DNA from: Blastococcus saxobsidens DD2
Lineage (GTDB): Bacteria > Actinomycetota > Actinomycetes > Mycobacteriales > Geodermatophilaceae
Length of the DNA stretch: 64,000 nt
NCBI RefSeq assembly: GCF_000284015.1
Contig: NC_016943.1
Coordinates: 1,901,541-1,965,540, forward strand
Direction of reading: 5' to 3'
Both the position numbers and the translations under genes were made by a program. Under the pieces are notes generated by a model. It made no database searches and was not told where the DNA came from. It was given only the letters and a program-made list of their open reading frames with translations. Positions 1 to 64,000 of the stretch are shown here, one piece after another (the first letter of the stretch is position 1; the number at the start of each line of letters is the position of its first letter).

Positions 1-45
1 TCGTGTGGTCGCGACCACATCCTGGGGTGCCCGGGATCCGGGCCG

Positions 46-3000
46 TCAACCGGCCTTCCGCGTCCGGTGCTCCACGCGGTCGAGCAGGTCGAGGAGGGCG
101 CGGTCGACCACGGCCCGGCGGGTGAGGTTGACGCTGTGACCGGCCCCCGGCACCACCACCAGCTCGGCGTCCGCCCCGATCGCCTCGGCGATCCGGCGGC
201 CGTGGGCGGCGGGAGTGAGCCGGTCGTGGGTCCCGGCCACGACCGTGACCGGCACCCGGCGCAGCACCGGCAGGGCGGCGGTCTCGTCGTGGTCGAGGAA
301 CGTCGCGTAGAACGCCATCGTCACCGGCAGCGGGGTCTCCTCGAGCAACCGCTGGACCATGCGCACGCTGCGTGGGTCGGCGTCGTCCCGGCCGAACAGC
401 AGCCGGCGGATGGCCCGGCGGCCGAGCCATGTGTCCCGCCGGCGCCGCCGCTCCAGGAACGGCGCCAGCAGCTGGAGCAGCCGGAGGTACAGCGACAGCA
501 GACCCAGCCGGCGGCCCGTCTTCACGAGGAACCCGGCCGGGCCGGTGTCGACCAGCCCGCCGGCGGAGGTGGCCAGGAGCAACGCACCGACGACGCGGGT
601 GCCGAACAGCTCCGGACGCTGCCGGGCGAGCGCCAGGATGCTCATGCCGCCCATGGAGTGCCCGGCGAGCACGACCGGCCCGCTGGGGACGACGGCGTCG
701 AGCACCTGGCCCAGGTCCTGCCCGGTCCGGTCGATCGTGGCCCGGGTGAGCGGCGTCCAGCCGGAGCGACCGTGGCCGCGCTGGTCCCACAGCACCAGGC
801 GGGCCCGGCCGCGCAGCGCTTCCCGCTGCACCTCCCACTCCGCCAGCCGGGCGGTGAACCCGTGGCAGAGGACGACGGTCAGCGGTGCATCCGTGTCTCC
901 GCCCGCCCCACCGCCCCCGGCGGGGCCGTCGAACTCCACGTGCAGGTCGACGCCGTCGTCGGTGGTCACCGTCCGGGACCCGGGTGGGGGCGGCCCGTCG
1001 AGCGGGGGCAGGGTCAGCGGCGGCGGGTCCTTCGGCACGGGGCCATCCCAGAGGGCGGTGCCGCCGGGCGCAACCGGGGGAGCGGCTCGGTGCCCGGTGC
1101 GGCGGCCGGGCGCGGCCTCGCGGACCAGCCGGCGGGCGGCGTCCACCTCGCGGGCCACGGGGGCGAGCACGCCCTCGGCGTGCAGCTCGGCGTCGTCGAC
1201 GGCCCCCGGGGTCCGGACGTCGTCCTCCAACCGGCGGATCGCCCGGCGCAGCACCGCGACCTGCGCCGGGTCGGGGGCCGGCTCGCCGCCGCGGGTGGCG
1301 ATCACCGCCTCGGTGACCGCGTCGGAGGTGCGCTCCAGCTGCACGATCACCGGCCACCAGGCGGCCGCACGGGTGCTGATCGGAGGGGGCTCGGCCAGCC
1401 GCCGCTGCAGCTGGGTCTGCAGTTCGGTGAGCGCGCGGTAGTTCCGCCGGCGGGCGCGGCGGCGCTCGACCGGGCCGCCCGTGAACGCGGCGTCGACGAA
1501 GGCATCGAGGGCCAGCACCGCATCCCGGAGGGCCTCGTCCAGCGGCGCCCGCCAGGTCTGCGGCCAGAGCAGGTAGCCGAACACGAGCACGATCGCGCAG
1601 CCGACCAGCGTGTCCAGCAGGCGCGCAGCGACCAGCCCCGGTTCGCTCGGCAGCGCGAGGTCGAGCAGCAGGATGATCAGCGGCGTCTGGAAGACGGAGA
1701 ACATCCCGAAGTTCGTGTCGCGGGCCCACGGCAGCACGGCCGCCGAGACCGTGAGCGCGGCAAGCACCCAGGCGTCGTGGGGCAGCACGACCAGCAGCGC
1801 CGAGCCCAGCAGCACCCCGAGGAGCGTGCCGACGCCGCGCTGCACGGCCCGGGTGAAGACCGAGCCGAAGTCCGGCTTCAGGATGATGGCGACGGTGAGC
1901 AGCACCCAGTACGGGCGCTCGATGGGCAGGTACTGACGGACGATCTCGGCCACGGTCATGCACAGCGAGAGCCGGACGGCGAAGCTGCGGGTGTCACGGC
2001 TGCCGAGGGTGCGGTCGACCACCTCCCTCAGGCGTGCCCGCGGGCTGGGCGCCGGCGAGGGGGCGGCCGCGCTCGCCCGTTCCTCCGGATCCCCGACGAC
2101 GTTCCACACCAGCCGCACGCCGTGGCGGACGGCCCGCATCGACGGGTGGCCGCCCTGGAGCGGGCGCGGCCGCTCGCTGCTCAGCTCGCCGCTGCCGGTC
2201 AGGGCGGCGGCGAAGGCATGCCCGGCGGACACGTCGCACGGGTCGGCCGGTACCCCGGCGCGGGCGGCGGCGACGGCGCCCTCCACCAGCGGGGCCGCGG
2301 CGTTCAGGACGCCGGCCAGCTCGGACAGCTCGCGGCTGAGACCGGGGGACCGGCTCCGGCTGCGGATCACCCGGTCGTAGGCGGCGTTGAGCGCAGTGGT
2401 GAGGGCCCGGCGCGCCGCGGGTGCGCTGTCGGTGCCGACGGCGGCGAGCAGCTCGGCGATGCGGGTGAACACGGCCGCCACCGCGGCACGGTCGGGATCC
2501 AGGGGATCGGTGCGCGCCTGCACGAGCGCGATGAGCGTCGCCCATCCCGCCCCGCACAGGAAGAAGCCGACCTCCACGGCGGCTGGCAGCGGGGTGACCA
2601 GCCCGGAGGCCAGTGCCGTGTAGATCAGCAGCTGGAGGGCGCCGAGGGAGAAGGCCGCGTTGACGGCGCTGACCAGCGCGGCGAACCCCGAGAGGGCGGC
2701 GATGACGACGACGGGCTCCCACCCGCCGCCGCTGGCGTACTGGCCGGCGAGCAGGCCCAGCATGCCGAAGGCGGTGGCCGCGCCGATGCGGCGCATGCGG
2801 TCGCGCAGCGGCCCGGGCTGCGGCGCCAGGCTCGCCGCGAGCGCCCCCATGGTCCCGAAGACGCCCGCGCCGAGGGCGACGCGGGAGTCGAGCCCGCCGA
2901 GGAGGACCGCGAGCACCAGCGGGCCGGGGATGGCGACGGCGAAGCGGGCGACGTCCCGCCACGGCACCGGTGGCGGCGTGGTGCGCACCAGCTCCTCGAG

Positions 3001-3048
3001 CCACGCCGGGGCCCGCAGCGCCCGTTCCCGACGCTGCTGGTCCGCCAC
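46..3048 (-). CDS. FUSC-family membrane protein fused to alpha/beta hydrolase
   Basis: Predicted 1000-residue protein with two unrelated parts. Residues about 30-180 and 355-500 form two blocks of hydrophobic helices, each followed by a soluble helical stretch, the layout of the FUSC (fusaric acid resistance/aromatic acid exporter) family. A proline-rich linker near 670-700 leads to an alpha/beta hydrolase with nucleophile elbow GHSMGG (Ser798), acid in GTHDRL (Asp942) and His in GAGHS (His971), so the triad looks complete. The hydrolase lies after the last membrane block and is probably cytosolic. Substrate is unknown; a hydrolase joined to an exporter-like domain may process or detoxify a lipid or aromatic compound, which is inference. 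It is divergent from the NIF3-like gene, with 61 bases between the starts. Confidence 0.8.
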   Translation of the reverse strand: MADQQRRERALRAPAWLEELVRTTPPPVPWRDVARFAVAIPGPLVLAVLLGGLDSRVALGAGVFGTMGALAASLAPQPGPLRDRMRRIGAATAFGMLGLLAGQYASGGGWEPVVVIAALSGFAALVSAVNAAFSLGALQLLIYTALASGLVTPLPAAVEVGFFLCGAGWATLIALVQARTDPLDPDRAAVAAVFTRIAELLAAVGTDSAPAARRALTTALNAAYDRVIRSRSRSPGLSRELSELAGVLNAAAPLVEGAVAAARAGVPADPCDVSAGHAFAAALTGSGELSSERPRPLQGGHPSMRAVRHGVRLVWNVVGDPEERASAAAPSPAPSPRARLREVVDRTLGSRDTRSFAVRLSLCMTVAEIVRQYLPIERPYWVLLTVAIILKPDFGSVFTRAVQRGVGTLLGVLLGSALLVVLPHDAWVLAALTVSAAVLPWARDTNFGMFSVFQTPLIILLLDLALPSEPGLVAARLLDTLVGCAIVLVFGYLLWPQTWRAPLDEALRDAVLALDAFVDAAFTGGPVERRRARRRNYRALTELQTQLQRRLAEPPPISTRAAAWWPVIVQLERTSDAVTEAVIATRGGEPAPDPAQVAVLRRAIRRLEDDVRTPGAVDDAELHAEGVLAPVAREVDAARRLVREAAPGRRTGHRAAPPVAPGGTALWDGPVPKDPPPLTLPPLDGPPPPGSRTVTTDDGVDLHVEFDGPAGGGGAGGDTDAPLTVVLCHGFTARLAEWEVQREALRGRARLVLWDQRGHGRSGWTPLTRATIDRTGQDLGQVLDAVVPSGPVVLAGHSMGGMSILALARQRPELFGTRVVGALLLATSAGGLVDTGPAGFLVKTGRRLGLLSLYLRLLQLLAPFLERRRRRDTWLGRRAIRRLLFGRDDADPRSVRMVQRLLEETPLPVTMAFYATFLDHDETAALPVLRRVPVTVVAGTHDRLTPAAHGRRIAEAIGADAELVVVPGAGHSVNLTRRAVVDRALLDLLDRVEHRTRKAG

Positions 3049-3109
3049 CCCGGAAGCTTGTCACTCCGCCGGATCGGTCGTCGGGACCCTCCGCCTACCC
3101 TGCGGAGTC

Positions 3110-3931
3110 GTGACCGTGCAGCTCGGGAAGGTCCTCGCCGCCCTCGACGCCCGCTACGACCCCGCGCTCGCCGAGAGCTGGGACGCCGTCGGCCTGGTGT
3201 GCGGCGACCCGGCGGAGGAGGTGCGGCGGGTGGTCTTCGCCGTCGACCCCACGGCGGCCGTCGTCGACGAGGTGGTCGAGACCGGCGCGCAGCTGCTGGT
3301 CACCCACCACCCGCTGTTCCTCACGCCCGTCCACGGGGTGCCGGCCGACGACCCCAAGGGCCGGCTGGTGCACCGGCTGGTGCGGGCCGGCGCCGCGCTG
3401 TTCGTCGCCCACACCAACGCCGACCGCGCGCCCGACTCCGGGGTGAACGCCGCGCTGGCCGGCGTCCTCGGGCTCGTCGACGCCGTTCCCCTCCAACCGG
3501 TCCCGGACGATCCCCGGGCGGGCCTGGGGCGGGTCGGCCGGCTGCCGGAGCCGATGACCCTCCGGGAGTTCGCGGGGCGGGCCGCCGCGGCGCTGCCGGC
3601 CACCGCCGGCGGGGTGCGGACCGCCGGCGATCCGGACCGGATCGTCCGCACGGTCGCGGTCTGCGGCGGCAGCGGCGGCTCACTGCTCGGTGCGGCGGCC
3701 GCCGCCGGCGCCGACGTGCTGCTCACCAGCGACCTGAAGCACCACCCGGTGTCCGACGCCCTGGAGGTGCCCGGCCCGGCGCTGTGCGACGTGGCGCACT
3801 ACGCCTCCGAGTGGCCGTGGCTGCCGGTCGCCGCCGAGGTCCTGCGCGGGGACCTCGGCGGCCGGGTGGCGGTCGCCGTCTCGACCCGGCGGACCGATCC
3901 GTGGAGCCACCGGGCGGACGCGCCCGGGTGA
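3110..3931 (+). CDS. NIF3-like dinuclear metal-centre protein
   Basis: A 273-residue member of the NIF3/YbgI family, which forms a hexameric toroid with two metal ions per subunit and is often named GTP cyclohydrolase 1 type 2; its true role is unsettled. Family metal ligands are visible: HH in VTHHPLF, HTNAD, and a C-terminal His/Glu pair in CDVAHYASEWP. GTG at 3110 is chosen because the family's N-terminus begins there and TACCCT at 3096-3101 is a plausible -10 box, which would leave almost no leader. It may begin a short run with the genes below, though its neighbour is convergent. Confidence 0.9.
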   Translation: MTVQLGKVLAALDARYDPALAESWDAVGLVCGDPAEEVRRVVFAVDPTAAVVDEVVETGAQLLVTHHPLFLTPVHGVPADDPKGRLVHRLVRAGAALFVAHTNADRAPDSGVNAALAGVLGLVDAVPLQPVPDDPRAGLGRVGRLPEPMTLREFAGRAAAALPATAGGVRTAGDPDRIVRTVAVCGGSGGSLLGAAAAAGADVLLTSDLKHHPVSDALEVPGPALCDVAHYASEWPWLPVAAEVLRGDLGGRVAVAVSTRRTDPWSHRADAPG

Positions 3932-3940
3932 GGGTCCGGT

Positions 3941-4720
3941 CTATCCGTGGCCGGCGGCCTTCAGCGCCTGGACGCAGGCGCGTTCCAGGCTCCGCTGACG
4001 GCGCATCCGGGCGAACAGCCCCGGCACCGGCTCCAGCTCGCGGGTGGCGGCGGGCCGGACCGCGGTCAGCCGGCCGTCGGCGTACCGGCCGGTGGTGGTG
4101 TGCACCGTCCAGCGCTCGACATCGGGCACCGACAGCTCCTGGCCGATCAACACTGCCGGGCCGGAGGCATCCGGAGGCCCGTCGAGCACCGGCAGGGGAT
4201 CGGCGTCCCAGTCGGGGACCCCGACGGTGCGGACGTGCAGTCCACCGTCGTCGACGCCCAGGACGGCGTCCGCGGGCCCGTCGCGGCGCCCGCACGGGAC
4301 GACGTCGGCGGGCTCGAGCACGAGCACCAGGCGCGGGAGGTACCACCAGTGCTCGCGGCGCAGCATGGGGGAGTCCGCCAGGGCCCGCGCCGGCGGGTGC
4401 TTGCGGAGTTCCTGGTCCAGCAGCTCCTCGGAGAACAGGCTGCCGTCGCCGTCCTCGACGAGGGTGAGGCGGCCGGCGGCCACCAGCGGGGCCCACCGGG
4501 AGCCGGCGAGCCGGGGATCGGAGAGAACGAGCGCCGCCGCGCCGCTCGCCGCGGCCGCACGGGCGGTCTCCACGTGCGCCCAGGGCAGCGCGACCGTCGG
4601 CTTCCCGCCCAGGAGCAGGGGGACGACGCCGATGGCCGCCGGCGGCCCCTCCGGCGTCCGCCATAACAGTTCGGCTACGCCCGCCGAGCGAACTGCGGCT
4701 GCAACACTTGTGGCGTCCAT
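3941..4720 (-). CDS. Hypothetical protein, 259 aa
   Basis: I do not recognise this protein with certainty. It is soluble, with no signal peptide or membrane segment, alternating short strands and loops, and a conserved-looking HWWYLPRLVLVLEP stretch mid-protein. The layout is faintly like FMN-binding split-barrel (pyridoxamine-phosphate-oxidase-like) proteins, but no diagnostic motif is visible. Codon use is typical of the region and the frame is open throughout, so it is a real gene. It starts 63 bases from the divergent cstA start, which suggests a shared control region, and runs tail-to-tail with the NIF3-like gene with 9 bases between them. Confidence 0.75.
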   Translation of the reverse strand: MDATSVAAAVRSAGVAELLWRTPEGPPAAIGVVPLLLGGKPTVALPWAHVETARAAAASGAAALVLSDPRLAGSRWAPLVAAGRLTLVEDGDGSLFSEELLDQELRKHPPARALADSPMLRREHWWYLPRLVLVLEPADVVPCGRRDGPADAVLGVDDGGLHVRTVGVPDWDADPLPVLDGPPDASGPAVLIGQELSVPDVERWTVHTTTGRYADGRLTAVRPAATRELEPVPGLFARMRRQRSLERACVQALKAAGHG

Positions 4721-4783
4721 CGCCTGGTTGTCTACTCCCCTCGGACGGCGGCGACGGAGCCGCCCTCGGACCAGGGAGCCGCT

Positions 4784-6579
<1,796 letters not shown>

Positions 6580-6583
<4 letters not shown>

Positions 6584-7035
6584 CCTCGCGGGTCGTCCTC
6601 GTCCGCGGCCCCCGCGACGTCGCTGCCTCCGGCGGGTGCTGCAGCGGCGACGTGCGGCCGTTCGACGAGGGCGGCTCGCACTGCCACGCACCGCGGGACG
6701 AGAGCGACGACGGCGTCGCCCCGGTGTACCGCGCCCTGCGCGCGGCGCTGCCGGGCGACGTCGCCGTCGAGATCGTCTCGCCGTCGAACTGGCTGTGGCT
6801 GGTGCCGGAGCTGGTGCGCGCCGGCCGCCGGCGGGGCCTGCGCGGCCCGGCGCTCCGGCGTTCGGTGCGCGCCGGGATGGCGGTCGAGTCGCTGATCGTC
6901 GACGGCGCGGTGCTCGCCTCCGGCCGGCTCCCGGCCCCCGCCGCGGCCGTCGCCGCGGTGGAAGCGGAACTGGCCCTCCGGGAAGCCGGGCACCCGGCGG
7001 CTCACCCGAGCGGGGCGAGGGTGGTGCGCAGGTAG
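6580..7035 (+). CDS. Small CC-motif, thioredoxin-fold-like protein coupled to CstA
   Basis: A 151-residue protein whose GTG start overlaps the cstA stop (GTGA). It opens with a hydrophobic strand, then vicinal cysteines in SGGCCSGD (Cys20-Cys21) and HCH at 34-36. A helix (VYRALRAALP), a strand, a helix and a strand-turn-strand (SLIVDGAVLASGRLP) follow. This order resembles thioredoxin-fold metallochaperones such as ArsD, which also carry CC near the N-terminus and a Val/Leu-Asp-Gly-Glu/Ala strand near the C-terminus. No such assignment can be proved by eye. The CC plus HCH set suggests metal or redox work linked to CstA. Confidence 0.72.
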
Positions 7036-7037
7036 GT
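7032..7037 (+). promoter_or_regulatory. -10 box of a probable leaderless gene
   Basis: TAGGTT lies six bases before the GTG at 7045, the spacing expected if transcription starts at or next to the start codon. No ribosome binding site precedes that GTG, which fits leaderless translation, common in actinobacteria. Confidence 0.5.
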
Positions 7038-7044
7038 TGAGCGC

Positions 7045-7785
7045 GTGAAGGCCGACCATTTCGAGCAGCAGAAGCTTCTGGAGCTGGCGGCGGAGGACGT
7101 CGCGCTGACCCAGCTCGCGCACCGCAGGCGGACGTTGCCGGAGGCCGCCGCCGTCGAGTCCGCCACCCAGGCGGAACGGGCGCTGGCCGACGACGCCGTC
7201 CGGGCCGAGACCGCGGCGCGGGACCTGCAGCGTGAGGTGAAGCGGCTGGAGGCCGACGTCGAGACCGTGCGGGCGCGTGCGACCAAGGACCAGAGGCTGC
7301 TCGACTCCGGCAGCGTCTCGGCCAAGCAGATGACCGACCTGCAGCACGAGCTGCAGTCACTGGCGCGTCGTCAGTCGGACCTGGAGGACCAGGAGCTCGA
7401 GCTGATGGAGAGCCTGGAGACCGCCGAGGCCGCGCTCCGGGAGGCGCAGGCGGGCCGGGACGAGGCGCGTGCCGCGCTCGAGCGGGCCGAGCAGCTGCGC
7501 GGCGACGCGCTGGCCGACATCGCCGACGGCACGACGCGGCACGAGGCTGCCCGAGCAGCCGTCGCCGGGGGCATCTCGGCGCCGTTGCTGGCCCTCTACG
7601 ACCGGATCCGCACGCAGACCGGCACCACCGGCGCGGCGATGCTCACGTCCCGGCAGTGCCAGGGGTGCCGGATCGAGCTGAACGGCCGGGAGCTGGCCGC
7701 GGTGCGCAACGCCGACCCGCACGAGGTGGTCCGCTGCGAGAACTGCGGCCGGATCCTGGTGCGTACGGCCGAGTCAGGACTGTGA
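7045..7785 (+). CDS. Zinc-ribbon coiled-coil protein (COG1579 type)
   Basis: A 246-residue protein. Residues about 5-170 are highly charged heptad-like helices forming a long antiparallel coiled coil. The C-terminus carries a C4 zinc ribbon with CQGC and CENC pairs about 27 residues apart. This is the COG1579 family, in which solved members show a coiled-coil hairpin with a zinc knuckle; a nucleic-acid role is presumed but unproven. It is commonly found beside NIF3 and the RNase H/phosphatase gene in actinobacteria, as here. The stop overlaps the next start (GTGA). Confidence 0.9.
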   Translation: MKADHFEQQKLLELAAEDVALTQLAHRRRTLPEAAAVESATQAERALADDAVRAETAARDLQREVKRLEADVETVRARATKDQRLLDSGSVSAKQMTDLQHELQSLARRQSDLEDQELELMESLETAEAALREAQAGRDEARAALERAEQLRGDALADIADGTTRHEAARAAVAGGISAPLLALYDRIRTQTGTTGAAMLTSRQCQGCRIELNGRELAAVRNADPHEVVRCENCGRILVRTAESGL

Positions 7786-8876
7786 GCCCCCGGTTCGTCG
7801 TCGAGGCGGACGGCGGCTCGCGGGGCAACCCGGGGCCGGCCGGCTACGGCGCGCTGGTGCGGGACGCGCAGACCGGGCGGGTCCTGGCCGAGCGGGCCGC
7901 CTCGGTCGGCCGGGCGACGAACAACGTCGCCGAGTACGGCGGCCTGGTGGCCGGCCTGCAGGCGGCGCTCGACCTCGACCCCTCCGCGCAGGTCGAGGTA
8001 CGCATGGACTCCAAGCTCGTGGTCGAGCAGATGTCGGGGCGCTGGAAGATCAAGCACCCGGACATGCAGCAGCTGGCGCTGCAGGCCCAGCAGATCGCCC
8101 GCAAGCTGGGCGGCGTCCGCTACACCTGGGTGCCGCGGGCGCAGAACGGCGCCGCCGATGCGCTGGCGAACAGCGCGATGGACGGCAAGCCGGTCCACCG
8201 CGACCTCGCGGCCGAGCCCTCGGCGGCCGAGGACGACGTCCAGCCGGTCCACCAGCCGGCGCCCGTGGTCACCACCGTCACCCACCTGCTGCGCCACGGG
8301 CAGACCGAGCACACCCCCGAGCGCCGGTTCAGCGGCCGCAACGACCTGCCGCTGTCCCTTACCGGGCGGGTCGAGGCGGAGGCGGCCGGGGTGCGCGCCG
8401 CCGCGCTGGGCATCGAGGTGGTCGTCGCCTCCCCGCTGCGCCGGACCCGGGAGACCGCCGAGATCGTGGCCGCCGCACTGGGGCTGCCGGTCGAGTTCGA
8501 CGACGAGCTGGTGGAGCTGGACTTCGGCGACCTCGAGGGGCTCACCTTCGACGAGGCCCGGGCCCGGCACCCGCTGGCGGTGCGCCGGTTCATGGGCGAG
8601 GTCACCGTCGCGGCACCCGGCGGGGAGTCCATCGCCGACGTCAGCGCACGGGTGGCCGGTGCGCGGCACCGTGTGCTGACCCGGCACGCCGGGAAGACCG
8701 TGCTGCTGGTCAGCCACGTCACGCCGATCAAGCTGCTGCTCGCGGCCGGGCTCGGCGTGGGCGACGACGTCGTCCACCGGGTGTTCCTGGAAGCGGCGTC
8801 GCTGTGCACCGTGGCCTGGACCTCCGACGGCCGCGCCTCGGTGCGGCTGGTGAACGACACCGCGCACCTGCGCTAG
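7782..8876 (+). CDS. Bifunctional RNase HI / histidine phosphatase
   Basis: A 364-residue fusion of the type known from Mycobacterium (Rv2228c) and Streptomyces. The N-terminal RNase HI domain shows the four acidic residues in EADGGSRGNPG, NNVAEYGGL, VRMDSKLVVEQM and NGAADALAN, and it removes RNA from RNA:DNA hybrids. The C-terminal half, from about residue 165, is a histidine phosphatase (CobC-like) with LLRHGQTEH (His172 as the phosphoryl acceptor), SPLRRTRETAE and VSHVTPIK containing the second catalytic His. The related mycobacterial enzyme has acid phosphatase and alpha-ribazole phosphatase activity. The GTG start is set by the four-base overlap with the zinc-ribbon gene. Confidence 0.95.
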   Translation: MSPRFVVEADGGSRGNPGPAGYGALVRDAQTGRVLAERAASVGRATNNVAEYGGLVAGLQAALDLDPSAQVEVRMDSKLVVEQMSGRWKIKHPDMQQLALQAQQIARKLGGVRYTWVPRAQNGAADALANSAMDGKPVHRDLAAEPSAAEDDVQPVHQPAPVVTTVTHLLRHGQTEHTPERRFSGRNDLPLSLTGRVEAEAAGVRAAALGIEVVVASPLRRTRETAEIVAAALGLPVEFDDELVELDFGDLEGLTFDEARARHPLAVRRFMGEVTVAAPGGESIADVSARVAGARHRVLTRHAGKTVLLVSHVTPIKLLLAAGLGVGDDVVHRVFLEAASLCTVAWTSDGRASVRLVNDTAHLR

Positions 8877-8882
8877 GACATG

Positions 8883-8899
8883 GCTGTCCTCCGGACAGC
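8883..8899. terminator. Hairpin between convergent genes
   Basis: GCTGTCC pairs with GGACAGC across a three-base loop just after the RNase H/phosphatase stop and before the end of the opposing permease gene. No T-run follows, as is usual in high-GC actinobacteria. It could serve both strands. Confidence 0.45.
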
Positions 8900-8939
8900 A
8901 CCGCTCCCAGCTGCCGGCCCCCGCTCCACGGCGACCTGC

Positions 8940-9695
8940 CTAGACCCGGACGAACAGGTACACGGAGACGGCGACGCCGAACGTCACGATGACCACCCGC
9001 AGCGGGGTCACGGGGATGCGCGTGGCGATCCGGGCGCCGAGGAAACCGCCGAGCAGGCTGGCCGGCGCGGCGACGGCGACGACGCCCCAGTGCACCGGGC
9101 CGAAGATGCCGAAGACCACCAGCGTCACCGTGGCGGTGACCGCCGACAGCGCCGACTTCAGCGCGTTCGCCAGCTTGAGCCCGTGCAGGCCCACGCCCAG
9201 GACGCCCACCAGGATGACCCCGAGCGCGCCGCCGAAGTAGCCGCCGTACACGGTGGCGAGGAAGAGTGCGGCGTACAGCCAGCCCGGGTCGCGTCCGGCG
9301 CCGCCGGCGAGCTCGCCGGCCAGCTGCCGGGTGAGCAGTGGCTGCACGGCCAGCAGCAGGCTGGCCAGGAACACGAGCACCGGGACGACGTCGTCGAAGG
9401 CCTCCGACGGCGTGGTCAGCAGCAGGACGCTGCCGACGAGGCCGCCGAGCACCGCCACCGCGCCGAAGCGGATCAGCCGACCGCGCTGCCCGGCGTACTC
9501 GGCGCGGAACCCGGCGACGCCGCCCAGGTACCCCGGCCACTGGGCCAGGGAGTTGGTCACGTTCGCCGCCACGGTGCCCAGCCCGAGCGCCACGAGCGTG
9601 GGGAAGAGGATCAACGAGCCGCCGCCGGCGATGGAGTTGACGACGCCCGCCACGAGCGCCACCCCGGCCGCGATGAGCAGGTCGGCGGCGGACAC
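8940..9695 (-). CDS. TauE/SafE (TSUP) family permease
   Basis: A 251-residue integral membrane protein with about eight hydrophobic helices in two related halves, each with a small-residue loop (VNSIAGGGSLILFPTLVALG in the first, YGGYFGGALGVILVGVLG in the second). This is the TSUP family, whose members export sulfite, sulfoacetate or other organosulfur anions; the substrate here cannot be told from sequence. It is divergent from the small membrane protein at 9720, with 24 bases between the starts, and convergent with the RNase H/phosphatase gene. Confidence 0.9.
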   Translation of the reverse strand: MSAADLLIAAGVALVAGVVNSIAGGGSLILFPTLVALGLGTVAANVTNSLAQWPGYLGGVAGFRAEYAGQRGRLIRFGAVAVLGGLVGSVLLLTTPSEAFDDVVPVLVFLASLLLAVQPLLTRQLAGELAGGAGRDPGWLYAALFLATVYGGYFGGALGVILVGVLGVGLHGLKLANALKSALSAVTATVTLVVFGIFGPVHWGVVAVAAPASLLGGFLGARIATRIPVTPLRVVIVTFGVAVSVYLFVRV

Positions 9696-9719
9696 GACGG
9701 GTCACCCTACGGTGAACTC

Positions 9720-10079
9720 ATGCGGGCAGAGACACGAGCGCTGGGAATGGCGGCCGGGATGACCGGGGCCGGGGTGTTCCACCTGGTGCGGCCGCAGGTC
9801 TACGACTGGATGATCCCGCCGGAGCTCGGCCCCGCCCGGCCGTGGGTGATCGGCAGCGGCGTCGTCGAACTGGCCACCGCGGCACTGCTGGCGGTGCCGG
9901 CGACCCGGCGCGCCGGCGGCTGGGCGACGGCCGGGTTGCTGCTCGGCGTGCTGCCCGCACACCTGCAGACCCTGCGGGTCACCCGGCACCAGCCCGTGAA
10001 GCTCGCGGTGGCCGCGGCCCGCATCCCCTTCCAGGTGCCCATGCTGCGGGCCGCCCTCCGGGTGGCCCGGGGCCGCTGA
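9720..10079 (+). CDS. Small polytopic membrane protein (DoxX-like)
   Basis: A 119-residue protein with three or four hydrophobic helices and short basic loops. The pattern (an early FHLVRPQVYDWMIPPELG loop, a Trp-Val-Ile-Gly-Ser-Gly-Val-Val-Glu helix, then LLAVPATRRAGGWATAGLL) is like the DoxX/MauE-type small membrane family, but no catalytic residues are known or seen. TACGGT at 9708-9713 lies six bases before the ATG, so it is probably leaderless. Confidence 0.7.
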   Translation: MRAETRALGMAAGMTGAGVFHLVRPQVYDWMIPPELGPARPWVIGSGVVELATAALLAVPATRRAGGWATAGLLLGVLPAHLQTLRVTRHQPVKLAVAAARIPFQVPMLRAALRVARGR

Positions 10080-10240
10080 CCGTTGTCTGCCGGTCGCCGC
10101 AGGGTGTGCCGGTGGCCGCCGCCCTGCCGCCTCGGACGGCTTCCCCCGGCCGCTCCGGGACTCTTCCCCACGCCGCATCAGCGGCCTGACTCCCCAGGCG
10201 GCGAGTCAGCCGACGCCGGTGCCGTCCCGATCGTGAACGA

Positions 10241-10411
10241 TCAGGTGTCGCGGACCAACGTCCGGATCCGTCCGGCCATCTCCGGGGTCACGTCCACCCC
10301 GTGGGCCTCCTTGGCGTGCGGCCCCGCCTGGGACAGGACGTCGTCCACCGATTCCCCGCGGACCACTGCGTCGCAGTCGAATCCGGCGTCGCGGCACGTG
10401 AGCTCCTTCAT
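10241..10411 (-). CDS. DUF1059-family small protein
   Basis: A 56-residue acidic protein starting MKELTCRDAGFDCDAVVRG, the DUF1059 pattern: Cys-Arg-Asp, a Cys-Asp pair, then a helix with HAKEAHG and a closing MAGRIRTLVRD. The function of the family is unknown. The upstream region on its strand carries an AGGAGG-like ribosome site (complement of cgcctcct near 10414-10421). It is divergent from the PIG-L gene. Confidence 0.8.
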   Translation of the reverse strand: MKELTCRDAGFDCDAVVRGESVDDVLSQAGPHAKEAHGVDVTPEMAGRIRTLVRDT

Positions 10412-10609
10412 GGTCGCCTCCTGGCGAGCGGTGGGACAGGACACCCCCGTGCCTGCACACCTTGGCCCCGACCGCCCCCGCTCGCCAGGGGCTCGGCCAC
10501 GGCGGTCGCAGTGGGGCCGCGGTCCTCGCCGTGTGGTGGCCGTCCGCGCGCTCGGACGCGAGGTCCGCGACCGCAGCGTGAGGTCCGCCGTCACGGCAGA
10601 CTCGAGCCC

Positions 10610-11329
10610 ATGCCTCCAGCCCCCATGCCCGACGACTGGCAGCGCGCCCTCGTCGTCGCCGCCCATCCCGACGACATCGAGTACGGGCTCGCCGCCGCCG
10701 TCGCGGTGTGGACGGCGGCCGGCAAGGAGGTGCACTACCTGCTGGCGACCCGGGGTGAGGCCGGGATGGCCGGTGTGCCCCCGGAGCAGGCGGGGCCGCT
10801 GCGCGAGGGAGAGGAGCGGCGCTCGGCCGCCGTCGTCGGGGTGAGCGAGGTGCAGTTCCTCGACCACCGGGACGGCCTGCTGGTGGCCGGGCCGGACCTG
10901 CGGCGGGATCTGGCCGGCGCGATCCGGCGGCACCGCCCGGACCTCGTCGTCACCGGCTACTTCGGGCCGACGTGGACCCCGCCCGGGGTGTCACCGGCGT
11001 ACCTCAACTCGGCTGATCACCAGGCGCTCGGCCAGTCCGTGCTCGATGCCGTCGCCGACGCGGGGAACGAGTGGATCTTCCCGGACCTGCCCGAGGAGCG
11101 CTGGAGCGGCGTGCAGTACATCGCCGTGGCGGAGATGACCGACCCGCCGCACGAGGTGGACGTCAGCGAGCAGGTCGAGAAGGCCGTCGCCTCGCTGTCG
11201 GAGCACCGTCGGTACCTGGAGCTGCTGTCCGACGAGCCGGTCGAGGAGCAGGCGCGTCAGGTCGTCGACATGTCGACGCAGATCGAGGACGGGCGGCGCC
11301 GGGTCGGCTTCCGGCTCTACTGGGGATGA
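10610..11329 (+). CDS. PIG-L family N-acetyl sugar deacetylase-like protein
   Basis: A 239-residue LmbE/PIG-L protein. The zinc site is visible as AAHPDDIEYG near residues 17-26 and a later His in NSADHQALG. Family members remove N-acetyl groups from sugar conjugates, for example in mycothiol synthesis (MshB) or mycothiol conjugate recycling (Mca). This one is shorter than typical MshB and Mca and lacks enough context to assign a substrate. ATG 10610 is used; ATG 10625 is an alternative five codons in. The next feature is RNase P RNA. Confidence 0.85.
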   Translation: MPPAPMPDDWQRALVVAAHPDDIEYGLAAAVAVWTAAGKEVHYLLATRGEAGMAGVPPEQAGPLREGEERRSAAVVGVSEVQFLDHRDGLLVAGPDLRRDLAGAIRRHRPDLVVTGYFGPTWTPPGVSPAYLNSADHQALGQSVLDAVADAGNEWIFPDLPEERWSGVQYIAVAEMTDPPHEVDVSEQVEKAVASLSEHRRYLELLSDEPVEEQARQVVDMSTQIEDGRRRVGFRLYWG

Positions 11330-11337
11330 TCGCCCCC

Positions 11338-11343
11338 TAGACT
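11338..11343 (+). promoter_or_regulatory. -10 box of RNase P RNA gene
   Basis: TAGACT sits eight bases before the first paired base of the RNase P RNA and matches the TANNNT actinobacterial -10. A -35 is not clear. The box lies just downstream of the PIG-L stop. Confidence 0.5.
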
Positions 11344-11350
11344 GGCCGGC

Positions 11351-11766
11351 ACGACGGACGAGTCGGCTGGGCGGTCGCGTCGGCGGGGGAGACCCCGTCG
11401 CCGAGGAACGTCCGGGCTTCACAGGGCAGGGTGGTCGTTAACGGCGACCCGGGGTAACCCGCGGGACAGTGCCACAGAGAACAGACCGCCAGCGGTTCGC
11501 CGCTGGTAAGGGTGAAACGGTGGTGTAAGAGACCACCAGCACATCGGGTGACCGGTGTGGCTCGGTAAACCCCACCCGGAGCTAGGTCAAGAAGGGACGG
11601 CGGTTCGCCGTCGTCCTGCGCAGGCGTTCGAGGGCGGCCCGCCCGAGCCTGCGGGTAGACCGCTCGAGCCTGCCGGCAACGGCAGGCCTAGATGGATGAC
11701 CGCCCATCGGGAGGCCGCAAGGCGCCCGTGGACAGAACCCGGCGTACAGGCCGACTCGTCCGTCGT
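11351..11766 (+). ncRNA. rnpB: RNase P RNA (bacterial class A)
   Basis: The catalytic RNA that matures tRNA 5' ends. The conserved core is present: GAGGAACGTCCGGGCTTCAC with ACAGGGCAGGGTGG near 11401-11434, the ACAGAACCCGGCGTACAGG block near 11731-11750, and GAAACGGTGGTGTAAGAGACCACC in the middle. The ends form P1: bases 11351-11367 are the exact reverse complement of 11750-11766. UUCG-capped helices are visible (AGCGGTTCGCCGCT near 11492). At about 416 nt the length suits an actinobacterial type A RNA. Open reading frames across it are not genes. Confidence 0.97.
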
Positions 11767-12073
11767 CCTCCTCCGGCTGCGACCTGTCGCCGCAGGTCGG
11801 GTCGGCGTGTCACGAGAACGTCATTCGCCCGATCGGGTTGTGCGCGTTCGAAGTGAACCGCTTCGGGCATGGGGTGCGAAGGCCTGATGGAGGCCAGGTG
11901 CACACCGGGAGCCGTTCGCGTCCCCGCGACCGTGCGCCGCCCCGCCGGGTTCTCCCCGACCCGGATAACCGACGGCGCACCGACGCGCCGTCGCATAGCG
12001 GGAGCCGGTTCCCAACCGCGCCCGATGCCTTCCGCACCACGGAGGGCATGACCCCTGCAACGAAGGAGTCTCC
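11767..12073. other. Intergenic region after rnpB
   Basis: About 300 bases without a convincing gene. Short inverted repeats occur near 11958-11990, but I see no family RNA. A GAAGGAG ribosome site ends the region, just before the CHRD gene. Confidence 0.6.
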
Positions 12074-12847
12074 ATGCGCAAGACCCTCGCAGTCCCCGCC
12101 GTCGCGATCGCGGCCGCCGCCTTCCCGCTGCTGACCATGAGCGCTGCCTCGGCGGCCCATGACGGCAGCTACCAGACGACCCTGGGCGCCCTGAACGACT
12201 CCGGCGTCTCGGGTACGGGCATGGTGACGCTCGAGGGCGACCAGGCCACCGTCACCGTCGAGGCGAACGGCGTCCTCGCGGGCTCCCCGCACGCCCAGCA
12301 CTTCCACATCGGTGCCGAGGGGGTCTGCCCGCCCGCATCCGCCGACTCGGACGGCGACGGCATCATCACCACCGCCGATGGTCAGCCGTTCTACGGGATG
12401 ATCGGCTCCTCGCTGACCACCGAGGGCGACACCAGTGCCGACAGCGGCCTGGCCGTCGACCGCTTCCCGACCCCCGAGGATGACAGCTACACCTACGAGC
12501 GCACGTTCACGATCGACCAGGCCACGCAGGAGTCGTTCGCGGCCGGTACCGCGGTGCTGGTCGTGCACGGTATCGACGTGAACGGCAATGGCACGTACGA
12601 CGCCGAGGCCGGTCAGAGCTCGCTCGACCCGTCGCTGCCGCTGGAGGCCACCGCCCCGGCCGCCTGTGGTGCCTTCACCGCCTCCCAGATGGGTCAGATG
12701 CCCACCGGTGGCGCCGAGACCGGCGCGGGCAGCACCGCCGGCATCGAGCACGAGGCCGCGATGGGTATCGGCGCGGTCGCCGTCGCCGGTGCGGCTGCCG
12801 CCGGTGCGGTTGCGTACCGCCGTCGCCAGGCCGCCGACCAGGCCTGA
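12074..12847 (+). CDS. Secreted, membrane-anchored CHRD-domain protein
   Basis: A 257-residue exported protein. Residues 1-28 are a signal peptide ending ASA-AHD. Residues about 30-195 resemble CHRD (chordin-like) domains: GTGMVTLEGDQATVTVEANG, the conserved HAQHFHIGAEG histidine cluster, LTTEGDT, and a final VVHGIDVNGNGTYD. A 40-residue Gly/Ala/Thr linker leads to one transmembrane helix (about 234-250) and a basic YRRRQAADQA tail, so it is probably held in the membrane facing out. There is no LPxTG motif. Role is unknown; the His cluster may bind metal. A paralogue without the anchor is encoded at 15252-15986. Confidence 0.8.
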   Translation: MRKTLAVPAVAIAAAAFPLLTMSAASAAHDGSYQTTLGALNDSGVSGTGMVTLEGDQATVTVEANGVLAGSPHAQHFHIGAEGVCPPASADSDGDGIITTADGQPFYGMIGSSLTTEGDTSADSGLAVDRFPTPEDDSYTYERTFTIDQATQESFAAGTAVLVVHGIDVNGNGTYDAEAGQSSLDPSLPLEATAPAACGAFTASQMGQMPTGGAETGAGSTAGIEHEAAMGIGAVAVAGAAAAGAVAYRRRQAADQA

Positions 12848-12855
12848 TCGCACAC

Positions 12856-12898
12856 CCGGTCCGCGCCGGGCGGGCATCGCCTGCCCGGCGCGGACCGG
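12856..12898 (+). terminator. Strong hairpin after CHRD gene
   Basis: A perfect 16-base-pair GC-rich stem (CCGGTCCGCGCCGGGC with GCCCGGCGCGGACCGG) begins nine bases after the stop codon. A second, weaker hairpin lies at about 12954-12983. Confidence 0.75.
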
Positions 12899-13072
12899 CC
12901 CCGGCTCGATCGACGGCCCGTGACCCCGGCCGCCGATCGGGCCTTCGGGTGTCAGCGCCCCCGCTCACGGGAAGCGGGGCGCTGCGCTCACGACCGGTCA
13001 CGCGGCGTGCTTCTTCGCGGAGGGTCTCGGAAAAGGTCGGGTACGACCTACTGGTCTTCGGCCCCGTCTGCC

Positions 13073-13078
13073 TAGCCT
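13073..13078 (+). promoter_or_regulatory. -10 box for the riboswitch-led LysM gene
   Basis: TAGCCT matches the actinobacterial -10 and lies about 30 bases before the start of the riboswitch fold, giving a plausible transcription start near 13085. A GGGTAC at 13039-13044 also resembles a stress-sigma -10 but lacks a good -35 partner. Confidence 0.45.
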
Positions 13079-13104
13079 TCGCACGTCCGCCGATCGGTGG
13101 ACCC

Positions 13105-13270
13105 GGATGGCCGCCCGCCGAACCTGCCCACGGCCACCGGAGGCGTCGAGACGACGGGCAGGCGCGGGGGACCCACCGATCAGTGGCCCTCCGGGCCTCG
13201 GGGTGAAGCCGCAGCATGCGGCCGGGCAACTCTCGCCCGAACCCGACAGCTAACTCCGCAGGCGGCGAGA
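13105..13270 (+). promoter_or_regulatory. c-di-AMP (ydaO/yuaA) riboswitch
   Basis: The leader of the LysM gene carries the ydaO-type core: GCCGAACCTGCCCACGG, a long variable helix, GGGTGAAGCCGCAGCATGCGGC, then the hallmark CCCGAACCCGACAGCTAAC followed by TCCGCAGGCGGCGAGAGG. In actinobacteria this riboswitch class precedes cell-wall hydrolase and Rpf-type genes and shuts them off when c-di-AMP is high. The fold ends about 13 bases before the LysM start. Confidence 0.85.
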
Positions 13271-13282
13271 GGCTCACCACCC

Positions 13283-14200
13283 ATGCTCAATCGCTACCGC
13301 ACCCTGGGCCGACACCGTCGTCCCACCCGGAATCGCGCCGTGACGGCCGTGGCCTACCCGGCCGTGGTCCTCGCAGCAGCATCGGCCGTCACCCTGGGGT
13401 CCATCGCTCCGGCGGCGGCACACACCGGGGAGCACACGGTCCGTTCCGGCGACACCCTCAGCAAGCTCGCGGCCGGCCACGGCACCTCGTGGCGCAGCGT
13501 GTACGCCGACAACCGCGGCGCGATCGGCGCCAACCCGAACGCCCTGCGCGTCGGGCAGGTGCTCAGCATCGGCGGGTCCGGCGCGGCGCCGTCCGCCGCC
13601 AGGTCGGCACCGAGCGCCTCGGGCACGTACGTCGTCCGCTCCGGCGACACGCTGGCCAGGATCGCCGCCCGCCACGGCACCACCTGGCAGCAGCTGCACG
13701 CCCTCAACCGGCAGGTCATCGGGGGCAACCCGAACGTCCTGCGCGTCGGTCAGCGTCTCGTCCTCAGCGGTGCAGCAGCCCCGGCTGCCGCGCCGAGCGC
13801 GGCTCCTCCTCGTGCCACCCGATCGGGCCGGGCCGTCCCGGCCCCGGCTGCGTCGCCCGCACCGGCTGCGGCTTCGCGTTCCTACGGTGCCTGGGATTCG
13901 CACGTCCGACCGGCCGTCCAGGAGGTCGCCGAGCGGTTCGGCGTCTCGAGGATCCTCACGCGCCCCGGCCACACCCCGACCCAGGGCCGGGCGGCCGACT
14001 TCATGGTGTACACCGACCGCGCCAAGGGTGACGCCGTGGCCCAGTACGTGATCGACAACGCGGCCCGGCTCGGCGTCGAGTCCGTGATCTGGCGGCAGCG
14101 GATCGCCGGTCCGTGGACTGGTTGGACGTGGCAGGCCATGGCCGACCGTGGATCCCCGACGGCCAACCACATGGACCACCCGCACGTGGCGTTCCGGTAA
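13283..14200 (+). CDS. Secreted double-LysM protein, cell-wall associated
   Basis: A 305-residue exported protein: signal peptide to about residue 46, LysM repeat 1 (HTVRSGDTLSKLAAGHGTSW...LRVGQVLSI, about 51-95), LysM repeat 2 (YVVRSGDTLARIAARHGTTW...LRVGQRLVL, about 114-158), a Pro/Ala linker, and a C-terminal domain from about 200 (SHVRPAVQEVAERFGVSRILTRPGHTPTQGRAADFMV...MDHPHVAF). The last domain has HTPTQGRAADFMV and a closing HMDHPHV, like peptidoglycan endopeptidase-type domains found with LysM in actinobacteria. It probably binds and trims peptidoglycan. A c-di-AMP riboswitch controls it, fitting a growth or resuscitation role. Confidence 0.87.
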   Translation: MLNRYRTLGRHRRPTRNRAVTAVAYPAVVLAAASAVTLGSIAPAAAHTGEHTVRSGDTLSKLAAGHGTSWRSVYADNRGAIGANPNALRVGQVLSIGGSGAAPSAARSAPSASGTYVVRSGDTLARIAARHGTTWQQLHALNRQVIGGNPNVLRVGQRLVLSGAAAPAAAPSAAPPRATRSGRAVPAPAASPAPAAASRSYGAWDSHVRPAVQEVAERFGVSRILTRPGHTPTQGRAADFMVYTDRAKGDAVAQYVIDNAARLGVESVIWRQRIAGPWTGWTWQAMADRGSPTANHMDHPHVAFR

Positions 14201-14230
14201 CCGACCACGGGGCCGCAGGGTTCCAGGACC

Positions 14231-14275
14231 GACGAGAAGCGCCCCTGCCCGGGATCGGGCGGGGGCGCTCCTCGT
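14231..14275. terminator. Terminator between convergent genes
   Basis: GACGAG..GCGCCCCTGCCCG pairs with CGGGCGGGGGCGC..CTCGTC around a short loop, between the LysM stop and the end of the minus-strand methyltransferase. It can serve both strands. Confidence 0.7.
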
Positions 14276-14330
14276 CGTACGGGCCGTATCCGCCGACTGG
14301 CGCATCCACGGTCGGACGTCGCCGCGGCGA

Positions 14331-15053
14331 TCAGGCGGCGACCGCGGTGACGAACGTGCAGATCCCCTCGCCGGAGTCGGCCCGGTGGCGCACCCCGATC
14401 AGCCACAGCAGCGCGATCTCGATCCGGTGGACCAGCCGGCGCGGCCCCTCGAACCAGGTGCTGCCGCCGGTCGTGACCGTCACCTGCTCGAACCCGGCCA
14501 GCCGGACGTGCTCGGTGAGCATCCAGTCGGGAAGGATCGTGATGTGGCCGGGCTGGTGGTAGTGCCCGGGGCCGAAGATGAACGGCGCGCCGCGCAGGAA
14601 CATCTTCAGCCGGGAGTGCGGGTGGGTCACGTTCGGCGTGCTCACCACGAGCGTGTCCCCGGGCCGCAGCAGTGACCTGATCGAGCGCAGCACCTTGCGC
14701 GGGTTCTCCACGTGCTCGAGGGTCTCGACGCAGACCACCATGTCGAAGGGCCCGCGGGTCTCCTCGGTCCACTGCGGGTCATCGAGGTCGAGGCGGTGGA
14801 TCCAGTCGTGCGGCGGATCCAGGTCGGTCGGCACGACGTCGTAACCGGCGTCCCGCAGCCGGCAGGCCAGCGCGCCGCACCCGGCACCGACCTCCAGGAT
14901 CCGTCCACCGTCCGGCAGCGCCGCACGCACCAGGTCGACGGTGTACTCGTGCACCCCCGGAGCAGCATGGACGCCGTGCCCCTGGTAGGAGCCGGTCGCA
15001 GCGGTCCGGGCGGTGCTGGTCTGGTGGACGGTCTGGCGCTCAGCCGCTGGCAC
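14331..15053 (-). CDS. SAM-dependent methyltransferase, class I
   Basis: A 240-residue methyltransferase. Motif I is LEVGAGCGALA, the acidic residue after strand 2 is in VVPTDLD, and the motif IV region is FDMVVCVETLEHV, all typical of the Methyltransf_11/UbiG-like class. A hydrophobic stretch near the C-terminus (IEIALLWLIGV) suggests loose membrane contact. The substrate is unknown. It appears to be transcribed alone; a hairpin at 15134-15171 ends the gene upstream of it. Confidence 0.85.
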   Translation of the reverse strand: MPAAERQTVHQTSTARTAATGSYQGHGVHAAPGVHEYTVDLVRAALPDGGRILEVGAGCGALACRLRDAGYDVVPTDLDPPHDWIHRLDLDDPQWTEETRGPFDMVVCVETLEHVENPRKVLRSIRSLLRPGDTLVVSTPNVTHPHSRLKMFLRGAPFIFGPGHYHQPGHITILPDWMLTEHVRLAGFEQVTVTTGGSTWFEGPRRLVHRIEIALLWLIGVRHRADSGEGICTFVTAVAA

Positions 15054-15133
15054 GACGGCAGACTGTCACAGCCTCGCCGATCGTGCCCCGCGAATGACCC
15101 GCCGATCCCCAGCGGCGCGTTCGGGAGCGAGGG

Positions 15134-15171
15134 AGCGGCACCTCCGGACGGGAGATCCCGGAGGTGCCGCT
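15134..15171 (-). terminator. Terminator after the second CHRD gene
   Basis: A perfect 14-base-pair stem (AGCGGCACCTCCGG with CCGGAGGTGCCGCT) lies downstream of the minus-strand CHRD gene and upstream of the methyltransferase start. Confidence 0.75.
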
Positions 15172-15251
15172 GGCGTGCCCCGCACGGCAGGTGCGGGCCC
15201 CGTTCACGAGGGGGCGGTCGCACTCACCTCGAGCCGGCGGTGACCGGCGCG

Positions 15252-15986
15252 TCAGCCATGGTGGTGTCCCTTTCCGTGGTCGTGGCCCTGGCCCTGGCCC
15301 TGGCCCTGGCCGTGGCCGCGGGCCTGACCGTCGCCGTCCTCCAGCTGACCGCAGGCGACCGGGAGCTCGGCCTCCAGGGGCGCGCCGAGTGCGGTGAGGG
15401 GTGTGGCGTCGTACATCCCGTCTCCGTCCAGGTCCGAACCGTGGATCACGATGTGCAGGTCGCCGAGCTCGTCCAGGACGTCATTCGGGACGTCGAGGAG
15501 GACGCGCTGGTAGGCCAGCTTCCCGTCAGCGTCGGCCACAGGGGCGGTGCCGAGACTGAGCGCGGCGGCCGGGCTGGTGTCGCCCTCGGTGCTGAAGGTG
15601 ACCTGGATGGGCCCGTAGGAAGGCAGCCCGTCCACGGTCTCGATCAACCGGTCACTCACCCCGCCCTTCCGGAACTGCGGGCCGGGACACTCGTTCTGCG
15701 CCTCGAGCTCGCCGTGGATGTGCATGAGGTGGGGGAGCAGGGGGCTGAGGCCGTACGCCCGGACCTCCACCTTCAGCTCCCCGTCCACCTCGACGAGCGT
15801 GGCGTGGCCGCTCACGTCGGAGCCGCCGTCGGCCTGCGGGTGGTGTGGGACCGGGTCGAGACGGGCCTGGTAGGTCGTGGCGTCCCGCCGGTCGTCGGTC
15901 GGGGCGTCGGTTGCCAGCGCCGGGATGGCGAGGGCCGGCAGCAGTGCTGCGCCGGCCAGGACGGTGAACAGGGATCGATTGCGCAC
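15252..15986 (-). CDS. Secreted CHRD-domain protein with His/Gly-rich tail
   Basis: A 244-residue exported protein: a GTG start with AGGAGC upstream, a signal peptide ending near ALA-TDAP, then a CHRD-like domain sharing the order of the protein at 12074: GHATLVEVDGELKVEVRAYG, the LMHIHGELEAQNECPGP histidine cluster, FSTEGDTSPAAALS, and IVIHGSDLDGDGMYD. The last 30 residues are a low-complexity His-Gly-Gln tail ending GKGHHHG, a likely metal binder. Unlike its paralogue it has no C-terminal membrane anchor, so it is probably released. Function is unknown. Confidence 0.8.
   Translation of the reverse strand: MRNRSLFTVLAGAALLPALAIPALATDAPTDDRRDATTYQARLDPVPHHPQADGGSDVSGHATLVEVDGELKVEVRAYGLSPLLPHLMHIHGELEAQNECPGPQFRKGGVSDRLIETVDGLPSYGPIQVTFSTEGDTSPAAALSLGTAPVADADGKLAYQRVLLDVPNDVLDELGDLHIVIHGSDLDGDGMYDATPLTALGAPLEAELPVACGQLEDGDGQARGHGQGQGQGQGHDHGKGHHHG
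15284..15312 (+). repeat. Hexamer tandem repeat in the CHRD tail
   Basis: About four copies of GGCCCT/TGGCCC encode the Gly-Gln run of the C-terminal tail on the minus strand. Such a repeat can change copy number by slippage without shifting frame. Confidence 0.7.
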
Positions 15987-16199
15987 GGTGCGCTCCTATC
16001 GCGAAAGTGTCGCTTGAGCCACCGTGGCTCGAGGACACTCGACGTTCGCGCCCGTGCCGGTTGCGGTTCACGCGTATGGCTCGGCACCGGGGCCTTTCCG
16101 GCCGGTTCCGCGTGTTCCGCACGGAGAGTGAGCCCCGTTGCAGCGGTGGGCGACCGGAGGCGCCGTCGAGCGGATCGCGACGGAGGCCAGTGGCGGTCG

Positions 16200-17474
16200 C
16201 TACGCGCGGTGGCCGGCCGGAGCAGGGGGTCGGCGGCGCCGGAGGGCTCGCAGGCCGGCACCCACGGCGAGTGTCGCGACGCCGACCACGACCGACGACC
16301 AGGGCAGGGTCACGGCCAGGACGACGCAGCCGGCCCCGCCGGCCACCTGCAGCGCCCGCGGCCAGCGCCGGTGACGGGCCGGCTGGGTGTACGCGGCCAC
16401 GTTCGCGACCAGGTAGTACAGCAGGACGCCGAACGACGAGAACCCGATCAGCGCGCGCAGGTCGGCGGCCAGGACCAGCGCGCAGACGACCGCGCCCAGC
16501 GCGAGCTCGGCGTGGTGCGGCACCCGGTGGCGGGGGTGCACCGCGGCCAGCCAGCGGGGGAGGTCACCGGTGCGGGCCATCGCCAGGCCCGTCCGCCCCA
16601 CCCCGGCGACCAGCCCCAGCAGCGCACCGAGCGAGGCCGCCGCCGCGCCGACGCCGACCAGCGGCGGAGCCCAGTCCCAGGGCCCGGCCGCGACGGCGTC
16701 CGCAACGGGCGTCCGGGACCCGGCGATCCCCTCCGGCCCGAGCGCGACCAGGAGGGTGACGGCCACGGCGGCGTAGCCGGCGACGGTGATGCCGAGGGCC
16801 AGCGGGATGGCCCGGGGGATCGTCCGCGCCGGGTCGCGCACCTCTTCACCGAGGGTGGCCAGGCGGGCGTAGCCGGCGAAGGCGAAGAACAGCAGGCCGG
16901 CCGACTGCAGCACCCCGTACCAGCCGTGCGGACCGGCCGACCAGTCCGTCAGCCGGCCGGGGTCCGCGGTCTCCGCCGAGAGGCCTGCGGCCACCGCCAC
17001 GGCGAGCGCGGCGAGCACGACCGCCAGGAGGACCCGGGTCAGCTGGGCCGTGCGGGTGAGGCCGCGGTAGTTGACCGCCACGAGCGCGACGACGGCGGCG
17101 ACCGCCGCCGGACGCTGCCAGGCCGGCGGAACGGCGTACGCGGCGAAGGTGAGGGCCATGGCGGCGCAGCTGGCGGTCTTGCCGACGACGAACGTCCAGC
17201 CGGCGAGGAAGCCCCACCAGGGGCCCAGGCGCTCGCGGCCGTAGACGTAGGTGCCGCCGGACTCCGGGTACTGCGCGGCCAGCTGCGCCGAGGCGGTGGC
17301 GTTGCAGTAGGCCACCACCGCGGCCAGGGCCAGACCGACGAGCAGACCGGTCCCGGCGGCACGGGCCGCCGGGGCGAAGGCGGCGAAGACCCCGGCGCCG
17401 ATCATGGACCCCAGCCCGATGACGACGGCGTCCCCGGTGCCCAGCCGGCGGTCGAGCCGCGGCCCCGCGTTCAC
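16200..17474 (-). CDS. APC-family amino acid permease
   Basis: A 424-residue polytopic transporter with about twelve hydrophobic helices. The first helix carries the APC substrate-site break GLGSMIGAGVFAAF, and GGTYVYGRERLGPWWGFLAGW follows helix 2, both typical of APC/LAT-like amino acid permeases. Substrate is not predictable. It stands alone, with 130 bases to the divergent prepilin peptidase gene and about 210 bases to the divergent side of the CHRD gene. Confidence 0.9.
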   Translation of the reverse strand: MNAGPRLDRRLGTGDAVVIGLGSMIGAGVFAAFAPAARAAGTGLLVGLALAAVVAYCNATASAQLAAQYPESGGTYVYGRERLGPWWGFLAGWTFVVGKTASCAAMALTFAAYAVPPAWQRPAAVAAVVALVAVNYRGLTRTAQLTRVLLAVVLAALAVAVAAGLSAETADPGRLTDWSAGPHGWYGVLQSAGLLFFAFAGYARLATLGEEVRDPARTIPRAIPLALGITVAGYAAVAVTLLVALGPEGIAGSRTPVADAVAAGPWDWAPPLVGVGAAAASLGALLGLVAGVGRTGLAMARTGDLPRWLAAVHPRHRVPHHAELALGAVVCALVLAADLRALIGFSSFGVLLYYLVANVAAYTQPARHRRWPRALQVAGGAGCVVLAVTLPWSSVVVGVATLAVGAGLRALRRRRPPAPAGHRA

Positions 17475-17604
17475 CGGGGTCCGTGATCGAGGCGGCGCAC
17501 GCGGCTGACCCTAAGGGGTGGGAGGGGGCACCCGGAGTGGCGAGGCGCTGCTGGGCGCGGTACCGAGGTCGTGTCATCGTGACCGTCATGGGAGCAGCGC
17601 ACCG

Positions 17605-18279
17605 GTGAGCGCCGTCGCCGTCGCCCTGATGGCGGCCGTCGCAGGGATCCCGGTGGGGCATCTGGTGAACCGGGCCGCCGGCCGCTTTCCGTGGCCGGCA
17701 CAGATTCGGCTGGGGCAGCTGGTCGGTCCCGGACCCGTCGCCGTCCGGCCCCCGGTGCTCGAGCTCGTCAGCGCGGTCCTGTTCGGCCTGGTGGGCCTGC
17801 GCTTCGGCGCGTCGGCCGAGCTGCCGGCCTTCCTCTTCCTCGGCGGCGCGGGGCTGCTGCTGGCCGTCGTCGACCTGCGGCACCGGCTGCTGCCCAACCG
17901 GGTCATCATCCCCTCCGTCGTCGTCGGCCTGGCTCTGCTGGCCGTCCCGGTCGCAGTGGACGGGAACTGGCCCGCGTTGCTGCGCGCCGGCCTGGGGTCG
18001 GTGGTGCTGTTCCTGGCCTTCCTGGTCCTCGCCCTGATCGCGCCGAGCGGCCTCGGCATGGGTGACGTCAAGCTCGCCGCGCTGCTCGGCCTCTACCTCG
18101 GCTGGCTGGGCTGGACCGCGGTCGTGCTCGGGGGCGCCTCGGGTTTCGTGCTGCAGGCCGTGGTCGTGCTGCCCCTGCTGGCCCTGCGGCGGATCGGCCT
18201 GCGCAGCGAGCTGCCCTTCGGCCCGGCGATGCTGGCCGGTGCCGCCCTCGTTGTGCTGTCGAGCACAGTCGCCGCCTGA
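17605..18279 (+). CDS. tadV: Prepilin peptidase (A24, TadV/CpaA type)
   Basis: A 224-residue membrane aspartyl protease that removes leader peptides of Flp pilins and pseudopilins. The two catalytic aspartates are in LLLAVVDLRHRLLPN and in GLGMGDVKLAAL (the GxGD motif). About six hydrophobic helices are present, and the N-methylation/zinc domain of long PilD enzymes is absent, as in TadV. GTG 17605 follows GGAG at 17591. It is the only such enzyme here and presumably serves both Flp loci downstream, though 231 bases separate it from flp copy 1. Confidence 0.92.
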   Translation: MSAVAVALMAAVAGIPVGHLVNRAAGRFPWPAQIRLGQLVGPGPVAVRPPVLELVSAVLFGLVGLRFGASAELPAFLFLGGAGLLLAVVDLRHRLLPNRVIIPSVVVGLALLAVPVAVDGNWPALLRAGLGSVVLFLAFLVLALIAPSGLGMGDVKLAALLGLYLGWLGWTAVVLGGASGFVLQAVVVLPLLALRRIGLRSELPFGPAMLAGAALVVLSSTVAA

Positions 18280-18340
18280 GGACTCAAGAGGGCTCCCGGC
18301 TCGGCCGACATATTTCGCACCGTTCCCGGAACGGAACTCC

Positions 18341-18355
18341 GTCACTCTGCGTGAC
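18341..18355. promoter_or_regulatory. Inverted repeat upstream of flp copy 1
   Basis: GTCAC-TCTGC-GTGAC lies about 156 bases before the pilin start. A close relative, GCCAC-TCTCC-GTGAC, precedes flp copy 2 at 26941-26955. Conservation between the two loci, whose leaders otherwise differ, suggests a regulator site or shared promoter element. Confidence 0.4.
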
Positions 18356-18510
18356 CTGCACTGTCGCGCCGCCCTCCGATGGGGGGACGCCGTCATCCGA
18401 TCCGGCGAGAGACGCTCAAGGCCTCGCGGATCCGGCCCGATGGAAGCCCTGTTGCCACGAAGCCGGGTCACCCGACCCGGACCCGCTGGCCTCACCCCCA
18501 GGGAGTCCCC

Positions 18511-18720
18511 GTGATCAACCCCATCGCCACCATCGCCACCCTCATCGCCTTCGCCCAGACCCGCATGCAGCGGGAGGAGAAGGGCGCCACCGCCGTCGAG
18601 TACGGCCTCATGGTCGGCCTGATCGCCGCCGTGATCATCGCGACCGTCGTCACGCTGGGCGGCCAGCTCAACGGGCTGTTCCAGCAGATCACCACCCAGC
18701 TCGGCACCGCCACCCCCTGA
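18511..18720 (+). CDS. flp: Flp pilin, copy 1
   Basis: A 69-residue Flp-type prepilin. The leader ends EEKG with cleavage expected between Gly25 and Ala26, followed by ATAVEYGLMVGLIAAVIIATVV: Glu at +5 of the mature chain and a hydrophobic assembly helix. Mature size is about 44 residues. GTG 18511 follows GGGAG at 18500-18504. It is the pilus subunit of the first Tad locus; the 19 residues after the leader match copy 2 apart from a few conservative changes. Confidence 0.95.
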   Translation: MINPIATIATLIAFAQTRMQREEKGATAVEYGLMVGLIAAVIIATVVTLGGQLNGLFQQITTQLGTATP

Positions 18721-18818
18721 TCGATCTCGGTTCCCTCCCTGCCTCCACGGCGCGGCGGCCGGTTCCCGGTCACCGCGCCGTGGGGCAGGAGACCTGGCAG
18801 GAGAGGCGGTGAGCACGG

Positions 18819-19214
18819 ATGACCACGCGACTGCGCGACGAACGAGGCGCCTCGGCGGTGGAGTTCGGGCTCATCGTGCCGCTGCTGATCGTGCTCGTCA
18901 TCGGCATCGCCGAGTTCGGGCACGCGTTCCAGGTCCAGGGCACCCTGTCGGCTGCGGCCCGCGAGGGCGCCCGAGCCATGGCGCTGCAGAACGACCAGAC
19001 CCTCGCCCGGGCCGCCGTGATGGACGCCACCTCGACGCTGAACCCCGCCATCGCGCCGGACCAGATCGTCGTCACGCCGGCGTCCTGCCCGGCGATCGGC
19101 GGCAGCAGCCAGAACGTGCGGATCACCATCACCTACCCGATGCCCTTCCTCACCGGCTTCTTCGGCGCGGGCATCGACCTCACCGGAACGGGGGTCATGC
19201 GGTGCAACGGCTGA
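18819..19214 (+). CDS. tadE: TadE-like pseudopilin, copy 1
   Basis: A 131-residue minor pilin. RDERG-ASAVEFGLIVPLL gives a predicted prepilin cleavage after Gly10, with Glu at +5, then one membrane helix and QVQGTLSAAAREGARAMAL, the TadE signature. The C-terminal part is extracytoplasmic with two cysteines. It overlaps the next gene by 13 bases. Confidence 0.92.
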   Translation: MTTRLRDERGASAVEFGLIVPLLIVLVIGIAEFGHAFQVQGTLSAAAREGARAMALQNDQTLARAAVMDATSTLNPAIAPDQIVVTPASCPAIGGSSQNVRITITYPMPFLTGFFGAGIDLTGTGVMRCNG

Positions 19215-20155
19215 TCTCCCGCCGGCTCCGGCGCGACGAGCACGGGGCCGCCGCGGTCCTGCTGGCCCTCCTGTTGGTGCCGATGCTCGGCTTCGCCGCG
19301 ATCGCCGTCGACGTCGGTGCGCTGTACGCCGAGCGCGCCCGGCTCCAGGTGGCAGCCGACGCCGCAGCCTTGGCCGTGGCGCAGGACTGCGCCCGCGGCA
19401 ACTGCGGCGACATGCTCGCGACGGCGCAGAGCCTGGTGGTCGCCAACGCCGGTGAGGCCACGGCGGGCCAGCCGGTCCTCTCCAGCAACCCGACCAGCGT
19501 CACCGTCGCGGGCAGCACCCCGAAGGAGCACTGGTTCGCGCCGGTGATGGGCCACGACGCCACCCAGGTGGCGGCGACGGCCACCGTGGCCTGGGGCGCT
19601 CCCGACCGCGGGACGGCGGTGCTCCCGCTGACCTTCTCCTGGTGCGAGTTCCTCCAGCAGACCGGCGGTGGCCGGCCTTCGACCGAGGTCGTGCGCACCA
19701 TCCACTTCACCAAGAGCTCGAACACCGTCGAGTGCACCGGCCCGTCGAACCTCATCGTCCCCGGCGGGTTCGCGTACCTCGACACGCCGCCGACGGAGTG
19801 TGAGGCGGCGAGTGCCCGCAACGAGCGGTCGTACTCGTCGACGGGCAACACCCCGCCGTCGGCGTGCACGCCCGCCTACCTGAACTCCTGGGTCGGGCAC
19901 ACGGTGCTGCTACCGCTGTTCGACTCCTCCGGCGACACCGGCAGCAACGCCTGGTACCACGTCTTCGGCTACGCGGCGTTCCACATCACCGGGTTCCACT
20001 TCGGCGGTCAGTTCAGCACCGACGCCAAGCCGTGCACCGGCAATTCTCGGTGCGTGAGCGGCTATTTCACCGAGTTCGTCGACCTGGACGACGCCTTCTC
20101 GTACAGCCCGGACGCCCCGCAGCTCGGGGCCTCGATTCTCCGACTCATCCGATAG
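19202..20155 (+). CDS. TadG-like pilus assembly protein, copy 1
   Basis: A 317-residue protein beginning with a short basic leader, RDEHG-AAAVLLALLLVPMLGFAAIAVDVGALYAERARLQVAADAAALA, the TadG/putative Flp pilus-assembly N-terminus (a hydrophobic helix followed by an amphipathic helix). The Gly15-Ala16 junction resembles a prepilin site but lacks Glu at +5. The large C-terminal domain is extracytoplasmic and has several paired cysteines. GTG 19202 is inside tadE, so translation is coupled. Confidence 0.87.
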   Translation: MQRLISRRLRRDEHGAAAVLLALLLVPMLGFAAIAVDVGALYAERARLQVAADAAALAVAQDCARGNCGDMLATAQSLVVANAGEATAGQPVLSSNPTSVTVAGSTPKEHWFAPVMGHDATQVAATATVAWGAPDRGTAVLPLTFSWCEFLQQTGGGRPSTEVVRTIHFTKSSNTVECTGPSNLIVPGGFAYLDTPPTECEAASARNERSYSSTGNTPPSACTPAYLNSWVGHTVLLPLFDSSGDTGSNAWYHVFGYAAFHITGFHFGGQFSTDAKPCTGNSRCVSGYFTEFVDLDDAFSYSPDAPQLGASILRLIR

Positions 20156-20165
20156 GGGCGCCCCC

Positions 20166-20918
20166 GTGCGACGTCGTCTGATCGCCGCCTTCGCGGCGCT
20201 GTTGCTCACCGGAGCCGGCGCCGTGGTGCTGCTCGCCTATGTGCGGGGCGCCGACGCCCGTGCGCTCGCCGGGACGGAGACCGTCGCGGTCCTCGTCGTC
20301 CGGGCGCCGGTGCCGGTCGGCACCCCGGCCGAGGAACTCGGGGCGATGGTCGCCACCGAGCTGATCCCGGCGAAGGCCGTCGCCGAGGGTGCGGTGACGG
20401 ACCTCGACGCCCTCACCGGGCGCGTGGCGACCGTTGACCTGCAGCCGGGTGAACAGCTCCTGGCCGGCCGTTTCGCCGAGCGCACCGATCTGCGGACACC
20501 CGGCACCGTGCCCGTTCCGGCCGGCGCCGGGGAGGTCAGCGTGCTGCTCGAGCCGCAGCGGGCGGTCGGCGGCCGGCTGGCCGCCGGGGACACCGTCGGC
20601 GTCTTCGTCTCCCTGACGCAGGACACCGGGGGCGCCACGCACGCCGTCCTGCACGGGGTCCTGGTGACCCAGGTGCAGGGCGCCCCAGCGCCGGTCGACC
20701 CCGCCGCGGAAGGAACGCCGGAGACCGCCTCGGCCGGCGGCGCGGCGCCGACGGGCAGCGTGTTGGTCACGCTCGCCCTCCCGGCGGCCGAGGCCGAGGC
20801 GGTCGTCTTCGGTGCCGAGCACGGCACCCTCTGGCTCTCCCTCGAACCCGAGGGCACCGACATCTCGGGCACCGAGGTCATCACCGGTACCACCATCTAC
20901 GGAAAGGCATTCGCATGA
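20166..20918 (+). CDS. cpaB: CpaB/RcpC-like Flp pilus protein, copy 1
   Basis: A 250-residue protein with an N-terminal membrane helix (about 5-25) followed by a SAF/beta-clip region: VAVLVVRAPVPVGTPAEEL, a loop, then VATVDLQPGEQLLAGRF. This is the CpaB/RcpC family, a periplasmic or wall-side assembly factor. The C-terminal domain repeats a GSVLVTLALPAAEAEAVVF pattern. GTG 20166 is preceded by GGGGCG. The stop overlaps cpaE (ATGA). Confidence 0.9.
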   Translation: MRRRLIAAFAALLLTGAGAVVLLAYVRGADARALAGTETVAVLVVRAPVPVGTPAEELGAMVATELIPAKAVAEGAVTDLDALTGRVATVDLQPGEQLLAGRFAERTDLRTPGTVPVPAGAGEVSVLLEPQRAVGGRLAAGDTVGVFVSLTQDTGGATHAVLHGVLVTQVQGAPAPVDPAAEGTPETASAGGAAPTGSVLVTLALPAAEAEAVVFGAEHGTLWLSLEPEGTDISGTEVITGTTIYGKAFA

Positions 20919-22105
20919 GTCGCGTCGTCCTCGCGGGGGCCGACGAGGACCTCCAGCAGCGCGTGTCCGCGGCGGTGGACGGCGACGTCTCCGTGCTGGC
21001 CGCCGGCCGGCTGCCCGCCGACCCGGCCCGGCTGTTCGAACAGCTCGCCGACGGGGAGTTGCCCGAGGTGCTGCTGCTGGGCCCCCTGGCGCCGGCGGAC
21101 GAGGTGCTGAGCCTCGCGGGCCGGCTGGACGTGCAGTGCCCGGGCATCAGCGTCGTCCTCCTCGCCGACCCGGCCCCGGAGATGTGGCAGGCGGCCATGC
21201 GCGCCGGGATCCGCGACCTGCTCCCGCTGCACGCGGACGCCGCGGAGATCCGGTCGGCGGTCGAGCGGGCCGGTGCCGCGGCCACGAGCCGCCGCCGGGT
21301 ACTGCGGCCCCTGGAGGAGACCGCCCGGTACACGGGCCGGGTCATCACGATCGCCTCGCCCAAGGGCGGGGTGGGGAAGACGACGGTGGCGACCAACGTC
21401 GCCATCGGCCTGACCGCCGCCGCGCCGCAGTCCACGGTGCTGGTCGACCTGGACGTTCAGTTCGGCGACGTGGCCAGCGCGCTGGCGCTGGAGCCGGAGT
21501 ACACGCTGCCCGACGTCGTCCGGGGCCCGGCCAGCGAGGACACGATGGTGCTGAAGACGTTCCTGACCCAGCACCCGAGCGGGCTGTACGCGGTGTGCGG
21601 GTCGGAGTCGCCGGCGGCCGGTGACACCGTGACGGGCGAGGACGTCAGCCGGCTGCTAGCGGCGCTGGCCCGGGAGTTCCGGTACGTGGTGGTGGACACC
21701 GCGCCGGGGTTGTCGGAGCAGACGCTGGCCGCCCTCGACCGGGCCACCGACGTCGTGATGCTCAGCAGCATGGACGTCCCTGGTGTGCGCGGGCTGCGAA
21801 AGGAGCTCGACGTGCTCCGCGAGCTGTGCATGATCCCGGCCGGGCGGCACGTGGTGATGAACTTCGCCGACCCCAAGGGCGGCCTGTCGGTCCGGGACGT
21901 CGAGACGGCGATCGGCACGGGCATCGATGTCGTCCTGCCCCGGTCGGCCGCGGTACCGGCCTCCACGAACACCGGTGTGCCGGTGCTGGAGAGCGGTGGG
22001 CGGGACCCGATGGTCAAGGAGCTCCGCCGGCTGGTGTCCCGGTTCGCCGCCACCCCGATCGTGCGGCCGAGCCGCTACCGGGCCAAGCACCGGGCGGCGT
22101 CATGA
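20915..22105 (+). CDS. cpaE: CpaE-like ATPase, copy 1
   Basis: A 396-residue cytosolic protein. Residues 1-130 form a receiver-like domain without the usual phospho-acceptor set. Residues about 140-385 are a MinD/ParA-type ATPase with deviant Walker A KGGVGKTT at 150-157, VLVDLDVQFGD and VVVDTAPGL. CpaE relatives position the Tad machine in the cell. Overlaps of four bases on both sides place it in one operon. Confidence 0.92.
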   Translation: MSRVVLAGADEDLQQRVSAAVDGDVSVLAAGRLPADPARLFEQLADGELPEVLLLGPLAPADEVLSLAGRLDVQCPGISVVLLADPAPEMWQAAMRAGIRDLLPLHADAAEIRSAVERAGAAATSRRRVLRPLEETARYTGRVITIASPKGGVGKTTVATNVAIGLTAAAPQSTVLVDLDVQFGDVASALALEPEYTLPDVVRGPASEDTMVLKTFLTQHPSGLYAVCGSESPAAGDTVTGEDVSRLLAALAREFRYVVVDTAPGLSEQTLAALDRATDVVMLSSMDVPGVRGLRKELDVLRELCMIPAGRHVVMNFADPKGGLSVRDVETAIGTGIDVVLPRSAAVPASTNTGVPVLESGGRDPMVKELRRLVSRFAATPIVRPSRYRAKHRAAS

Positions 22106-23577
22106 ACCTGATGAACCGCCTCGAGGCCGCCCGCGGCCGTACCGCCCCGGAGCCGTCCTCCCCGGCCGACGATGTGTCCCAGCTCCCCGCCGAGCCGGCC
22201 GCCCCGGTGCCCGCGCCGCGGCCGGTCAAGCCGGTCCCGCGTCCGGCCGCCCCGGCCCCCGCCGCTGCGCCGGTGGATGCGTTGGCGCGGTTGAAGGATC
22301 GGGTGGCGAAGGCGTTGTTCGAGCGGATGGGTGCTCGGATGAGTGATCCGTCGCTGGCCGAGGACCAGTTGCGCACGCTGGTGCTGCGGGAGCTGGATGA
22401 GGTGATCGAGGCGGAGAAGATCCCGTTGTCGGCCGAGGAGCGGGGCCGGCTGACCTCGGAGCTGGCCGATGACGTGCTGGGGTTCGGGCCGCTGCAGCGG
22501 CTGCTGGACGATGCCACGGTCACCGAGATCATGTGCAATGGGCCGGAGTCCATCTATGTGGAGCAGTCCGGGCGGCTGGTGCGCACGCCGTCGCGGTTCG
22601 CCAACGAGGAGCACCTGCGCCGGGTGATCGACCGGATCGTCTCCCGGGTGGGACGCCGCATCGATGAATCGTCGCCGCTGGTGGACGCCCGGTTGGCGGA
22701 CGGGTCCCGGGTGAACGCGATCATCCCGCCGCTGGCCTTCAGTGGTTCGACGTTGACGATCCGCAAGTTCGCCAAGGACCCGTTCAAGGTCGACGACCTG
22801 ATCGGCTTCGGCACGCTGAGCCCGGAGATGGCCGAGCTGCTGGAGGCCTGTGTCGAGGCGCGGCTCAACGTGATCGTCTCCGGTGGTACCGGTACGGGTA
22901 AGACGACGCTGCTCAACGTGCTGTCGTCCTTCATCCCCGATGACGAGCGGATCGTCACCATCGAGGACGCGGTGGAGCTGCAGCTGCAGCAGGAGCACGT
23001 GGTGCGGCTGGAGTCCCGCCCGCCGAACATCGAGGGCAAGGGTGCGATCACCATCCGCGACCTGGTGCGCAACTCGCTGCGTATGCGGCCGGACCGGATC
23101 GTGGTGGGGGAGTGCCGTGGCGGTGAGTCGCTGGACATGCTGCAGGCGATGAACACCGGCCACGACGGGTCGCTCTCGACGGTGCACGCCAACTCCCCCC
23201 GCGATGCGATCGCCCGCCTGGAGACCCTGGTGCTGATGGCCGGCATGGACCTGCCGCTGCGCGCGATCCGGGAGCAGATCGCCTCCGCCGTCGACGTCGT
23301 CGTCCAGCTCAGCCGGCTGCGCGACGGCACCCGCCGGGTCACCCACGTCACCGAGGTCCAGGGCATGGAAGGGGAGACCGTCACCCTGCAGGACGCGTTC
23401 CTGTTCGACTACTCCGCCGGCGTCGACCCCGCCACCGGCCGCTTCCTGGGCAAGCCCGTGCCCACTGGCGTCCGCCCCCGCTTCACCGACCGCTTCACCG
23501 ACATGGGCATCACGCTGTCCCCCCGTGTCTTCGGGGCGCCCGAGCCCGCTCCCGCGGCCCGACGGAGCTGGGGGTGA
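22102..23577 (+). CDS. cpaF: CpaF/TadA secretion ATPase, copy 1
   Basis: A 491-residue type II/IV secretion ATPase that powers Flp pilus assembly. A Pro/Ala-rich N-terminus (about 15-55) precedes the N-domain; the motor has Walker A GGTGTGKTT at 261-269, the Asp box TIEDAVELQL, Walker B VVGECRGGE and the His box GSLSTVHANS. Walker B has Cys where copy 2 has the usual Val. From about 22270 to 22900 many codons end in T or G (TTG, GAT, GCG, GGT), unlike the flanking genes and copy 2, a sign of a different recent history for this segment. Confidence 0.95.
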   Translation: MNLMNRLEAARGRTAPEPSSPADDVSQLPAEPAAPVPAPRPVKPVPRPAAPAPAAAPVDALARLKDRVAKALFERMGARMSDPSLAEDQLRTLVLRELDEVIEAEKIPLSAEERGRLTSELADDVLGFGPLQRLLDDATVTEIMCNGPESIYVEQSGRLVRTPSRFANEEHLRRVIDRIVSRVGRRIDESSPLVDARLADGSRVNAIIPPLAFSGSTLTIRKFAKDPFKVDDLIGFGTLSPEMAELLEACVEARLNVIVSGGTGTGKTTLLNVLSSFIPDDERIVTIEDAVELQLQQEHVVRLESRPPNIEGKGAITIRDLVRNSLRMRPDRIVVGECRGGESLDMLQAMNTGHDGSLSTVHANSPRDAIARLETLVLMAGMDLPLRAIREQIASAVDVVVQLSRLRDGTRRVTHVTEVQGMEGETVTLQDAFLFDYSAGVDPATGRFLGKPVPTGVRPRFTDRFTDMGITLSPRVFGAPEPAPAARRSWG

Positions 23578-24518
23578 TGTCGTCGATGCTGCTGCTCACG
23601 GGCCTGGCGGCCGTCTCCGGCGGTGTCTTCCTCGTCGCCGTCGCGGTGCTGCCGGCCGGGCCGCCGCGGGTGCCGTTGAGCCGGGTCGACCCGACGGCCG
23701 CACCGCCCACCTCGGCGCTGTCCGGGGTGGGTTCGGCCGCCGGCTCCGCGGTCGGGAAGGTGCTCCACCGGCGCGGCTGGGCGGTCACCGGTGCAGTGGC
23801 GCTCGAGCGGGCCGGCGTCGCCATGGCGCTGCCGGACTTCGTCCTGGCCGTCGGGCTGGTGGCCGCTCTCGCCGCGGTGGTGGGCTCGCTGGTCGGCGGG
23901 CTGGTGCTCGGGCTGCTGCTGCCGGTCGTGGTCCTGCTGGGTACCCGGGTGCTGGTGCGCCTGCGGGCCGGCCGCCGGCAGGCCGCGTTCGCCGACCAGC
24001 TGGACGACTCGCTGCAGCTGATGGCCAGCAGCCTGCGGGCCGGGCACAGCATCCTGCGGGCGATGGACTCGGTCGCGACCGAGGCCGCAGCGCCGACGTC
24101 GGAGGAGTTCTCGCGGATCATCAACGAGACCCGCGTGGGCCGGGACCTCGCCGACGCCCTGGACGAGGTCGCCGGGCGGATGGGCAGCGAGGACTTCACC
24201 TGGGTCGCCCAGGCCATCGCCATCCAGCGCGAGGTCGGCGGCAACCTGGCCGAGGTTCTCGACGCCGTTGGCCACACCATCCGCGAACGCAACGCCATCC
24301 GCCGCCAGGTCAAGGCGCTCTCCGCCGAGGGCAAGCTCTCGGCGATCGTGCTCATGGCCCTGCCCTTCGGGATCATCGCGTTCATCTCGATGACCAACCC
24401 GGGCTACCTCTCGGCGTTCACCGAGAGCTGGATCGGCTACGCGATGCTCGCCGTGGCGGCCGGAATGATGCTGGTCGGGGGCCTGTGGCTCAAGAAGACC
24501 GTGGCGATCCGGTTCTGA
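23574..24518 (+). CDS. tadB: TadB-like inner-membrane platform protein, copy 1
   Basis: A 314-residue type II secretion F-domain protein. Hydrophobic helices lie near residues 5-25, 80-125 and 255-310, with the soluble GspF-like segment between (FADQLDDSLQLMASSLRAGHS, then AIAIQREVGGNLAEVLDAVGHTIRERN). It pairs with TadC as the membrane base that CpaF drives. GTG 23574 or the next codon ATG 23577 may start it; both overlap the cpaF stop and GGAG at 23564 suits either. Confidence 0.92.
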   Translation: MMSSMLLLTGLAAVSGGVFLVAVAVLPAGPPRVPLSRVDPTAAPPTSALSGVGSAAGSAVGKVLHRRGWAVTGAVALERAGVAMALPDFVLAVGLVAALAAVVGSLVGGLVLGLLLPVVVLLGTRVLVRLRAGRRQAAFADQLDDSLQLMASSLRAGHSILRAMDSVATEAAAPTSEEFSRIINETRVGRDLADALDEVAGRMGSEDFTWVAQAIAIQREVGGNLAEVLDAVGHTIRERNAIRRQVKALSAEGKLSAIVLMALPFGIIAFISMTNPGYLSAFTESWIGYAMLAVAAGMMLVGGLWLKKTVAIRF

Positions 24519-24546
24519 TGATCGCCACCCACCCGCAGGAGCAGCC

Positions 24547-25455
24547 GTGCTGACGTCCTCCATGCCTGGCCCTGTCCTGGCCGCCGTCGCCGCGGTCGCC
24601 CTCGGCGTGCCGATCCTGGGCTGGGCCTGCCTGCCGCGCTCGGGGACGGTGGCGCAGCAGGCGCAGGCCAACCTGTCGCGCGGCCTGGACCTGCCCGGCG
24701 GTGCCGGGCCGCGGAGCGGCCGGGTCGGACCCGGGCCGGCCGCCCGCCTCGTCGGCTACCTGACCCCACGCGGGACGATCGACCGGCTTAACCGACTGGC
24801 CGCGACCGCCGGGCGCCCGGCCGACTGGCCGGTGGCCAAGCTGGTGGCGGCGAAGCTGCTCCTGGCGATGGTCGCCGGCGCGTTGAGCCTGATGGTGTTC
24901 AGCGCGGGACCGAGCCTGCTCACCGGGCTGATGGGTGGAACGGTCACGCTGGTCGCGTACTTCGTGCCCGAGCTGCTGCTGTACAGCCGGGGTCAGGAGC
25001 GCCAGCAGGCGATCGGCCTGGAGCTCGCCGACACCCTGGACCAGATGACGATCGCGGTGGAGGCCGGCCTCGGCTTCGAGTCGGCCATGGCGCGGGCCGC
25101 CAAGAACGGCAAGGGCCCGCTCGCCGAGGAGCTGACCCGCACGCTGCAGGACATCGCCGTCGGCCAGCCGCGCCGGGACGCCTACCTGGCGATGGCCGAG
25201 CGCACCGGCGTGCAGGATCTGCGCCGGTTCATCCGCGCCGTCGTGCAGGCCGATGCCTACGGCGTCTCGATCGCCGACGTGCTGCGCACCCAGGCGCAGG
25301 AGATGCGGCTCAAGCGACGGCAACGCGCCGAGGAGAAGGCGATGCAGATCCCGGTCAAGGTGATCTTCCCGCTGATCCTGTGCATCCTGCCGACGCTGTT
25401 CATCGTGCTGCTCGGCCCCGCGGTCATGGACATCGTGGCGGCGTTCAGCGACTGA
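24547..25455 (+). CDS. tadC: TadC-like inner-membrane platform protein, copy 1
   Basis: A 302-residue F-domain membrane protein: an N-terminal helix, a soluble part with LELADTLDQMTIAVEAGLGFESAMARAAKNGKG split over the GspF fold, a RMKLKRRQRAEEKAM-like basic region, and C-terminal helices with KVIFPLILCILPTLFIVLLGP. It partners TadB. It is the last gene of copy 1; copy 1 has no OmpA-type gene after it. Confidence 0.92.
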   Translation: MLTSSMPGPVLAAVAAVALGVPILGWACLPRSGTVAQQAQANLSRGLDLPGGAGPRSGRVGPGPAARLVGYLTPRGTIDRLNRLAATAGRPADWPVAKLVAAKLLLAMVAGALSLMVFSAGPSLLTGLMGGTVTLVAYFVPELLLYSRGQERQQAIGLELADTLDQMTIAVEAGLGFESAMARAAKNGKGPLAEELTRTLQDIAVGQPRRDAYLAMAERTGVQDLRRFIRAVVQADAYGVSIADVLRTQAQEMRLKRRQRAEEKAMQIPVKVIFPLILCILPTLFIVLLGPAVMDIVAAFSD

Positions 25456-25554
25456 ACCCGGGCCCGCACAGGGCGGTCGGCCGGTTGCATCGGTGGCCGG
25501 GAGCGTCAGCGCGAGCGGCTTCGCGCCGGCTCACTCCGCGGACTTGGCCACGGC

Positions 25555-26373
25555 TTAGAAGTCGTCGCGGCTGACCGGCACGCGGCCGGCGGTGCTTCGG
25601 CCGGGCTGCGCCAGGCGCGATACCGGGATCTCCGGGCGGTGGAGGAAGAGTCCGTACAGGCACAGGCAGGTGAGCGCGAAGGCCGCCAACGGGAGCGTCT
25701 GATCCTCCAGCAGCACCACGATGGAGAGGTGCAGCAGCACCCCGAGCGCGGCGGCTGCTCGCGCCGTCGAGCGACGCCAGAGAGCGAATGCCAGGAACAG
25801 CTCCACGGCCACGGTGCCGACCGCCATCAGGGTGAACATCCACCACGGCAACGGGGCCCACACCCAGAGCGACAGCGGAGCTCCGGACAGGAAGACGACG
25901 CTGATCTTGCTCACAGCGGCGAAGAAGTAGCAGACCGACAACTGCGTCATCATGAGCAGTTGCGGCCACCAGGGCGCGAGACCACCGCGAGGAGACAGCG
26001 ACCACGCTCTGTCCGACTCGGCGAATACCAGGTAGGCGACCAGGAGGGTGGCCAGCAGGCGGTGGCTGCTGTAGGTCTGCTGGTCCCAGAGGAGCACGCC
26101 GACGTTCAGAGCCGTGGTCACGCTGGCCGCCGTGGCGGTCCGCCAGCCCACGGTCAGGGCGAGGCCCGCGACGACAGCCACGACCAGGTAGACGTGCACG
26201 AGCGGTGACGTCGGCGCCGGGATCAGCGCATGGACCGGCAACCCGAGCTTCCCTCCGGCCACCTCGCGCAGCAGGACGAACCCCTCGACGCTGTTGGCGA
26301 CGGTGACGACGCCCAGACCCGCGCGAGCGGCCGCAATGGGCCGCGGGTCGGTCCGAACCTCGGTCAGTCGCAT
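25555..26373 (-). CDS. HTTM-domain (VKGC-like) membrane protein
   Basis: A 272-residue polytopic protein with about eight helices. It has HTTM-family marks: ARAGLGVVTVANSVEGFVLL at the start, SSHRLLATLLVAYLVFAES, and LLMMTQLSVCYFFAAVSKIS, the helix in which HTTM/SdpB proteins carry Gln-Tyr-Lys residues. HTTM proteins are related to the membrane part of vitamin K-dependent gamma-carboxylase and are often horizontally moved. It overlaps the small upstream gene by ten bases and is inserted, antisense, between two tandem Tad loci. Confidence 0.82.
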   Translation of the reverse strand: MRLTEVRTDPRPIAAARAGLGVVTVANSVEGFVLLREVAGGKLGLPVHALIPAPTSPLVHVYLVVAVVAGLALTVGWRTATAASVTTALNVGVLLWDQQTYSSHRLLATLLVAYLVFAESDRAWSLSPRGGLAPWWPQLLMMTQLSVCYFFAAVSKISVVFLSGAPLSLWVWAPLPWWMFTLMAVGTVAVELFLAFALWRRSTARAAAALGVLLHLSIVVLLEDQTLPLAAFALTCLCLYGLFLHRPEIPVSRLAQPGRSTAGRVPVSRDDF

Positions 26374-26696
26374 CGCACGCTGCGCTTCTGCTCAGGCTGA
26401 GTCACGGTCACACCCACTGCTCGAGGGGTGACCTCGCAGACGAACTCGGGCAGTGAGCGGGTCCAATCGAACTCAGGCCGTAGCGATCCAGCGAGGGAGT
26501 TCGTCAGGTCGGGCGTGAACCGGCTGCCGTGGACATCGGTCGCGGTCACTTCCACTCCACCTTGCGCCGAGTACATCTGGAACCCGAACCGAGTCGGGGG
26601 TTCGTCCAGCAGCGCCAGTGTCGGCACGGTCACCTGCGCGACGAGGACCGTGATCACCGCCCATCCTGCGAGGCCGACGGGGCGGCGCGACCTCAT
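26364..26696 (-). CDS. Small single-pass protein coupled to HTTM gene
   Basis: A 110-residue protein with one N-terminal membrane helix (about 8-27) and an outside domain of about 80 residues: ARFGFQMYSAQGGVEV-like strands, an FDWTRSLPEFVCEVTP segment and a closing KRSVRCD, with two cysteines that could pair. I do not recognise a family. Its end overlaps the HTTM start by ten bases, so the two are made together. A GTG eight codons before the chosen ATG is an alternative start. Confidence 0.65.
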   Translation of the reverse strand: MRSRRPVGLAGWAVITVLVAQVTVPTLALLDEPPTRFGFQMYSAQGGVEVTATDVHGSRFTPDLTNSLAGSLRPEFDWTRSLPEFVCEVTPRAVGVTVTQPEQKRSVRCD

Positions 26697-27029
26697 GACT
26701 TCATGTGGGCTCACGTCGGCATCTTCTGGGAGCTGGACATCTGCGCCCAGCACCGACACCCGAACGGGGTGCGCGGCTGCCCGCCGGCGAGTTCCTGGAG
26801 ATGCGCGGCCCCGTGGCCGTGTGCGGCCGGAGAACGGCAGGAAACGGTGCCGCTTGACCGGAATTGTCACCCACAGTGATTCACCTCTGCCCCGAACGGG
26901 GCGGAAACGTGTCACCCACACGGTGGAACCCCCTGGCTTGGCCACTCTCCGTGACGCAACGTCTTCCTCAGCCGCGACGGCGGGCCACGAGGCCCGACCC
27001 GGTTCGGCGACACGGGGGGAGAACCCACC
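26697..27029 (+). promoter_or_regulatory. Leader and control region of flp copy 2
   Basis: About 330 bases between divergent genes. It contains three related inverted repeats: GTCAC-CCACA-GTGAT (26866-26880), GTCAC-CCACAC-GGTGG (26911-26926) and GCCAC-TCTCC-GTGAC (26941-26955). The last matches the site before flp copy 1. A second block shared with copy 1 (GCCACGAGGCC and CGACCCGG, near 26984-27002) lies closer to the start. These look like regulator sites or a structured leader. Confidence 0.4.
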
Positions 27030-27239
27030 ATGCTCAACGTCTACGCCGCCATCGCCACCCTGACCTCCTTCGTCGAGGGCCGCCTGAACCGCGACGAGAA
27101 GGGCGCCACCGCCGTCGAGTACGGCCTGCTCGTGGCCCTGATCGCCGCCGTGATCATCGCCACGGTGGTCACCCTCGGTGACCAGATCCAGGAGGCCTTC
27201 CAGACCGTGGTCGACGAGCTGCCCGCCGCTACCACCTGA
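27030..27239 (+). CDS. flp: Flp pilin, copy 2
   Basis: A 69-residue prepilin of the same length as copy 1. The leader ends RDEKG, cleavage is expected at Gly25/Ala26, then ATAVEYGLLVALIAAVIIATVV with Glu at +5. The leader residues and the last 15 residues differ from copy 1 and would give a more acidic surface (VVDELPAATT). GGGGGGAG precedes the ATG. Confidence 0.95.
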   Translation: MLNVYAAIATLTSFVEGRLNRDEKGATAVEYGLLVALIAAVIIATVVTLGDQIQEAFQTVVDELPAATT

Positions 27240-27345
27240 TCTGGAACTGATAGTCGGTGCCGCGGGCGGCGGCGTGGTGGCCATCAGGCCGCCGCACCGC
27301 CGCACGCGGCTCATCGGTCACCGGCAACACCAACGGGGGGAAGTC

Positions 27346-27711
27346 ATGGGAGGACTGCGTTCGGAGCGCGGCGCGGCAGCTGTGGAGTTCGCGCTGGTGG
27401 TGCCGCTGCTGGCCGTGCTGGTGCTCGGCGCAGCCGAGTTCGGCCGGGCGTTCCAGACGCAGGCCACGCTTGCAGCCGCAGCCCGCGAAGGTGCGCGGTC
27501 CTTCGCCCTCGGAAACGACGACGCCACGGTGAACGGCGTGGTCGTCGACGCAAGCGCGTCCCTCGATGAGGCGCTCATCGCCACTTCCACCGAGAAGGAC
27601 GCGGACAACTGCATCGTCCGCGTCGACTACCCCATGTCGTTCCTCATCACCGGCTTCTTCGGCACCACGATCGACCTATCGGCCACGGGAGTTATGCGAT
27701 GCGACGGTTGA
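27346..27711 (+). CDS. tadE: TadE-like pseudopilin, copy 2
   Basis: A 121-residue minor pilin: SERG-AAAVEFALVVPLLAVLVLG, cleavage after Gly9, Glu at +5, then QTQATLAAAAREGARSFAL as in copy 1. The ending (PMSFLITGFFGTTIDLSATGVMRCDG) closely follows the copy 1 ending. ATG 27346 follows GGGGGGAAG. It overlaps the next gene by 13 bases, the same overlap as in copy 1. Confidence 0.92.
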   Translation: MGGLRSERGAAAVEFALVVPLLAVLVLGAAEFGRAFQTQATLAAAAREGARSFALGNDDATVNGVVVDASASLDEALIATSTEKDADNCIVRVDYPMSFLITGFFGTTIDLSATGVMRCDG

Positions 27712-28679
27712 GCTTCCGCAGCAGGTCCCACGACGAGCGCGGTGCCACCGCGGTCCTGGTGGCCCTGCTCATGGTCCCGCTGATCGGCTTCGCGGCCCTC
27801 GCGGTCGACATCGCCGCCGTCTACTCCGAGCGCCAGCAGTTGCAGAACGGCGCCGACGCCGCCGCGCTGGCCATTGCCCATGACTGCGCCAAAGGTCTGC
27901 CTAACTGCAGTGCGTACCAAGTCACCGCCGATGATTTGACCACCGCCAACTACGACGAGGCCGGCTCCGTCCAGGGCGCCGCCACGGTGGACCTCGACCT
28001 GGCCGCTCAGGAGGTCACGGTCACCAACCCGGGCACGCAGGGCCACTGGTTCGCCCCGGTTCTCGGCGAGGACTCGACGACCGTGAGCGCCAGCGCCACC
28101 GTGCAGTGGGGCAACCCCGGCAGCGGCACCGCCGTCCTTCCCCTGGCCTTCTCCAAGTGCGCCTTTGACGCTGTGACCGGCGGAGGGGCGCCCACGGGAG
28201 ACATGCCCGTGACCGTGACCCTGCCGAAGAAGGCCGACGACGGGTGCACCGGCTCCTCCGGCAATCCCATGCCGGGCGCCTTCGCTTGGTTGCTCACCGA
28301 CCCGGACGTCTGCCGGGCCACCACCGACATCGACGAGACGGTCGCTTCGGACCCGGGCAACAGCGTCCCCGACGAGTGCACCAACGAGTACTTCCAGAAC
28401 CTGCTGGGGAAGACCGTCCTCCTGCCCATCTACGAGGACGTCTCGGGAACCGGCGCCGGGGCCGAGTACACCATCAGCGGCTACGCCGCCTTCACGATCA
28501 CCGGCTACGACTTCGCCAGCAAGTACACGAGCAGCCCGGCGCCCGACTGCGGCGGCCCCGGGAGCAGCGGCCGGTGCATCGCCGGCTTCTTCACCGAGTA
28601 CGTCGACTCGTCCGGCGAGTTCACGCCCGATCCGGCCGCGCCGGACCTCGGTGCGACGACCGTCCGGCTCATCGCCTGA
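27699..28679 (+). CDS. TadG-like pilus assembly protein, copy 2
   Basis: A 326-residue counterpart of the protein at 19202. HDERG-ATAVLVALLMVPLIGFAALAVDIAAVYSERQQLQNGADAAALAIAHDCA gives the TadG N-terminus. The outer domain shares the order HWFAPVLGEDSTTVSA, GTAVLPLAFSKC and the FTEYVD...LGATTVRLIA ending with copy 1, while the middle has diverged strongly, as expected for a surface-exposed part. Confidence 0.87.
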   Translation: MRRLSFRSRSHDERGATAVLVALLMVPLIGFAALAVDIAAVYSERQQLQNGADAAALAIAHDCAKGLPNCSAYQVTADDLTTANYDEAGSVQGAATVDLDLAAQEVTVTNPGTQGHWFAPVLGEDSTTVSASATVQWGNPGSGTAVLPLAFSKCAFDAVTGGGAPTGDMPVTVTLPKKADDGCTGSSGNPMPGAFAWLLTDPDVCRATTDIDETVASDPGNSVPDECTNEYFQNLLGKTVLLPIYEDVSGTGAGAEYTISGYAAFTITGYDFASKYTSSPAPDCGGPGSSGRCIAGFFTEYVDSSGEFTPDPAAPDLGATTVRLIA

Positions 28680-28707
28680 TTTTCCAAGTCATCCACTGGG
28701 GGGAACA

Positions 28708-29511
28708 GTGAACCGCCGAATCATCGCCGCTCTCGCGGCGTTGGCGCTGGCAATCGTGGGCACCGTCGTGCTGGTGTCCTACGTGCGCGGCGCCGACGCC
28801 CGGGCGCTGAAGGGCGTCGAGACGACCGCCGTCCTCGTCGTCACCCGTCCGATCACCGAGGGGACGCCGGCCGGCGAGCTGGCGGACTCCGTCCGGCTCG
28901 AGCAGGTGCCCAACAAGGTGCTCGCCGCCGGCACGGTCAACGACCTGACCGACCTCGGTGAGCGCGTGGCCACCGTGGACCTGCAGCCGGGGGAGCAGGT
29001 GCTGGCCAGCCGCTTCGCCGACGAGTCAAGCCTGCTGCCCGCCGGCATCGTCGAGCCGGAGCCCGGTGACTCCGAGGTCAGCGTGCTGCTAGAGCCGCAG
29101 CGCGCGGTGGGCGGCCGCCTGGCCGCCGGCGACGAGATCGGCGTCTACATCTCCATGGACCTCGAGGCCAACATCGACGAGGACCCCGAGGACGAGCAGA
29201 TCGGCACCACGCACGCCACCCTGCACGGCGTCCTCGTCACCCAGGTGCAGGGTGCCCCCGCACGGACGGCGCCCGGCAATGCCGAGACCGCCTCGACCGG
29301 GACCGCCGCTCCGTCGGGGAGCGTGATGGTCACCCTTGCGCTGCCCGCACGAGAAGCAGAGCAGGTGGTGTTCGCCATGGAACACGGCAGCGTTTGGCTC
29401 ACCCTGGAGCCCGAGGGTGCGGACACCTCCGGCACCCGGATTGTCACGCAGAACGACGTGTACGGCGACGCGGTTCTCGGCCGGGTCTCCGCGGGGGGTG
29501 TCGACGAGTGA
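28708..29511 (+). CDS. cpaB: CpaB/RcpC-like Flp pilus protein, copy 2
   Basis: A 267-residue protein with an N-terminal helix, YVRGADARALKGVETTAVLVVTRPITEGTPAGEL and VATVDLQPGEQVLASRF as in copy 1, followed by EPQRAVGGRLAAGDEIGVYI. It has an acidic insert (residues about 150-165, LEANIDEDPEDEQ) that copy 1 lacks. GTG 28708 follows GGGGGGAA. It overlaps cpaE copy 2 by GTGA. Confidence 0.9.
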   Translation: MNRRIIAALAALALAIVGTVVLVSYVRGADARALKGVETTAVLVVTRPITEGTPAGELADSVRLEQVPNKVLAAGTVNDLTDLGERVATVDLQPGEQVLASRFADESSLLPAGIVEPEPGDSEVSVLLEPQRAVGGRLAAGDEIGVYISMDLEANIDEDPEDEQIGTTHATLHGVLVTQVQGAPARTAPGNAETASTGTAAPSGSVMVTLALPAREAEQVVFAMEHGSVWLTLEPEGADTSGTRIVTQNDVYGDAVLGRVSAGGVDE

Positions 29512-30695
29512 GCGGCGTCGTCCTCGCCGGCGGGACACCGGACCTCGCCGCCCGCCTGCAGGCCGTCCACCCCCAGGTGGAGGTTCTGCCTCCGGGCCGG
29601 CTGCCCACCGAGCCGCTGCGGCTCTTCGAGCTGCTGCACGGCGACCTGCCCGAGGTCGTCGTCCTCGGCCCGGCCGCGCCGCTGGCCGACATCCTCGAGC
29701 TCGCCGGCCGGCTGGACGCCGCATGGCACGGCGTGGCGGTGGTGCTGGCCGCGGCGCCGCCCGCGGCCGCGCTGCCGGACCTCATGCGTGCCGGGGTTCG
29801 TGAGCTGGTGGCGCCGGACGCCGAGGCAGCGGAGCTGGCCGCAGCCGTCGGTCGGGCCGGGGAAGCCGCCCTGGCCCGCCGGCAGGCCCTGCGCCCGGTC
29901 ACCGCCGGCCCGACGGCGCCCGGCCGGGTCGTCGCCGTGGTCTCACCCAAGGGCGGGGTCGGCAAGACGACGGTCGCGACCAACCTCGCGGTCGGCCTGG
30001 CCGCCGCCGCGCCGCAGTCCACCGTGGTGGTCGACCTGGACGTGCAGTTCGGCGACGTGGCCACCGCACTCGGCCTCGCGCCGGAGTACACGCTGCCCGA
30101 TGCGGTGTCCGCGCGGGCCAGCGAGGACTCCATGGTCCTCAAGACCTTCCTCACCCAGCACGCGAGCGGGCTGTTCGCCGTCTGCGGATCGGACTCCCCG
30201 GCCGCCGGCGACGCCGTCACGGGCGAGGACGTCAGCCGGTTGCTGGCCTCCATGGCCCGGCAGTTCCGCTACGTGGTGGTCGACACCGCGCCGGGCCTGT
30301 CCGACCAGACGCTGGCCGCCATCGACCGCGCCACCGACGTCGTCCTGCTGAGCAGCATGGACGTCCCGGGCGTCCGCGGGCTGCGCAAGGAGATCGACGT
30401 CCTCACCGAGTTCGGGCTGATGCCGGCCGGGCGGCACGTGGTTCTGAACCTGGCCGAGCCGAAGAGCGGGCTGGCCCGGGCCGACGTCGAGCGGGCCCTG
30501 GGCACCCCGGTCGACGTGGTGCTGCCGCGCTCGGCCACGGTGCCAGCGTCGACCAACGCCGGCGTGCCGCTGCTGCTCGGCGACGCCCGGCGGGACCCGG
30601 CGACCCGGGAGATGCGCCGGCTGCTCGAACGCTTCGTGCCCGCGCCCGTGGTTCCCCGCGGGCGGGGCTGGACGCGCCAGCGGAAGGCCTCCTGA
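29508..30695 (+). CDS. cpaE: CpaE-like ATPase, copy 2
   Basis: A 395-residue counterpart of copy 1: a receiver-like N-terminal domain, then a MinD-type ATPase with KGGVGKTT at 148-155, VVVDLDVQFGD and VVVDTAPGL. The ATPase half is close to copy 1 while the first 130 residues are much less so, hinting that the N-terminal domain sets partner choice. It is coupled to its neighbours at both ends. Confidence 0.92.
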   Translation: MSGVVLAGGTPDLAARLQAVHPQVEVLPPGRLPTEPLRLFELLHGDLPEVVVLGPAAPLADILELAGRLDAAWHGVAVVLAAAPPAAALPDLMRAGVRELVAPDAEAAELAAAVGRAGEAALARRQALRPVTAGPTAPGRVVAVVSPKGGVGKTTVATNLAVGLAAAAPQSTVVVDLDVQFGDVATALGLAPEYTLPDAVSARASEDSMVLKTFLTQHASGLFAVCGSDSPAAGDAVTGEDVSRLLASMARQFRYVVVDTAPGLSDQTLAAIDRATDVVLLSSMDVPGVRGLRKEIDVLTEFGLMPAGRHVVLNLAEPKSGLARADVERALGTPVDVVLPRSATVPASTNAGVPLLLGDARRDPATREMRRLLERFVPAPVVPRGRGWTRQRKAS

Positions 30696-32125
30696 TGGGC
30701 CTCGCCGAGCGGCTCCAGGCCGCCCGGGTCGCCGACACCGCGTCCCCGGCCGCCCCCGCGGAGAAGCCCGCTCCGGTGCCGGCACCGCGCGTGGTGCCGC
30801 GCCCGAGCGCAGCGGCCGCGCCGGCCACCGACGCGCTGACCCGGCTGAAGGACCGGGTCGCCGGCGCGCTGTTCGAGCGCATGGGTGCCCGGCTCAACGA
30901 CCCCTCCCTCTCGGAGGAGCAGCTGCGGGTCGTCGTCCTCGCGGAACTTGACGACGTCGTCGAGGAGGAGCGGGTTCCGCTCAGCACCGAGGAACGGGCG
31001 CGGCTGACCGCCGAGCTGGCCGACGACGTGCTCGGGTTCGGGCCGCTCCAGCGGCTCCTGGACGACCCCACCGTCACCGAGATCATGTGCAACGGCCCGG
31101 AGATGATCTACGTCGAGCGCTCCGGCCGGCTGGAGCGGGCGCCCGCGCGATTCGCCTCCGAGGACCACCTGCGCCGGGTGATCGACCGGATCGTGTCGAA
31201 GGTGGGCCGCCGGATCGACGAGTCGAGCCCGCTGGTCGACGCCCGGCTGGCCGACGGCTCCCGCGTGAACGCGATCATCCCGCCGCTGGCCTTCAGCGGG
31301 TCGACGCTCACCATCCGGAAGTTCGCCAAGGACCCGTTCACCGTCGAGGACCTGATCGGTTTCGGCACCTTGTCGCCGGAGATGGTGGAGCTGCTGCACG
31401 CCTGCGTCGAGGCGCGGCTGAACATCATCGTCTCGGGCGGCACCGGCACCGGGAAGACGACGCTGCTCAACGTGCTCTCGTCGTTCATCCCCGAGGGCGA
31501 GCGGATCGTCACGATCGAGGACGCCGTCGAGCTCCAGCTGCGGCAGGAGCACCAGGTGCGCCTGGAGTCCCGGCCGCCGAACATCGAGGGCAAGGGCGCG
31601 ATCACCATCCGCGACCTGGTGCGCAACTCCCTCCGCATGCGGCCGGACCGGATCGTCGTCGGAGAGGTCCGCGGTGGCGAGTCGCTGGACATGCTGCAGG
31701 CGATGAACACCGGTCACGAGGGCTCGCTGTCGACGGTGCACGCCAACACGCCGCGGGACGCGATCTCGCGCCTGGAGACCCTGGTGCTGATGGCCGGCAT
31801 GGACCTGCCGCTGCGGGCGATCCGGGAGCAGATCGCCTCCGCCGTCGACGTCGTGGTGCACCTGACCCGGCTGCGCGACGGCACCCGCCGGGTCACCCAC
31901 GTCACCGAGGTGCAGGGCATGGAGGGCGAGACCGTCACCCTCCAGGACGCCTTCCTCTTCGACTACTCCGCCGGCGTGGATCCCGCCACGGGCCGCTTCC
32001 TCGGCCGGCCGGTGCCCACCGGGGTGCGGCCGCGCTTCACCGACCGCTTCGACGAACTCGGCATCCGGGTCTCACCCGCGTTGTTCGGCATGCCGGCCGG
32101 CGCGGTCGTCGGGAGCTGGCGATGA
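30695..32125 (+). CDS. cpaF: CpaF/TadA secretion ATPase, copy 2
   Basis: A 476-residue secretion ATPase. Walker A GGTGTGKTT at 248-256, Asp box TIEDAVELQL, Walker B VVGEVRGGE and His box GSLSTVHANT are all standard. The protein is nearly collinear with copy 1 and differs mainly in the shorter Pro/Ala N-terminus. Codon use is uniformly GC3-rich, unlike copy 1. The ATG shares its A with the cpaE stop (TGATG). Confidence 0.95.
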   Translation: MGLAERLQAARVADTASPAAPAEKPAPVPAPRVVPRPSAAAAPATDALTRLKDRVAGALFERMGARLNDPSLSEEQLRVVVLAELDDVVEEERVPLSTEERARLTAELADDVLGFGPLQRLLDDPTVTEIMCNGPEMIYVERSGRLERAPARFASEDHLRRVIDRIVSKVGRRIDESSPLVDARLADGSRVNAIIPPLAFSGSTLTIRKFAKDPFTVEDLIGFGTLSPEMVELLHACVEARLNIIVSGGTGTGKTTLLNVLSSFIPEGERIVTIEDAVELQLRQEHQVRLESRPPNIEGKGAITIRDLVRNSLRMRPDRIVVGEVRGGESLDMLQAMNTGHEGSLSTVHANTPRDAISRLETLVLMAGMDLPLRAIREQIASAVDVVVHLTRLRDGTRRVTHVTEVQGMEGETVTLQDAFLFDYSAGVDPATGRFLGRPVPTGVRPRFTDRFDELGIRVSPALFGMPAGAVVGSWR

Positions 32126-33063
32126 GCGGCACCCTCGCCCTGCTGCTCGGCGCGGGCGCGGCGACGGGCGCGCTCCTGCTCGCCGTGGTGGCCCTCGTGC
32201 CGCCGGCCGCGCGGGTGCCGCTGGCGCGGCTTGACCCCAGCGTTCCACCGGCGCCGACCCTGCTCACCAGGATGACCGACCAGGCCCAGGGCGGTGTCGA
32301 GCAGGTCCTCGTCCGGCGGGGATGGGTGTCCGGCGTGGCCGGCGCACTCGCTGCGGCCGGCGTGCGGTTCGGCGCGGCGGAGTTCGGCCTCCTGGTCGCC
32401 GCCGGCAGCATCGTCGCCGGGGCGGTGGGCCTGCTGCTGGCGAACCTGGTGGTGGCGCTGCTGTTCGCCGTCGTCGTCCCGGTGCTCGCCCGGGTCCTGC
32501 TGGGCGTGCTGGCCGGCCGGCGCCGGGCCGCGTTCGCCGATCAGTTCAGCGACTCGCTGCAGCTGATGGCCAGCAGCCTGCGTGCCGGGCACAGCCTGCT
32601 GCGGGCGATCGACTCGGTCGCCACCGAGGCCCCGGCACCGACCTCGGAGGAGTTCGCCCGGATCGTCAACGAGACCCGCGTGGGCCGCGATCTCGACACC
32701 GCGCTGCGCGAGGTCGCCGACCGGATGGGCAGCGAGGACTTCGCCTGGGTGGCCCAGGCCATTGCCATCCAGCGGACCGTCGGCGGCAACCTCGCCGAGG
32801 TACTCGACACGGTGGGCCACACCATCCGGGAGCGGAACGCGATCCGCCGCCAGGTGAAGGCGCTGTCGGCCGAGGGCCGGCTCTCCGCGTACGTGCTCAT
32901 GGCCCTGCCGATCGGCCTCTTCCTCTTCCTGATGGCCATCCGGCCCGAGTACATGGGCCGGCTGACCCAGACGCCGATCGGCTGGGCGATGCTCGGCGGC
33001 GCTGTCCTGCTGCTCACCGGCGGCGGCTTCTGGTTGCGCCAGACCGTGCGCATCACCTTCTGA
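32122..33063 (+). CDS. tadB: TadB-like platform protein, copy 2
   Basis: A 313-residue F-domain membrane protein. The central soluble part (FADQFSDSLQLMASSLRAGHS, SEEFARIVNETRVGRDL, IAIQRTVGGNLAEVLDTVGHTIRERN) is almost the same as in copy 1, while the first membrane region differs. Starts by ATGA overlap with cpaF. Confidence 0.92.
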   Translation: MSGTLALLLGAGAATGALLLAVVALVPPAARVPLARLDPSVPPAPTLLTRMTDQAQGGVEQVLVRRGWVSGVAGALAAAGVRFGAAEFGLLVAAGSIVAGAVGLLLANLVVALLFAVVVPVLARVLLGVLAGRRRAAFADQFSDSLQLMASSLRAGHSLLRAIDSVATEAPAPTSEEFARIVNETRVGRDLDTALREVADRMGSEDFAWVAQAIAIQRTVGGNLAEVLDTVGHTIRERNAIRRQVKALSAEGRLSAYVLMALPIGLFLFLMAIRPEYMGRLTQTPIGWAMLGGAVLLLTGGGFWLRQTVRITF

Positions 33064-33072
33064 GGAGGATCC

Positions 33073-33957
33073 GTGTTCACTCTCTACGGTGCGGCCTTCC
33101 TCGTGGTCGCCGCTGTCCTGCTGCTGGGCTGGGCCGTGCTCGCCCGGCCTGATGCGGCCGTGGCCGCAACCCAGGCCAACCTCCTGCGCGGCCTGCCGCA
33201 GGCCGCCGGGCCGGTCGTCGCCGCCCCCCGCCGGAGTTCGGCGACCTCCCTCGTCGGGCTGCTCACGCCGGGAGGCACGACTGCCCGCCTGCAGCGACTG
33301 GTGGCCCGGGCCGGGTACCCGGCCGAGTGGCCGGTGCAGAAGCTGCTGGCCGCCAAGCTCGTCCTGCTGGCGATCACGGTGGCCCTCGGCTTCCTGTTCC
33401 TCACCGGCTCACCCGGCGTCATCGGATGGCTGCTCGTCGCGTTCTTCGCCGTCCTCGCCTACTTCGTGCCCGAGTTGCTCCTGCACAGCCGGGGCCAGGA
33501 GCGGCAGCAGAAGATCGCCGTCGAGCTGGCCGACACCCTCGACCAGATGACGATCGCGGTGGAGGCCGGGCTCGGCTTCGAGTCGGCGATGTCCCAGGCG
33601 GCCCGGAACGGCAAGGGCCCGCTCGCCGAGGAGCTCGTGCGGACGCTGCAGGACATCGGGGTCGGTCAGCCCCGCCGCGACGCCTACCTGGCGCTGGCCG
33701 AGCGCACGCAGGTCGAGGATCTCGGCCGGTTCGTCCGCGCGGTCCTGCAGGCCGACGCCTACGGGGTCTCCATCGCCGACGTGCTGCGCACCCAGGCGGG
33801 CGAGATGCGGCTCAAGCGCCGCCAGCGGGCCGAGGAGAAGGCGATGAAGATCCCGGTCAAGGTGATCTTCCCCCTGATCCTGTTCATCCTGCCGGCGCTG
33901 TTCATCGTCGTCATGGGACCCGCGGTCATCGACATCATGGGGGCGTTCTCCCGATGA
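33073..33957 (+). CDS. tadC: TadC-like platform protein, copy 2
   Basis: A 294-residue F-domain membrane protein matching copy 1 through LADTLDQMTIAVEAGLGFE and the KVIFPLILFILPALFIVVMGP end. GTG 33073 has AGGAGG at 33063-33068. The stop overlaps the OmpA-type lipoprotein start (ATGA), so that gene belongs to the copy 2 operon. Confidence 0.92.
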   Translation: MFTLYGAAFLVVAAVLLLGWAVLARPDAAVAATQANLLRGLPQAAGPVVAAPRRSSATSLVGLLTPGGTTARLQRLVARAGYPAEWPVQKLLAAKLVLLAITVALGFLFLTGSPGVIGWLLVAFFAVLAYFVPELLLHSRGQERQQKIAVELADTLDQMTIAVEAGLGFESAMSQAARNGKGPLAEELVRTLQDIGVGQPRRDAYLALAERTQVEDLGRFVRAVLQADAYGVSIADVLRTQAGEMRLKRRQRAEEKAMKIPVKVIFPLILFILPALFIVVMGPAVIDIMGAFSR

Positions 33958-35147
33958 GGCGCGCCGGCGGATCCAGGACGGGGCCGGCCCTCGTGCGGCG
34001 GCTGCTGGCCGCGGCCGGTGCCCTCGTCGTCAGCACGGCGGTGGCCGGCTGCGCGGACGTCCCACCGGGCGAGCCCACCGGCGCGCTGGCGGTGGTCGTC
34101 GGCGCGCGCAGCAACATGCCTCCCGTGGACCTCGACGGCGTCGCCGGCCAGGTCCTGGGAAATGCCGTGGACACGCAGGCCCGGGTGTCCTTCGTGGTGG
34201 CCGACGGCGCTCCGTTCGTGCTCGCCACCACGCAGCTGGAGACCGTGGGGGAGGACAGCGCGGCCTGGCAGGCGAGCGAGGCAGAGAACCTGCAGCAGCT
34301 CAGGAACTCCATCGCCTCGGCGGCGGCCAGGAGCCCCGAGGCCGACCTGCTCGCCGCGCTGGGGATGGCCGCCGGGGAAATCGCGTCCGCACCGGGCAAG
34401 CGGGTCGTCCTGGTGGCCGACTCGGGCCTGTCCACGGCCGGGCCGCTGGACTTCCGGCGGCCGGGTCTGCTCGACGCCGACCCGGGTGACGTCGTCGCCA
34501 GCCTGCAGGCCGCCGGCTCTCTCCCGGACCTCCGCGGGGTGCACCTGGTCTTCCAGGGCCTCGGGGACACCGCCGCTCCGCAGCCCGCCCTGTCCGGGGT
34601 CACCCGCGACCAGCTCGTCGAGCTGTGGACCGCGATCGGCCTCGCCGCCGGTGCGCTCGACGTGAACGTCGAGCGGTCACCCCTGGAGGGAGAGCCCGCA
34701 CCGGGCTTTCCCCCGGTGAGCGTGGTCAGCCCGGGCGGCGGGCTCACCTGCACGGCGAACACCGTGGTCCTGGGCGGCGGCGACGTCTCGTTCCAGGCCG
34801 ACACCGCGGCGTTCCAGGACGCCGCCGCCGCGGCGGCGAAGCTGCAGCCGATCGCCGACCGGATGCAAGCCGCCGGCGTCACTGCAACGCTGACCGGGAC
34901 GACCGCCGACGTCGGGGACGAGGAAGGGCAGCGGCAGCTCAGCGAGCAGCGTGCCCAGGCCGTCGCCGATCTCCTGGGCGGACTGGGGGTGCCGGCCGAG
35001 CGCATGACCGTCGTGGGGCTTGGCAGCGACTTCCCCGGCTACGTCCAGGACCGGGACGGGAGCGGCACGCTGGACCCAGCGGCGGCTGCGCAGAACCGGA
35101 AGGTCACCATCGAGCTCGTCGGGGCCGGCCCGGCAGTCTGCGCGTAG
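33954..35147 (+). CDS. OmpA-domain lipoprotein at end of Tad copy 2
   Basis: A 397-residue predicted lipoprotein: basic start, hydrophobic stretch, lipobox AVAGC with Cys33. Residues about 42-240 look like a von Willebrand-like alpha/beta domain (LAVVVGARSNMPPVDL, KRVVLVADSG, VHLVFQGLGD). Residues about 280-395 are an OmpA/Pal-type peptidoglycan-binding domain (VSFQADTAAFQDAAAAAAKLQPIADRM, LSEQRAQAVADLLGGLGV, AAAQNRKVTIELV). It probably ties the pilus base to the wall. Copy 1 has no equivalent. Confidence 0.87.
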   Translation: MRRAGGSRTGPALVRRLLAAAGALVVSTAVAGCADVPPGEPTGALAVVVGARSNMPPVDLDGVAGQVLGNAVDTQARVSFVVADGAPFVLATTQLETVGEDSAAWQASEAENLQQLRNSIASAAARSPEADLLAALGMAAGEIASAPGKRVVLVADSGLSTAGPLDFRRPGLLDADPGDVVASLQAAGSLPDLRGVHLVFQGLGDTAAPQPALSGVTRDQLVELWTAIGLAAGALDVNVERSPLEGEPAPGFPPVSVVSPGGGLTCTANTVVLGGGDVSFQADTAAFQDAAAAAAKLQPIADRMQAAGVTATLTGTTADVGDEEGQRQLSEQRAQAVADLLGGLGVPAERMTVVGLGSDFPGYVQDRDGSGTLDPAAAAQNRKVTIELVGAGPAVCA

Positions 35148-35165
35148 CCCCCGCCCCGCGCGAGG

Positions 35166-35223
35166 GCATAGGAGGCTCTGCCTATGGGATGGCGTCCGAA
35201 TCCGTAGGCATAGCCTCCTATGC
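35166..35223. terminator. Long imperfect hairpin between convergent genes
   Basis: GCATAGGAGGCT at 35166-35177 pairs exactly with AGCCTCCTATGC at 35212-35223, and the stem continues with TGCCTAT against GTAGGCA to a loop of about ten bases, some 25 pairs in all. It is A/T-richer than its surroundings. Position fits a two-way terminator, but it could be the remnant of a small repeat element. Confidence 0.55.
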
Positions 35224-35274
35224 CCGGTGGGCGCGGGGCCCGGTGGCGCGGTGGGCCCGGTGGGGGCGGGCCGG

Positions 35275-35619
35275 TCAGCCGGTCGAGCGGGGCTGGGCCG
35301 GGTTGGTCGGGTCGCCCTGCGACGGCGGGTTCATCTTCGGCCCGGTCGTCGACTCGGACACCTTGGAGCCACCCGACGCCGCCGGCGGGGCCTCGGGGGT
35401 GGGCGCGGCGGGGTCGCCATCGGAGGGCTGGGCGCCCTCGGCGAGTCCCTTCAGCCGGTGGTCCATCGCGGACACCACCTGCATGCGGTTGGCGTGGGCA
35501 CGCTCGTAGTCCAGCAGCGTCTTGAGGTCCTCGGTTCCCAGCGTGCGGATCCGGGACGTCAGCGAACCCACGGGCAGGTGGTCGTAGTCGGGCAACGGCA
35601 GATCGTCGCGCACGGTCAT
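35275..35619 (-). CDS. Small actinobacterial protein, DUF8129-like
   Basis: A 114-residue soluble protein. The first 60 residues (LPLPDYDHLPVGSLTSRIRTLGTEDLKTLLDYERAHANRMQVV) match a conserved actinobacterial small domain of unknown function that I associate with DUF8129. The rest is a Pro/Ser/Ala-rich disordered tail. GAGAGGATGAG gives a ribosome site. A stress-type promoter motif lies 38 bases upstream on its strand. Confidence 0.75.
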   Translation of the reverse strand: MTVRDDLPLPDYDHLPVGSLTSRIRTLGTEDLKTLLDYERAHANRMQVVSAMDHRLKGLAEGAQPSDGDPAAPTPEAPPAASGGSKVSESTTGPKMNPPSQGDPTNPAQPRSTG

Positions 35620-35652
35620 CGCTCATCCTCTCGAGAGGTTCTCCGGTCGGGA

Positions 35653-35716
35653 GCCGCCTACCCGGCCTCCTCGGATCCGACACCGGGTGTGAGGCCCCGG
35701 TCGGTGGGTAGGCGGC
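35653..35716. promoter_or_regulatory. Divergent pair of SigB/SigF-like promoters
   Basis: On the minus strand GTGT (35683-35680), 16 bases, then GGGTAGGCGG (35663-35654) faces the DUF8129-like gene. On the plus strand GTGT (35687-35690), 15 bases, then GGGTAGGCGG (35706-35715) faces the Balon-like gene. The two GGGTAGGCGGC boxes are exact inverted copies of each other. GNNT-N14/16-GGGTA is the known SigB/SigF-class pattern in Streptomyces and Mycobacterium. Confidence 0.55.
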
Positions 35717-35790
35717 GGTCTGCGGGAGTTGCGGCCGTCTGCCGCCCCGCCCCCGAGCACCCCGATCGACCGAGGAGTTGTCCCCCCGAC

Positions 35791-36921
35791 ATGGACGTGT
35801 CCTTCCTGGAGCCGGTGTTCGCCGCCGCTGGGCCCTACGCCACCGTGTGTGCCGACGTCACCCACACCACCGAGAACGCCGACGCGGAGCTGGACCTGCG
35901 GGTACGTGCGCTGACCGAGCAATTGACCGAGCAGGGCGCCCCCGAGGCGGTGGTCGAGGCCGTGCGCGCCCGGCTCACCGAGGGCAACGAGGGCGGCGAG
36001 GCGGGCACGCTGAAAGGCCGGGCGCTCGTCGTGGCCGCCGACGGATCGGTCGTGCTGGACCAGGTGCTGGCCGACACCCCGGCCCGCGAGACGGCCCGGT
36101 GGGCGCCCCAGCCCGAGCTCCTGCCCGTGCTCCGCCAGCTCGCCGGCCGGGTGCCGCACGTCGTGGTCGTCGCCGACCGCGTGGGCGCCGACATCACCGT
36201 CGCCGGGCTCGCCGACCAGCCCGACGAGGAGCGGCAGGTGGAGGGCGACACCTTCCACATGCGCAAGCTCGGGGTCGGCGGTTGGTCCCAGCGGCGGTAC
36301 ATGGAGACGGCCGAGAACCAGTGGATCGACAACGCCGACAAGGTGGCCGAGGAGATCGACTCCCTCGTCCGCCGGCTCCAGCCGCGCTTCGTGCTCCTGG
36401 CCGGCGACGTCCGCGCCCGGCAGATCCTCAGCGACCGCGCCAGCGGCGTGTGGTCCGACCTCGTCGTCACCATGGACGAGGGTGGCCGCGCCGCCGGCGC
36501 CGACCGGGAGCCGGTCGAGCGGCGGACGGCGGAGTTGCTCGCCGAGCACGAGGCCCGCGACATCGCCACGGCCGTCGAACAGGTGCAGGGCGCCGGCGCC
36601 CACGGGCTCGCGGTCACCGGCCCCCCGGCCGTCGTGGAGGCGCTGCGCAAGGGACAGGTCGAGACGCTGGTCCTGAGCGACGAGCAGGACGACGCGACGC
36701 TCCTGGTCGGCAACGGCCCGCTGGAGCTCGGTGTGAAGCAGCAGGACATGGACGCCCTCGGCGTCCACGGCGAGGTGGTCCCGGCCGGCGCCGCGCTCGT
36801 CGCCGCAGCGGTCGCCAGTGCGGCCGGCGTGCTCGTCGTCCCGAAGGCTGCGCTGCCCGGTGACGAGCCGGTGGCCGCGATCCTCCGCTACACCGACGCC
36901 TCCACCCCGTCGGCCCAGTGA
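35791..36921 (+). CDS. Balon/Rv2629-like eRF1-fold ribosome factor (Vms1 family)
   Basis: A 376-residue soluble protein of the bacterial archaeo-eukaryotic release-factor family. It has the order seen in Rv2629 and Balon: an N-terminal domain (PYATVCADVTHTTENADAELDLRVR), a central domain with GGWSQRRYMETAENQW at about 163-178 where eRF1 has its GGQ loop, and a C-terminal alpha/beta domain (VETLVLSDEQDDATLLVGNGPLELG, AALVAAAVASAAGVLVV). Balon relatives sit in the ribosomal A site of stalled ribosomes in stress and dormancy. The GGQ is absent here, so peptide release is not expected. A stress-type promoter motif lies 75-100 bases upstream. Confidence 0.85.
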   Translation: MDVSFLEPVFAAAGPYATVCADVTHTTENADAELDLRVRALTEQLTEQGAPEAVVEAVRARLTEGNEGGEAGTLKGRALVVAADGSVVLDQVLADTPARETARWAPQPELLPVLRQLAGRVPHVVVVADRVGADITVAGLADQPDEERQVEGDTFHMRKLGVGGWSQRRYMETAENQWIDNADKVAEEIDSLVRRLQPRFVLLAGDVRARQILSDRASGVWSDLVVTMDEGGRAAGADREPVERRTAELLAEHEARDIATAVEQVQGAGAHGLAVTGPPAVVEALRKGQVETLVLSDEQDDATLLVGNGPLELGVKQQDMDALGVHGEVVPAGAALVAAAVASAAGVLVVPKAALPGDEPVAAILRYTDASTPSAQ

Positions 36922-36955
36922 CCCGGACCTGCACCGAACGACCCGAGGAGATCTC

Positions 36956-37213
36956 GTGACCGACCCGCACCAGCCCGCCACCAGCCCCGGAACCGGCCAG
37001 GGCGACATCGAGCGCCGCGCAGCGATCGCCGAGGCCCTGGGCAAGGAGGTGTGGCCGGCCGACCGCGATCAGCTCATCGCCAAGGCGCAGGAGGGGCCCG
37101 CTGACGACCGCGTCCTCTCCGACCTGCAGCGGCTGCCCGCAGGCCGGCAGTTCGAGAACGTCCAGGAGGTCGCCGAGGCGCTCGGCTTGGGCACCGGGCA
37201 GCAGCGGTTCTGA
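36956..37213 (+). CDS. DUF2795-type small protein
   Basis: An 85-residue acidic helical protein. RRAAIAEALGKEVWPADRDQLIAKAQEGPADDRVLSDLQRLP resembles DUF2795 domains, small helical proteins of unknown function common in actinobacteria. GTG 36956 follows GAGGAG at 36945-36950. It lies 34 bases after the Balon-like gene and is probably co-transcribed with it. Confidence 0.8.
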   Translation: MTDPHQPATSPGTGQGDIERRAAIAEALGKEVWPADRDQLIAKAQEGPADDRVLSDLQRLPAGRQFENVQEVAEALGLGTGQQRF

Positions 37214-37214
37214 G

Positions 37215-37445
37215 GTGACCACGCAGAAGAAGCCCAGCCCCGAGGCGCTGGACAACGTCACCGAGGGCAACGTGGAGACGCGGTCGCAGCTGCTGCCGGA
37301 GGAGGAGGGGCTGCGCGGCAGCGGCATGGAGGAGGTCGCCGCGGAGGTCATCCTCGCCGAGTCGGAGGAACGGACGGTGCACCCCGACCCGAATGACGCC
37401 CAGGGGGCGCACCGGCAGTCCGCCGAGACCGCGGACCAGCCCTGA
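37215..37445 (+). CDS. Small acidic hypothetical protein
   Basis: A 76-residue protein, strongly acidic with no hydrophobic core (TEGNVETRSQLLPEEEGLRGSGMEEVAAEVILAESEERTV), likely disordered or with one helix. I do not recognise it. It starts one base after the previous stop and sits directly before the thioesterase, so it is in the same operon. Codon use is typical of the region. Confidence 0.65.
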   Translation: MTTQKKPSPEALDNVTEGNVETRSQLLPEEEGLRGSGMEEVAAEVILAESEERTVHPDPNDAQGAHRQSAETADQP

Positions 37446-37446
37446 C

Positions 37447-37830
37447 GTGCGGCACGAGCACCCGGTCCGGCTGCGCTGGTCGGACCCGGACATGCTGGGT
37501 CACGTCAACCACGCGCGGGCGCTGAGTCTTCTCGAAGACGCGCGGTTGGCGCTGGGCGACGACCACGCCGGCGGCGGGCTGATCCTGGCCCGCCTCGAGG
37601 TCGACTACCTGCGCCAGCTCTACTACCGGGTCGGGGAGGAGCTCTGCGTGCACAGCTGGGTGACCCGGCTGGGCAGCAAGTCGTTCACGATGTGGCAGGA
37701 GCTGGCCCAGGACGGCGAGGTGGCGATCCGCGCCGACGTCGTCCTGGTGGTGTTCGACTTCGCGGCGAACGCCAGCCGGCCGCTGACCGACGACGAGCGG
37801 GCGCACTGGGGCCGGTACCTGGCGGGATGA
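37447..37830 (+). CDS. Hotdog-fold thioesterase, 4-HBA-CoA/YbgC-like
   Basis: A 127-residue acyl-CoA thioesterase-type protein. RWSDPDMLGHVNHARALSLLEDARLAL carries the Asp and HVNHA signature of the YbgC/FadM group, followed by strands VDYLRQLYYRVGEELCVHSWV and FTMWQEL. Members cleave short acyl-CoA or 4-hydroxybenzoyl-CoA thioesters; the substrate here is unknown. GTG is the only reasonable start after the preceding gene. Confidence 0.87.
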   Translation: MRHEHPVRLRWSDPDMLGHVNHARALSLLEDARLALGDDHAGGGLILARLEVDYLRQLYYRVGEELCVHSWVTRLGSKSFTMWQELAQDGEVAIRADVVLVVFDFAANASRPLTDDERAHWGRYLAG

Positions 37831-37865
37831 TCCGGCCGGGGCGCCCGTCGGCGTTTCTCCGCGAT

Positions 37866-37891
37866 GTGATCATCTTCGCCGTTCCGGGTAG
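37866..37891 (+). promoter_or_regulatory. SigB/SigF-like promoter before ChaB gene
   Basis: GTGA (37866-37869), 16 bases, GGGTAG (37886-37891). Same spacing as the promoters before the Balon-like and hemerythrin-esterase genes, with GTGA for GTGT. Confidence 0.4.
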
Positions 37892-37918
37892 GGCCCGCAG
37901 GACCCGAGAGGAGAAGCG

Positions 37919-38347
37919 ATGCCGAAGACCACGAAGAAGGGCACGGCGAAGCAGTCGGAGCTGCCCAGCACCCTGCGCCGGTCGGAGAAGAAGGCCCAGC
38001 GGACGTTCACGAAGGCCTACGACTCCGCGGTCGACGAGTACGACGACGAGGAGCGCGCCAACCGGACGGCCTGGGCGGCGGTGAAGCACTCGTTCGAGAA
38101 GGTGGGCGACCACTGGGAGAAGAAGCCCGGCGGGAAGAAGGGGCCTTCCGACGAGCAGGCCGAGGGTGGCCGCGGCACCGGAAAGCAGACCAAGGGCGGC
38201 GTGAACGCCAAGGCGTCGAAGTCCCACCTCTACGACGTGGCCAAGAAGCTCGACATCTCCGGCCGGTCGAAGATGAAGAAGAAGGACCTGGTCGACGCCA
38301 TCGAGAAGGCGAACGACAAGGAGACCGCCGCCGCGCGGAAGAAGTAG
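37919..38347 (+). CDS. ChaB-domain protein with Rho N-terminal-like domain
   Basis: A 142-residue very basic protein. Residues about 10-65 are a ChaB domain (ELPSTLRRSEKKAQRTFTKAYDSAVDEY...RTAWAAVKHSFEKVGDHW); residues 100-142 are a Rho-N/SAP-like domain (SKSHLYDVAKKLDISGRSKMKKKDLVDAIEKAN). The linker is Lys/Gly-rich. ChaB is often called a cation transport regulator, but the partner domain suggests nucleic-acid binding. GAGAGGAGAAG precedes the ATG. Confidence 0.87.
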   Translation: MPKTTKKGTAKQSELPSTLRRSEKKAQRTFTKAYDSAVDEYDDEERANRTAWAAVKHSFEKVGDHWEKKPGGKKGPSDEQAEGGRGTGKQTKGGVNAKASKSHLYDVAKKLDISGRSKMKKKDLVDAIEKANDKETAAARKK

Positions 38348-38353
38348 CTCACC

Positions 38354-38384
38354 CACCGGCGGTCCCTGCGCGGGACCGCCGGTG
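38354..38384. terminator. Two-way terminator
   Basis: CACCGGCGGTCCC pairs perfectly with GGGACCGCCGGTG around a five-base loop, between the ChaB gene and the end of the opposing peptidase gene. Confidence 0.8.
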
Positions 38385-38386
38385 CG

Positions 38387-39691
38387 TCAGCCGATGAGCA
38401 GGAACTCGGTCTGCCGGCCGTCGAGGTACGCCACGCCGTCGTCGGTGAGCGCGATGCCCTCCTCGAGGCCCAGCCGCACGCACTGGCCGCCCCATTCGGG
38501 CACCGGCCGGCGCACCGCGAGCTCCAGGGCGTACGCCGTGTCGGGGTGCACGGGGTAGTCGCCGGCGCCGGGGATGCCGCCCTGCTCGTCCCACTGCCCG
38601 ATCGCCGGTCCGGCGCCGTGGCCGTGGTACCCGATCGGGTGCGAGTAGACGTCGCCGTCGATCCCCTCGGCGGCCGCGGCCGTCCGGGCCGCGGTCAGCA
38701 CCTCGTTGCCCGTGCGGCCGGGCACGAGAGCGGCGGTGGTGAGTTCCTGCAGCCGGTTGGCGGTCCGCAGCGCGGCGCGCAATCCGTCGGGGGCGGCGGT
38801 CTCACCCGGGCGGAGCACGTACGCGTTGCGCTGGGTGTCGGTCCGCAGGCCCAGGCTGGTCAGCCCCACGTCGCACTGCAGCAGGTCACCGGGCCGGACG
38901 ACGGCGTCGTAGGGGACCGCGGGCAGCAGCGTGCCCTGCTCCTCGGTCAGGGGCACCCCTGCCCGCTGCAGCACGACCGTGGGCTGGAACCACGGTTCCA
39001 CGCCCAGATCGTGGAAGCGCTGCCGGATCCACCAGGCCACGTCGAACGCCGTCGTCGTCCCGACCGTGACGACGTCCGGGGAGAACGCCTCGGCGATGAC
39101 CTCGTGCACCAGCCGGTTGAGCCCGTGCAGCACCGCGATCTCCTCGGCCAGCCGGGTCTCCAGCCACCCGACGGCCAGTTCCTCGGCCGGCACCAACCGC
39201 TCGGCGTAGGGCCCGAGCGCCTCGGTGAGCAGGCGGTGGTCGGTGTGCGACAGCCCGTCGGCCAGGGCGAACCGCTCGGAGACGTCGACGCCGATGCGGC
39301 GCGGATCGGCCTGCTCCACGAACCGCCGCACCTCCGCCCACTGGGCGCGTTCGGTGGAGCGCCCGGTGGCGCGCGTGGCCGTCCACGCGGGCAGGAACTG
39401 CCCCACCGGATACCGGGAGACCGCCGCCGGGGTGACGCCGTCGTCGCTGCGGTGCAGCAGCAGGATGGTCCGCCGCCGGGCCGAGAGCCAGGTGGCCGGC
39501 AGGAGCGTGGCCAGGACCGGGTCCTCGTGGTACTCCCGGCCGATCACCACCCACAGGTCGATGCCGGCCCGGTCCATCAGCCCGGGAAGCACGTCGAGGA
39601 GCCGTTCGGTCAGCCACCGGTCGCGCACGTCGGCCTGCTCCCGCAGCGGCAGCGGGACCGTTCGCGTCGGATCAGGCGCGACGAGCGACAT
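38387..39691 (-). CDS. M24-family metallopeptidase (Xaa-Pro aminopeptidase-like)
   Basis: A 434-residue protein with a creatinase-type N-domain (about 20-170) and a pita-bread catalytic domain. Metal ligands are visible: Asp in LLQCDVGLTS, Asp in GLRTDTQRN, His in SHPIGYHGHG, Glu in YALELAVRR and Glu near VRLGLEEGIAL. The family cleaves Xaa-Pro dipeptides. A tryptophan-rich insert (AFDVAWWIRQRFHDLGVEPWFQP) sits at the domain junction. It stands in a minus-strand pair with the GGDEF gene. Confidence 0.87.
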   Translation of the reverse strand: MSLVAPDPTRTVPLPLREQADVRDRWLTERLLDVLPGLMDRAGIDLWVVIGREYHEDPVLATLLPATWLSARRRTILLLHRSDDGVTPAAVSRYPVGQFLPAWTATRATGRSTERAQWAEVRRFVEQADPRRIGVDVSERFALADGLSHTDHRLLTEALGPYAERLVPAEELAVGWLETRLAEEIAVLHGLNRLVHEVIAEAFSPDVVTVGTTTAFDVAWWIRQRFHDLGVEPWFQPTVVLQRAGVPLTEEQGTLLPAVPYDAVVRPGDLLQCDVGLTSLGLRTDTQRNAYVLRPGETAAPDGLRAALRTANRLQELTTAALVPGRTGNEVLTAARTAAAAEGIDGDVYSHPIGYHGHGAGPAIGQWDEQGGIPGAGDYPVHPDTAYALELAVRRPVPEWGGQCVRLGLEEGIALTDDGVAYLDGRQTEFLLIG

Positions 39692-39779
39692 GCCCTAGAG
39701 CGAAGCAGAGAACTGCCGAACCCACCGGTCGAGACGGTGAGCGCGGCCGTCGCCGTCCCCCGGTCGTGCGACAGCGCCG

Positions 39780-40928
39780 TCAGCAGACGGTCGTCTGCTC
39801 CGGCTCCGGGGACCGAGCGGACGTGCACACCCGGTCCCGTCCCGTCCGCTTCGCCTCGTACATGGCGACGTCGGCCCGGTCGACGAGCCGCCACAGCGCC
39901 GCGACGGGGTCCTCGCCGTCGACCGGGCGGGCCACGGCGAGGCCGACCGAGGCGGTCACCGCGTGCTCCTCCGCGCCGTGGCTCTCGGCCACGGCCGCCC
40001 GGAGTCGCTCGGCGAGGTGGATCGCCTCCGTCAGGTCGGTGACCGCGCCGAGCACGACCAGCTCCTCGCCGCCGGTACGGGCCAGGACGTCGGCCGGGCG
40101 CACGGTGGCCGACAGCGACCGTGCGACGGCGCCCAGCACCGAGTCGCCCACGGCGTGCCCGAACTCGTCGTTGAGCCGCTTGAAGTGGTCGAGGTCCAGC
40201 ACCATGGCGCTCACCTGGGTGGCGTCCCGGCGCGCCTGGCCCCACAGCCGCGGCGCCTGCTCGACGAGGTACCGGCGATTGAACAGCCCGGTCAGCGGGT
40301 CGAGGCGGCTGAGCGTCTCGGTGGCCACCAGCAGCCGCTGCACCCGCCGGCGCAGCAGGAAGACCCCCACCGCTGCGGCGTTCAGCGTGCCGGCGTTCAC
40401 CCCGACCTGGACGCCGAGCCCGACGGCGCTGTCGTAGCTCGGCCACAGCGCCGCGAGGCAGACCACCGCCGTCGCCACCATGTGCACGCAGAGCTGCCGC
40501 AGACCGAGGAACCAGGCCGCCACGAGTGCCGGGAACAGCAGCATCAGCGGGGTGGCGTACCGCAGCGGATCCTCGATGCAGAGCACGACGACGAGGTAGA
40601 TCAGGTCGCCGATGAGCACGAGCGCGAAGGTGTGCCCGCCCCCCACCCGGCCGCGCACCGCCAGGGAGACGGCGATGGACAGCAGCAACAGCATGGTCCC
40701 GCCGTAGGCCCACCGGCCGGCGCCCGCACGGAGCACGCCGTCCACGAAGAGGTTGATCGAGCCCATGAGGGCACCGACGACGAGCAGCACGGCCAGCGTG
40801 AGGGCGGCGACCTCGCGCTCCACCCGGTCGGCCACGGCCGGTTCCGGAGCGCCGATGCCGAGGTCAGGGGCGCGTCGGTCCGGGTCGATCACTGCAGCAG
40901 GATGCACGACCGACCGGTTATCCGTCAC
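39780..40928 (-). CDS. Membrane diguanylate cyclase (GGDEF)
   Basis: A 382-residue c-di-GMP synthase. Residues about 40-195 hold six hydrophobic helices with no known sensor signature. The catalytic domain from about 210 begins DPLTGLFNRRYL, the metal-binding turn is LDLDHFKRLND, the active loop is GGEEL at 286-290 (an accepted variant of GGDEF), and the inhibitory site RxxD is RPAD at 277-280, five residues before it, so product inhibition is expected. It may supply c-di-GMP that controls pili in this organism; that link is inference. Confidence 0.92.
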   Translation of the reverse strand: MTDNRSVVHPAAVIDPDRRAPDLGIGAPEPAVADRVEREVAALTLAVLLVVGALMGSINLFVDGVLRAGAGRWAYGGTMLLLLSIAVSLAVRGRVGGGHTFALVLIGDLIYLVVVLCIEDPLRYATPLMLLFPALVAAWFLGLRQLCVHMVATAVVCLAALWPSYDSAVGLGVQVGVNAGTLNAAAVGVFLLRRRVQRLLVATETLSRLDPLTGLFNRRYLVEQAPRLWGQARRDATQVSAMVLDLDHFKRLNDEFGHAVGDSVLGAVARSLSATVRPADVLARTGGEELVVLGAVTDLTEAIHLAERLRAAVAESHGAEEHAVTASVGLAVARPVDGEDPVAALWRLVDRADVAMYEAKRTGRDRVCTSARSPEPEQTTVC

Positions 40929-41070
40929 CGTCTGGTACGCGATGAGGTGAGTGTCGACCGATCATGGTCGGTCGCCGGCGGTCCGGTGCCATCGTCGTGG
41001 TCGTCACCCGAGCGGTCTCCGCCCGCGGATGCCACGCTGGGGAGCACGACGACGAGCGAAGGAGCGGCAC

Positions 41071-41253
41071 ATGGCCGAGGGGCCCTGGTTCTTCTGTCTC
41101 AAGCACGACGCGGTGGAGCCGCGGGACGGCTGTGCCGAGCGCCACCGGCTGGGCCCGTACGACACCCGGCAGGAGGCCGAGCACGCGCTGCAGGCGGTCG
41201 CCGAGCGCAACGAGGAGCTCGAGGCCGAGGACCGCCGCTGGAAGGGCGAGTGA
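41071..41253 (+). CDS. Small conserved actinobacterial protein, SPOR-like
   Basis: A 60-residue protein (MAEGPWFFCLKHDAVEPRDGC...RLGPYDTRQEAEHALQAVAERNEELE). The CLKH and GC cysteines and the GPYDTRQEAE turn recur in small actinobacterial proteins of unknown function; the second half looks like a truncated SPOR repeat. AAGGAG precedes ATG 41071. It is followed by the F420 reductase gene. Confidence 0.75.
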   Translation: MAEGPWFFCLKHDAVEPRDGCAERHRLGPYDTRQEAEHALQAVAERNEELEAEDRRWKGE

Positions 41254-41323
41254 TCGTCGTCCCCGGGGCCGGGCATGATCGGCCGGAGGAGCCGGGCTGT
41301 CCGGCACCGCGGAAGGGGTGGAC

Positions 41324-42019
41324 GTGACGGACGGTCGCGCGGTCGAGGAACTGGTCGTCGGGGTGCTGGGCGGCACCGGGCCGCAGGGCCGCGGGCTGGC
41401 CGTGCGGCTGGCCGCCCAGGGGCAGCGGATGCTGCTCGGGTCGCGGGACGCCGACCGCGCGGCGGAGGTGGCGGCCGAGGTCGCCGAGCGCGCGGCGACG
41501 GTCGCGGGGAACGCCGCCGTGTCGGTCACGGGCGGCTCCAACGTCGATGTCGCCGGCGCCGCCGACCTGGTCATCGTCGCCGTTCCCTTCGCCGGGCACG
41601 CCGCGACACTGGCCGAGCTGGCGACCCCCCTGGCCGGCAAGATCGTCGTCGACTGCGTCGTCCCCATGGGCTTCGACGAGCTGGGCGCCTACGTGCTCGA
41701 CGTCGAGGAGGGCAGCGTCGCCCAGCAGGCGGCCGCGCTGCTGCCCGACTCGCACGTGGTGGGGGCCTTCCACCACCTGTCGGCCACGCTCCTCGAGGAC
41801 CTCTCGCAGCCGACCATCGACGGCGACGTGATGGTGATCGGGGACGACCGCGCCTCGATGGACACCGTGCAGGCGCTGGCCGGGCGGATCCCCGGCATGC
41901 GCGGCATCTACGCCGGCCGGCTGCGCAACGCCCGCCAGGTCGAGGCGCTCACCGTGAACCTGGTGTCGGTGAACCGCCGCTACAAGGTGCACGCCGGCAT
42001 CCGCGTCACCGACGTGTAG
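41324..42019 (+). CDS. npdG: NADPH-dependent F420 reductase
   Basis: A 231-residue Rossmann enzyme that moves hydride between NADPH and coenzyme F420. The nucleotide-binding start VGVLGGTGPQGRGLAVRLAAQGQ and the LLGSRD motif that reads the NADPH phosphate are typical of Fno/NpdG, as is the closing VNLVSVNRRYKVHAGIRVTDV. GTG 41324 is preferred over GTG 41318 because GGAAGGGG at 41311-41318 is then correctly spaced. It shows that the organism uses F420. Confidence 0.9.
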   Translation: MTDGRAVEELVVGVLGGTGPQGRGLAVRLAAQGQRMLLGSRDADRAAEVAAEVAERAATVAGNAAVSVTGGSNVDVAGAADLVIVAVPFAGHAATLAELATPLAGKIVVDCVVPMGFDELGAYVLDVEEGSVAQQAAALLPDSHVVGAFHHLSATLLEDLSQPTIDGDVMVIGDDRASMDTVQALAGRIPGMRGIYAGRLRNARQVEALTVNLVSVNRRYKVHAGIRVTDV

Positions 42020-42022
42020 CCG

Positions 42023-42769
42023 TTGCGGGACGACCGGGGAACGGCCTACGGCGGCCCGCCGCCACGGCGGGTCGTGTCGCTGGTCCCGTCGCTGACCGAG
42101 GCGATCGCGGCCACCGACGCCGGGCTGCTGGCCGGTGCCACCGACTGGTGCACCCATCCGTCCGGCCTGGACGTACCGCGGGTCGGCGGGACGAAGTGGC
42201 CCGACCTCGCCCGGGTGCTCGAGCTGGCCCCCGACCTGGTCGTCGCCAACGCCGAGGAGAACCGGGACGAGGACGTCGCCGCGCTGCGGGCGGCCGGCAT
42301 CCCGGTCTGGGTCACGGGTCCGGCCACGGTGCCGCAGGCGCTCGACTCGCTGGGCCGCCTGCTGGGCGTGCTCGGCCGCCCCGACCCCGCCTGGCTGCAG
42401 CGCGCCCGCGACGTCTGGGCCGCCCCGCCGGCAGTGCCCGCCGTGGACGCCGTCGTCCCGATCTGGCGGCGTCCGTGGATGGTGCTGGGCCGCGACACCT
42501 TCGCCGGTGACGTGCTGGCGAGGCTCGGCGTCCGCAACGTCTTCGCCGGGCACGCCGACCGGTACCCGAAGCTGGGCCGCGACGACCCGGCCGCGGTCGC
42601 CGCGGAGCTGGTCGTGTTCCCGGACGAGCCGTACGCCTTCACGCCGGACGACGGGCCGGAGGCGTGGCCGCAGGCCCGGCCCGTCTTCGTCAGCGGCCGG
42701 CACCTCACCTGGTACGGGCCGTCGCTGGTCGAGGCCCCCGGGGTGCTGCTGGCCCAGCTCGGCGGCTGA
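42023..42769 (+). CDS. Helical-backbone metal receptor/BtuF-like protein, no signal peptide
   Basis: A 248-residue protein with the BtuF/FecB fold pattern: RVVSLVPSLTEAIAATDAGLLAGATDWCTHP, PRVGGTKWPDLARVLELAPDLVVANAEENRDEDV, then the second lobe with LGRDTFAGDVLARLGVRNVF. Solute-binding relatives carry B12 or siderophores outside the cell, but this one has no signal peptide or lipobox; such cytosolic forms exist in actinobacteria. The likely start is TTG 42023, four bases after the F420 reductase stop, so the start is uncertain. Confidence 0.75.
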   Translation: MRDDRGTAYGGPPPRRVVSLVPSLTEAIAATDAGLLAGATDWCTHPSGLDVPRVGGTKWPDLARVLELAPDLVVANAEENRDEDVAALRAAGIPVWVTGPATVPQALDSLGRLLGVLGRPDPAWLQRARDVWAAPPAVPAVDAVVPIWRRPWMVLGRDTFAGDVLARLGVRNVFAGHADRYPKLGRDDPAAVAAELVVFPDEPYAFTPDDGPEAWPQARPVFVSGRHLTWYGPSLVEAPGVLLAQLGG

Positions 42770-42806
42770 CCGGCGCTCAACCCCCGCCCGGTGGCACAGT
42801 GGGGGA

Positions 42807-43187
42807 GTGCTGCTCGCGCAGGCGGTGGCGCTCGTGCACGCCGCCGCCGTCCTGTTCATGCTGGTCGGCGCCCTGCTCGCCCTCCGGTGGCCCCGGCTGG
42901 TGCTACTGCACGCCCCCGTCGCCCTGGTGATCCTCGCGGTGAACCTGGCCGGCGCGGACTGCCCGCTCACCGACCTCGAGCTCTGGCTGCGGGAGCGCGC
43001 CGGCGCCCCGGGCTACGCGGGCGGCTTCCTGGGCCACTACCTCTTCGACCCGCTGGGGCTGGACGTCGACGCGACCGGCACGCAGGCCGGCATCTACGCC
43101 GTCGCCCTCACGCCGAACGTCGTCGGCTACGGCCGGCTCGCGGTGCGGGAGCGGTGCCGGCTCCGGCTCAGCCGGAGACCGGCGTGA
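42807..43187 (+). CDS. DUF2784 membrane protein
   Basis: A 126-residue protein with three or four hydrophobic helices: AVALVHAAAVLFMLVGALLALRW, LVLLHAPVALVILAVNLAGADCPLTDLELWLRERAG and a later GIYAVALTPNVVGYGRLAV. This is the DUF2784 pattern (His in helix 1, GADCPLT loop). Function is unknown. GTG 42807 follows GGGGG. Its last 20 bases overlap the opposing SnoaL-like gene. Confidence 0.82.
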   Translation: MLLAQAVALVHAAAVLFMLVGALLALRWPRLVLLHAPVALVILAVNLAGADCPLTDLELWLRERAGAPGYAGGFLGHYLFDPLGLDVDATGTQAGIYAVALTPNVVGYGRLAVRERCRLRLSRRPA

Positions 43188-43605
43188 GGTCACGGCCCAG
43201 CTGGTGGAGGAGCCAGACCATGTCGTCGTTCCGCCACCACTCGGCGACCTGGTCGCCGGCGATCCGGTAGATGTCGGTCCCGCCCCACCGCACCGGCGTC
43301 CCGGTCGGCGCGATGCCGGCCAGCGCACCGGAGTGGGTGCCGCTGCCCGTCCAGCGCGCAGCCACCCGGTCGCCCTCGGCCAGGACGTCGTCGAGGTGGA
43401 CGTGCAGGTCGGGAAGACTCGTCCGGATCCGGAAGAAGGACTCCCGGAGCTGTTGCAGCCCTTCGGTGGCCGGAGCCGTCCCCGGCGTCCCGGCATGCAC
43501 CCGCACGTCCGCGGTCACGAACCGGTCGAGCAGGTCCGCCCGGTGGGTGTTCACGCACTCGTCGACCATCCGCCGGACGAGTTCCTTGTTCTCCGCGGTG
43601 CCCAT
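43168..43605 (-). CDS. SnoaL-like ester cyclase/NTF2-fold protein
   Basis: A 145-residue NTF2-fold protein: NKELVRRMVDECVNTHRADLLDRFVTADVRVHAG, IRTSLPDLHVHLDDVLAEGDRVAARWTGSGTHSGAL, GTDIYRIAGDQVAEWW. This is the SnoaL-like polyketide-cyclase/ester-cyclase set, used for many small-ligand jobs, so no precise role can be given. ATG 43605 is preferred over a start six codons further upstream because the family begins at ENKELV. Confidence 0.85.
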   Translation of the reverse strand: MGTAENKELVRRMVDECVNTHRADLLDRFVTADVRVHAGTPGTAPATEGLQQLRESFFRIRTSLPDLHVHLDDVLAEGDRVAARWTGSGTHSGALAGIAPTGTPVRWGGTDIYRIAGDQVAEWWRNDDMVWLLHQLGRDLTPVSG

Positions 43606-43662
43606 GGAACACCGTGACACCACCTGTCCGCACCCGACAGGGCACCTCGGCCCTGCGGGCGA

Positions 43663-44493
43663 TCAGTCGAACGAGTGCTCGGGGCCGGGGAACACCCCAC
43701 CGCGGACGTCGTCGGCGTACTCCTTCGCCGCCCGCAGCAGCTCGCCGCGCAGGTCGGCGTACTTCTTCACGAACTTCGGCACCCGGCCGCCGTTGAGCCC
43801 GGCCATGTCGGGCCACACGAGCACCTGGGCATCGCAGTCCACGCCGGCGCCGATGCCGATCGTCGGGATCGACAGCTCCTTGGTCACCTGACCGGCGATC
43901 TCGGCCGGCACCATCTCCAGGACGACGGCGAACGCGCCGGCCTCCTGCACCGCGTGCGCGTCGGCGAGCAGTTGCTCCGCTCCCGCGCCGCGGCCCTGCA
44001 CCCGGAAGCCACCGAGGGCGTGCTTGCTCTGCGGCGTGAAGCCGATGTGCGCCATCACCGGGATGCCGGACTCCTGCAGCAGCCGGATCTGCGGGGCCAC
44101 CCGCGCTCCGCCCTCGAGCTTCACCGCCTGCGCTCCGCCGTCCTTCATCATGCGGACGGCGGTGTCGAAGGCCTGCTGCGGCCCGCTCTCGTAGCTGCCG
44201 AACGGGAGGTCGGCCACGATCAGCGCCCGCTTCGTGGAACGCGTGACCGCCTTCGTCATCACGAGGAGGTCGTCCACCGTGACGGCCACCGTGCTCGCGT
44301 GCCCCAGGACGACATTGCCCGCGGAGTCGCCCACGAGCAGCACCGGGATGCCGGCCTCCTCGAAGATGGCCGCGCTGTAGGTGTCGTAGGCAGTGAGCAT
44401 CGCCCACTTCTCGCCGCGGGCCTTGGCCTGCTGCAGGTGGTGGATGCGCACCCGCGACGTCGACTGCCCGCCGTAGAGCACCGATTCGCTCAC
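43663..44493 (-). CDS. panB: 3-methyl-2-oxobutanoate hydroxymethyltransferase
   Basis: A 276-residue PanB, which makes ketopantoate for pantothenate and CoA. Metal and substrate residues are seen in [15 protein letters not shown] (Asp) and in [15 protein letters not shown] and [19 protein letters not shown]. The C-terminal segment ends [22 protein letters not shown]. The start is GTG 44493, overlapping the nadE stop (GTGA). This panB-nadE coupling links CoA and NAD synthesis. Confidence 0.95.
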
Positions 44494-46322
44494 TGCCTGG
44501 TTCCTTCCCGGACGGTGGGCACGGTCTCGCGCCACCTATTGGCGATGGGCAGGCGCCGGTCGCGGCCGAACGCCTTGAGGCTGATCTTGGTACCGGGTGC
44601 CGACTGGCGGCGCTTGAACTCCGCGCCGTCCACCAGTCGCAGCACCCGCGCCACCACCTCGGGGTCGTGGCCCCGCTCCAGCAGGTCGGCCATGCCGAGG
44701 TCGCGGTCGACGTAGTCGGCGACCACGGCGTCGAGCTCCTCGTAGGAGGGCAGCGAGTCGGAGTCGACCTGCCCGGGCGCGAGCTCGGCCGACGGGGGCT
44801 TGTCGATCGAGTTGCTCGGGATCGGCTCGGTCTCGCCGCGGCGTCGGGCGTCGGCGTTGCGCCAGCGGGCCAGCTCCCACACCAGGGTCTTCGGCACGTC
44901 CTTGATCGGGGCGAACCCGCCGGCCGAGTCGCCGTACAGGGTCGAGTAGCCGACGGCGATCTCGCTCTTGTTGCCCGTCGTCAGCAGGAGGTGCCCGTGC
45001 TGGTTGGACAACCCCATGAGCAGCGTGCCGCGGACCCGCGCCTGCAGGTTCTCCGCAGCCACGCCGGTGAGCTCGATCGAGGACTCGTAGGCGTCGACCA
45101 TCGGCGCGATCGGCACGACCGAGTAGTGCAGCCCGGTTCGGCGTGCGAGGTCCTCGGCGTCGGCGAGCGAGTGCTCGCTGGACCACTTCGACGGCAGCCC
45201 GATGCCGTGCACCCGGTCGGCGCCGAGCGCGTCGACGGCGAGGGCGGCGACCACGGCGGAGTCGATGCCGCCCGAGAGCCCGAGCACCACCGAGGGCATG
45301 CCGTTCTTGTCGATGAAGTCGCGCAGGCCCAGGACCAGGGCCCGCCAGACCTCCTCGCAGTCGCTGAGCGGATCGGCGACCGTGGCCGGCCGCGCCTCGT
45401 AGGCGTCGACCGGCTCGTCGGACAGCACGTGGCGGGTGACGGTCATCGGGCCGATCCGGCCGTCGCGCCGCTCCGGCACCGCCGACGGGTCGAGCGCCAG
45501 GTCGACGGTCAGCAGGTGCTCGACGAACTGCGGCGCCCGGGCCAGCAGCTCGCCGGTGGGGGACACCGCCATCGAGTCCCCGTCGAAGACCAGTTCGTCC
45601 TGGCCGCCCACCTGGTTGCAGTAGAGGATCGCCGCCCGTGCCTCGGCCGCGCGGCGGCGGACCAGCGGCAGCCGGAGGTCGTCCTTGGCCCGCTCGTAGG
45701 GGGAGGCGTTGGGGGAGACGACCAGGTCGACGCCCGCCTGGCCGGCGACACCGCACGGCCCGCCCTCGACCCAGAGGTCCTCGCACACGGTCAGGGCGAC
45801 GTCCACCCCGTGCAGCCGGACGACGGGCAGCTCGGCGCCCGGTACGAAGTAGCGCGCCTCGTCGAAGACGCCGTAGTTCGGCAGGTGCCGCTTGTAGTAG
45901 CGGACGACGACGTCGCCCCCGTGCAGGAGGGCGGCGGCGTTGCGCGGGGCGCCCCGGCGCGGGTTCGCGTCCGAGGGCCGGTCGGCGTCGGTGGGCGGCT
46001 CGTCGACCGGCGCCGGTCCGCTGCCCTCGGTGTGCGCCAGGTACCCCACGACGACGGCGAGGTCGCCGAGCCCCTCGGCGGCCAGCCGGGCCGCGACGTC
46101 CACCAGCGCCTGTTCACTGGCGCGGGCGAAGGACTCCCGCAGGACCAGGTCCTCCGGCGGATAGCCGGTCAGCGTCATCTCCGGGAAGACGACGAGATGG
46201 GCGCCGGCCTCGGCCCCCTGCGCCGCCCAGCGGAGGACGAGGTCGCTGTTGCCCGCCAGGTCACCGACCCGGGTGTCGACCTGGGCCATGGCCACCCGCA
46301 ACTGCACCGGCTGCTCGTTCAC
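44490..46322 (-). CDS. nadE: Glutamine-dependent NAD+ synthetase
   Basis: A 610-residue bifunctional enzyme that amidates deamido-NAD using glutamine. The N-terminal nitrilase-type glutaminase has the Glu-Lys-Cys triad in [28 protein letters not shown] and ALTVCEDLW. The C-terminal synthetase has the ATP loop [11 protein letters not shown] at 348-358 and [20 protein letters not shown]. It is shorter than the mycobacterial enzyme (about 680) and carries a Pro/Asp-rich insert at about 110-130. GTG 46322 fits the family start; upstream codons lack similarity. Confidence 0.95.
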
Positions 46323-46430
46323 GTCGCACAGTCTCGCCGTTCGCCGCCGGGCAGGGCCAGGTGGGGGACCGCCCGGGGGAGCACCCGGGTCCCGCGCCGA
46401 CGGTTCGGCGACTGCCGGCAACGGCCGTGG

Positions 46431-47471
46431 TCACGACACCTGGCGCCGGAGCCCGAGGCGTGCCCGGCCGACCGTGGCGGCCGGCGGGACGACGGCCACC
46501 GGCCCGGCCACCCCGTCGACGACCGCGCGGCTCACGGAGCCGAACACCGCGCCGCGGGCCGGCCCACGCCGACCGGTCCCGACCACGACGAGGGCGGCGC
46601 CGGCCGCGCCCTCGATCAGCGCGGACGTCGGATCCCGGTGGACCACCTCGACGTCCACGGGGACGTCCGGGTACTCGGTGCGCCACCGGGCCAGCGAGGC
46701 GTGCAGGAGGTCGTACGCGCCCACCTCGCTGACGATCAGGGGCGCGGTGACCGCTTCCAGGTCGGCGGGGCGGTCGGCGGCCCAGGCGTGCACCGCCGTC
46801 AGGTCCAGCCCGCGCTGGTGCGCCGCCCGGAAGGCGAACCCGACCGCGGCGTCGCACCGGCGGGTGCCGTCGACCCCCACGACGACGCGTGGGCCGATCG
46901 CGTCCGGCAGGCCCGCGCCGGCCGCGCGATGGACCACCGCGACCGGGCAGCGCGCCGAGGCGCTGAGCCGGGCGGCGAGGGAGCCCGGCAACCGCCGCTG
47001 CGCGCTCCGCGGCTGCCCGGTCGACCGGCAGCCGAGCACGAGCAGCCGTGCCTCGCCGCTCTGCCGCAGCAGTACCTGTCCGGGGCTGCCCTGGACGAGG
47101 TGGGCGGTCACCTCCAGGCCAGGGTGCGCCGACCGTGCGCGGGTGACGGCCGCTCTCAGCACGCGCGCGCCCGTGACCTCCGCCGTCCGGGGGTCGACGA
47201 AGCCCGGGAACATGCCGAAGGGATCCACCCCGATGGGGAGGCGCAGCACGTGGACAATCTGCAGCGGGCACTGCTGGGCCGCGGCCTCCGCGGCCGCCCA
47301 CTCGACGGTGCGCCCCGCGGTGTCGCTGCCGGAGGTCACCCCGACGACCACCGGGGCGGCGAGCCCGCGGAGGCGGTCGGCGACCGGCAGCACCATGCGG
47401 GCGAACCCGGGGTCGGAGAGCAGGTCGCCCTCGATCTGCCGCACCGCCTGACGTTCCGTGTCACTGAGCAC
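46431..47471 (-). CDS. Tandem universal stress protein with DUF3040-like N-terminus
   Basis: A 346-residue protein. The first 35 residues (LSDTERQAVRQIEGDLLSDPGFARM) are like the start of DUF3040 proteins, which normally continue into membrane helices; here they lead to two Usp domains. Usp 1 (about 50-190) begins VVVGVTSGSDTAGRTVEWA; Usp 2 (about 205-335) begins PRVVVGVDGTRRCDAAVGFA and ends LVVVGTGRRGPARGAVFGSVSRAVVDGVAGPVAVV, an ATP-type G-x2-G-x9-G-S pattern. GTG 47471 has GGAGG well placed. It is divergent from marR across a palindrome. Confidence 0.85.
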   Translation of the reverse strand: MLSDTERQAVRQIEGDLLSDPGFARMVLPVADRLRGLAAPVVVGVTSGSDTAGRTVEWAAAEAAAQQCPLQIVHVLRLPIGVDPFGMFPGFVDPRTAEVTGARVLRAAVTRARSAHPGLEVTAHLVQGSPGQVLLRQSGEARLLVLGCRSTGQPRSAQRRLPGSLAARLSASARCPVAVVHRAAGAGLPDAIGPRVVVGVDGTRRCDAAVGFAFRAAHQRGLDLTAVHAWAADRPADLEAVTAPLIVSEVGAYDLLHASLARWRTEYPDVPVDVEVVHRDPTSALIEGAAGAALVVVGTGRRGPARGAVFGSVSRAVVDGVAGPVAVVPPAATVGRARLGLRRQVS

Positions 47472-47502
47472 GAGCGCCTCCTCACGGCGAACCCACCGGG
47501 GC

Positions 47503-47527
47503 TGATGCATCGTAACGCGATACATCA
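47503..47527. promoter_or_regulatory. 25-base palindrome between usp and marR
   Basis: Half-sites TGATGCATCG and CGATACATCA flank five bases (nine of ten positions symmetric). It lies 32 bases from the usp start and 47 bases from the marR start, in the middle of the divergent region. A MarR-family dimer site of this size and location is typical, so the adjacent MarR protein probably binds it and controls both genes. Confidence 0.65.
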
Positions 47528-47573
47528 AGGCGTGACAGGGGACCGCGCGCCGTCCCCGTGGTCTCATGTCGGC

Positions 47574-48002
47574 GTGACCGCTGCCGACGACACGCCCGGC
47601 GGTCCGCCGCTGAGCAAGCGGGACTTCGAGGACCTGGCCCGCTTCCGGTTCGGCATCCGCCGGTACCTGCGCTTCAGCGAGGAGACCGTGCGCCGGCACG
47701 GCGTGACCCCGCAGCATTACCAGCTGATGCTGGCTCTCAAGGGTTTCCCCGAACGGGACTGGGCGACGGTGAGCGAGCTGGCCGACCGTCTGCAGCTGCG
47801 GCACCACAGCGTCGTGGAGCTGGTCAACCGGGCGCAGGCGCAGGGTCTCGTGGACCGGGCGCCGCACCCGACGGACGCGCGCGCGGTGCGGGTCGTGCTG
47901 ACCGCCGAGGGGGAGCGCATCCTCGGTCGGCTCAGCGCCCTGCACCGGGACGAGCTGCGGCGGCAGGACACCGCGCTGTTCCCGCCCACCTGGGAAGGCT
48001 GA
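47574..48002 (+). CDS. MarR-family transcription regulator
   Basis: A 142-residue winged-helix regulator: a long first helix (RDFEDLARFRFGIRRYLRFSEETVRRHGVTPQHYQLMLAL), WATVSELADRLQLRHHSVVELVNRAQAQGLVDRAPHPTDARAVRVVLTAEGERIL (recognition helix and wing with the DARAVRV motif), then a dimer helix. GTG 47574 is the only start before the first helix. No cofactor-binding cysteine is present, so a ligand rather than thiol oxidation may release it. Confidence 0.9.
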   Translation: MTAADDTPGGPPLSKRDFEDLARFRFGIRRYLRFSEETVRRHGVTPQHYQLMLALKGFPERDWATVSELADRLQLRHHSVVELVNRAQAQGLVDRAPHPTDARAVRVVLTAEGERILGRLSALHRDELRRQDTALFPPTWEG

Positions 48003-48122
48003 TCCGGCTCCCGGGGGCCGCGAGGACATCGGGCAGCCCGGGACCGTGTGCGAAACGCCCGGACGGGGCACGCTTGCGCTGATTTCACATCCCGGAAACG
48101 AGCGGACTGGATCATGGCGGGC

Positions 48123-49463
48123 ATGGACCGACAGCAGGAATTCGTCCTGCGGACCCTGGAAGAGCGCGACATCCGCTTCGTGCGGCTGTGGTTCACCGAC
48201 GTCTCGGGCTATCTCAAGGCCGTCGCCGTGGCCCCGGCGGAGATCGAGGCAGCGTTCGCCGAGGGCATCGGCTTCGACGGCTCGGCGATCGAGGGCTTCG
48301 CCCGCGTCTACGAGTCCGACATGGTGGCCAAGCCTGACCCGGGCACGTTCCAGGTGATGCCCGCGCGCGAGGGGCGGGCCAGCGACACCGCCCGGATGTT
48401 CTGCGACATCACCCTGCCCGACGGCTCACCGTCGTGGGCCGATCCCCGCCACGTGCTGCGCCGGGCCCTGGCCAAGGCCGCCGACATGGGGTTCACCTTC
48501 TACACCCACCCCGAGATCGAGTTCTTCCTGCTGAAGGACCTGCCCACCGACGGCAGCGCCCCGCAGCCGGCCGACACCGGCGGCTACTTCGACCTGTCCA
48601 CGCACAACGTGGCGCACGACTTCCGCCGGGAGGCCGTGTTCGCGCTGGAGGCCATGGGCATCTCGGTGGAGTTCAGCCACCACGAGGTCGCGCCCGGCCA
48701 GCAGGAGATCGACCTGCGGTACGCCGACGCGCTGTCGATGGCCGACAACATCATGACGCTGCGGCACGTCGTCCGTGAGGTCGCGCTTGCCCAGCAGGTG
48801 CACGCCACCTTCATGCCCAAGCCGTTCACCGAGCTGGCCGGCTCGGCCATGCACACGCACGTGTCGCTGTTCGAGGGCGACCGCAACGCCTTCCACGACC
48901 CGGCCGACCCGATGCGGTTGTCGACCACCGGCAAGCAGTTCATCGCCGGCCTGCTCACCCACGCCCGCGAGATGACCGCGGTCACCAACCAGACGGTCAA
49001 CTCCTACCGGAGGCTGCTCGCCGGCACCGAGGCGCCGACGGCGGCGACGTGGGGCCGGGCGAACCGCTCCGCGCTGGTCCGTCTGCCGTCGTACAAGCCG
49101 AGCAAGGCGCAGTCGGCCCGTGTGGAGGTGCGCTCGCCGGACTCGGCCTGCAACCCCTACCTGACCTTCGCCGTCATCCTGGCCGCCGGGCTGCGGGGGA
49201 TCGAAAAGGGCTACGAGCTCCCGCCCGAGGCCGAGGACGACGTCTGGTCGCTCACCGACACCGAGCGCCGCGCCGCCGGCTACGAGGACCTCCCGGTCTC
49301 CCTCGGGGAGGCGCTGACCGCCATGCAGGGCAGCGAGCTGGTGGCCGAGACGCTCGGCGAGCACGTGTTCGAGTTCTTCCTCCGCAACAAGTGGGAGGAG
49401 TTCAACTCCTACCGGCAGAACGTCACCCCGTTCGAGCTGCAGCGCTACCTGCCCGGCCTGTGA
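48123..49463 (+). CDS. glnA2: Glutamine synthetase GlnA2-type
   Basis: A 446-residue type I glutamine synthetase, the length of mycobacterial GlnA2. Signature blocks: DVSGYLKAVAVAP, GFDGSAIEGFARVYESDMVAKPD, EIEFFLLKD, HHEVAPGQQEIDLRY, GSAMHTHVSLF, NSYRRLLAGTEAP and NRSALVRLPSY. The adenylylation loop tyrosine motif of GlnA1 (NLYDLPPEE) is replaced by KGYELPPEAEDDVW, so GlnE control is doubtful. ATG 48123 gives the standard MDRQQEFVLRTLEERDIR start; ATG 48114 is possible. Confidence 0.93.
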   Translation: MDRQQEFVLRTLEERDIRFVRLWFTDVSGYLKAVAVAPAEIEAAFAEGIGFDGSAIEGFARVYESDMVAKPDPGTFQVMPAREGRASDTARMFCDITLPDGSPSWADPRHVLRRALAKAADMGFTFYTHPEIEFFLLKDLPTDGSAPQPADTGGYFDLSTHNVAHDFRREAVFALEAMGISVEFSHHEVAPGQQEIDLRYADALSMADNIMTLRHVVREVALAQQVHATFMPKPFTELAGSAMHTHVSLFEGDRNAFHDPADPMRLSTTGKQFIAGLLTHAREMTAVTNQTVNSYRRLLAGTEAPTAATWGRANRSALVRLPSYKPSKAQSARVEVRSPDSACNPYLTFAVILAAGLRGIEKGYELPPEAEDDVWSLTDTERRAAGYEDLPVSLGEALTAMQGSELVAETLGEHVFEFFLRNKWEEFNSYRQNVTPFELQRYLPGL

Positions 49464-49474
49464 CCGACGGCTCT

Positions 49475-49534
49475 GGGGGTGTCGTCCGCGCTCTGGCAGT
49501 TCTGCAGGACCCGCAGACCGCGAACAACGCCCCC
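49475..49534 (+). terminator. Long imperfect hairpin after glnA2
   Basis: GGGGGTGT..GTCCGCG..TCTG pairs with CAGA..CGCG..ACA..CGCCCCC over about 17 of 21 positions, with a loop near 49496-49513. It lies between the glnA2 stop and the amidotransferase promoter. Confidence 0.5.
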
Positions 49535-49566
49535 ATAGCGAGGTGAGGCGGCGCGATCCGGGCTAC

Positions 49567-49572
49567 TAGCCT
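49567..49572 (+). promoter_or_regulatory. -10 box of a leaderless amidotransferase gene
   Basis: TAGCCT lies seven bases before GTG 49580. No ribosome site is present, so the mRNA probably begins at the start codon and continues through glnE. Confidence 0.5.
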
Positions 49573-49579
49573 CGATCGC

Positions 49580-50308
49580 GTGACCTCCGACGCCCGCCTG
49601 CTCGTCGTCGTCCCGAGCGAGAGCGACCCGCCCGCGCGGCTGGGGGAGTGGCTGCGCGCGGCGGGCCTGGAGCTCGACGAGCGGCATCTGGGGCTCGGCG
49701 AGCCGCTGCCGGAGACCCTCGACGGCTTCCACGGGCTGCTCGTGCTCGGCGGCCCGCAGTCGTCGATGGACGACGAGGCGACCAGCCCCGAGCTCGTCGG
49801 CGTCCGGGCCCTGCTTCGGCAGGCGATCGACGCCGACCTGCCCACCCTGGCGGTCTGCCTGGGCGCCCAACTGCTCGCGCAGGCGGGCGGTGGGCGCATC
49901 CGCGTGGGTGCCGAGGGCCCCGAGGTGGGCGCCACCCTGGTGGCCAAGCGGGACGTGGCCGACGCCGACCCGGTGTTCGGCCCGCTGCCGCTGTCGCCCG
50001 ACGTCATCCAGTGGCACCACGACGAGATCGCCGAGCTGCCGACCGGCGCCACCCTGCTGGCGAGCAATCCGCACTACCCGCACCAGGCCTACCGGGTGGG
50101 TGCGCACGTCTACGGCCTGCAGTTCCACATCGAGACGACGCCGGAGATGGTGCGCGCCTGGGCCGCCAGCGACCCTGTGGGTGTCGCAGCCGGCCCGCTG
50201 GACATCGACACCCTGTGCGCCCGCGCCGCCGCCGCGCACGACGACGTCGCGGAGGCCTGGCAGCCGTTCACCACCCGGTTCGCCGGGCTGGTCCGGGCCC
50301 GCGCATGA
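49580..50308 (+). CDS. Class I glutamine amidotransferase
   Basis: A 242-residue GATase1 protein. The catalytic Cys is in LAVCLGAQLLAQAGGG and the His/Glu in LQFHIETTPEM, giving a full triad. LVLGGPQSSMDDEATSPE supplies the oxyanion loop. The family includes gamma-glutamyl-polyamine hydrolases and GMP-synthase-like stand-alone domains. It lies between glnA2 and glnE and overlaps glnE by ATGA, so its work is probably tied to glutamine pools. Confidence 0.9.
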   Translation: MTSDARLLVVVPSESDPPARLGEWLRAAGLELDERHLGLGEPLPETLDGFHGLLVLGGPQSSMDDEATSPELVGVRALLRQAIDADLPTLAVCLGAQLLAQAGGGRIRVGAEGPEVGATLVAKRDVADADPVFGPLPLSPDVIQWHHDEIAELPTGATLLASNPHYPHQAYRVGAHVYGLQFHIETTPEMVRAWAASDPVGVAAGPLDIDTLCARAAAAHDDVAEAWQPFTTRFAGLVRARA

Positions 50309-53300
50309 CCGCGCCCCAGGCGGAGATCCCGCGCCGGGCGACCGTCCGGCTGGTCCGCTTCGGCTTCGAGGACGGCGAGCGCGCCGCCCGGCTGCTGTCG
50401 GACTCGTCCCTGGGCCTGTGGGACCTGGAGCGCAACGAACCGGCCGATCCGGAGGCCGGCCCGGTGGTCGCGGCGCTGGCCCGTGCCGGCGATCCCGACC
50501 TCGCCGTCCGGTCGCTGCACCGGCTGGTGGAGGCGCTCGACGTCGCCGACGACAGCGGGGGAGCGGCCGCGACGCTGCTGGCCCGGCTCCGCGGGTCCGG
50601 GCAGCTGCGGGGTCGCCTGCTCGCCGTCCTGGGCGCCAGCTCCGGCCTGGCCGACCACCTGGCTGCCCATCCGCTGGACTGGGACGTCCTCGACGACGAG
50701 GAGCACGGGCCGAGCCGGCCGACCCCGCACGCCCTGGAGCAGCAGATGCTGCGCGCCGTCGGTGCCGACCCGGACGACCCGCCCTGGGGCGTCCGGCTGG
50801 GCAAGGGGGCGCCCGACGCCGCTCGGGAGCGCGTGACCGGGCTCCGGCTGGCCTACCGGCGGGCGATCCTCTCCCTCGCGGGGCGAGACCTGGCCGACGG
50901 CGTGCCGGCCGAAGAGGCCGCCGCGGAGCTCGCCGACATCGCCGCCGCCGTGCTCAGCGCCGGGCTGGCGGTCGCCGTCGCGGAGCAGCCGGCCGACGCC
51001 GCGGCCTGCCGGCTGGCGGTCATCGCCCTCGGCAAGACCGGTGGGCGGGAGCTGAACTACGTCAGCGACGTCGACGTGGTGTTCGTGGCCGAGCCGGTCG
51101 ATCCCGCGGGGTGGGCGGGTTCAGAGGTCGACGCAGCCCCCGCGCTGGCGAGCGCGACGCGGGTGGCCGCGGCGCTCATGCGGATCTGCCGGGAGGCGGC
51201 CTGGGAGGTCGACGCGGCGTTGCGCCCCGAGGGCAAGGCGGGCGCCCTGGTCCGCACCGTCGCCGGGCACGCCGCCTACTACGACCAGTGGGCCGACACC
51301 TGGGAGTTCCAGGCGCTGCTCAAGATGCGCCCGGTCGCAGGTGACCCGGATCTGGGCCGCTCCTACGTCGAGGCGCTGTGGCCGCTGGTGTGGAAGGCCG
51401 GCGACCGGCCCGGCTTCGTCGGCGAGGTCCAGGCGATGCGCCGCCGGGTGGAGGCCAACATCCCTCCGGCGCAGGCCGAGCGGGAGCTGAAGCTGGGCCG
51501 GGGCGGCCTGCGCGACGTCGAGTTCGCCGTCCAGCTGCTGCAGATGGTGCACGGGCGGGTCGACCCCGGCCTGCGCGTGGGCGGGACGCTGCCGGCGCTC
51601 ATGGCGCTGTCGGCCGGCGGCTACGTCGGGCGGGACGACGCCGCGACGCTCATCGCCTCCTACCGGTTCCTGCGCACGGTCGAGCACCGGCTCCAGCTGC
51701 TCCGCCTGCGCCGCACCCACCTGCTGCCCACCGACGAGCAGCAGCTGCGCTGGCTCGCCCGCTCCCTGGGCTACAAGCCCGACCACCGCGGCGACGCCGT
51801 CGCCGTGCTGCGGGCCGAACTGGCGCTGCACACCCGCGAGGTGCGCCGGCTGCACGAGAAGCTGTTCTACCGGCCGCTGCTCTCCGCGGTCGCGCGGGTG
51901 CCCGGCGAGCAGCTGCAGCTCGGATCGAAGGCGGCCGGTGAGTGGCTGCGGGCGCTGGGCTTCGCCGATCCCGATGGGGCGCTGCGGCACCTGGGTGCGC
52001 TCACCGGTGGGGTCTCCCGCTCGGCGTCGATGCAGAAGTACCTGCTGCCGGTGCTGCTGCAGACCTTCGCGTCCTGCCCCAACCCCGACGCCGGGCTGCT
52101 GGCCTACCGGCAGGTCAGCGAAGCCCTCGGCGGAAACCAGTGGTTCCTGCGGCTGCTGCGCGACGAGGGCCAGGTGGCCGAGCGCCTCGCCCAGCTCCTG
52201 GGCTCCAGCCAGTACGTGGCCTCCCTGCTCACCCGCACCCCCGAGGCGCTGCGGTTGCTCGTCGACGACGCCGAGCTCGCGCCCCGGACGGCGGCCACGC
52301 TGGCCAAGGCCTGGCGGCAGGCCGCCGGGCGGGCGCCCGATCCGCAGGCCGGCATCCGGGTCATCCGCGGCCTGCGCCGGCATGAGCTGCTGCGGATCGC
52401 CTCCGCCGACCTGCTGGGCCGCCTGGACGTGCACCAGGTGGGGCGGGCGCTCACCGACGTCGCCGTCGCCACCCTGCAGGCCGGGCTGGACACCGCGCTG
52501 CGGGCGCACGCGCTCGAGGCCCACGTCGAGGTCGCGGATCTGCCCATGGACCTCGCCGTCATCGGGATGGGGCGCCTGGGCGGGGGAGAGATGGGCTTCG
52601 GCTCCGACGCCGACGTGCTGTTCGTGCACCGGCCCCGGGCGGTGCGGGGGGAGAGCACTGCCGACGAGACGAAGGCGACGGCCGCGGCGAACGCGGTGGC
52701 GCACACCCTCCGTCGGCTGCTCGCCGAACCCGGGCCGGATCCGGCGTTCGAGGTGGACGCCGACCTGCGGCCCGAGGGCCGGCAGGGTCCGCTGGTGCGC
52801 AGCCTCTCGGCGTTCCAGGAGTACTACGAGCGCTGGGTGTCGGTGTGGGAGGTGCAGGCGCTGCTGCGTGCGGTACCGGTGGCCGGCGACGAGGACCTCG
52901 GTGCCGCGTTCACCGACCTCGTCGACCCCATCCGCTACCCGGCCGCCGGGCTGTCCGCGGAGCAGGTCGCCGAGATCCGCCGGATCAAGGCCCGCGTGGA
53001 GCGGGAGCGGCTCCCCCGGGGCGCCGATCCGGCCACCCACACCAAGCTGGGCCGCGGCGGCCTCGCCGACGTCGAGTGGACCGTCCAGCTCCTGCAGCTC
53101 CAGCACGCCGCCGAGCTCCCCTCGCTCCAGGCGCCCTCCACGCCCGGGGCGCTGGATGCGCTCACGGCGGCGTCGCTGCTCGATCCCGACCGGGCCGACG
53201 CGCTGCGGTCCGCGTGGGAGCTGGCGACCCGCGCGCGGAACGCGATCTTCCTGGTGCGTGGTCGCCCCAGCGACCAGCTGCCCCGGCCGGGACTGGAGCT

Positions 53301-53445
53301 GGCGGGGGTCGCCCGGGCGTGCGGGTACGGCGCGGACGACGACCCGGGTCAGTTCGTCGACGACTACCGCCGCACCACCCGGCACGCCCGGACCGTGGTC
53401 GAGCAGGTCTTCTACGGCCAGCCGCCGCCCGGGCCGGGGCAGTGA
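50305..53445 (+). CDS. glnE: Glutamine synthetase adenylyltransferase/deadenylase
   Basis: A 1046-residue bifunctional enzyme that attaches AMP to GlnA1 and removes it. Two nucleotidyltransferase cores are present with the full metal motif: GGRELNYVSDVDVVF from residue 246 (deadenylase half) and GGGEMGFGSDADVLF from residue 759 (adenylylating half), each followed by a DAALRPEGKAG/DADLRPEGRQG strand and a helical GlnD-regulatory-type domain (ERELKLGRGGLRDVEF; HTKLGRGGLADVEW). Its target GlnA1 is expected nearby; only a remnant of such a gene is seen at 61109. Confidence 0.97.
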   Translation: MTAPQAEIPRRATVRLVRFGFEDGERAARLLSDSSLGLWDLERNEPADPEAGPVVAALARAGDPDLAVRSLHRLVEALDVADDSGGAAATLLARLRGSGQLRGRLLAVLGASSGLADHLAAHPLDWDVLDDEEHGPSRPTPHALEQQMLRAVGADPDDPPWGVRLGKGAPDAARERVTGLRLAYRRAILSLAGRDLADGVPAEEAAAELADIAAAVLSAGLAVAVAEQPADAAACRLAVIALGKTGGRELNYVSDVDVVFVAEPVDPAGWAGSEVDAAPALASATRVAAALMRICREAAWEVDAALRPEGKAGALVRTVAGHAAYYDQWADTWEFQALLKMRPVAGDPDLGRSYVEALWPLVWKAGDRPGFVGEVQAMRRRVEANIPPAQAERELKLGRGGLRDVEFAVQLLQMVHGRVDPGLRVGGTLPALMALSAGGYVGRDDAATLIASYRFLRTVEHRLQLLRLRRTHLLPTDEQQLRWLARSLGYKPDHRGDAVAVLRAELALHTREVRRLHEKLFYRPLLSAVARVPGEQLQLGSKAAGEWLRALGFADPDGALRHLGALTGGVSRSASMQKYLLPVLLQTFASCPNPDAGLLAYRQVSEALGGNQWFLRLLRDEGQVAERLAQLLGSSQYVASLLTRTPEALRLLVDDAELAPRTAATLAKAWRQAAGRAPDPQAGIRVIRGLRRHELLRIASADLLGRLDVHQVGRALTDVAVATLQAGLDTALRAHALEAHVEVADLPMDLAVIGMGRLGGGEMGFGSDADVLFVHRPRAVRGESTADETKATAAANAVAHTLRRLLAEPGPDPAFEVDADLRPEGRQGPLVRSLSAFQEYYERWVSVWEVQALLRAVPVAGDEDLGAAFTDLVDPIRYPAAGLSAEQVAEIRRIKARVERERLPRGADPATHTKLGRGGLADVEWTVQLLQLQHAAELPSLQAPSTPGALDALTAASLLDPDRADALRSAWELATRARNAIFLVRGRPSDQLPRPGLELAGVARACGYGADDDPGQFVDDYRRTTRHARTVVEQVFYGQPPPGPGQ

Positions 53446-53559
53446 CCACAGGACCCGGCATGTGACGATCCGGTTGCATCGGGTCCGGGCAGGTTCGAAA
53501 CCGGGAGCCACGGCAAGGCCTCCGGGAGGACGTGACCCCTAGATCAAGGCAGGACAGGC

Positions 53560-54678
53560 ATGCGTTTCCTTCCCGCCGGAGTCTGTGCGGCGCTGCTCCT
53601 CACGGCCTGCACCACGGACGGCGGGCCCCCGGCCGACGCCGACCCCGATCCGACCGCGTCACCGACCGCGACCGAGCCGCGCGACGACCCGGCCGGCGAG
53701 CCGTCGGGCGAGCCGTCGGACGAGCCGTCGGACGACGGATCCGAGGCGCTGGAACCGGTGGGTGCCGGTGACACCGCCGAGTCCGTCGCCCAGGGAAACG
53801 GCCCGCCGGTGGCGCTCACCGACGTGCGACTCGCTGCCCACGAGGGCTTCGACCGGATCGTCTTCGAGGTGGCCGGTGAGGGCGAGGCCGGCTGGGAGAT
53901 CGGCTACACCGACGAGCCGCGAGCCCAGGGATCGGGAGCCCCCGTCGAGGTCCCCGGCGACGCCGTCCTCGGCATCACGCTGACCAACATCGCGCTGCCG
54001 GGCGACGCGCCGGAGGACGTGCAGCCCTGGGAGGGGGCCGCCCAGCTGACGGCCGCCGGTGCGGCCGTGCTCGACACCCTGGTCGAGGACACCCTCTTCG
54101 AGGGGCGGTACACCTTCTTCGCCGGGCTGGACCGGCAGCGGCCGTTCGCGGTGGGCTCGCTGCCATCGCCGCAGCGGATCGTGGTGGACGTCCTCGCCGA
54201 CGAGCTCACCGCTCCCGTCGGCCTCTCGCAGCGCTGCGAGAGCCCGGCCGGCTTCTCGATCTCCTATCCGGAGGGGTGGTCGGTCAACTCGGGTCTGACC
54301 GTGCCCGCGTGCACGCGGTTCGCCCCGGAGCCGTTCACGGTCCCGCCCGGCACCGACGCCCGGGTGGGGGCGGTGACCGCGTCGGTGGAGTCCATCCCGT
54401 TCGACCGCGTCGCGGGCTCGGGCAGCGCCGACGTACGCAGCCGGTCCGAGACCACGGTCGACGGCCGGGCCGCGGTGCGGATCGAGCGGGTCTCCTCGGG
54501 TGAGGGCCTCTGGCCCGAGGGGGTGCGGACGACCAGCTACGTCGTCGATCTCGGCGAGGGGGAGGACGGACCCCGCACGCTGGTGGTCAACACGATCGAT
54601 CTGCGGCAGTTCGACTACGCGCGCAACGTCCGGGTCCTGGACCGCATGGTCGGGACCCTCGAGTTCCCGGAGTCCTGA
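53560..54678 (+). CDS. Lipoprotein with AMIN-like domain and WSVNSG-type domain
   Basis: A 372-residue predicted lipoprotein (LLLTAC, Cys17) with an acidic Glu/Pro/Ser linker (about 20-75). Residues about 85-220 look like the AMIN-like domain of actinobacteria (VRLAAHEGFDRIVFEVAG, YTFFAGLDRQRPFAV, RIVVDVLA). Residues about 222-370 are a second domain (CESPAGFSISYPEGWSVNSG...VDGRAAVRIERVSSG...RNVRVLDRMVGTLEF), which is also the whole mature part of the lipoprotein at 58206. Function is unknown; it is probably at the cell surface. Confidence 0.82.
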   Translation: MRFLPAGVCAALLLTACTTDGGPPADADPDPTASPTATEPRDDPAGEPSGEPSDEPSDDGSEALEPVGAGDTAESVAQGNGPPVALTDVRLAAHEGFDRIVFEVAGEGEAGWEIGYTDEPRAQGSGAPVEVPGDAVLGITLTNIALPGDAPEDVQPWEGAAQLTAAGAAVLDTLVEDTLFEGRYTFFAGLDRQRPFAVGSLPSPQRIVVDVLADELTAPVGLSQRCESPAGFSISYPEGWSVNSGLTVPACTRFAPEPFTVPPGTDARVGAVTASVESIPFDRVAGSGSADVRSRSETTVDGRAAVRIERVSSGEGLWPEGVRTTSYVVDLGEGEDGPRTLVVNTIDLRQFDYARNVRVLDRMVGTLEFPES

Positions 54679-54728
54679 TCCGGGGTCCCGGCCCGTGTGG
54701 TCGCCCGTCGTCAGGGCATGCTGGGGGC

Positions 54729-55055
54729 GTGTCGCGATCGTTGTCGGCCGAGCCCGACCCGCCCGAGGGCGTCGATCCCGAAGGGGTGCCTGCGGGTGAC
54801 CCTGCGGACGGCGCCACGATCACGCCCTACCGGGACGGGCCGCTGATCGTGCGCGGGAACTTCCGGCTGGTCGACCAGGACGGCGCGGAGATCGATCCCG
54901 GCCGGGAGACGATCGCGCTGTGCCGGTGCGGCAAGTCGGGGATCAAGCCCTTCTGCGACGGCTCGCACAAGCGGGCCGGGTTCTCCGCCCCGAGCGCGCC
55001 GAGCAGGCCGCGTCCGGCCGCACGACTGCGCCGTGCGGGCCGCCGGGAGGACTGA
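54729..55055 (+). CDS. CDGSH iron-sulfur domain protein
   Basis: A 108-residue protein with the [2Fe-2S] site CRCGKSGIKPFCDGSH (three Cys and one His), preceded by TITPYRDGPLIVRGNFRLVDQDG as in MitoNEET-type microbial proteins. An Arg/Pro-rich tail follows. Probably an electron carrier or redox sensor. GTG start; 50 bases after the previous gene. Confidence 0.9.
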   Translation: MSRSLSAEPDPPEGVDPEGVPAGDPADGATITPYRDGPLIVRGNFRLVDQDGAEIDPGRETIALCRCGKSGIKPFCDGSHKRAGFSAPSAPSRPRPAARLRRAGRRED

Positions 55056-55178
55056 CCCTCCCGACCGTCCCCGCTTCTCCGCGCGGGGGCTGTCCAGACG
55101 TGATCCCCATCGCGCAGGATGCGCTGTATCCGTTCCCGCGGCGACCTCAGGTCCGCCCGGCCCCGATCGGAGCATGTC

Positions 55179-56072
55179 GTGGACTCTGCCCTCAGCACCG
55201 TCGCCCTGCCGTTGGCGCTGGCGGTGGTCATGTTCGGGCTGGGGCTCTCGCTCACCCCGGCCGACTTCGCCCGCATCGGCCGGCAGCCGAAGGCGGTGGT
55301 GATCGCGCTCGCCCTGCAGCTGCTGGTGCTGCCGGCGATCGCCTTCGGGCTGGTCCTGGCCTTCGGCCTCTCGCCGCTGCTGGCCGTCGGCATGATGCTG
55401 CTGGCCGCCTCCCCCGGGGGCACCACCGCGAACCTGTTCAGCCACCTCTACCGGGGCGACGTCGCGCTCAACATCAGCCTCACCGCGATCAACTCGGTGA
55501 TCGCCGTCGTCACCCTGCCACTGGTCACGAACCTGGCGATCGGCTGGTTCGACCCCTCCGACGGCGGCACGCTCGGCCTGCAGTTCGGCAAGACCCTGCA
55601 GGTCTTCGCGATCGTGCTGGTGCCGGTGGCTCTCGGCATGCTGGTGCGCCGGTCGGGCCCGGCGTTCGCCGACCGGATGGACAAGCCGGTGCGCATCCTG
55701 TCCGCGGTGGTGCTGGCGCTGGTCATCGTCGGGACGATGCTCGCCGAGCGGGACGACGTCGTGGACTACCTGCAGGCGGTGGGGCTGCCCGCACTGGTGT
55801 TCTGCCTGTGCAGCCTCACCATCGGGTTCCTCGTGCCCCGCATGCTCGGCATCCGGCGCGCGCAGGCGATCGCCAGTGCCTTCGAGATCGGCATCCACAA
55901 CAGCACGCTGGCGATCGCGGTCGCCATCAGCGTGCTCGGCAGCGTGGAGCTCGCCGTCCCCGCTGCGGTGTACGGGGTGCTCATGTTCCCCGTCGCCGCG
56001 GTCTTCGGCTGGGCGATCACCCGGGCGGGCACTCGCGCCTCCGAGCGGGACGAGCCCGTCTCCGCCGGGTGA
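55179..56072 (+). CDS. BASS-family (SBF) transporter
   Basis: A 297-residue polytopic protein of the bile acid:sodium symporter family, with about ten helices: VMFGLGLSLTPADFARI, the broken helix LLAASPGGTTANLFSHLYRGD, and the second crossover motif GIHNSTLAIAVAIS. Substrates in bacteria include bile acids, pantoate and other organic anions. GTG 55179 follows GGAG at 55169-55172; the upstream open frame lacks family similarity. Confidence 0.92.
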   Translation: MDSALSTVALPLALAVVMFGLGLSLTPADFARIGRQPKAVVIALALQLLVLPAIAFGLVLAFGLSPLLAVGMMLLAASPGGTTANLFSHLYRGDVALNISLTAINSVIAVVTLPLVTNLAIGWFDPSDGGTLGLQFGKTLQVFAIVLVPVALGMLVRRSGPAFADRMDKPVRILSAVVLALVIVGTMLAERDDVVDYLQAVGLPALVFCLCSLTIGFLVPRMLGIRRAQAIASAFEIGIHNSTLAIAVAISVLGSVELAVPAAVYGVLMFPVAAVFGWAITRAGTRASERDEPVSAG

Positions 56073-56167
56073 GCGGCGGTCGCGGGGTCAGGCAGCCGAA
56101 GCATCGGCCACCTTCCGCGCCCCGGTCCGCTCCTCGCTCGTTCCTCGCTGCGATGCTCCCGGGGCTG

Positions 56168-57181
56168 TCAGGCGGCCAGCGCGGACTGGGTGCGCAGGGC
56201 CGAGCGACCGGCCTCCCACGCGCCCAGCAGGTGGTGTGCCGCGAGCCCGTCGAGGGCCAGCGAGGCGCCCGCACCGAACAGCACGTCCGCGGCCAGCCCG
56301 GGCTCCTCGGCGACCAGCGATCCGCACATGTCCACCGACGCGATCTGCTCGTGGACGGCGTCGGCCTCCACGTGCTCGTCGTAGAAGACGGTCGTCCGCT
56401 CGTCGAGACCCAGCCGGCGGAGCCCGGCGGAGTACCGCCGGCTGGGCTCGGACGACGTCATCTCCACGGCGGTGAGGTGTCCCAGGGCCGCGGCGCGCAG
56501 CCGGCGGTGCAGCGCGAACAGCGACATGGTGTTCACCGAGGCGAAGGCGACCGCCGGGGCCTCGTTCCACAGCGCGCCGTACCCGGCGTCCAGGTCGAGA
56601 TCGCGCATCAGCCCGGCGAACAGCTCGCTGTGCATCCGCTCGACGGAGCCGCCGCCGTACTCGTCGGCCTGGATCTCCACCATGGCCGCCTTGGCCCGGC
56701 CGGACAGCCGCGGGATGGCGAACGTGTGCGGGTCGCCCTCCTTGAGGTGGTACACCGACCGCAGGGTCAGGTACTCCCGCCACTGCTCGAGGGTGCCCTG
56801 CTTGGCCATGTACGACGACAGCGACGGGCCGTCGTCGGCGTCGATCAGCGCGGTCAGCTGCCGGTCGATCGGCTCGTCGGTGACCGGCACGCCGCCCACC
56901 AGTTCCCGCAGCGCCGCCTCGTGACGCCGCTCCAGGCCGGCCCGCAACCCGATCAGCGCGGGGTTCCACTCCCAGTCCTCGGAGACGCCGTCGAAGCCGC
57001 GGTAGTGCAGCTCGTAGCAGCCGGCGAGGGCCAGCTGCAGGTCGTCGTCGGTCAGCGCCGCGGAGTCGTCCGCGGCCACCCGCCGGGCGCGCTCGAGCGT
57101 CGCCGCGGAGAGGTCGGTGCGGGTGGCGAGGTCGCGGAAGAGGGCGTCGGTGAGGGGACCCCGTGGCTCGGGCAGGCGCAT
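56168..57181 (-). CDS. Iron-containing redox enzyme family (heme-oxygenase-like diiron) protein
   Basis: A 337-residue helical protein. The ligand set of heme-oxygenase-like diiron proteins is visible: EIQADEYGGGSVERMHSELF (Glu, Asp-Glu, His) in one helix and DEHVEADAVHEQIA in another, with ELHYRGFDGVSEDWEWNP near the front. Such enzymes oxidise fatty acids or amino-acid-derived substrates; the exact reaction is unknown. ATG 57181 is used; ATG 57193, four codons earlier, is an alternative. It is divergent from the SDR gene. Confidence 0.85.
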   Translation of the reverse strand: MRLPEPRGPLTDALFRDLATRTDLSAATLERARRVAADDSAALTDDDLQLALAGCYELHYRGFDGVSEDWEWNPALIGLRAGLERRHEAALRELVGGVPVTDEPIDRQLTALIDADDGPSLSSYMAKQGTLEQWREYLTLRSVYHLKEGDPHTFAIPRLSGRAKAAMVEIQADEYGGGSVERMHSELFAGLMRDLDLDAGYGALWNEAPAVAFASVNTMSLFALHRRLRAAALGHLTAVEMTSSEPSRRYSAGLRRLGLDERTTVFYDEHVEADAVHEQIASVDMCGSLVAEEPGLAADVLFGAGASLALDGLAAHHLLGAWEAGRSALRTQSALAA

Positions 57182-57256
57182 GATCGTCAGCATGCCCAGC
57201 GACCGCGGAAACGATGCGCGGGTGGGTGTGACGTCGCCCGCGGGTAGCACGCCGCC

Positions 57257-58102
57257 ATGACTTCTCTCTCCGACCGCGTCGTGCTCGTCACCGGGGGCAG
57301 CGCGGGTATCGGCCGCTCCACGGTCACCCGGCTGGCCGCCGACGGCGCCCGCGTCGTCACCTGCGCCCGCCACGGGGACCGGCTGGAGGAGGCGTTCGGC
57401 GGCCTGCCCGGGGTGTGCACGACCGTGGCCGACGTCGCCGACGCCGGTGACCGGGCCGCCCTCCTGGACCGGGTGCTGGACGAGCACGGCCGGCTGGACG
57501 CCGTCGTGCACAACGCCGGAGTCGGCTGGGCCGGGCTGCTCGAGGACATGCCGGGAGAGTCCGTCGAGGGCATCGTCGCGCTGAACCTGACCGGCGTCGT
57601 CGAGCTGACCCGGCTGGCGCTCCCGCATCTGCTCCGGTCGGCCGCCGACCGGGGGCGGGCCGACGTCGTCATGGTCTCCTCCGTCGCCGCCTGGTCGCAG
57701 GTGCCGCCGCTGACGGTGTACTCCGCCACCAAGGCCGGGGTGCAGGGCTTCGCGCGCGGCCTGCGCCGGGAGGTGACCACTCGCGGCATCCGCGTGCACA
57801 CCGTCAATCCGTTCTTCGTGGAGACCGAGTGGCTGGCCCGGGGCCACGGCCACCCCCCGGTGTCGGGCGAGGACGCCCGCGGCCGGCTGTCCCGCGGCAT
57901 CTCGCCCGACCGGGTGGCCGACCGGATCGGCGGCCTGTTGCGCAGCCCGCGGTCCCGGACCGTGACGGTGCCGCGCTGGGCGGGCCTGGCCCGGCTCGGC
58001 GAGGCGCCGCCGGTGGACCGGGTGCTGGACCGTCTGCTGTCGGGAAACGCCGACCGGATCCGCCGGATCGCCGCCCGGACGGTGGCCGAGCGGGTGGACT
58101 GA
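57257..58102 (+). CDS. Short-chain dehydrogenase/reductase
   Basis: A 281-residue classical SDR. The NAD(P) site is TGGSAGIGRSTV, then VVHNAGVG, a catalytic Ser in MVSSVAAW and YSATKAGVQ with Tyr and Lys. The Arg in TCARHGDR after strand 2 favours NADP. The C-terminal 50 residues with WAGLARLGEAPPVDRVLDRLL are typical of the retinol-dehydrogenase-like group. GGGTAG at 57242-57247 may be a promoter box. Confidence 0.92.
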   Translation: MTSLSDRVVLVTGGSAGIGRSTVTRLAADGARVVTCARHGDRLEEAFGGLPGVCTTVADVADAGDRAALLDRVLDEHGRLDAVVHNAGVGWAGLLEDMPGESVEGIVALNLTGVVELTRLALPHLLRSAADRGRADVVMVSSVAAWSQVPPLTVYSATKAGVQGFARGLRREVTTRGIRVHTVNPFFVETEWLARGHGHPPVSGEDARGRLSRGISPDRVADRIGGLLRSPRSRTVTVPRWAGLARLGEAPPVDRVLDRLLSGNADRIRRIAARTVAERVD

Positions 58103-58205
58103 GGGACGGTCCTGCGGACGGTCTTCGGATCGGAACGTTCCGGATGCGGCGTCGCTGGATAGAGAGGGGTGGTCCACCGCCCCGTCCGGAAGCAGGTACC
58201 GCAGC

Positions 58206-58790
58206 ATGCGACTCCTTCTCGCCGCAGCCTCCTCGCTGCTGGTCCTGGCCGGCTGCGGTACCACCGACGCGGCCGTCCCGTCCGCGTCGGCGCCGCCGTC
58301 CGCCGGCACGGAGACGATCGATGCGGTCGCCGCCGCGGAGACCGCCCGGTGCGACCACCCGGCCGGGTTCAGCGTCGGCTACCCGGCGGACTGGTCGGTC
58401 AACTCCGGCGAGGTGCTTCCGCTGTGCAGCTGGTTCGACGGGGAGTCGTTCTCCGTACCGGAGGCCACCGACGTCCGGATCGCCGCCGTCACGCTGTCCG
58501 TCCAGCCGGCCGACGGGTTCGTCGCCGCGTGGCCCGACGAGACGGCGCGCACGGCGGTCGACGTCGGCGGGCGGGCGGCGATGCGCGTGGAGCAGGTGGC
58601 CGGTCCGGGGTTCTACCCGGCGGGGACCCCGATCACGACGTACGTCGTCGAGCTCGGCTCCGAACTGCCCGGCGGCAGCGTCCTCGTGGCCGACACGGTG
58701 GGCCTGCCGGGGTTCGATCACGACCGCAACGTCGAGGTGCTCGACGCGATGATGGCCTCCCTCGTCTTCGACCGGGCCGCCCGCGTCTGA
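58206..58790 (+). CDS. Lipoprotein with WSVNSG-type domain
   Basis: A 194-residue predicted lipoprotein (VLAGC, Cys17). The mature part (CDHPAGFSVGYPADWSVNSGEVLPLCSWF...VDVGGRAAMRVEQVAG...ITTYVVELG...RNVEVLDAMMASLVF) is collinear with the C-terminal domain of the protein at 53560, including two conserved cysteines. It is a surface protein of unknown role. A GGAAC inverted repeat lies near 58131. Confidence 0.82.
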   Translation: MRLLLAAASSLLVLAGCGTTDAAVPSASAPPSAGTETIDAVAAAETARCDHPAGFSVGYPADWSVNSGEVLPLCSWFDGESFSVPEATDVRIAAVTLSVQPADGFVAAWPDETARTAVDVGGRAAMRVEQVAGPGFYPAGTPITTYVVELGSELPGGSVLVADTVGLPGFDHDRNVEVLDAMMASLVFDRAARV

Positions 58791-58850
58791 CGCAGCCTGC
58801 CGGCCACCGGCGGCGCCGCGCTGAGCACAGGGGAGACGGGGGAGGGGCGC

Positions 58851-59390
58851 GTGCCGTTCGAGGTCGGGGACGTCGTCGTCCGGACGCTGGACGACGAGCA
58901 CTGGGGCGTGGTCGAGCCGCTGGTCTACCGCGGGACGCGCGACCGCTTCGTCGTGCCCGCCGGGTTCCGGACCGACTTCGCCACGGTGCCGCGGGTCGTG
59001 GTCTGGCTGGTGCCGCGCTTCGGCCGGTACACGGCGGCGGCGATCCTGCACGACTGGCTCTGCACCGTCGGCATCGAGAGCGGCGTCGTGACCGCGCGGG
59101 AGGCCGACGGGGTCTTCCGCCGGGTCCTGCGGGAGAGCGGCGTGCCGGTGGTCCGTCGCTGGCTGATGTGGTGCGGGGTGCGGTGGGGCGCCTTCGCGGA
59201 CCCCGTGCGCGGGACGGGCTGGTGGCGGAGCGCGCCGGGGGTGCTCGCCATCTCGCTAATGGCGGCGCCGGTGGTCGTGCCACCTGGCCTGCTCATCGCG
59301 GCGGCCCTGCTGGTCTACGGGGCCGTCGAAGCCGTGGTCGCGCTGCTCACCGGCTCGTTGCCGGAGGACGCCGGATCCTTCCGCACCTGA
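58851..59390 (+). CDS. DUF1353 protein with membrane tail
   Basis: A 179-residue protein. Residues about 25-100 carry the DUF1353 pattern: FVVPAGFRTDFATVPRVVVWLVPRFGRYTAAAILHDWLC, then ADGVFRRVLRESGV. The domain also occurs in phage proteins. Two hydrophobic helices near the C-terminus (about 130-170) suggest membrane attachment. GTG start with GGGGAGGGG upstream. Function is unknown. Confidence 0.85.
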   Translation: MPFEVGDVVVRTLDDEHWGVVEPLVYRGTRDRFVVPAGFRTDFATVPRVVVWLVPRFGRYTAAAILHDWLCTVGIESGVVTAREADGVFRRVLRESGVPVVRRWLMWCGVRWGAFADPVRGTGWWRSAPGVLAISLMAAPVVVPPGLLIAAALLVYGAVEAVVALLTGSLPEDAGSFRT

Positions 59391-59408
59391 GCCCGGACCG
59401 CGATCGTC

Positions 59409-59434
59409 GTGTCCGCACCGGGGAGGGCGGGTAG
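59409..59434 (+). promoter_or_regulatory. SigB/SigF-like promoter before hemerythrin-esterase gene
   Basis: GTGT (59409-59412), 16 bases, GGGTAG (59429-59434) followed by GCGG, the same GGGTAGGCGG decamer as at 35654-35663 and 35706-35715. It lies about 46 bases before the ATG. Confidence 0.5.
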
Positions 59435-59479
59435 GCGGAAGGGGACCTGCCCGCGCACCCCGGATCCCGGAGGCTCCCC

Positions 59480-61039
59480 ATGCCCCTGAAGTACCCGACC
59501 CAGCCCGGAGACATCGACCATCTGATCGCCGACGATCACGCGATCGTCGAGCGGCAGTTCCAGCACCTGGAGGCCGGCCGCGGCAACCGCCGGGTCCTGG
59601 TCGACCAGGTGGTCGCCGAGTTGTCGATGCACGCCTTCGCCGAGGAGACGGTGCTCTACCCGATCTGGCCCGAGATCGGCATGACCGACGAGCACGACGA
59701 CGCCGAGCACGAGCACCAGGAGATCAAGGAGCTGCTCGTCACCCTGGGCCGCACGGAGCCGGAGGAGACGGAGTTCGAGGAGACGCTGTCGAAGCTGATC
59801 GGGCTGGTCCGCCACCACGTGGAGGACGAGGAGTCCGACGAGCTGCCGGAGTTTCGGTCCAAGGCCGGGGCCGAGCGGATGGCCCAGCTGGGCAAGGAGT
59901 TCCTCACCGCCAAGCGGCGCGCGCCGACGCGGCCGCACCCGAACGCGCCGTCGGAGGGGCTCGCCGAGAAGGTCGCCGGTGCGGTGGCCAAGCCGCTGGA
60001 CATGGCCCGCGACGTGGCCTCGGGGAAGCAGAAGGAGCTCGCCACCGACCCGAGCGGTCTCCTCGACCCGCAGGCCCAGGAGCTGCTCGATGCCTTCTCC
60101 TCGCTCGGGCCGCTGCCGTACGAGGTGCTGACGCCGGCCGAGGCGCGCAAGCAGCCCGGCCCGAAGCAGGCGGTGGAGAAGGTGATGAAGGAGCGGGGCA
60201 TCGAGGGCCCGGAGCCGGTCGGCTCCGTGGACGACCTGATGATCCCCGACGGCGCCGGCGGGGAGCAGCGGCTGAGGGTCTACAAGCCGGCCGGTACCTG
60301 GCCCGGTGCGCTGCCGATCATCATGTGGATCCACGGCGGCGGATGGGTGCTGTTCGACATCGACGACCACTACGACGCCTCCTGCCGCGGGCTGTGCAAC
60401 AAGACCGGCGCCATCGTGGTCAGCCCCGACTACCGGCGGGCGCCGGAGGCCGTCTTCCCGGCGTCGCACGACGACGTCCTGACCGCCTGGACCTGGGTGC
60501 GGGAGAACGCGGCGCAGATCGGCGGCGACCCGGCCCGGATGGCGATCGGCGGGGAGTCCGTCGGCGGCAACATGGCACCGGCCACCGCGCTCACGCTGGC
60601 CGTCAACGCCCAGCCGCTGCCGCTGGCGCAGGTCTGCGTCTACCCGCTGACCACCGGTGAGCAGTTCGGTGAGTCGATGGAGGACGCCGCCGATGCCCGG
60701 CCGCTCAACCGCGCGCTGCTGTCCTGGATGGCGATGCACGCCTTCGAGGGCAAGCCGGAGGCGGCGAAGGACCCGCGGATCGCGCTGCTGGACTGGACGC
60801 CGGAGCAGCTGGCCGCCATGCCGCCAACGCTGGTCATCACCGACGAGCGCGATCCGCTGCGCAGCCAGGGCGAGGAGTTCGCCCGCAAGCTGGAGGCGGC
60901 CGGTGTCCCCACGGCGAGCACCCGGTACGACGGCGTCTCGCACGAGTTCTTCGGCGCGGCCGCGGTGCTGGACAAGGCCGAGCAGGCGCAGCAGGAGGCG
61001 GCGCAGCACTTCCGGCGGGCCTTCGGCACGGCGGGCTGA
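59480..61039 (+). CDS. Hemerythrin-esterase fusion protein
   Basis: A 519-residue two-domain protein. Residues 10-145 are a hemerythrin HHE domain (DIDHLIADDHAIVERQFQ; MHAFAEETVLYP; EHEHQEIKELL; LVRHHVEDEESDELP) supplying His/Glu ligands for a diiron site. After a Pro/Lys linker, residues about 245-515 are an HSL-type alpha/beta hydrolase with IHGGGWV, nucleophile GESVGGN, Asp in TDERDPLR and His in GVSHEFF. Both active sites look complete. GGAGGC precedes the ATG. A stress-type promoter motif lies upstream. Confidence 0.92.
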   Translation: MPLKYPTQPGDIDHLIADDHAIVERQFQHLEAGRGNRRVLVDQVVAELSMHAFAEETVLYPIWPEIGMTDEHDDAEHEHQEIKELLVTLGRTEPEETEFEETLSKLIGLVRHHVEDEESDELPEFRSKAGAERMAQLGKEFLTAKRRAPTRPHPNAPSEGLAEKVAGAVAKPLDMARDVASGKQKELATDPSGLLDPQAQELLDAFSSLGPLPYEVLTPAEARKQPGPKQAVEKVMKERGIEGPEPVGSVDDLMIPDGAGGEQRLRVYKPAGTWPGALPIIMWIHGGGWVLFDIDDHYDASCRGLCNKTGAIVVSPDYRRAPEAVFPASHDDVLTAWTWVRENAAQIGGDPARMAIGGESVGGNMAPATALTLAVNAQPLPLAQVCVYPLTTGEQFGESMEDAADARPLNRALLSWMAMHAFEGKPEAAKDPRIALLDWTPEQLAAMPPTLVITDERDPLRSQGEEFARKLEAAGVPTASTRYDGVSHEFFGAAAVLDKAEQAQQEAAQHFRRAFGTAG

Positions 61040-61058
61040 GGAAACCAGGCGCGGACGC

Positions 61059-61097
61059 ACTGCGGCCCCCGGCCTTGACGAGGTCGGGGGCCGCAGT
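61059..61097. terminator. Two-way terminator shared with glnA remnant
   Basis: CTGCGGCCCCCGGCC pairs with GGTCGGGGGCCGCAG (one G-U pair) around a seven-base loop, between the esterase stop and the minus-strand glnA stop. It probably terminated both genes before glnA was split. Confidence 0.8.
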
Positions 61098-61108
61098 GGC
61101 GGTGGAAC

Positions 61109-61135
61109 TCAGATGTCGTAGTAGATCGCGAACTC
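61109..61135 (-). pseudogene. glnA: 3'-terminal remnant of glnA (type I glutamine synthetase)
   Basis: Reading the minus strand, codons end E-F-A-I-Y-Y-D-I-stop, the characteristic last residues of actinobacterial GlnA1 (EFALYYDV and similar). The residues before (TRG) no longer match the expected RPHPY/H, so only about 27 bases remain. With the shared terminator beside it and glnA2/glnE 8-13 kb away, this is the natural position of glnA1. The break point fits an attachment site (attL or attR) of an element integrated in the glnA 3' end. Confidence 0.65.
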
Positions 61136-61140
61136 CCCCC

Positions 61141-62009
61141 GCGTGATTGGGCACCTGTGGCTCTTCGTTGATATAGCGCCTGACCTGCACTTTCCTGGTT
61201 AGTGATGTTCGGAGACAGATGGGTCTTGTTGAACCTTTTGGGGACTGGATGGGGACTGGCGGCAGGCCCCCGGTGTCGGCGCGGCGCGCGGTTGGCTGCC
61301 TTGACCCATGGCTACGGAACGGAATCCGGCTCGCACGTCGGCACGCCCGCGGTATCGGCGACGCGCGTCCCACCCGATCAGCGTGCCGGCTGCCTCGGTC
61401 GCGGCAAGGGCGCTTCGCGTCCCTTCGGGATCGGCCTGCGGCCGACCCTTCCCTCGACCAGCGCCAGCCGGATCGGGCGGGTTGTGGGAAGCGCAGGGGA
61501 GTGTGGACGGCGAAGGTCTGTCAGTGGGTGGTCCCGTGTGGGGCCGGAAGCTCACTCGAAGGGCCGGCGTCCAGACGGATCCCTATTGGGTGACGGCGAA
61601 CGAGGCCTCCCACCTGTCCCTGAAGGCGGCTTCAGGGACACCCGGCCTCGGAGCGGTCACCGGGACGATCGCCGGGGTGAGCGACTCGTAGGCGGCTGAG
61701 GTGGGCGACGAGGTCGCGGCTCTCCACAAGGCGGAGTAGGACTCGTCGAGTTCCGGACGAGCCTCCTTCCTGTCCGTCCACTCCTCGGGTGCACTCAGCC
61801 GCTCGTCGGTCAGGCAGGAAAGCTGCGATGGCGGGTGTGGTCCGCGGCGACCACGCGCCCACCATGGCCCGTCGAGCCGCAGGTACAGAGTCCGTCAGAG
61901 GCTGTGAGCAGTCACCCCCTTATCACCCGGGTGGCGTGGCGTCTTGACATACCGACACAACGAGACTCAATGTACCGATGTATTGGTTCATTCAGTGAAC
62001 GGAGTTGCA
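61141..62009. other. Gene-poor junction region
   Basis: About 870 bases with no convincing gene in any frame; open frames here have no coding-like residue pattern. It holds a direct repeat GGGGACTGG-AT-GGGGACTGG (61240-61259), which could be an integrase arm site, a perfect 10-base stem GTCCCTGAAG/CTTCAGGGAC (61616-61639), and the promoter of the next operon at its end. GC content is lower than in the main part of the window. Confidence 0.6.
61944..62000 (+). promoter_or_regulatory. Promoter and operator of the YtrA-type operon
   Basis: TTGACA (61944-61949) is a consensus -35; a weak -10 (CAATGT, 61968-61973) follows at 18 bases. Between it and the start lies GTTCA-TTCAG-TGAAC (61986-62000), a perfect five-base inverted repeat with a five-base gap, well placed for repression by the GntR protein encoded in the same operon. 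Confidence 0.55.
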
Positions 62010-62972
62010 GTGACCGGAGTCCTGGCCGTCGGCCCGGTGGCCGTCTTCGTGCTGGTGGGTGTCGTGGTTCTGGTGGTGCTAGCAGCCACTGCAGTCAGAC
62101 GCAGGCAACTGGCGCCTGCAGTTGCCGATGCCCGGCGGTACGGCCTGTCCACCAACGGGCTCTCTGTGGCATTGGGGGGCGTCGCTGGCGTTGCCGTTGC
62201 CCTGGGAGACCTCGCCGGCCGTCTCGGATCGGGCGTGTCGATTGCGCTGGCACCGCTGGTGTTCGGCGTCGTGCACACCGCGGTCCTGGGTGTGGGCGAG
62301 AAGCTGTGGCCCCGTCCCCGTGGCGCGGTGCGAACTGCGGGTCTCACTCCGCGGCGCTTCCCGTCCAGTGTCCGGTGGCTGCGAACGATCTATGGCTCGG
62401 TGGTGCTGGTGGTCGTGGCAACGTGCGCCGCCGGTTGGTCCACGGCCGGCGCCGATGGTCGCTCGTTCACCACCACCCCGCCATCGCCTCCTGGACTGGA
62501 CGTGGTCGTTGGCCCCAGCACCACCGGCCCCTATCCCGGAGACGTTTTTGCGCTGCCCGCCCTCATCGGGACCGGCCTGCTCGTACTGCTCACCTGGCTG
62601 ACCGTGCAGGCTGCGCTGAATCGGTCGGCGGTGCCCGCCGACGAAGCGAGCGAGCGGACACTGCGGGGAGCCTCCATCCACCGCGTGCTGCGCGGCTCCA
62701 CCTCGGCCCTGCTGCTCCTGCTGGCTGGGCTGTGGTTCGTGGCAGGGGCGGCGCTCCACACTGCCGCCCAGGACACCTTGGTGGGCATCGAGGGGGCCAC
62801 CTACGTCATCGAGGGCGGGCCCGGACTCGAGGTGATCGGCGTTGCGGCGATGATCGCCGGGGGATTCGCCGCTGTCGCCGCACTGGTGCTGCTGCTCCTG
62901 CCCGCCCCGCGACTGCGGCCGGCACCTCCGGCCCCGCCGGCTGCCCAGACACCGTCACCGGTGGTGGTGTGA
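62010..62972 (+). CDS. Polytopic membrane protein in YtrA-type operon
   Basis: A 320-residue membrane protein with seven or eight hydrophobic helices and an outer loop (WSTAGADGRSFTTTPPSPPGL). No family recognised; the overall pattern is like the uncharacterised membrane proteins co-encoded with YtrA-type regulators. GTG 62010 follows GGAG at 62001-62004; GTG 61995 would lie inside the operator. A Pro/Ala tail ends the protein, whose stop overlaps the regulator start (GTGA). GC3 is slightly lower than in genes left of 61 kb. Confidence 0.75.
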   Translation: MTGVLAVGPVAVFVLVGVVVLVVLAATAVRRRQLAPAVADARRYGLSTNGLSVALGGVAGVAVALGDLAGRLGSGVSIALAPLVFGVVHTAVLGVGEKLWPRPRGAVRTAGLTPRRFPSSVRWLRTIYGSVVLVVVATCAAGWSTAGADGRSFTTTPPSPPGLDVVVGPSTTGPYPGDVFALPALIGTGLLVLLTWLTVQAALNRSAVPADEASERTLRGASIHRVLRGSTSALLLLLAGLWFVAGAALHTAAQDTLVGIEGATYVIEGGPGLEVIGVAAMIAGGFAAVAALVLLLLPAPRLRPAPPAPPAAQTPSPVVV

Positions 62973-63376
62973 CCGCCACCGACCCGGCACCGCTGACCCT
63001 TCGGATCGATGTCACCTCGGCGGTACCGGTCTACGAACAGCTGCGCACCCAGGTCAGCGCCCTCGTCAGTGCGCGGCGCCTTGTCCGCGGCGACCGGCTG
63101 CCCGCAGCCCGCGCGCTTGCCGCCGATCTTGGCATCGCCGTGGGAACCGTGGCACGGGCCTACCGGGAACTGGAGACCGGCGGGTGGGTCACCTCCCGCC
63201 GCAGGACCGGCACCGTCATCGCCGGACCGATGCAGACGAACGACCCCGCACCCAGCGGCGCAACGGCCTCGGACCAGGTCGAACGCGCCGCCGATCACCT
63301 CGTGCGAATCGGCCGGGCCACCGGCCTCGATGACGACGCCCTGCTCACCGCGCTGCGTGGTGCTCTCCTGCGCTGA
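62969..63376 (+). CDS. GntR-family regulator, YtrA subfamily
   Basis: A 135-residue regulator with a winged helix-turn-helix (PVYEQLRTQVSALVSARRLVRGDRLPAARALAADLGIAVGTVARAYRELETGGWVTSRRRTGTVIA) and only a short C-terminal dimer helix (about 95-135), the YtrA layout. YtrA proteins repress their own operon, typically with transport genes. It is coupled to the membrane protein and should bind the inverted repeat at 61986-62000. Confidence 0.88.
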   Translation: MTATDPAPLTLRIDVTSAVPVYEQLRTQVSALVSARRLVRGDRLPAARALAADLGIAVGTVARAYRELETGGWVTSRRRTGTVIAGPMQTNDPAPSGATASDQVERAADHLVRIGRATGLDDDALLTALRGALLR

Positions 63377-63779
63377 CACACCGGACTACTGATCAGGTCG
63401 GCTCACTGAGCTCCGCCCATGACACCCACCGAAGGCACGTGGGATGCCGCACCTTCAGGTGACCGCAGCAGGAGCGGGAATGTCTGGGCAGCATGGGGCG
63501 CTCGGCGGGGGCTGCGTCCGGTCAGCTGCCAGGTGCGGGGGTAGGTTCCAGCGCTGCAGCTTGTGGTCAGTCTCGCCCTCGTCCTCCAACTCGTCGGGGC
63601 CGATCGCACGCATGCGTCAGAACAGCAAGACGGTCATGAATCGCTCGTGCCGAGTGTCGGTGAGTGGACGCAATGGAACAAGAACGGCTCTCGACGGGCC
63701 ACCGTCGCAAGAGACGGCCGAGGGACCTCGGTGGTGTCCCTGAGCGCGCCGGCCGTTCTGGGACACCGGCGGAGGTTCC
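63377..63779. other. Region with no confident gene
   Basis: About 400 bases. The only coding-like stretch is on the minus strand at 63455-63613 (see separate entry). A second minus-strand fragment reading RPLTDTRHERFMTVLLF-stop ends at about 63618, just before it, without a clear start; both may be decayed genes. Confidence 0.5.
63455..63613 (-). CDS. Possible small ORF, 52 aa
   Basis: A minus-strand frame starting MRAIGPDELEDEGETDHKLQ has GC-rich third positions and an acidic, then Pro-rich composition. No family is recognised and no ribosome site is clear. It could be a real small protein or a gene fragment. Confidence 0.25.
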   Translation of the reverse strand: MRAIGPDELEDEGETDHKLQRWNLPPHLAADRTQPPPSAPCCPDIPAPAAVT

Positions 63780-64000
63780 TCAAAGCACGTTCGGCAAGGT
63801 GCGAACCACGAAGTGCTCGTCTACGAGTCGCCCGTCGCTGTAGAGCCGTAACCGGTAGAGCCCTGAGCCGTCGCCCTGCATCAGCGTCACCTTCTTTCGT
63901 TCGAAGTCCGCCCGCGCCTCCTCGGATGTCAGCCACCACGACTCTGACGGAGGTGGGCGCAGTCGGTGCGGAATGCGGACTTCGACGTGATGTTGTCCGG
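63780..64000 (-). CDS. Partial protein cut by window edge (C-terminus only)
   Basis: The last 72 codons of a minus-strand gene whose start lies beyond base 64000. It reads as sensible protein: HHVEVRIPHRLRPPP, SWWLTSEEARADFERKK, VTLMQGDGSGLYRLRLYSDG and RLVDEHFVVRTLPNVL, then TGA. Strand-turn-strand pattern; no family recognised. Because no start codon is in view it is easily missed by start-based gene finding. Confidence 0.6.
   Translation of the reverse strand, partial: GQHHVEVRIPHRLRPPPSESWWLTSEEARADFERKKVTLMQGDGSGLYRLRLYSDGRLVDEHFVVRTLPNVL

Follow-up and report, generated by a model that had tools for sequence, protein, structure and literature searches.

The window, by which we mean the whole 64,000-nucleotide stretch of DNA analysed here, covers bases 1901541-1965540 of the 4.875 Mb single-contig genome of Blastococcus saxobsidens DD2. 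Close to its right edge, the minus strand carries the final eight codons and the stop codon of glnA1, a glutamine synthetase gene (EFAIYYDI-stop, 61109-61135). Neither the window sequence nor the list of open reading frames holds a glnA reading that continues rightward, in agreement with the original prediction that the rest of the gene is absent there. An intact two-way terminator had also been noted just outside this orphan end, and a hairpin with 18-bp stems, one mismatch and a 5-nt loop is found at 61058-61098 (arms 61058-61075 and 61081-61098). It is the former bidirectional hairpin of glnA1, which now stands 14.4 kb away from that gene. The genes glnA2 (48144-49451) and glnE (about 50614-52914) are near, as had been guessed. 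The plus-strand gene just outside the orphan end (59480-61039) encodes a hemerythrin domain (4e-9) fused to an alpha/beta hydrolase (9.2e-58).

Positions 61136-64000 hold the left 2.9 kb of a 14,402-bp element, the remainder of which lies to the right of the window (window-equivalent 64001-75510, locus L008). A hydrophobic protein with no family assigned and no Pfam match is encoded on the plus strand at 61944-62972; the open reading frame list gives it a TTG start, and the true start may be later. The next plus-strand gene, likely coupled to it, encodes a GntR-family regulator (62969-63376; Pfam GntR 2.5e-12 on L008:2950-3417). The minus-strand open reading frame at 63780-64000 extends beyond the right edge of the window; it is the 3' portion of the gene for a 256-aa protein (L008:3821-4591) with neither a Pfam nor a PADLOC match.

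Ends and gene content of the element

We searched the genome itself with the 30-base segment 61106-61135 and found only one further copy, identical in 29 of 30 bases. It lies 14,402 bp further right and forms the end of a complete glnA1. This live glnA1 end lies at genome positions 1977051-1977077, on the same contig as the orphan core. With up to three mismatches allowed, the 27-base core pattern occurs in two places in the genome, and the reversed control pattern in none. The element (14,402 bp between the two cores) is flanked by direct repeats that match the end of the host gene, with the 27-base core at both ends and one mismatch between the copies; the orphan copy at 61109-61135 is the attL core. 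The orphan copy reads FAIYYDI with an isoleucine and the live gene reads FAMYYDI with a methionine. The original prediction had proposed that an element entered the 3' end of glnA, leaving a short repeat here and the restored gene at its far end, and that the sequence beyond 64000 should hold an integrase gene and a full glnA with the same ending. Both the gene and the integrase are there. The drop in GC noted to the right holds for the left half of the element, where the value falls from 0.72-0.73 to 0.63-0.68, and fails for the right half, where it is 0.74; the element could therefore not be recognised by GC alone.

The direct repeat that had been noticed to the right of the orphan end consists of two copies of GGGGACTGG, at 61240-61248 and 61251-61259. 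Together they form the plus-strand pair GGGGACTGG-AT-GGGGACTGG with 11-bp spacing (61240-61259), which we presume to be the P' arm sites of the integrase. A like pair stands at the opposite end: on the attR side, GGGGACTGG and GGGGACTGA are found at window-equivalent 75446 and 75457, within the last codons of int. Pairs of GGGGACT are thus present inside both element ends. Of 15 elements of the family for which both ends were available, 13 carry a pair of the form G, G or C, GGACT inside attL and 13 carry one inside attR, and no arm-type pair was found elsewhere across 330,668 bases on both strands. The attL-side pairs always lie 130-134 bp from the core start (13 elements). The three closest elements have GGGGACT and five more distant Geodermatophilaceae elements have GCGGACT. 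Pairs of this type are presumably the arm sites of the integrase.

At the right end, facing glnA1, the element encodes a complete tyrosine integrase of 381 aa (Pfam Phage_integrase, 1e-15), which adjoins the att site and whose stop codon lies 26 bp before that of glnA1. The residues R215, K246, H311, R314, H337 and Y347 are invariant across an integrase alignment of eight rows, and we take them to be the catalytic residues. To the left of the integrase lies the element's own relaxase, as expected of an integrative and mobilizable element (IME), a 1215-aa TrwC protein with helicase domains (Pfam E-value 8.1e-52, TrwC positions 1-285 of 286). Also encoded to the left of the integrase are an HTH_17 protein, a HIRAN protein and a HipA-like protein (Pfam). 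The last two match PDC-M03B (2.4e-71) and PDC-M03A (1.8e-107), respectively, in PADLOC and are candidates for a defence pair.

A relaxase with helicase domains would also fit a full integrative conjugative element, of the T4SS type or the FtsK/TraB type (actinomycete integrative and conjugative element, AICE), and full conjugative elements are common in Actinobacteria according to the available part of a survey (PMC3218068). Among the 14 scanned proteins of the element, no Pfam match to a coupling protein, VirB4, FtsK/SpoIIIE or a replication initiator was found, nor any to mating-pair-formation genes, of which distant families could be missed by such a scan. Moreover, 14.4 kb leaves little room for a full conjugative element. 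We consider this reading very unlikely, and its AICE form, for which an FtsK/SpoIIIE-type transfer protein and a replication initiator are expected, is unsupported by the gene content.

We hold with high confidence that the 3' end of glnA1 was the target of site-specific recombination by an integrative element of 14.4 kb, which is most likely an IME with a MobF relaxase. The tyrosine integrase would have fused the core carried by the element to the last eight glnA1 codons and the stop codon after them, and the glnA1 reading frame stays whole because the core rebuilds the gene end. One core copy and the old hairpin would thereby have been left at the far end, which is the attL in the window. 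The integrase probably binds the arm pairs, the HTH_17 protein may serve as the excision factor, and a resident conjugative system would mobilize the element. A new hairpin between int and glnA1, which is strong in the window's element (z -5.0), may take over from the displaced one. A conserved replacement terminator at the new glnA1 end was considered for the clade as a whole and dropped, with z below -2 in only 12 out of 36 loci; the suggestion is kept for the window's element alone.

Empty sites and co-occurrence in relatives

We searched 60 genomes, including the own genome, and 46 of them carry the core pattern: eight have two copies and 38 have one. An integrase of at least 77% identity is found in nine of the 60 genomes, which are exactly the eight two-core genomes and one more (G032), in which the core pattern has no match. 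In two of the eight (G014 and G023) the two core copies lie on different contigs.

The comparison with relatives that lack the element gave the uninterrupted site that had been predicted. In ten out of 17 single-core relatives of the same genus, a hairpin of the window type (judged by eye), the core and glnA1 are contiguous. Other hairpins stand beside glnA1 in five of the 17, again judged by eye, and arm-site relics of the glnA1-element type in the remaining two, G007 (L049) and G016 (L062). The latter two genomes have no close integrase, and their arm relics look like decayed former occupants.

The genes on the left flank are likewise syntenic with glnA1 in relatives. In nine of the 12 relatives compared, the short-chain dehydrogenase encoded at 57257 has a homologue no more than about 10 kb downstream of glnA1; the other three lack it at a threshold of 66% identity or more. 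The protein at 58851 is found near glnA1 in five of the 12, and the immediate left neighbour (59480) in one, as fragments. In that relative (G020) the order is a 58206-like gene, the dehydrogenase, a 58851-like gene, the fragments of the 59480 hydrolase and then glnA1.

A 27-base repeat alone might also reflect chance resemblance or a segmental duplication of the end of glnA1, in both cases without any integration. Against this stand the exact core boundaries, the integrase at the junction, the perfect co-occurrence of integrase and second core over the 46 genomes, the arm pairs at their fixed distance and the empty sites. Duplication without integration was rejected on the boundaries, the integrase and the co-occurrence, and we give it next to no chance.

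One further locus shows a double arrangement. In G022 (L069), a C-terminal integrase fragment (1854-2048) abuts glnA1 and a whole integrase of 94% identity (3833-4978) follows about 2 kb further in; the fragment may be a remnant of an earlier occupant or the product of a rearrangement.

The integrase clade and its passengers

Scanning GTDB representatives turned up 262 relatives of the integrase, of which the best 80 were analysed; some of these loci come from the same genomes as among the 60 searched above. Within these best 80 of 262, 35 out of 38 integrases with at least 55% identity lie beside glnA1, in convergent orientation and 21 to 2035 bp away from it, with a complete glnA1 C-terminus, and none of the 42 with 41% identity or less does. 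Among the hosts are Geodermatophilaceae, Cellulomonas, Arthrobacter, Nocardioides, Microbacteriaceae, Demequina, Streptomyces and Streptosporangiaceae, and related integrases occupy the same place in other genera. An even sample of the class comprised 394 genomes; 11 of them have an integrase of this kind (E <= 1e-80), and in ten of the 11 it lies beside glnA1 (two at 50-51% identity), with two of the ten judged from a partial glnA1 at a contig edge.

Of the integrases with at least 55% identity, three do not lie next to glnA1. L091 is truncated, and L114 is a MAG contig on which the match begins at the end of the stretch analysed. In L107 (2458-5348), also a MAG contig, a clade integrase of 62% identity stands beside another gene that has no NCBIfam name, which is possibly a target switch or a MAG artefact. 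The 42 glnA1-linked rows of the tree are united with the three exceptions in a single group (support 100/100); taken alone, the glnA1-linked rows are not a group. The tree omits L115, which is too short, and L160 and L164, which repeat L092 and L107. No integrase of at least 60% identity was matched in the phage and plasmid collections, where the best among the matches listed reached about 28-33%.

A second core within the flank (10 kb at most) is clear in 10 of the 35 glnA1-linked loci and weak in one. Element sizes are 5.7-10.5 kb from these second cores and 9.1-19.1 kb from the whole-genome neighbours. Apart from the integrase, no gene family is shared by most of the 15 elements. Relaxases are present in the elements of G000 (the own genome), G003 and G022 and in L115. 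An HK97-type capsid gene is present in L077 (G019), L111 and L118 (Pfam 1.2e-36, 3.7e-27 and 3.2e-26), and L101 and L108 have genes that cluster with those capsids. L101 also has a tape-measure-like protein, and the G019 element a small terminase subunit; these phage genes come from a scan that covered part of the proteins of the other elements. These five elements (L077, L101, L108, L111 and L118), of about 9 kb at glnA1, may be phage satellites in Actinomycetota, judging from their genes. A second, distant tyrosine recombinase lies near the attL end in L076 (16780-18243) and L077 (8959-10437).

That the same integrase clade drives capsid-gene elements of roughly 9 kb gives some ground for reading the window's element, too, as satellite- or prophage-like rather than mobilizable. 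It has a full TrwC relaxase, however, and phage structural and packaging families, which are found in other elements of the clade, have no Pfam match among its 14 scanned proteins. This gene content does not support a satellite, and we regard such a reading as very unlikely. The integration reading draws on both cores, the intact integrase by glnA1, the arm-type pairs, the empty sites of relatives and the association of the clade with glnA1, all established at the level of sequence. Since relaxases are found in some elements and capsid genes in others, one integrase clade serves both conjugation-type and satellite-like elements. In our view the most interesting point is that, as far as gene content tells, relaxase elements and capsid-bearing elements share a glnA1-associated integrase clade across Actinomycetota.

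More distant integrases of the same superfamily are also present in the own genome, in ten further places among the matches listed, with 34-40% identity. In eight of the ten, a TrwC relaxase lies within 10 kb, and the genome appears to contain a series of sister MobF elements. Targets were assigned with ARAGORN and by eye for six of the ten places: two in tRNA-Arg, one each in tRNA-Ala and tRNA-Lys, and one each at the ychF and yajQ 3' ends. These sister pairs resemble the window's element in integrase superfamily and nearby relaxase and differ from it in their targets. In the scan, sister integrases stand beside the 3' ends of ychF (three scanned), menB, yajQ, sodN and an mmsA-like gene (L125, L134, L146, L152, L131, L157 and L127). 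No tRNA gene was found within 3.4 kb at the 42 loci with integrases of 35-41% identity, nor at the three exceptions. The idea that integrases of 35-41% identity avoid tRNA genes was dropped, as ARAGORN puts four of the ten own-genome places at or near tRNA genes.

Known systems and the meaning of the glnA1 site

According to the available part of PMC5704250, IMEs with a single tyrosine integrase target tRNA genes as well as housekeeping genes, the latter at their 3' ends, and leave them whole. The window's element resembles the IMEs at housekeeping 3' ends described there in its single tyrosine integrase, its target kept whole by a repeat, its own relaxase and the lack of any T4SS genes seen. 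It differs in its MobF/TrwC relaxase, whereas the canonical IMEs in that part of the paper have MobP, MobQ, MobV or MobC relaxases and the single actinobacterial case has MobV. Neither glnA nor glutamine is mentioned anywhere in the text of PMC5704250.

Nearly all tyrosine-integrase AICEs in the actinobacterial survey sit in tRNA genes, as far as its available part tells (PMC3218068). The original prediction that glnA is an unusual target compared with tRNA genes is fair for actinobacterial elements, but 3' ends of housekeeping genes are in general known as targets (PMC5704250, available part). With the AICEs of that survey, the element has in common an actinobacterial host, a tyrosine integrase at a gene 3' end and the sharing of a target gene by closely related integrases, but AICEs are defined there by FtsK-type transfer and replication initiators, neither of which was found in the window's element (PMC3218068, available part). 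The word glutamine is absent from the text of this survey. PAISt, an island of Streptomyces turgidiscabies, likewise lies in an actinobacterial host at the 3' end of a protein-coding gene, bacA; it differs in its 8-bp palindromic site, its much larger size and its target gene, according to the part of PMC4057263 available. In the available parts of PMC10256201 and PMC8907273 we recognised no integration site in glnA, and no report of glnA as an integration target was found in the literature searched, a scope that lies largely outside subscription papers. Targeting of a housekeeping-gene 3' end is thus a known strategy, and glnA as its target was not found described.

We tentatively propose, as a possibility that we would not favour as a whole, that the glnA1 3' end is the docking site of one integrase clade passed between unrelated kinds of elements and, at the same time, that the element may sense nitrogen through read-through from glnA1. 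The putative sensing would follow from the replaced 3' flank of glnA1 and the convergent placement of int. As regards the docking site on its own, gene content and locus comparison largely support one that appears to be shared across Actinomycetota by MobF mobilizable elements, capsid-bearing satellites and others.

A defined att site, an integrase and an arm geometry at a conserved nitrogen-assimilation gene could become integrating vectors for genera that have few. The clade is also a clean case of one group of integrases with carrier elements that have different ways of moving. Furthermore, the related integrases at ychF, yajQ, menB and tRNA genes form a natural series on how tyrosine integrases change their targets.
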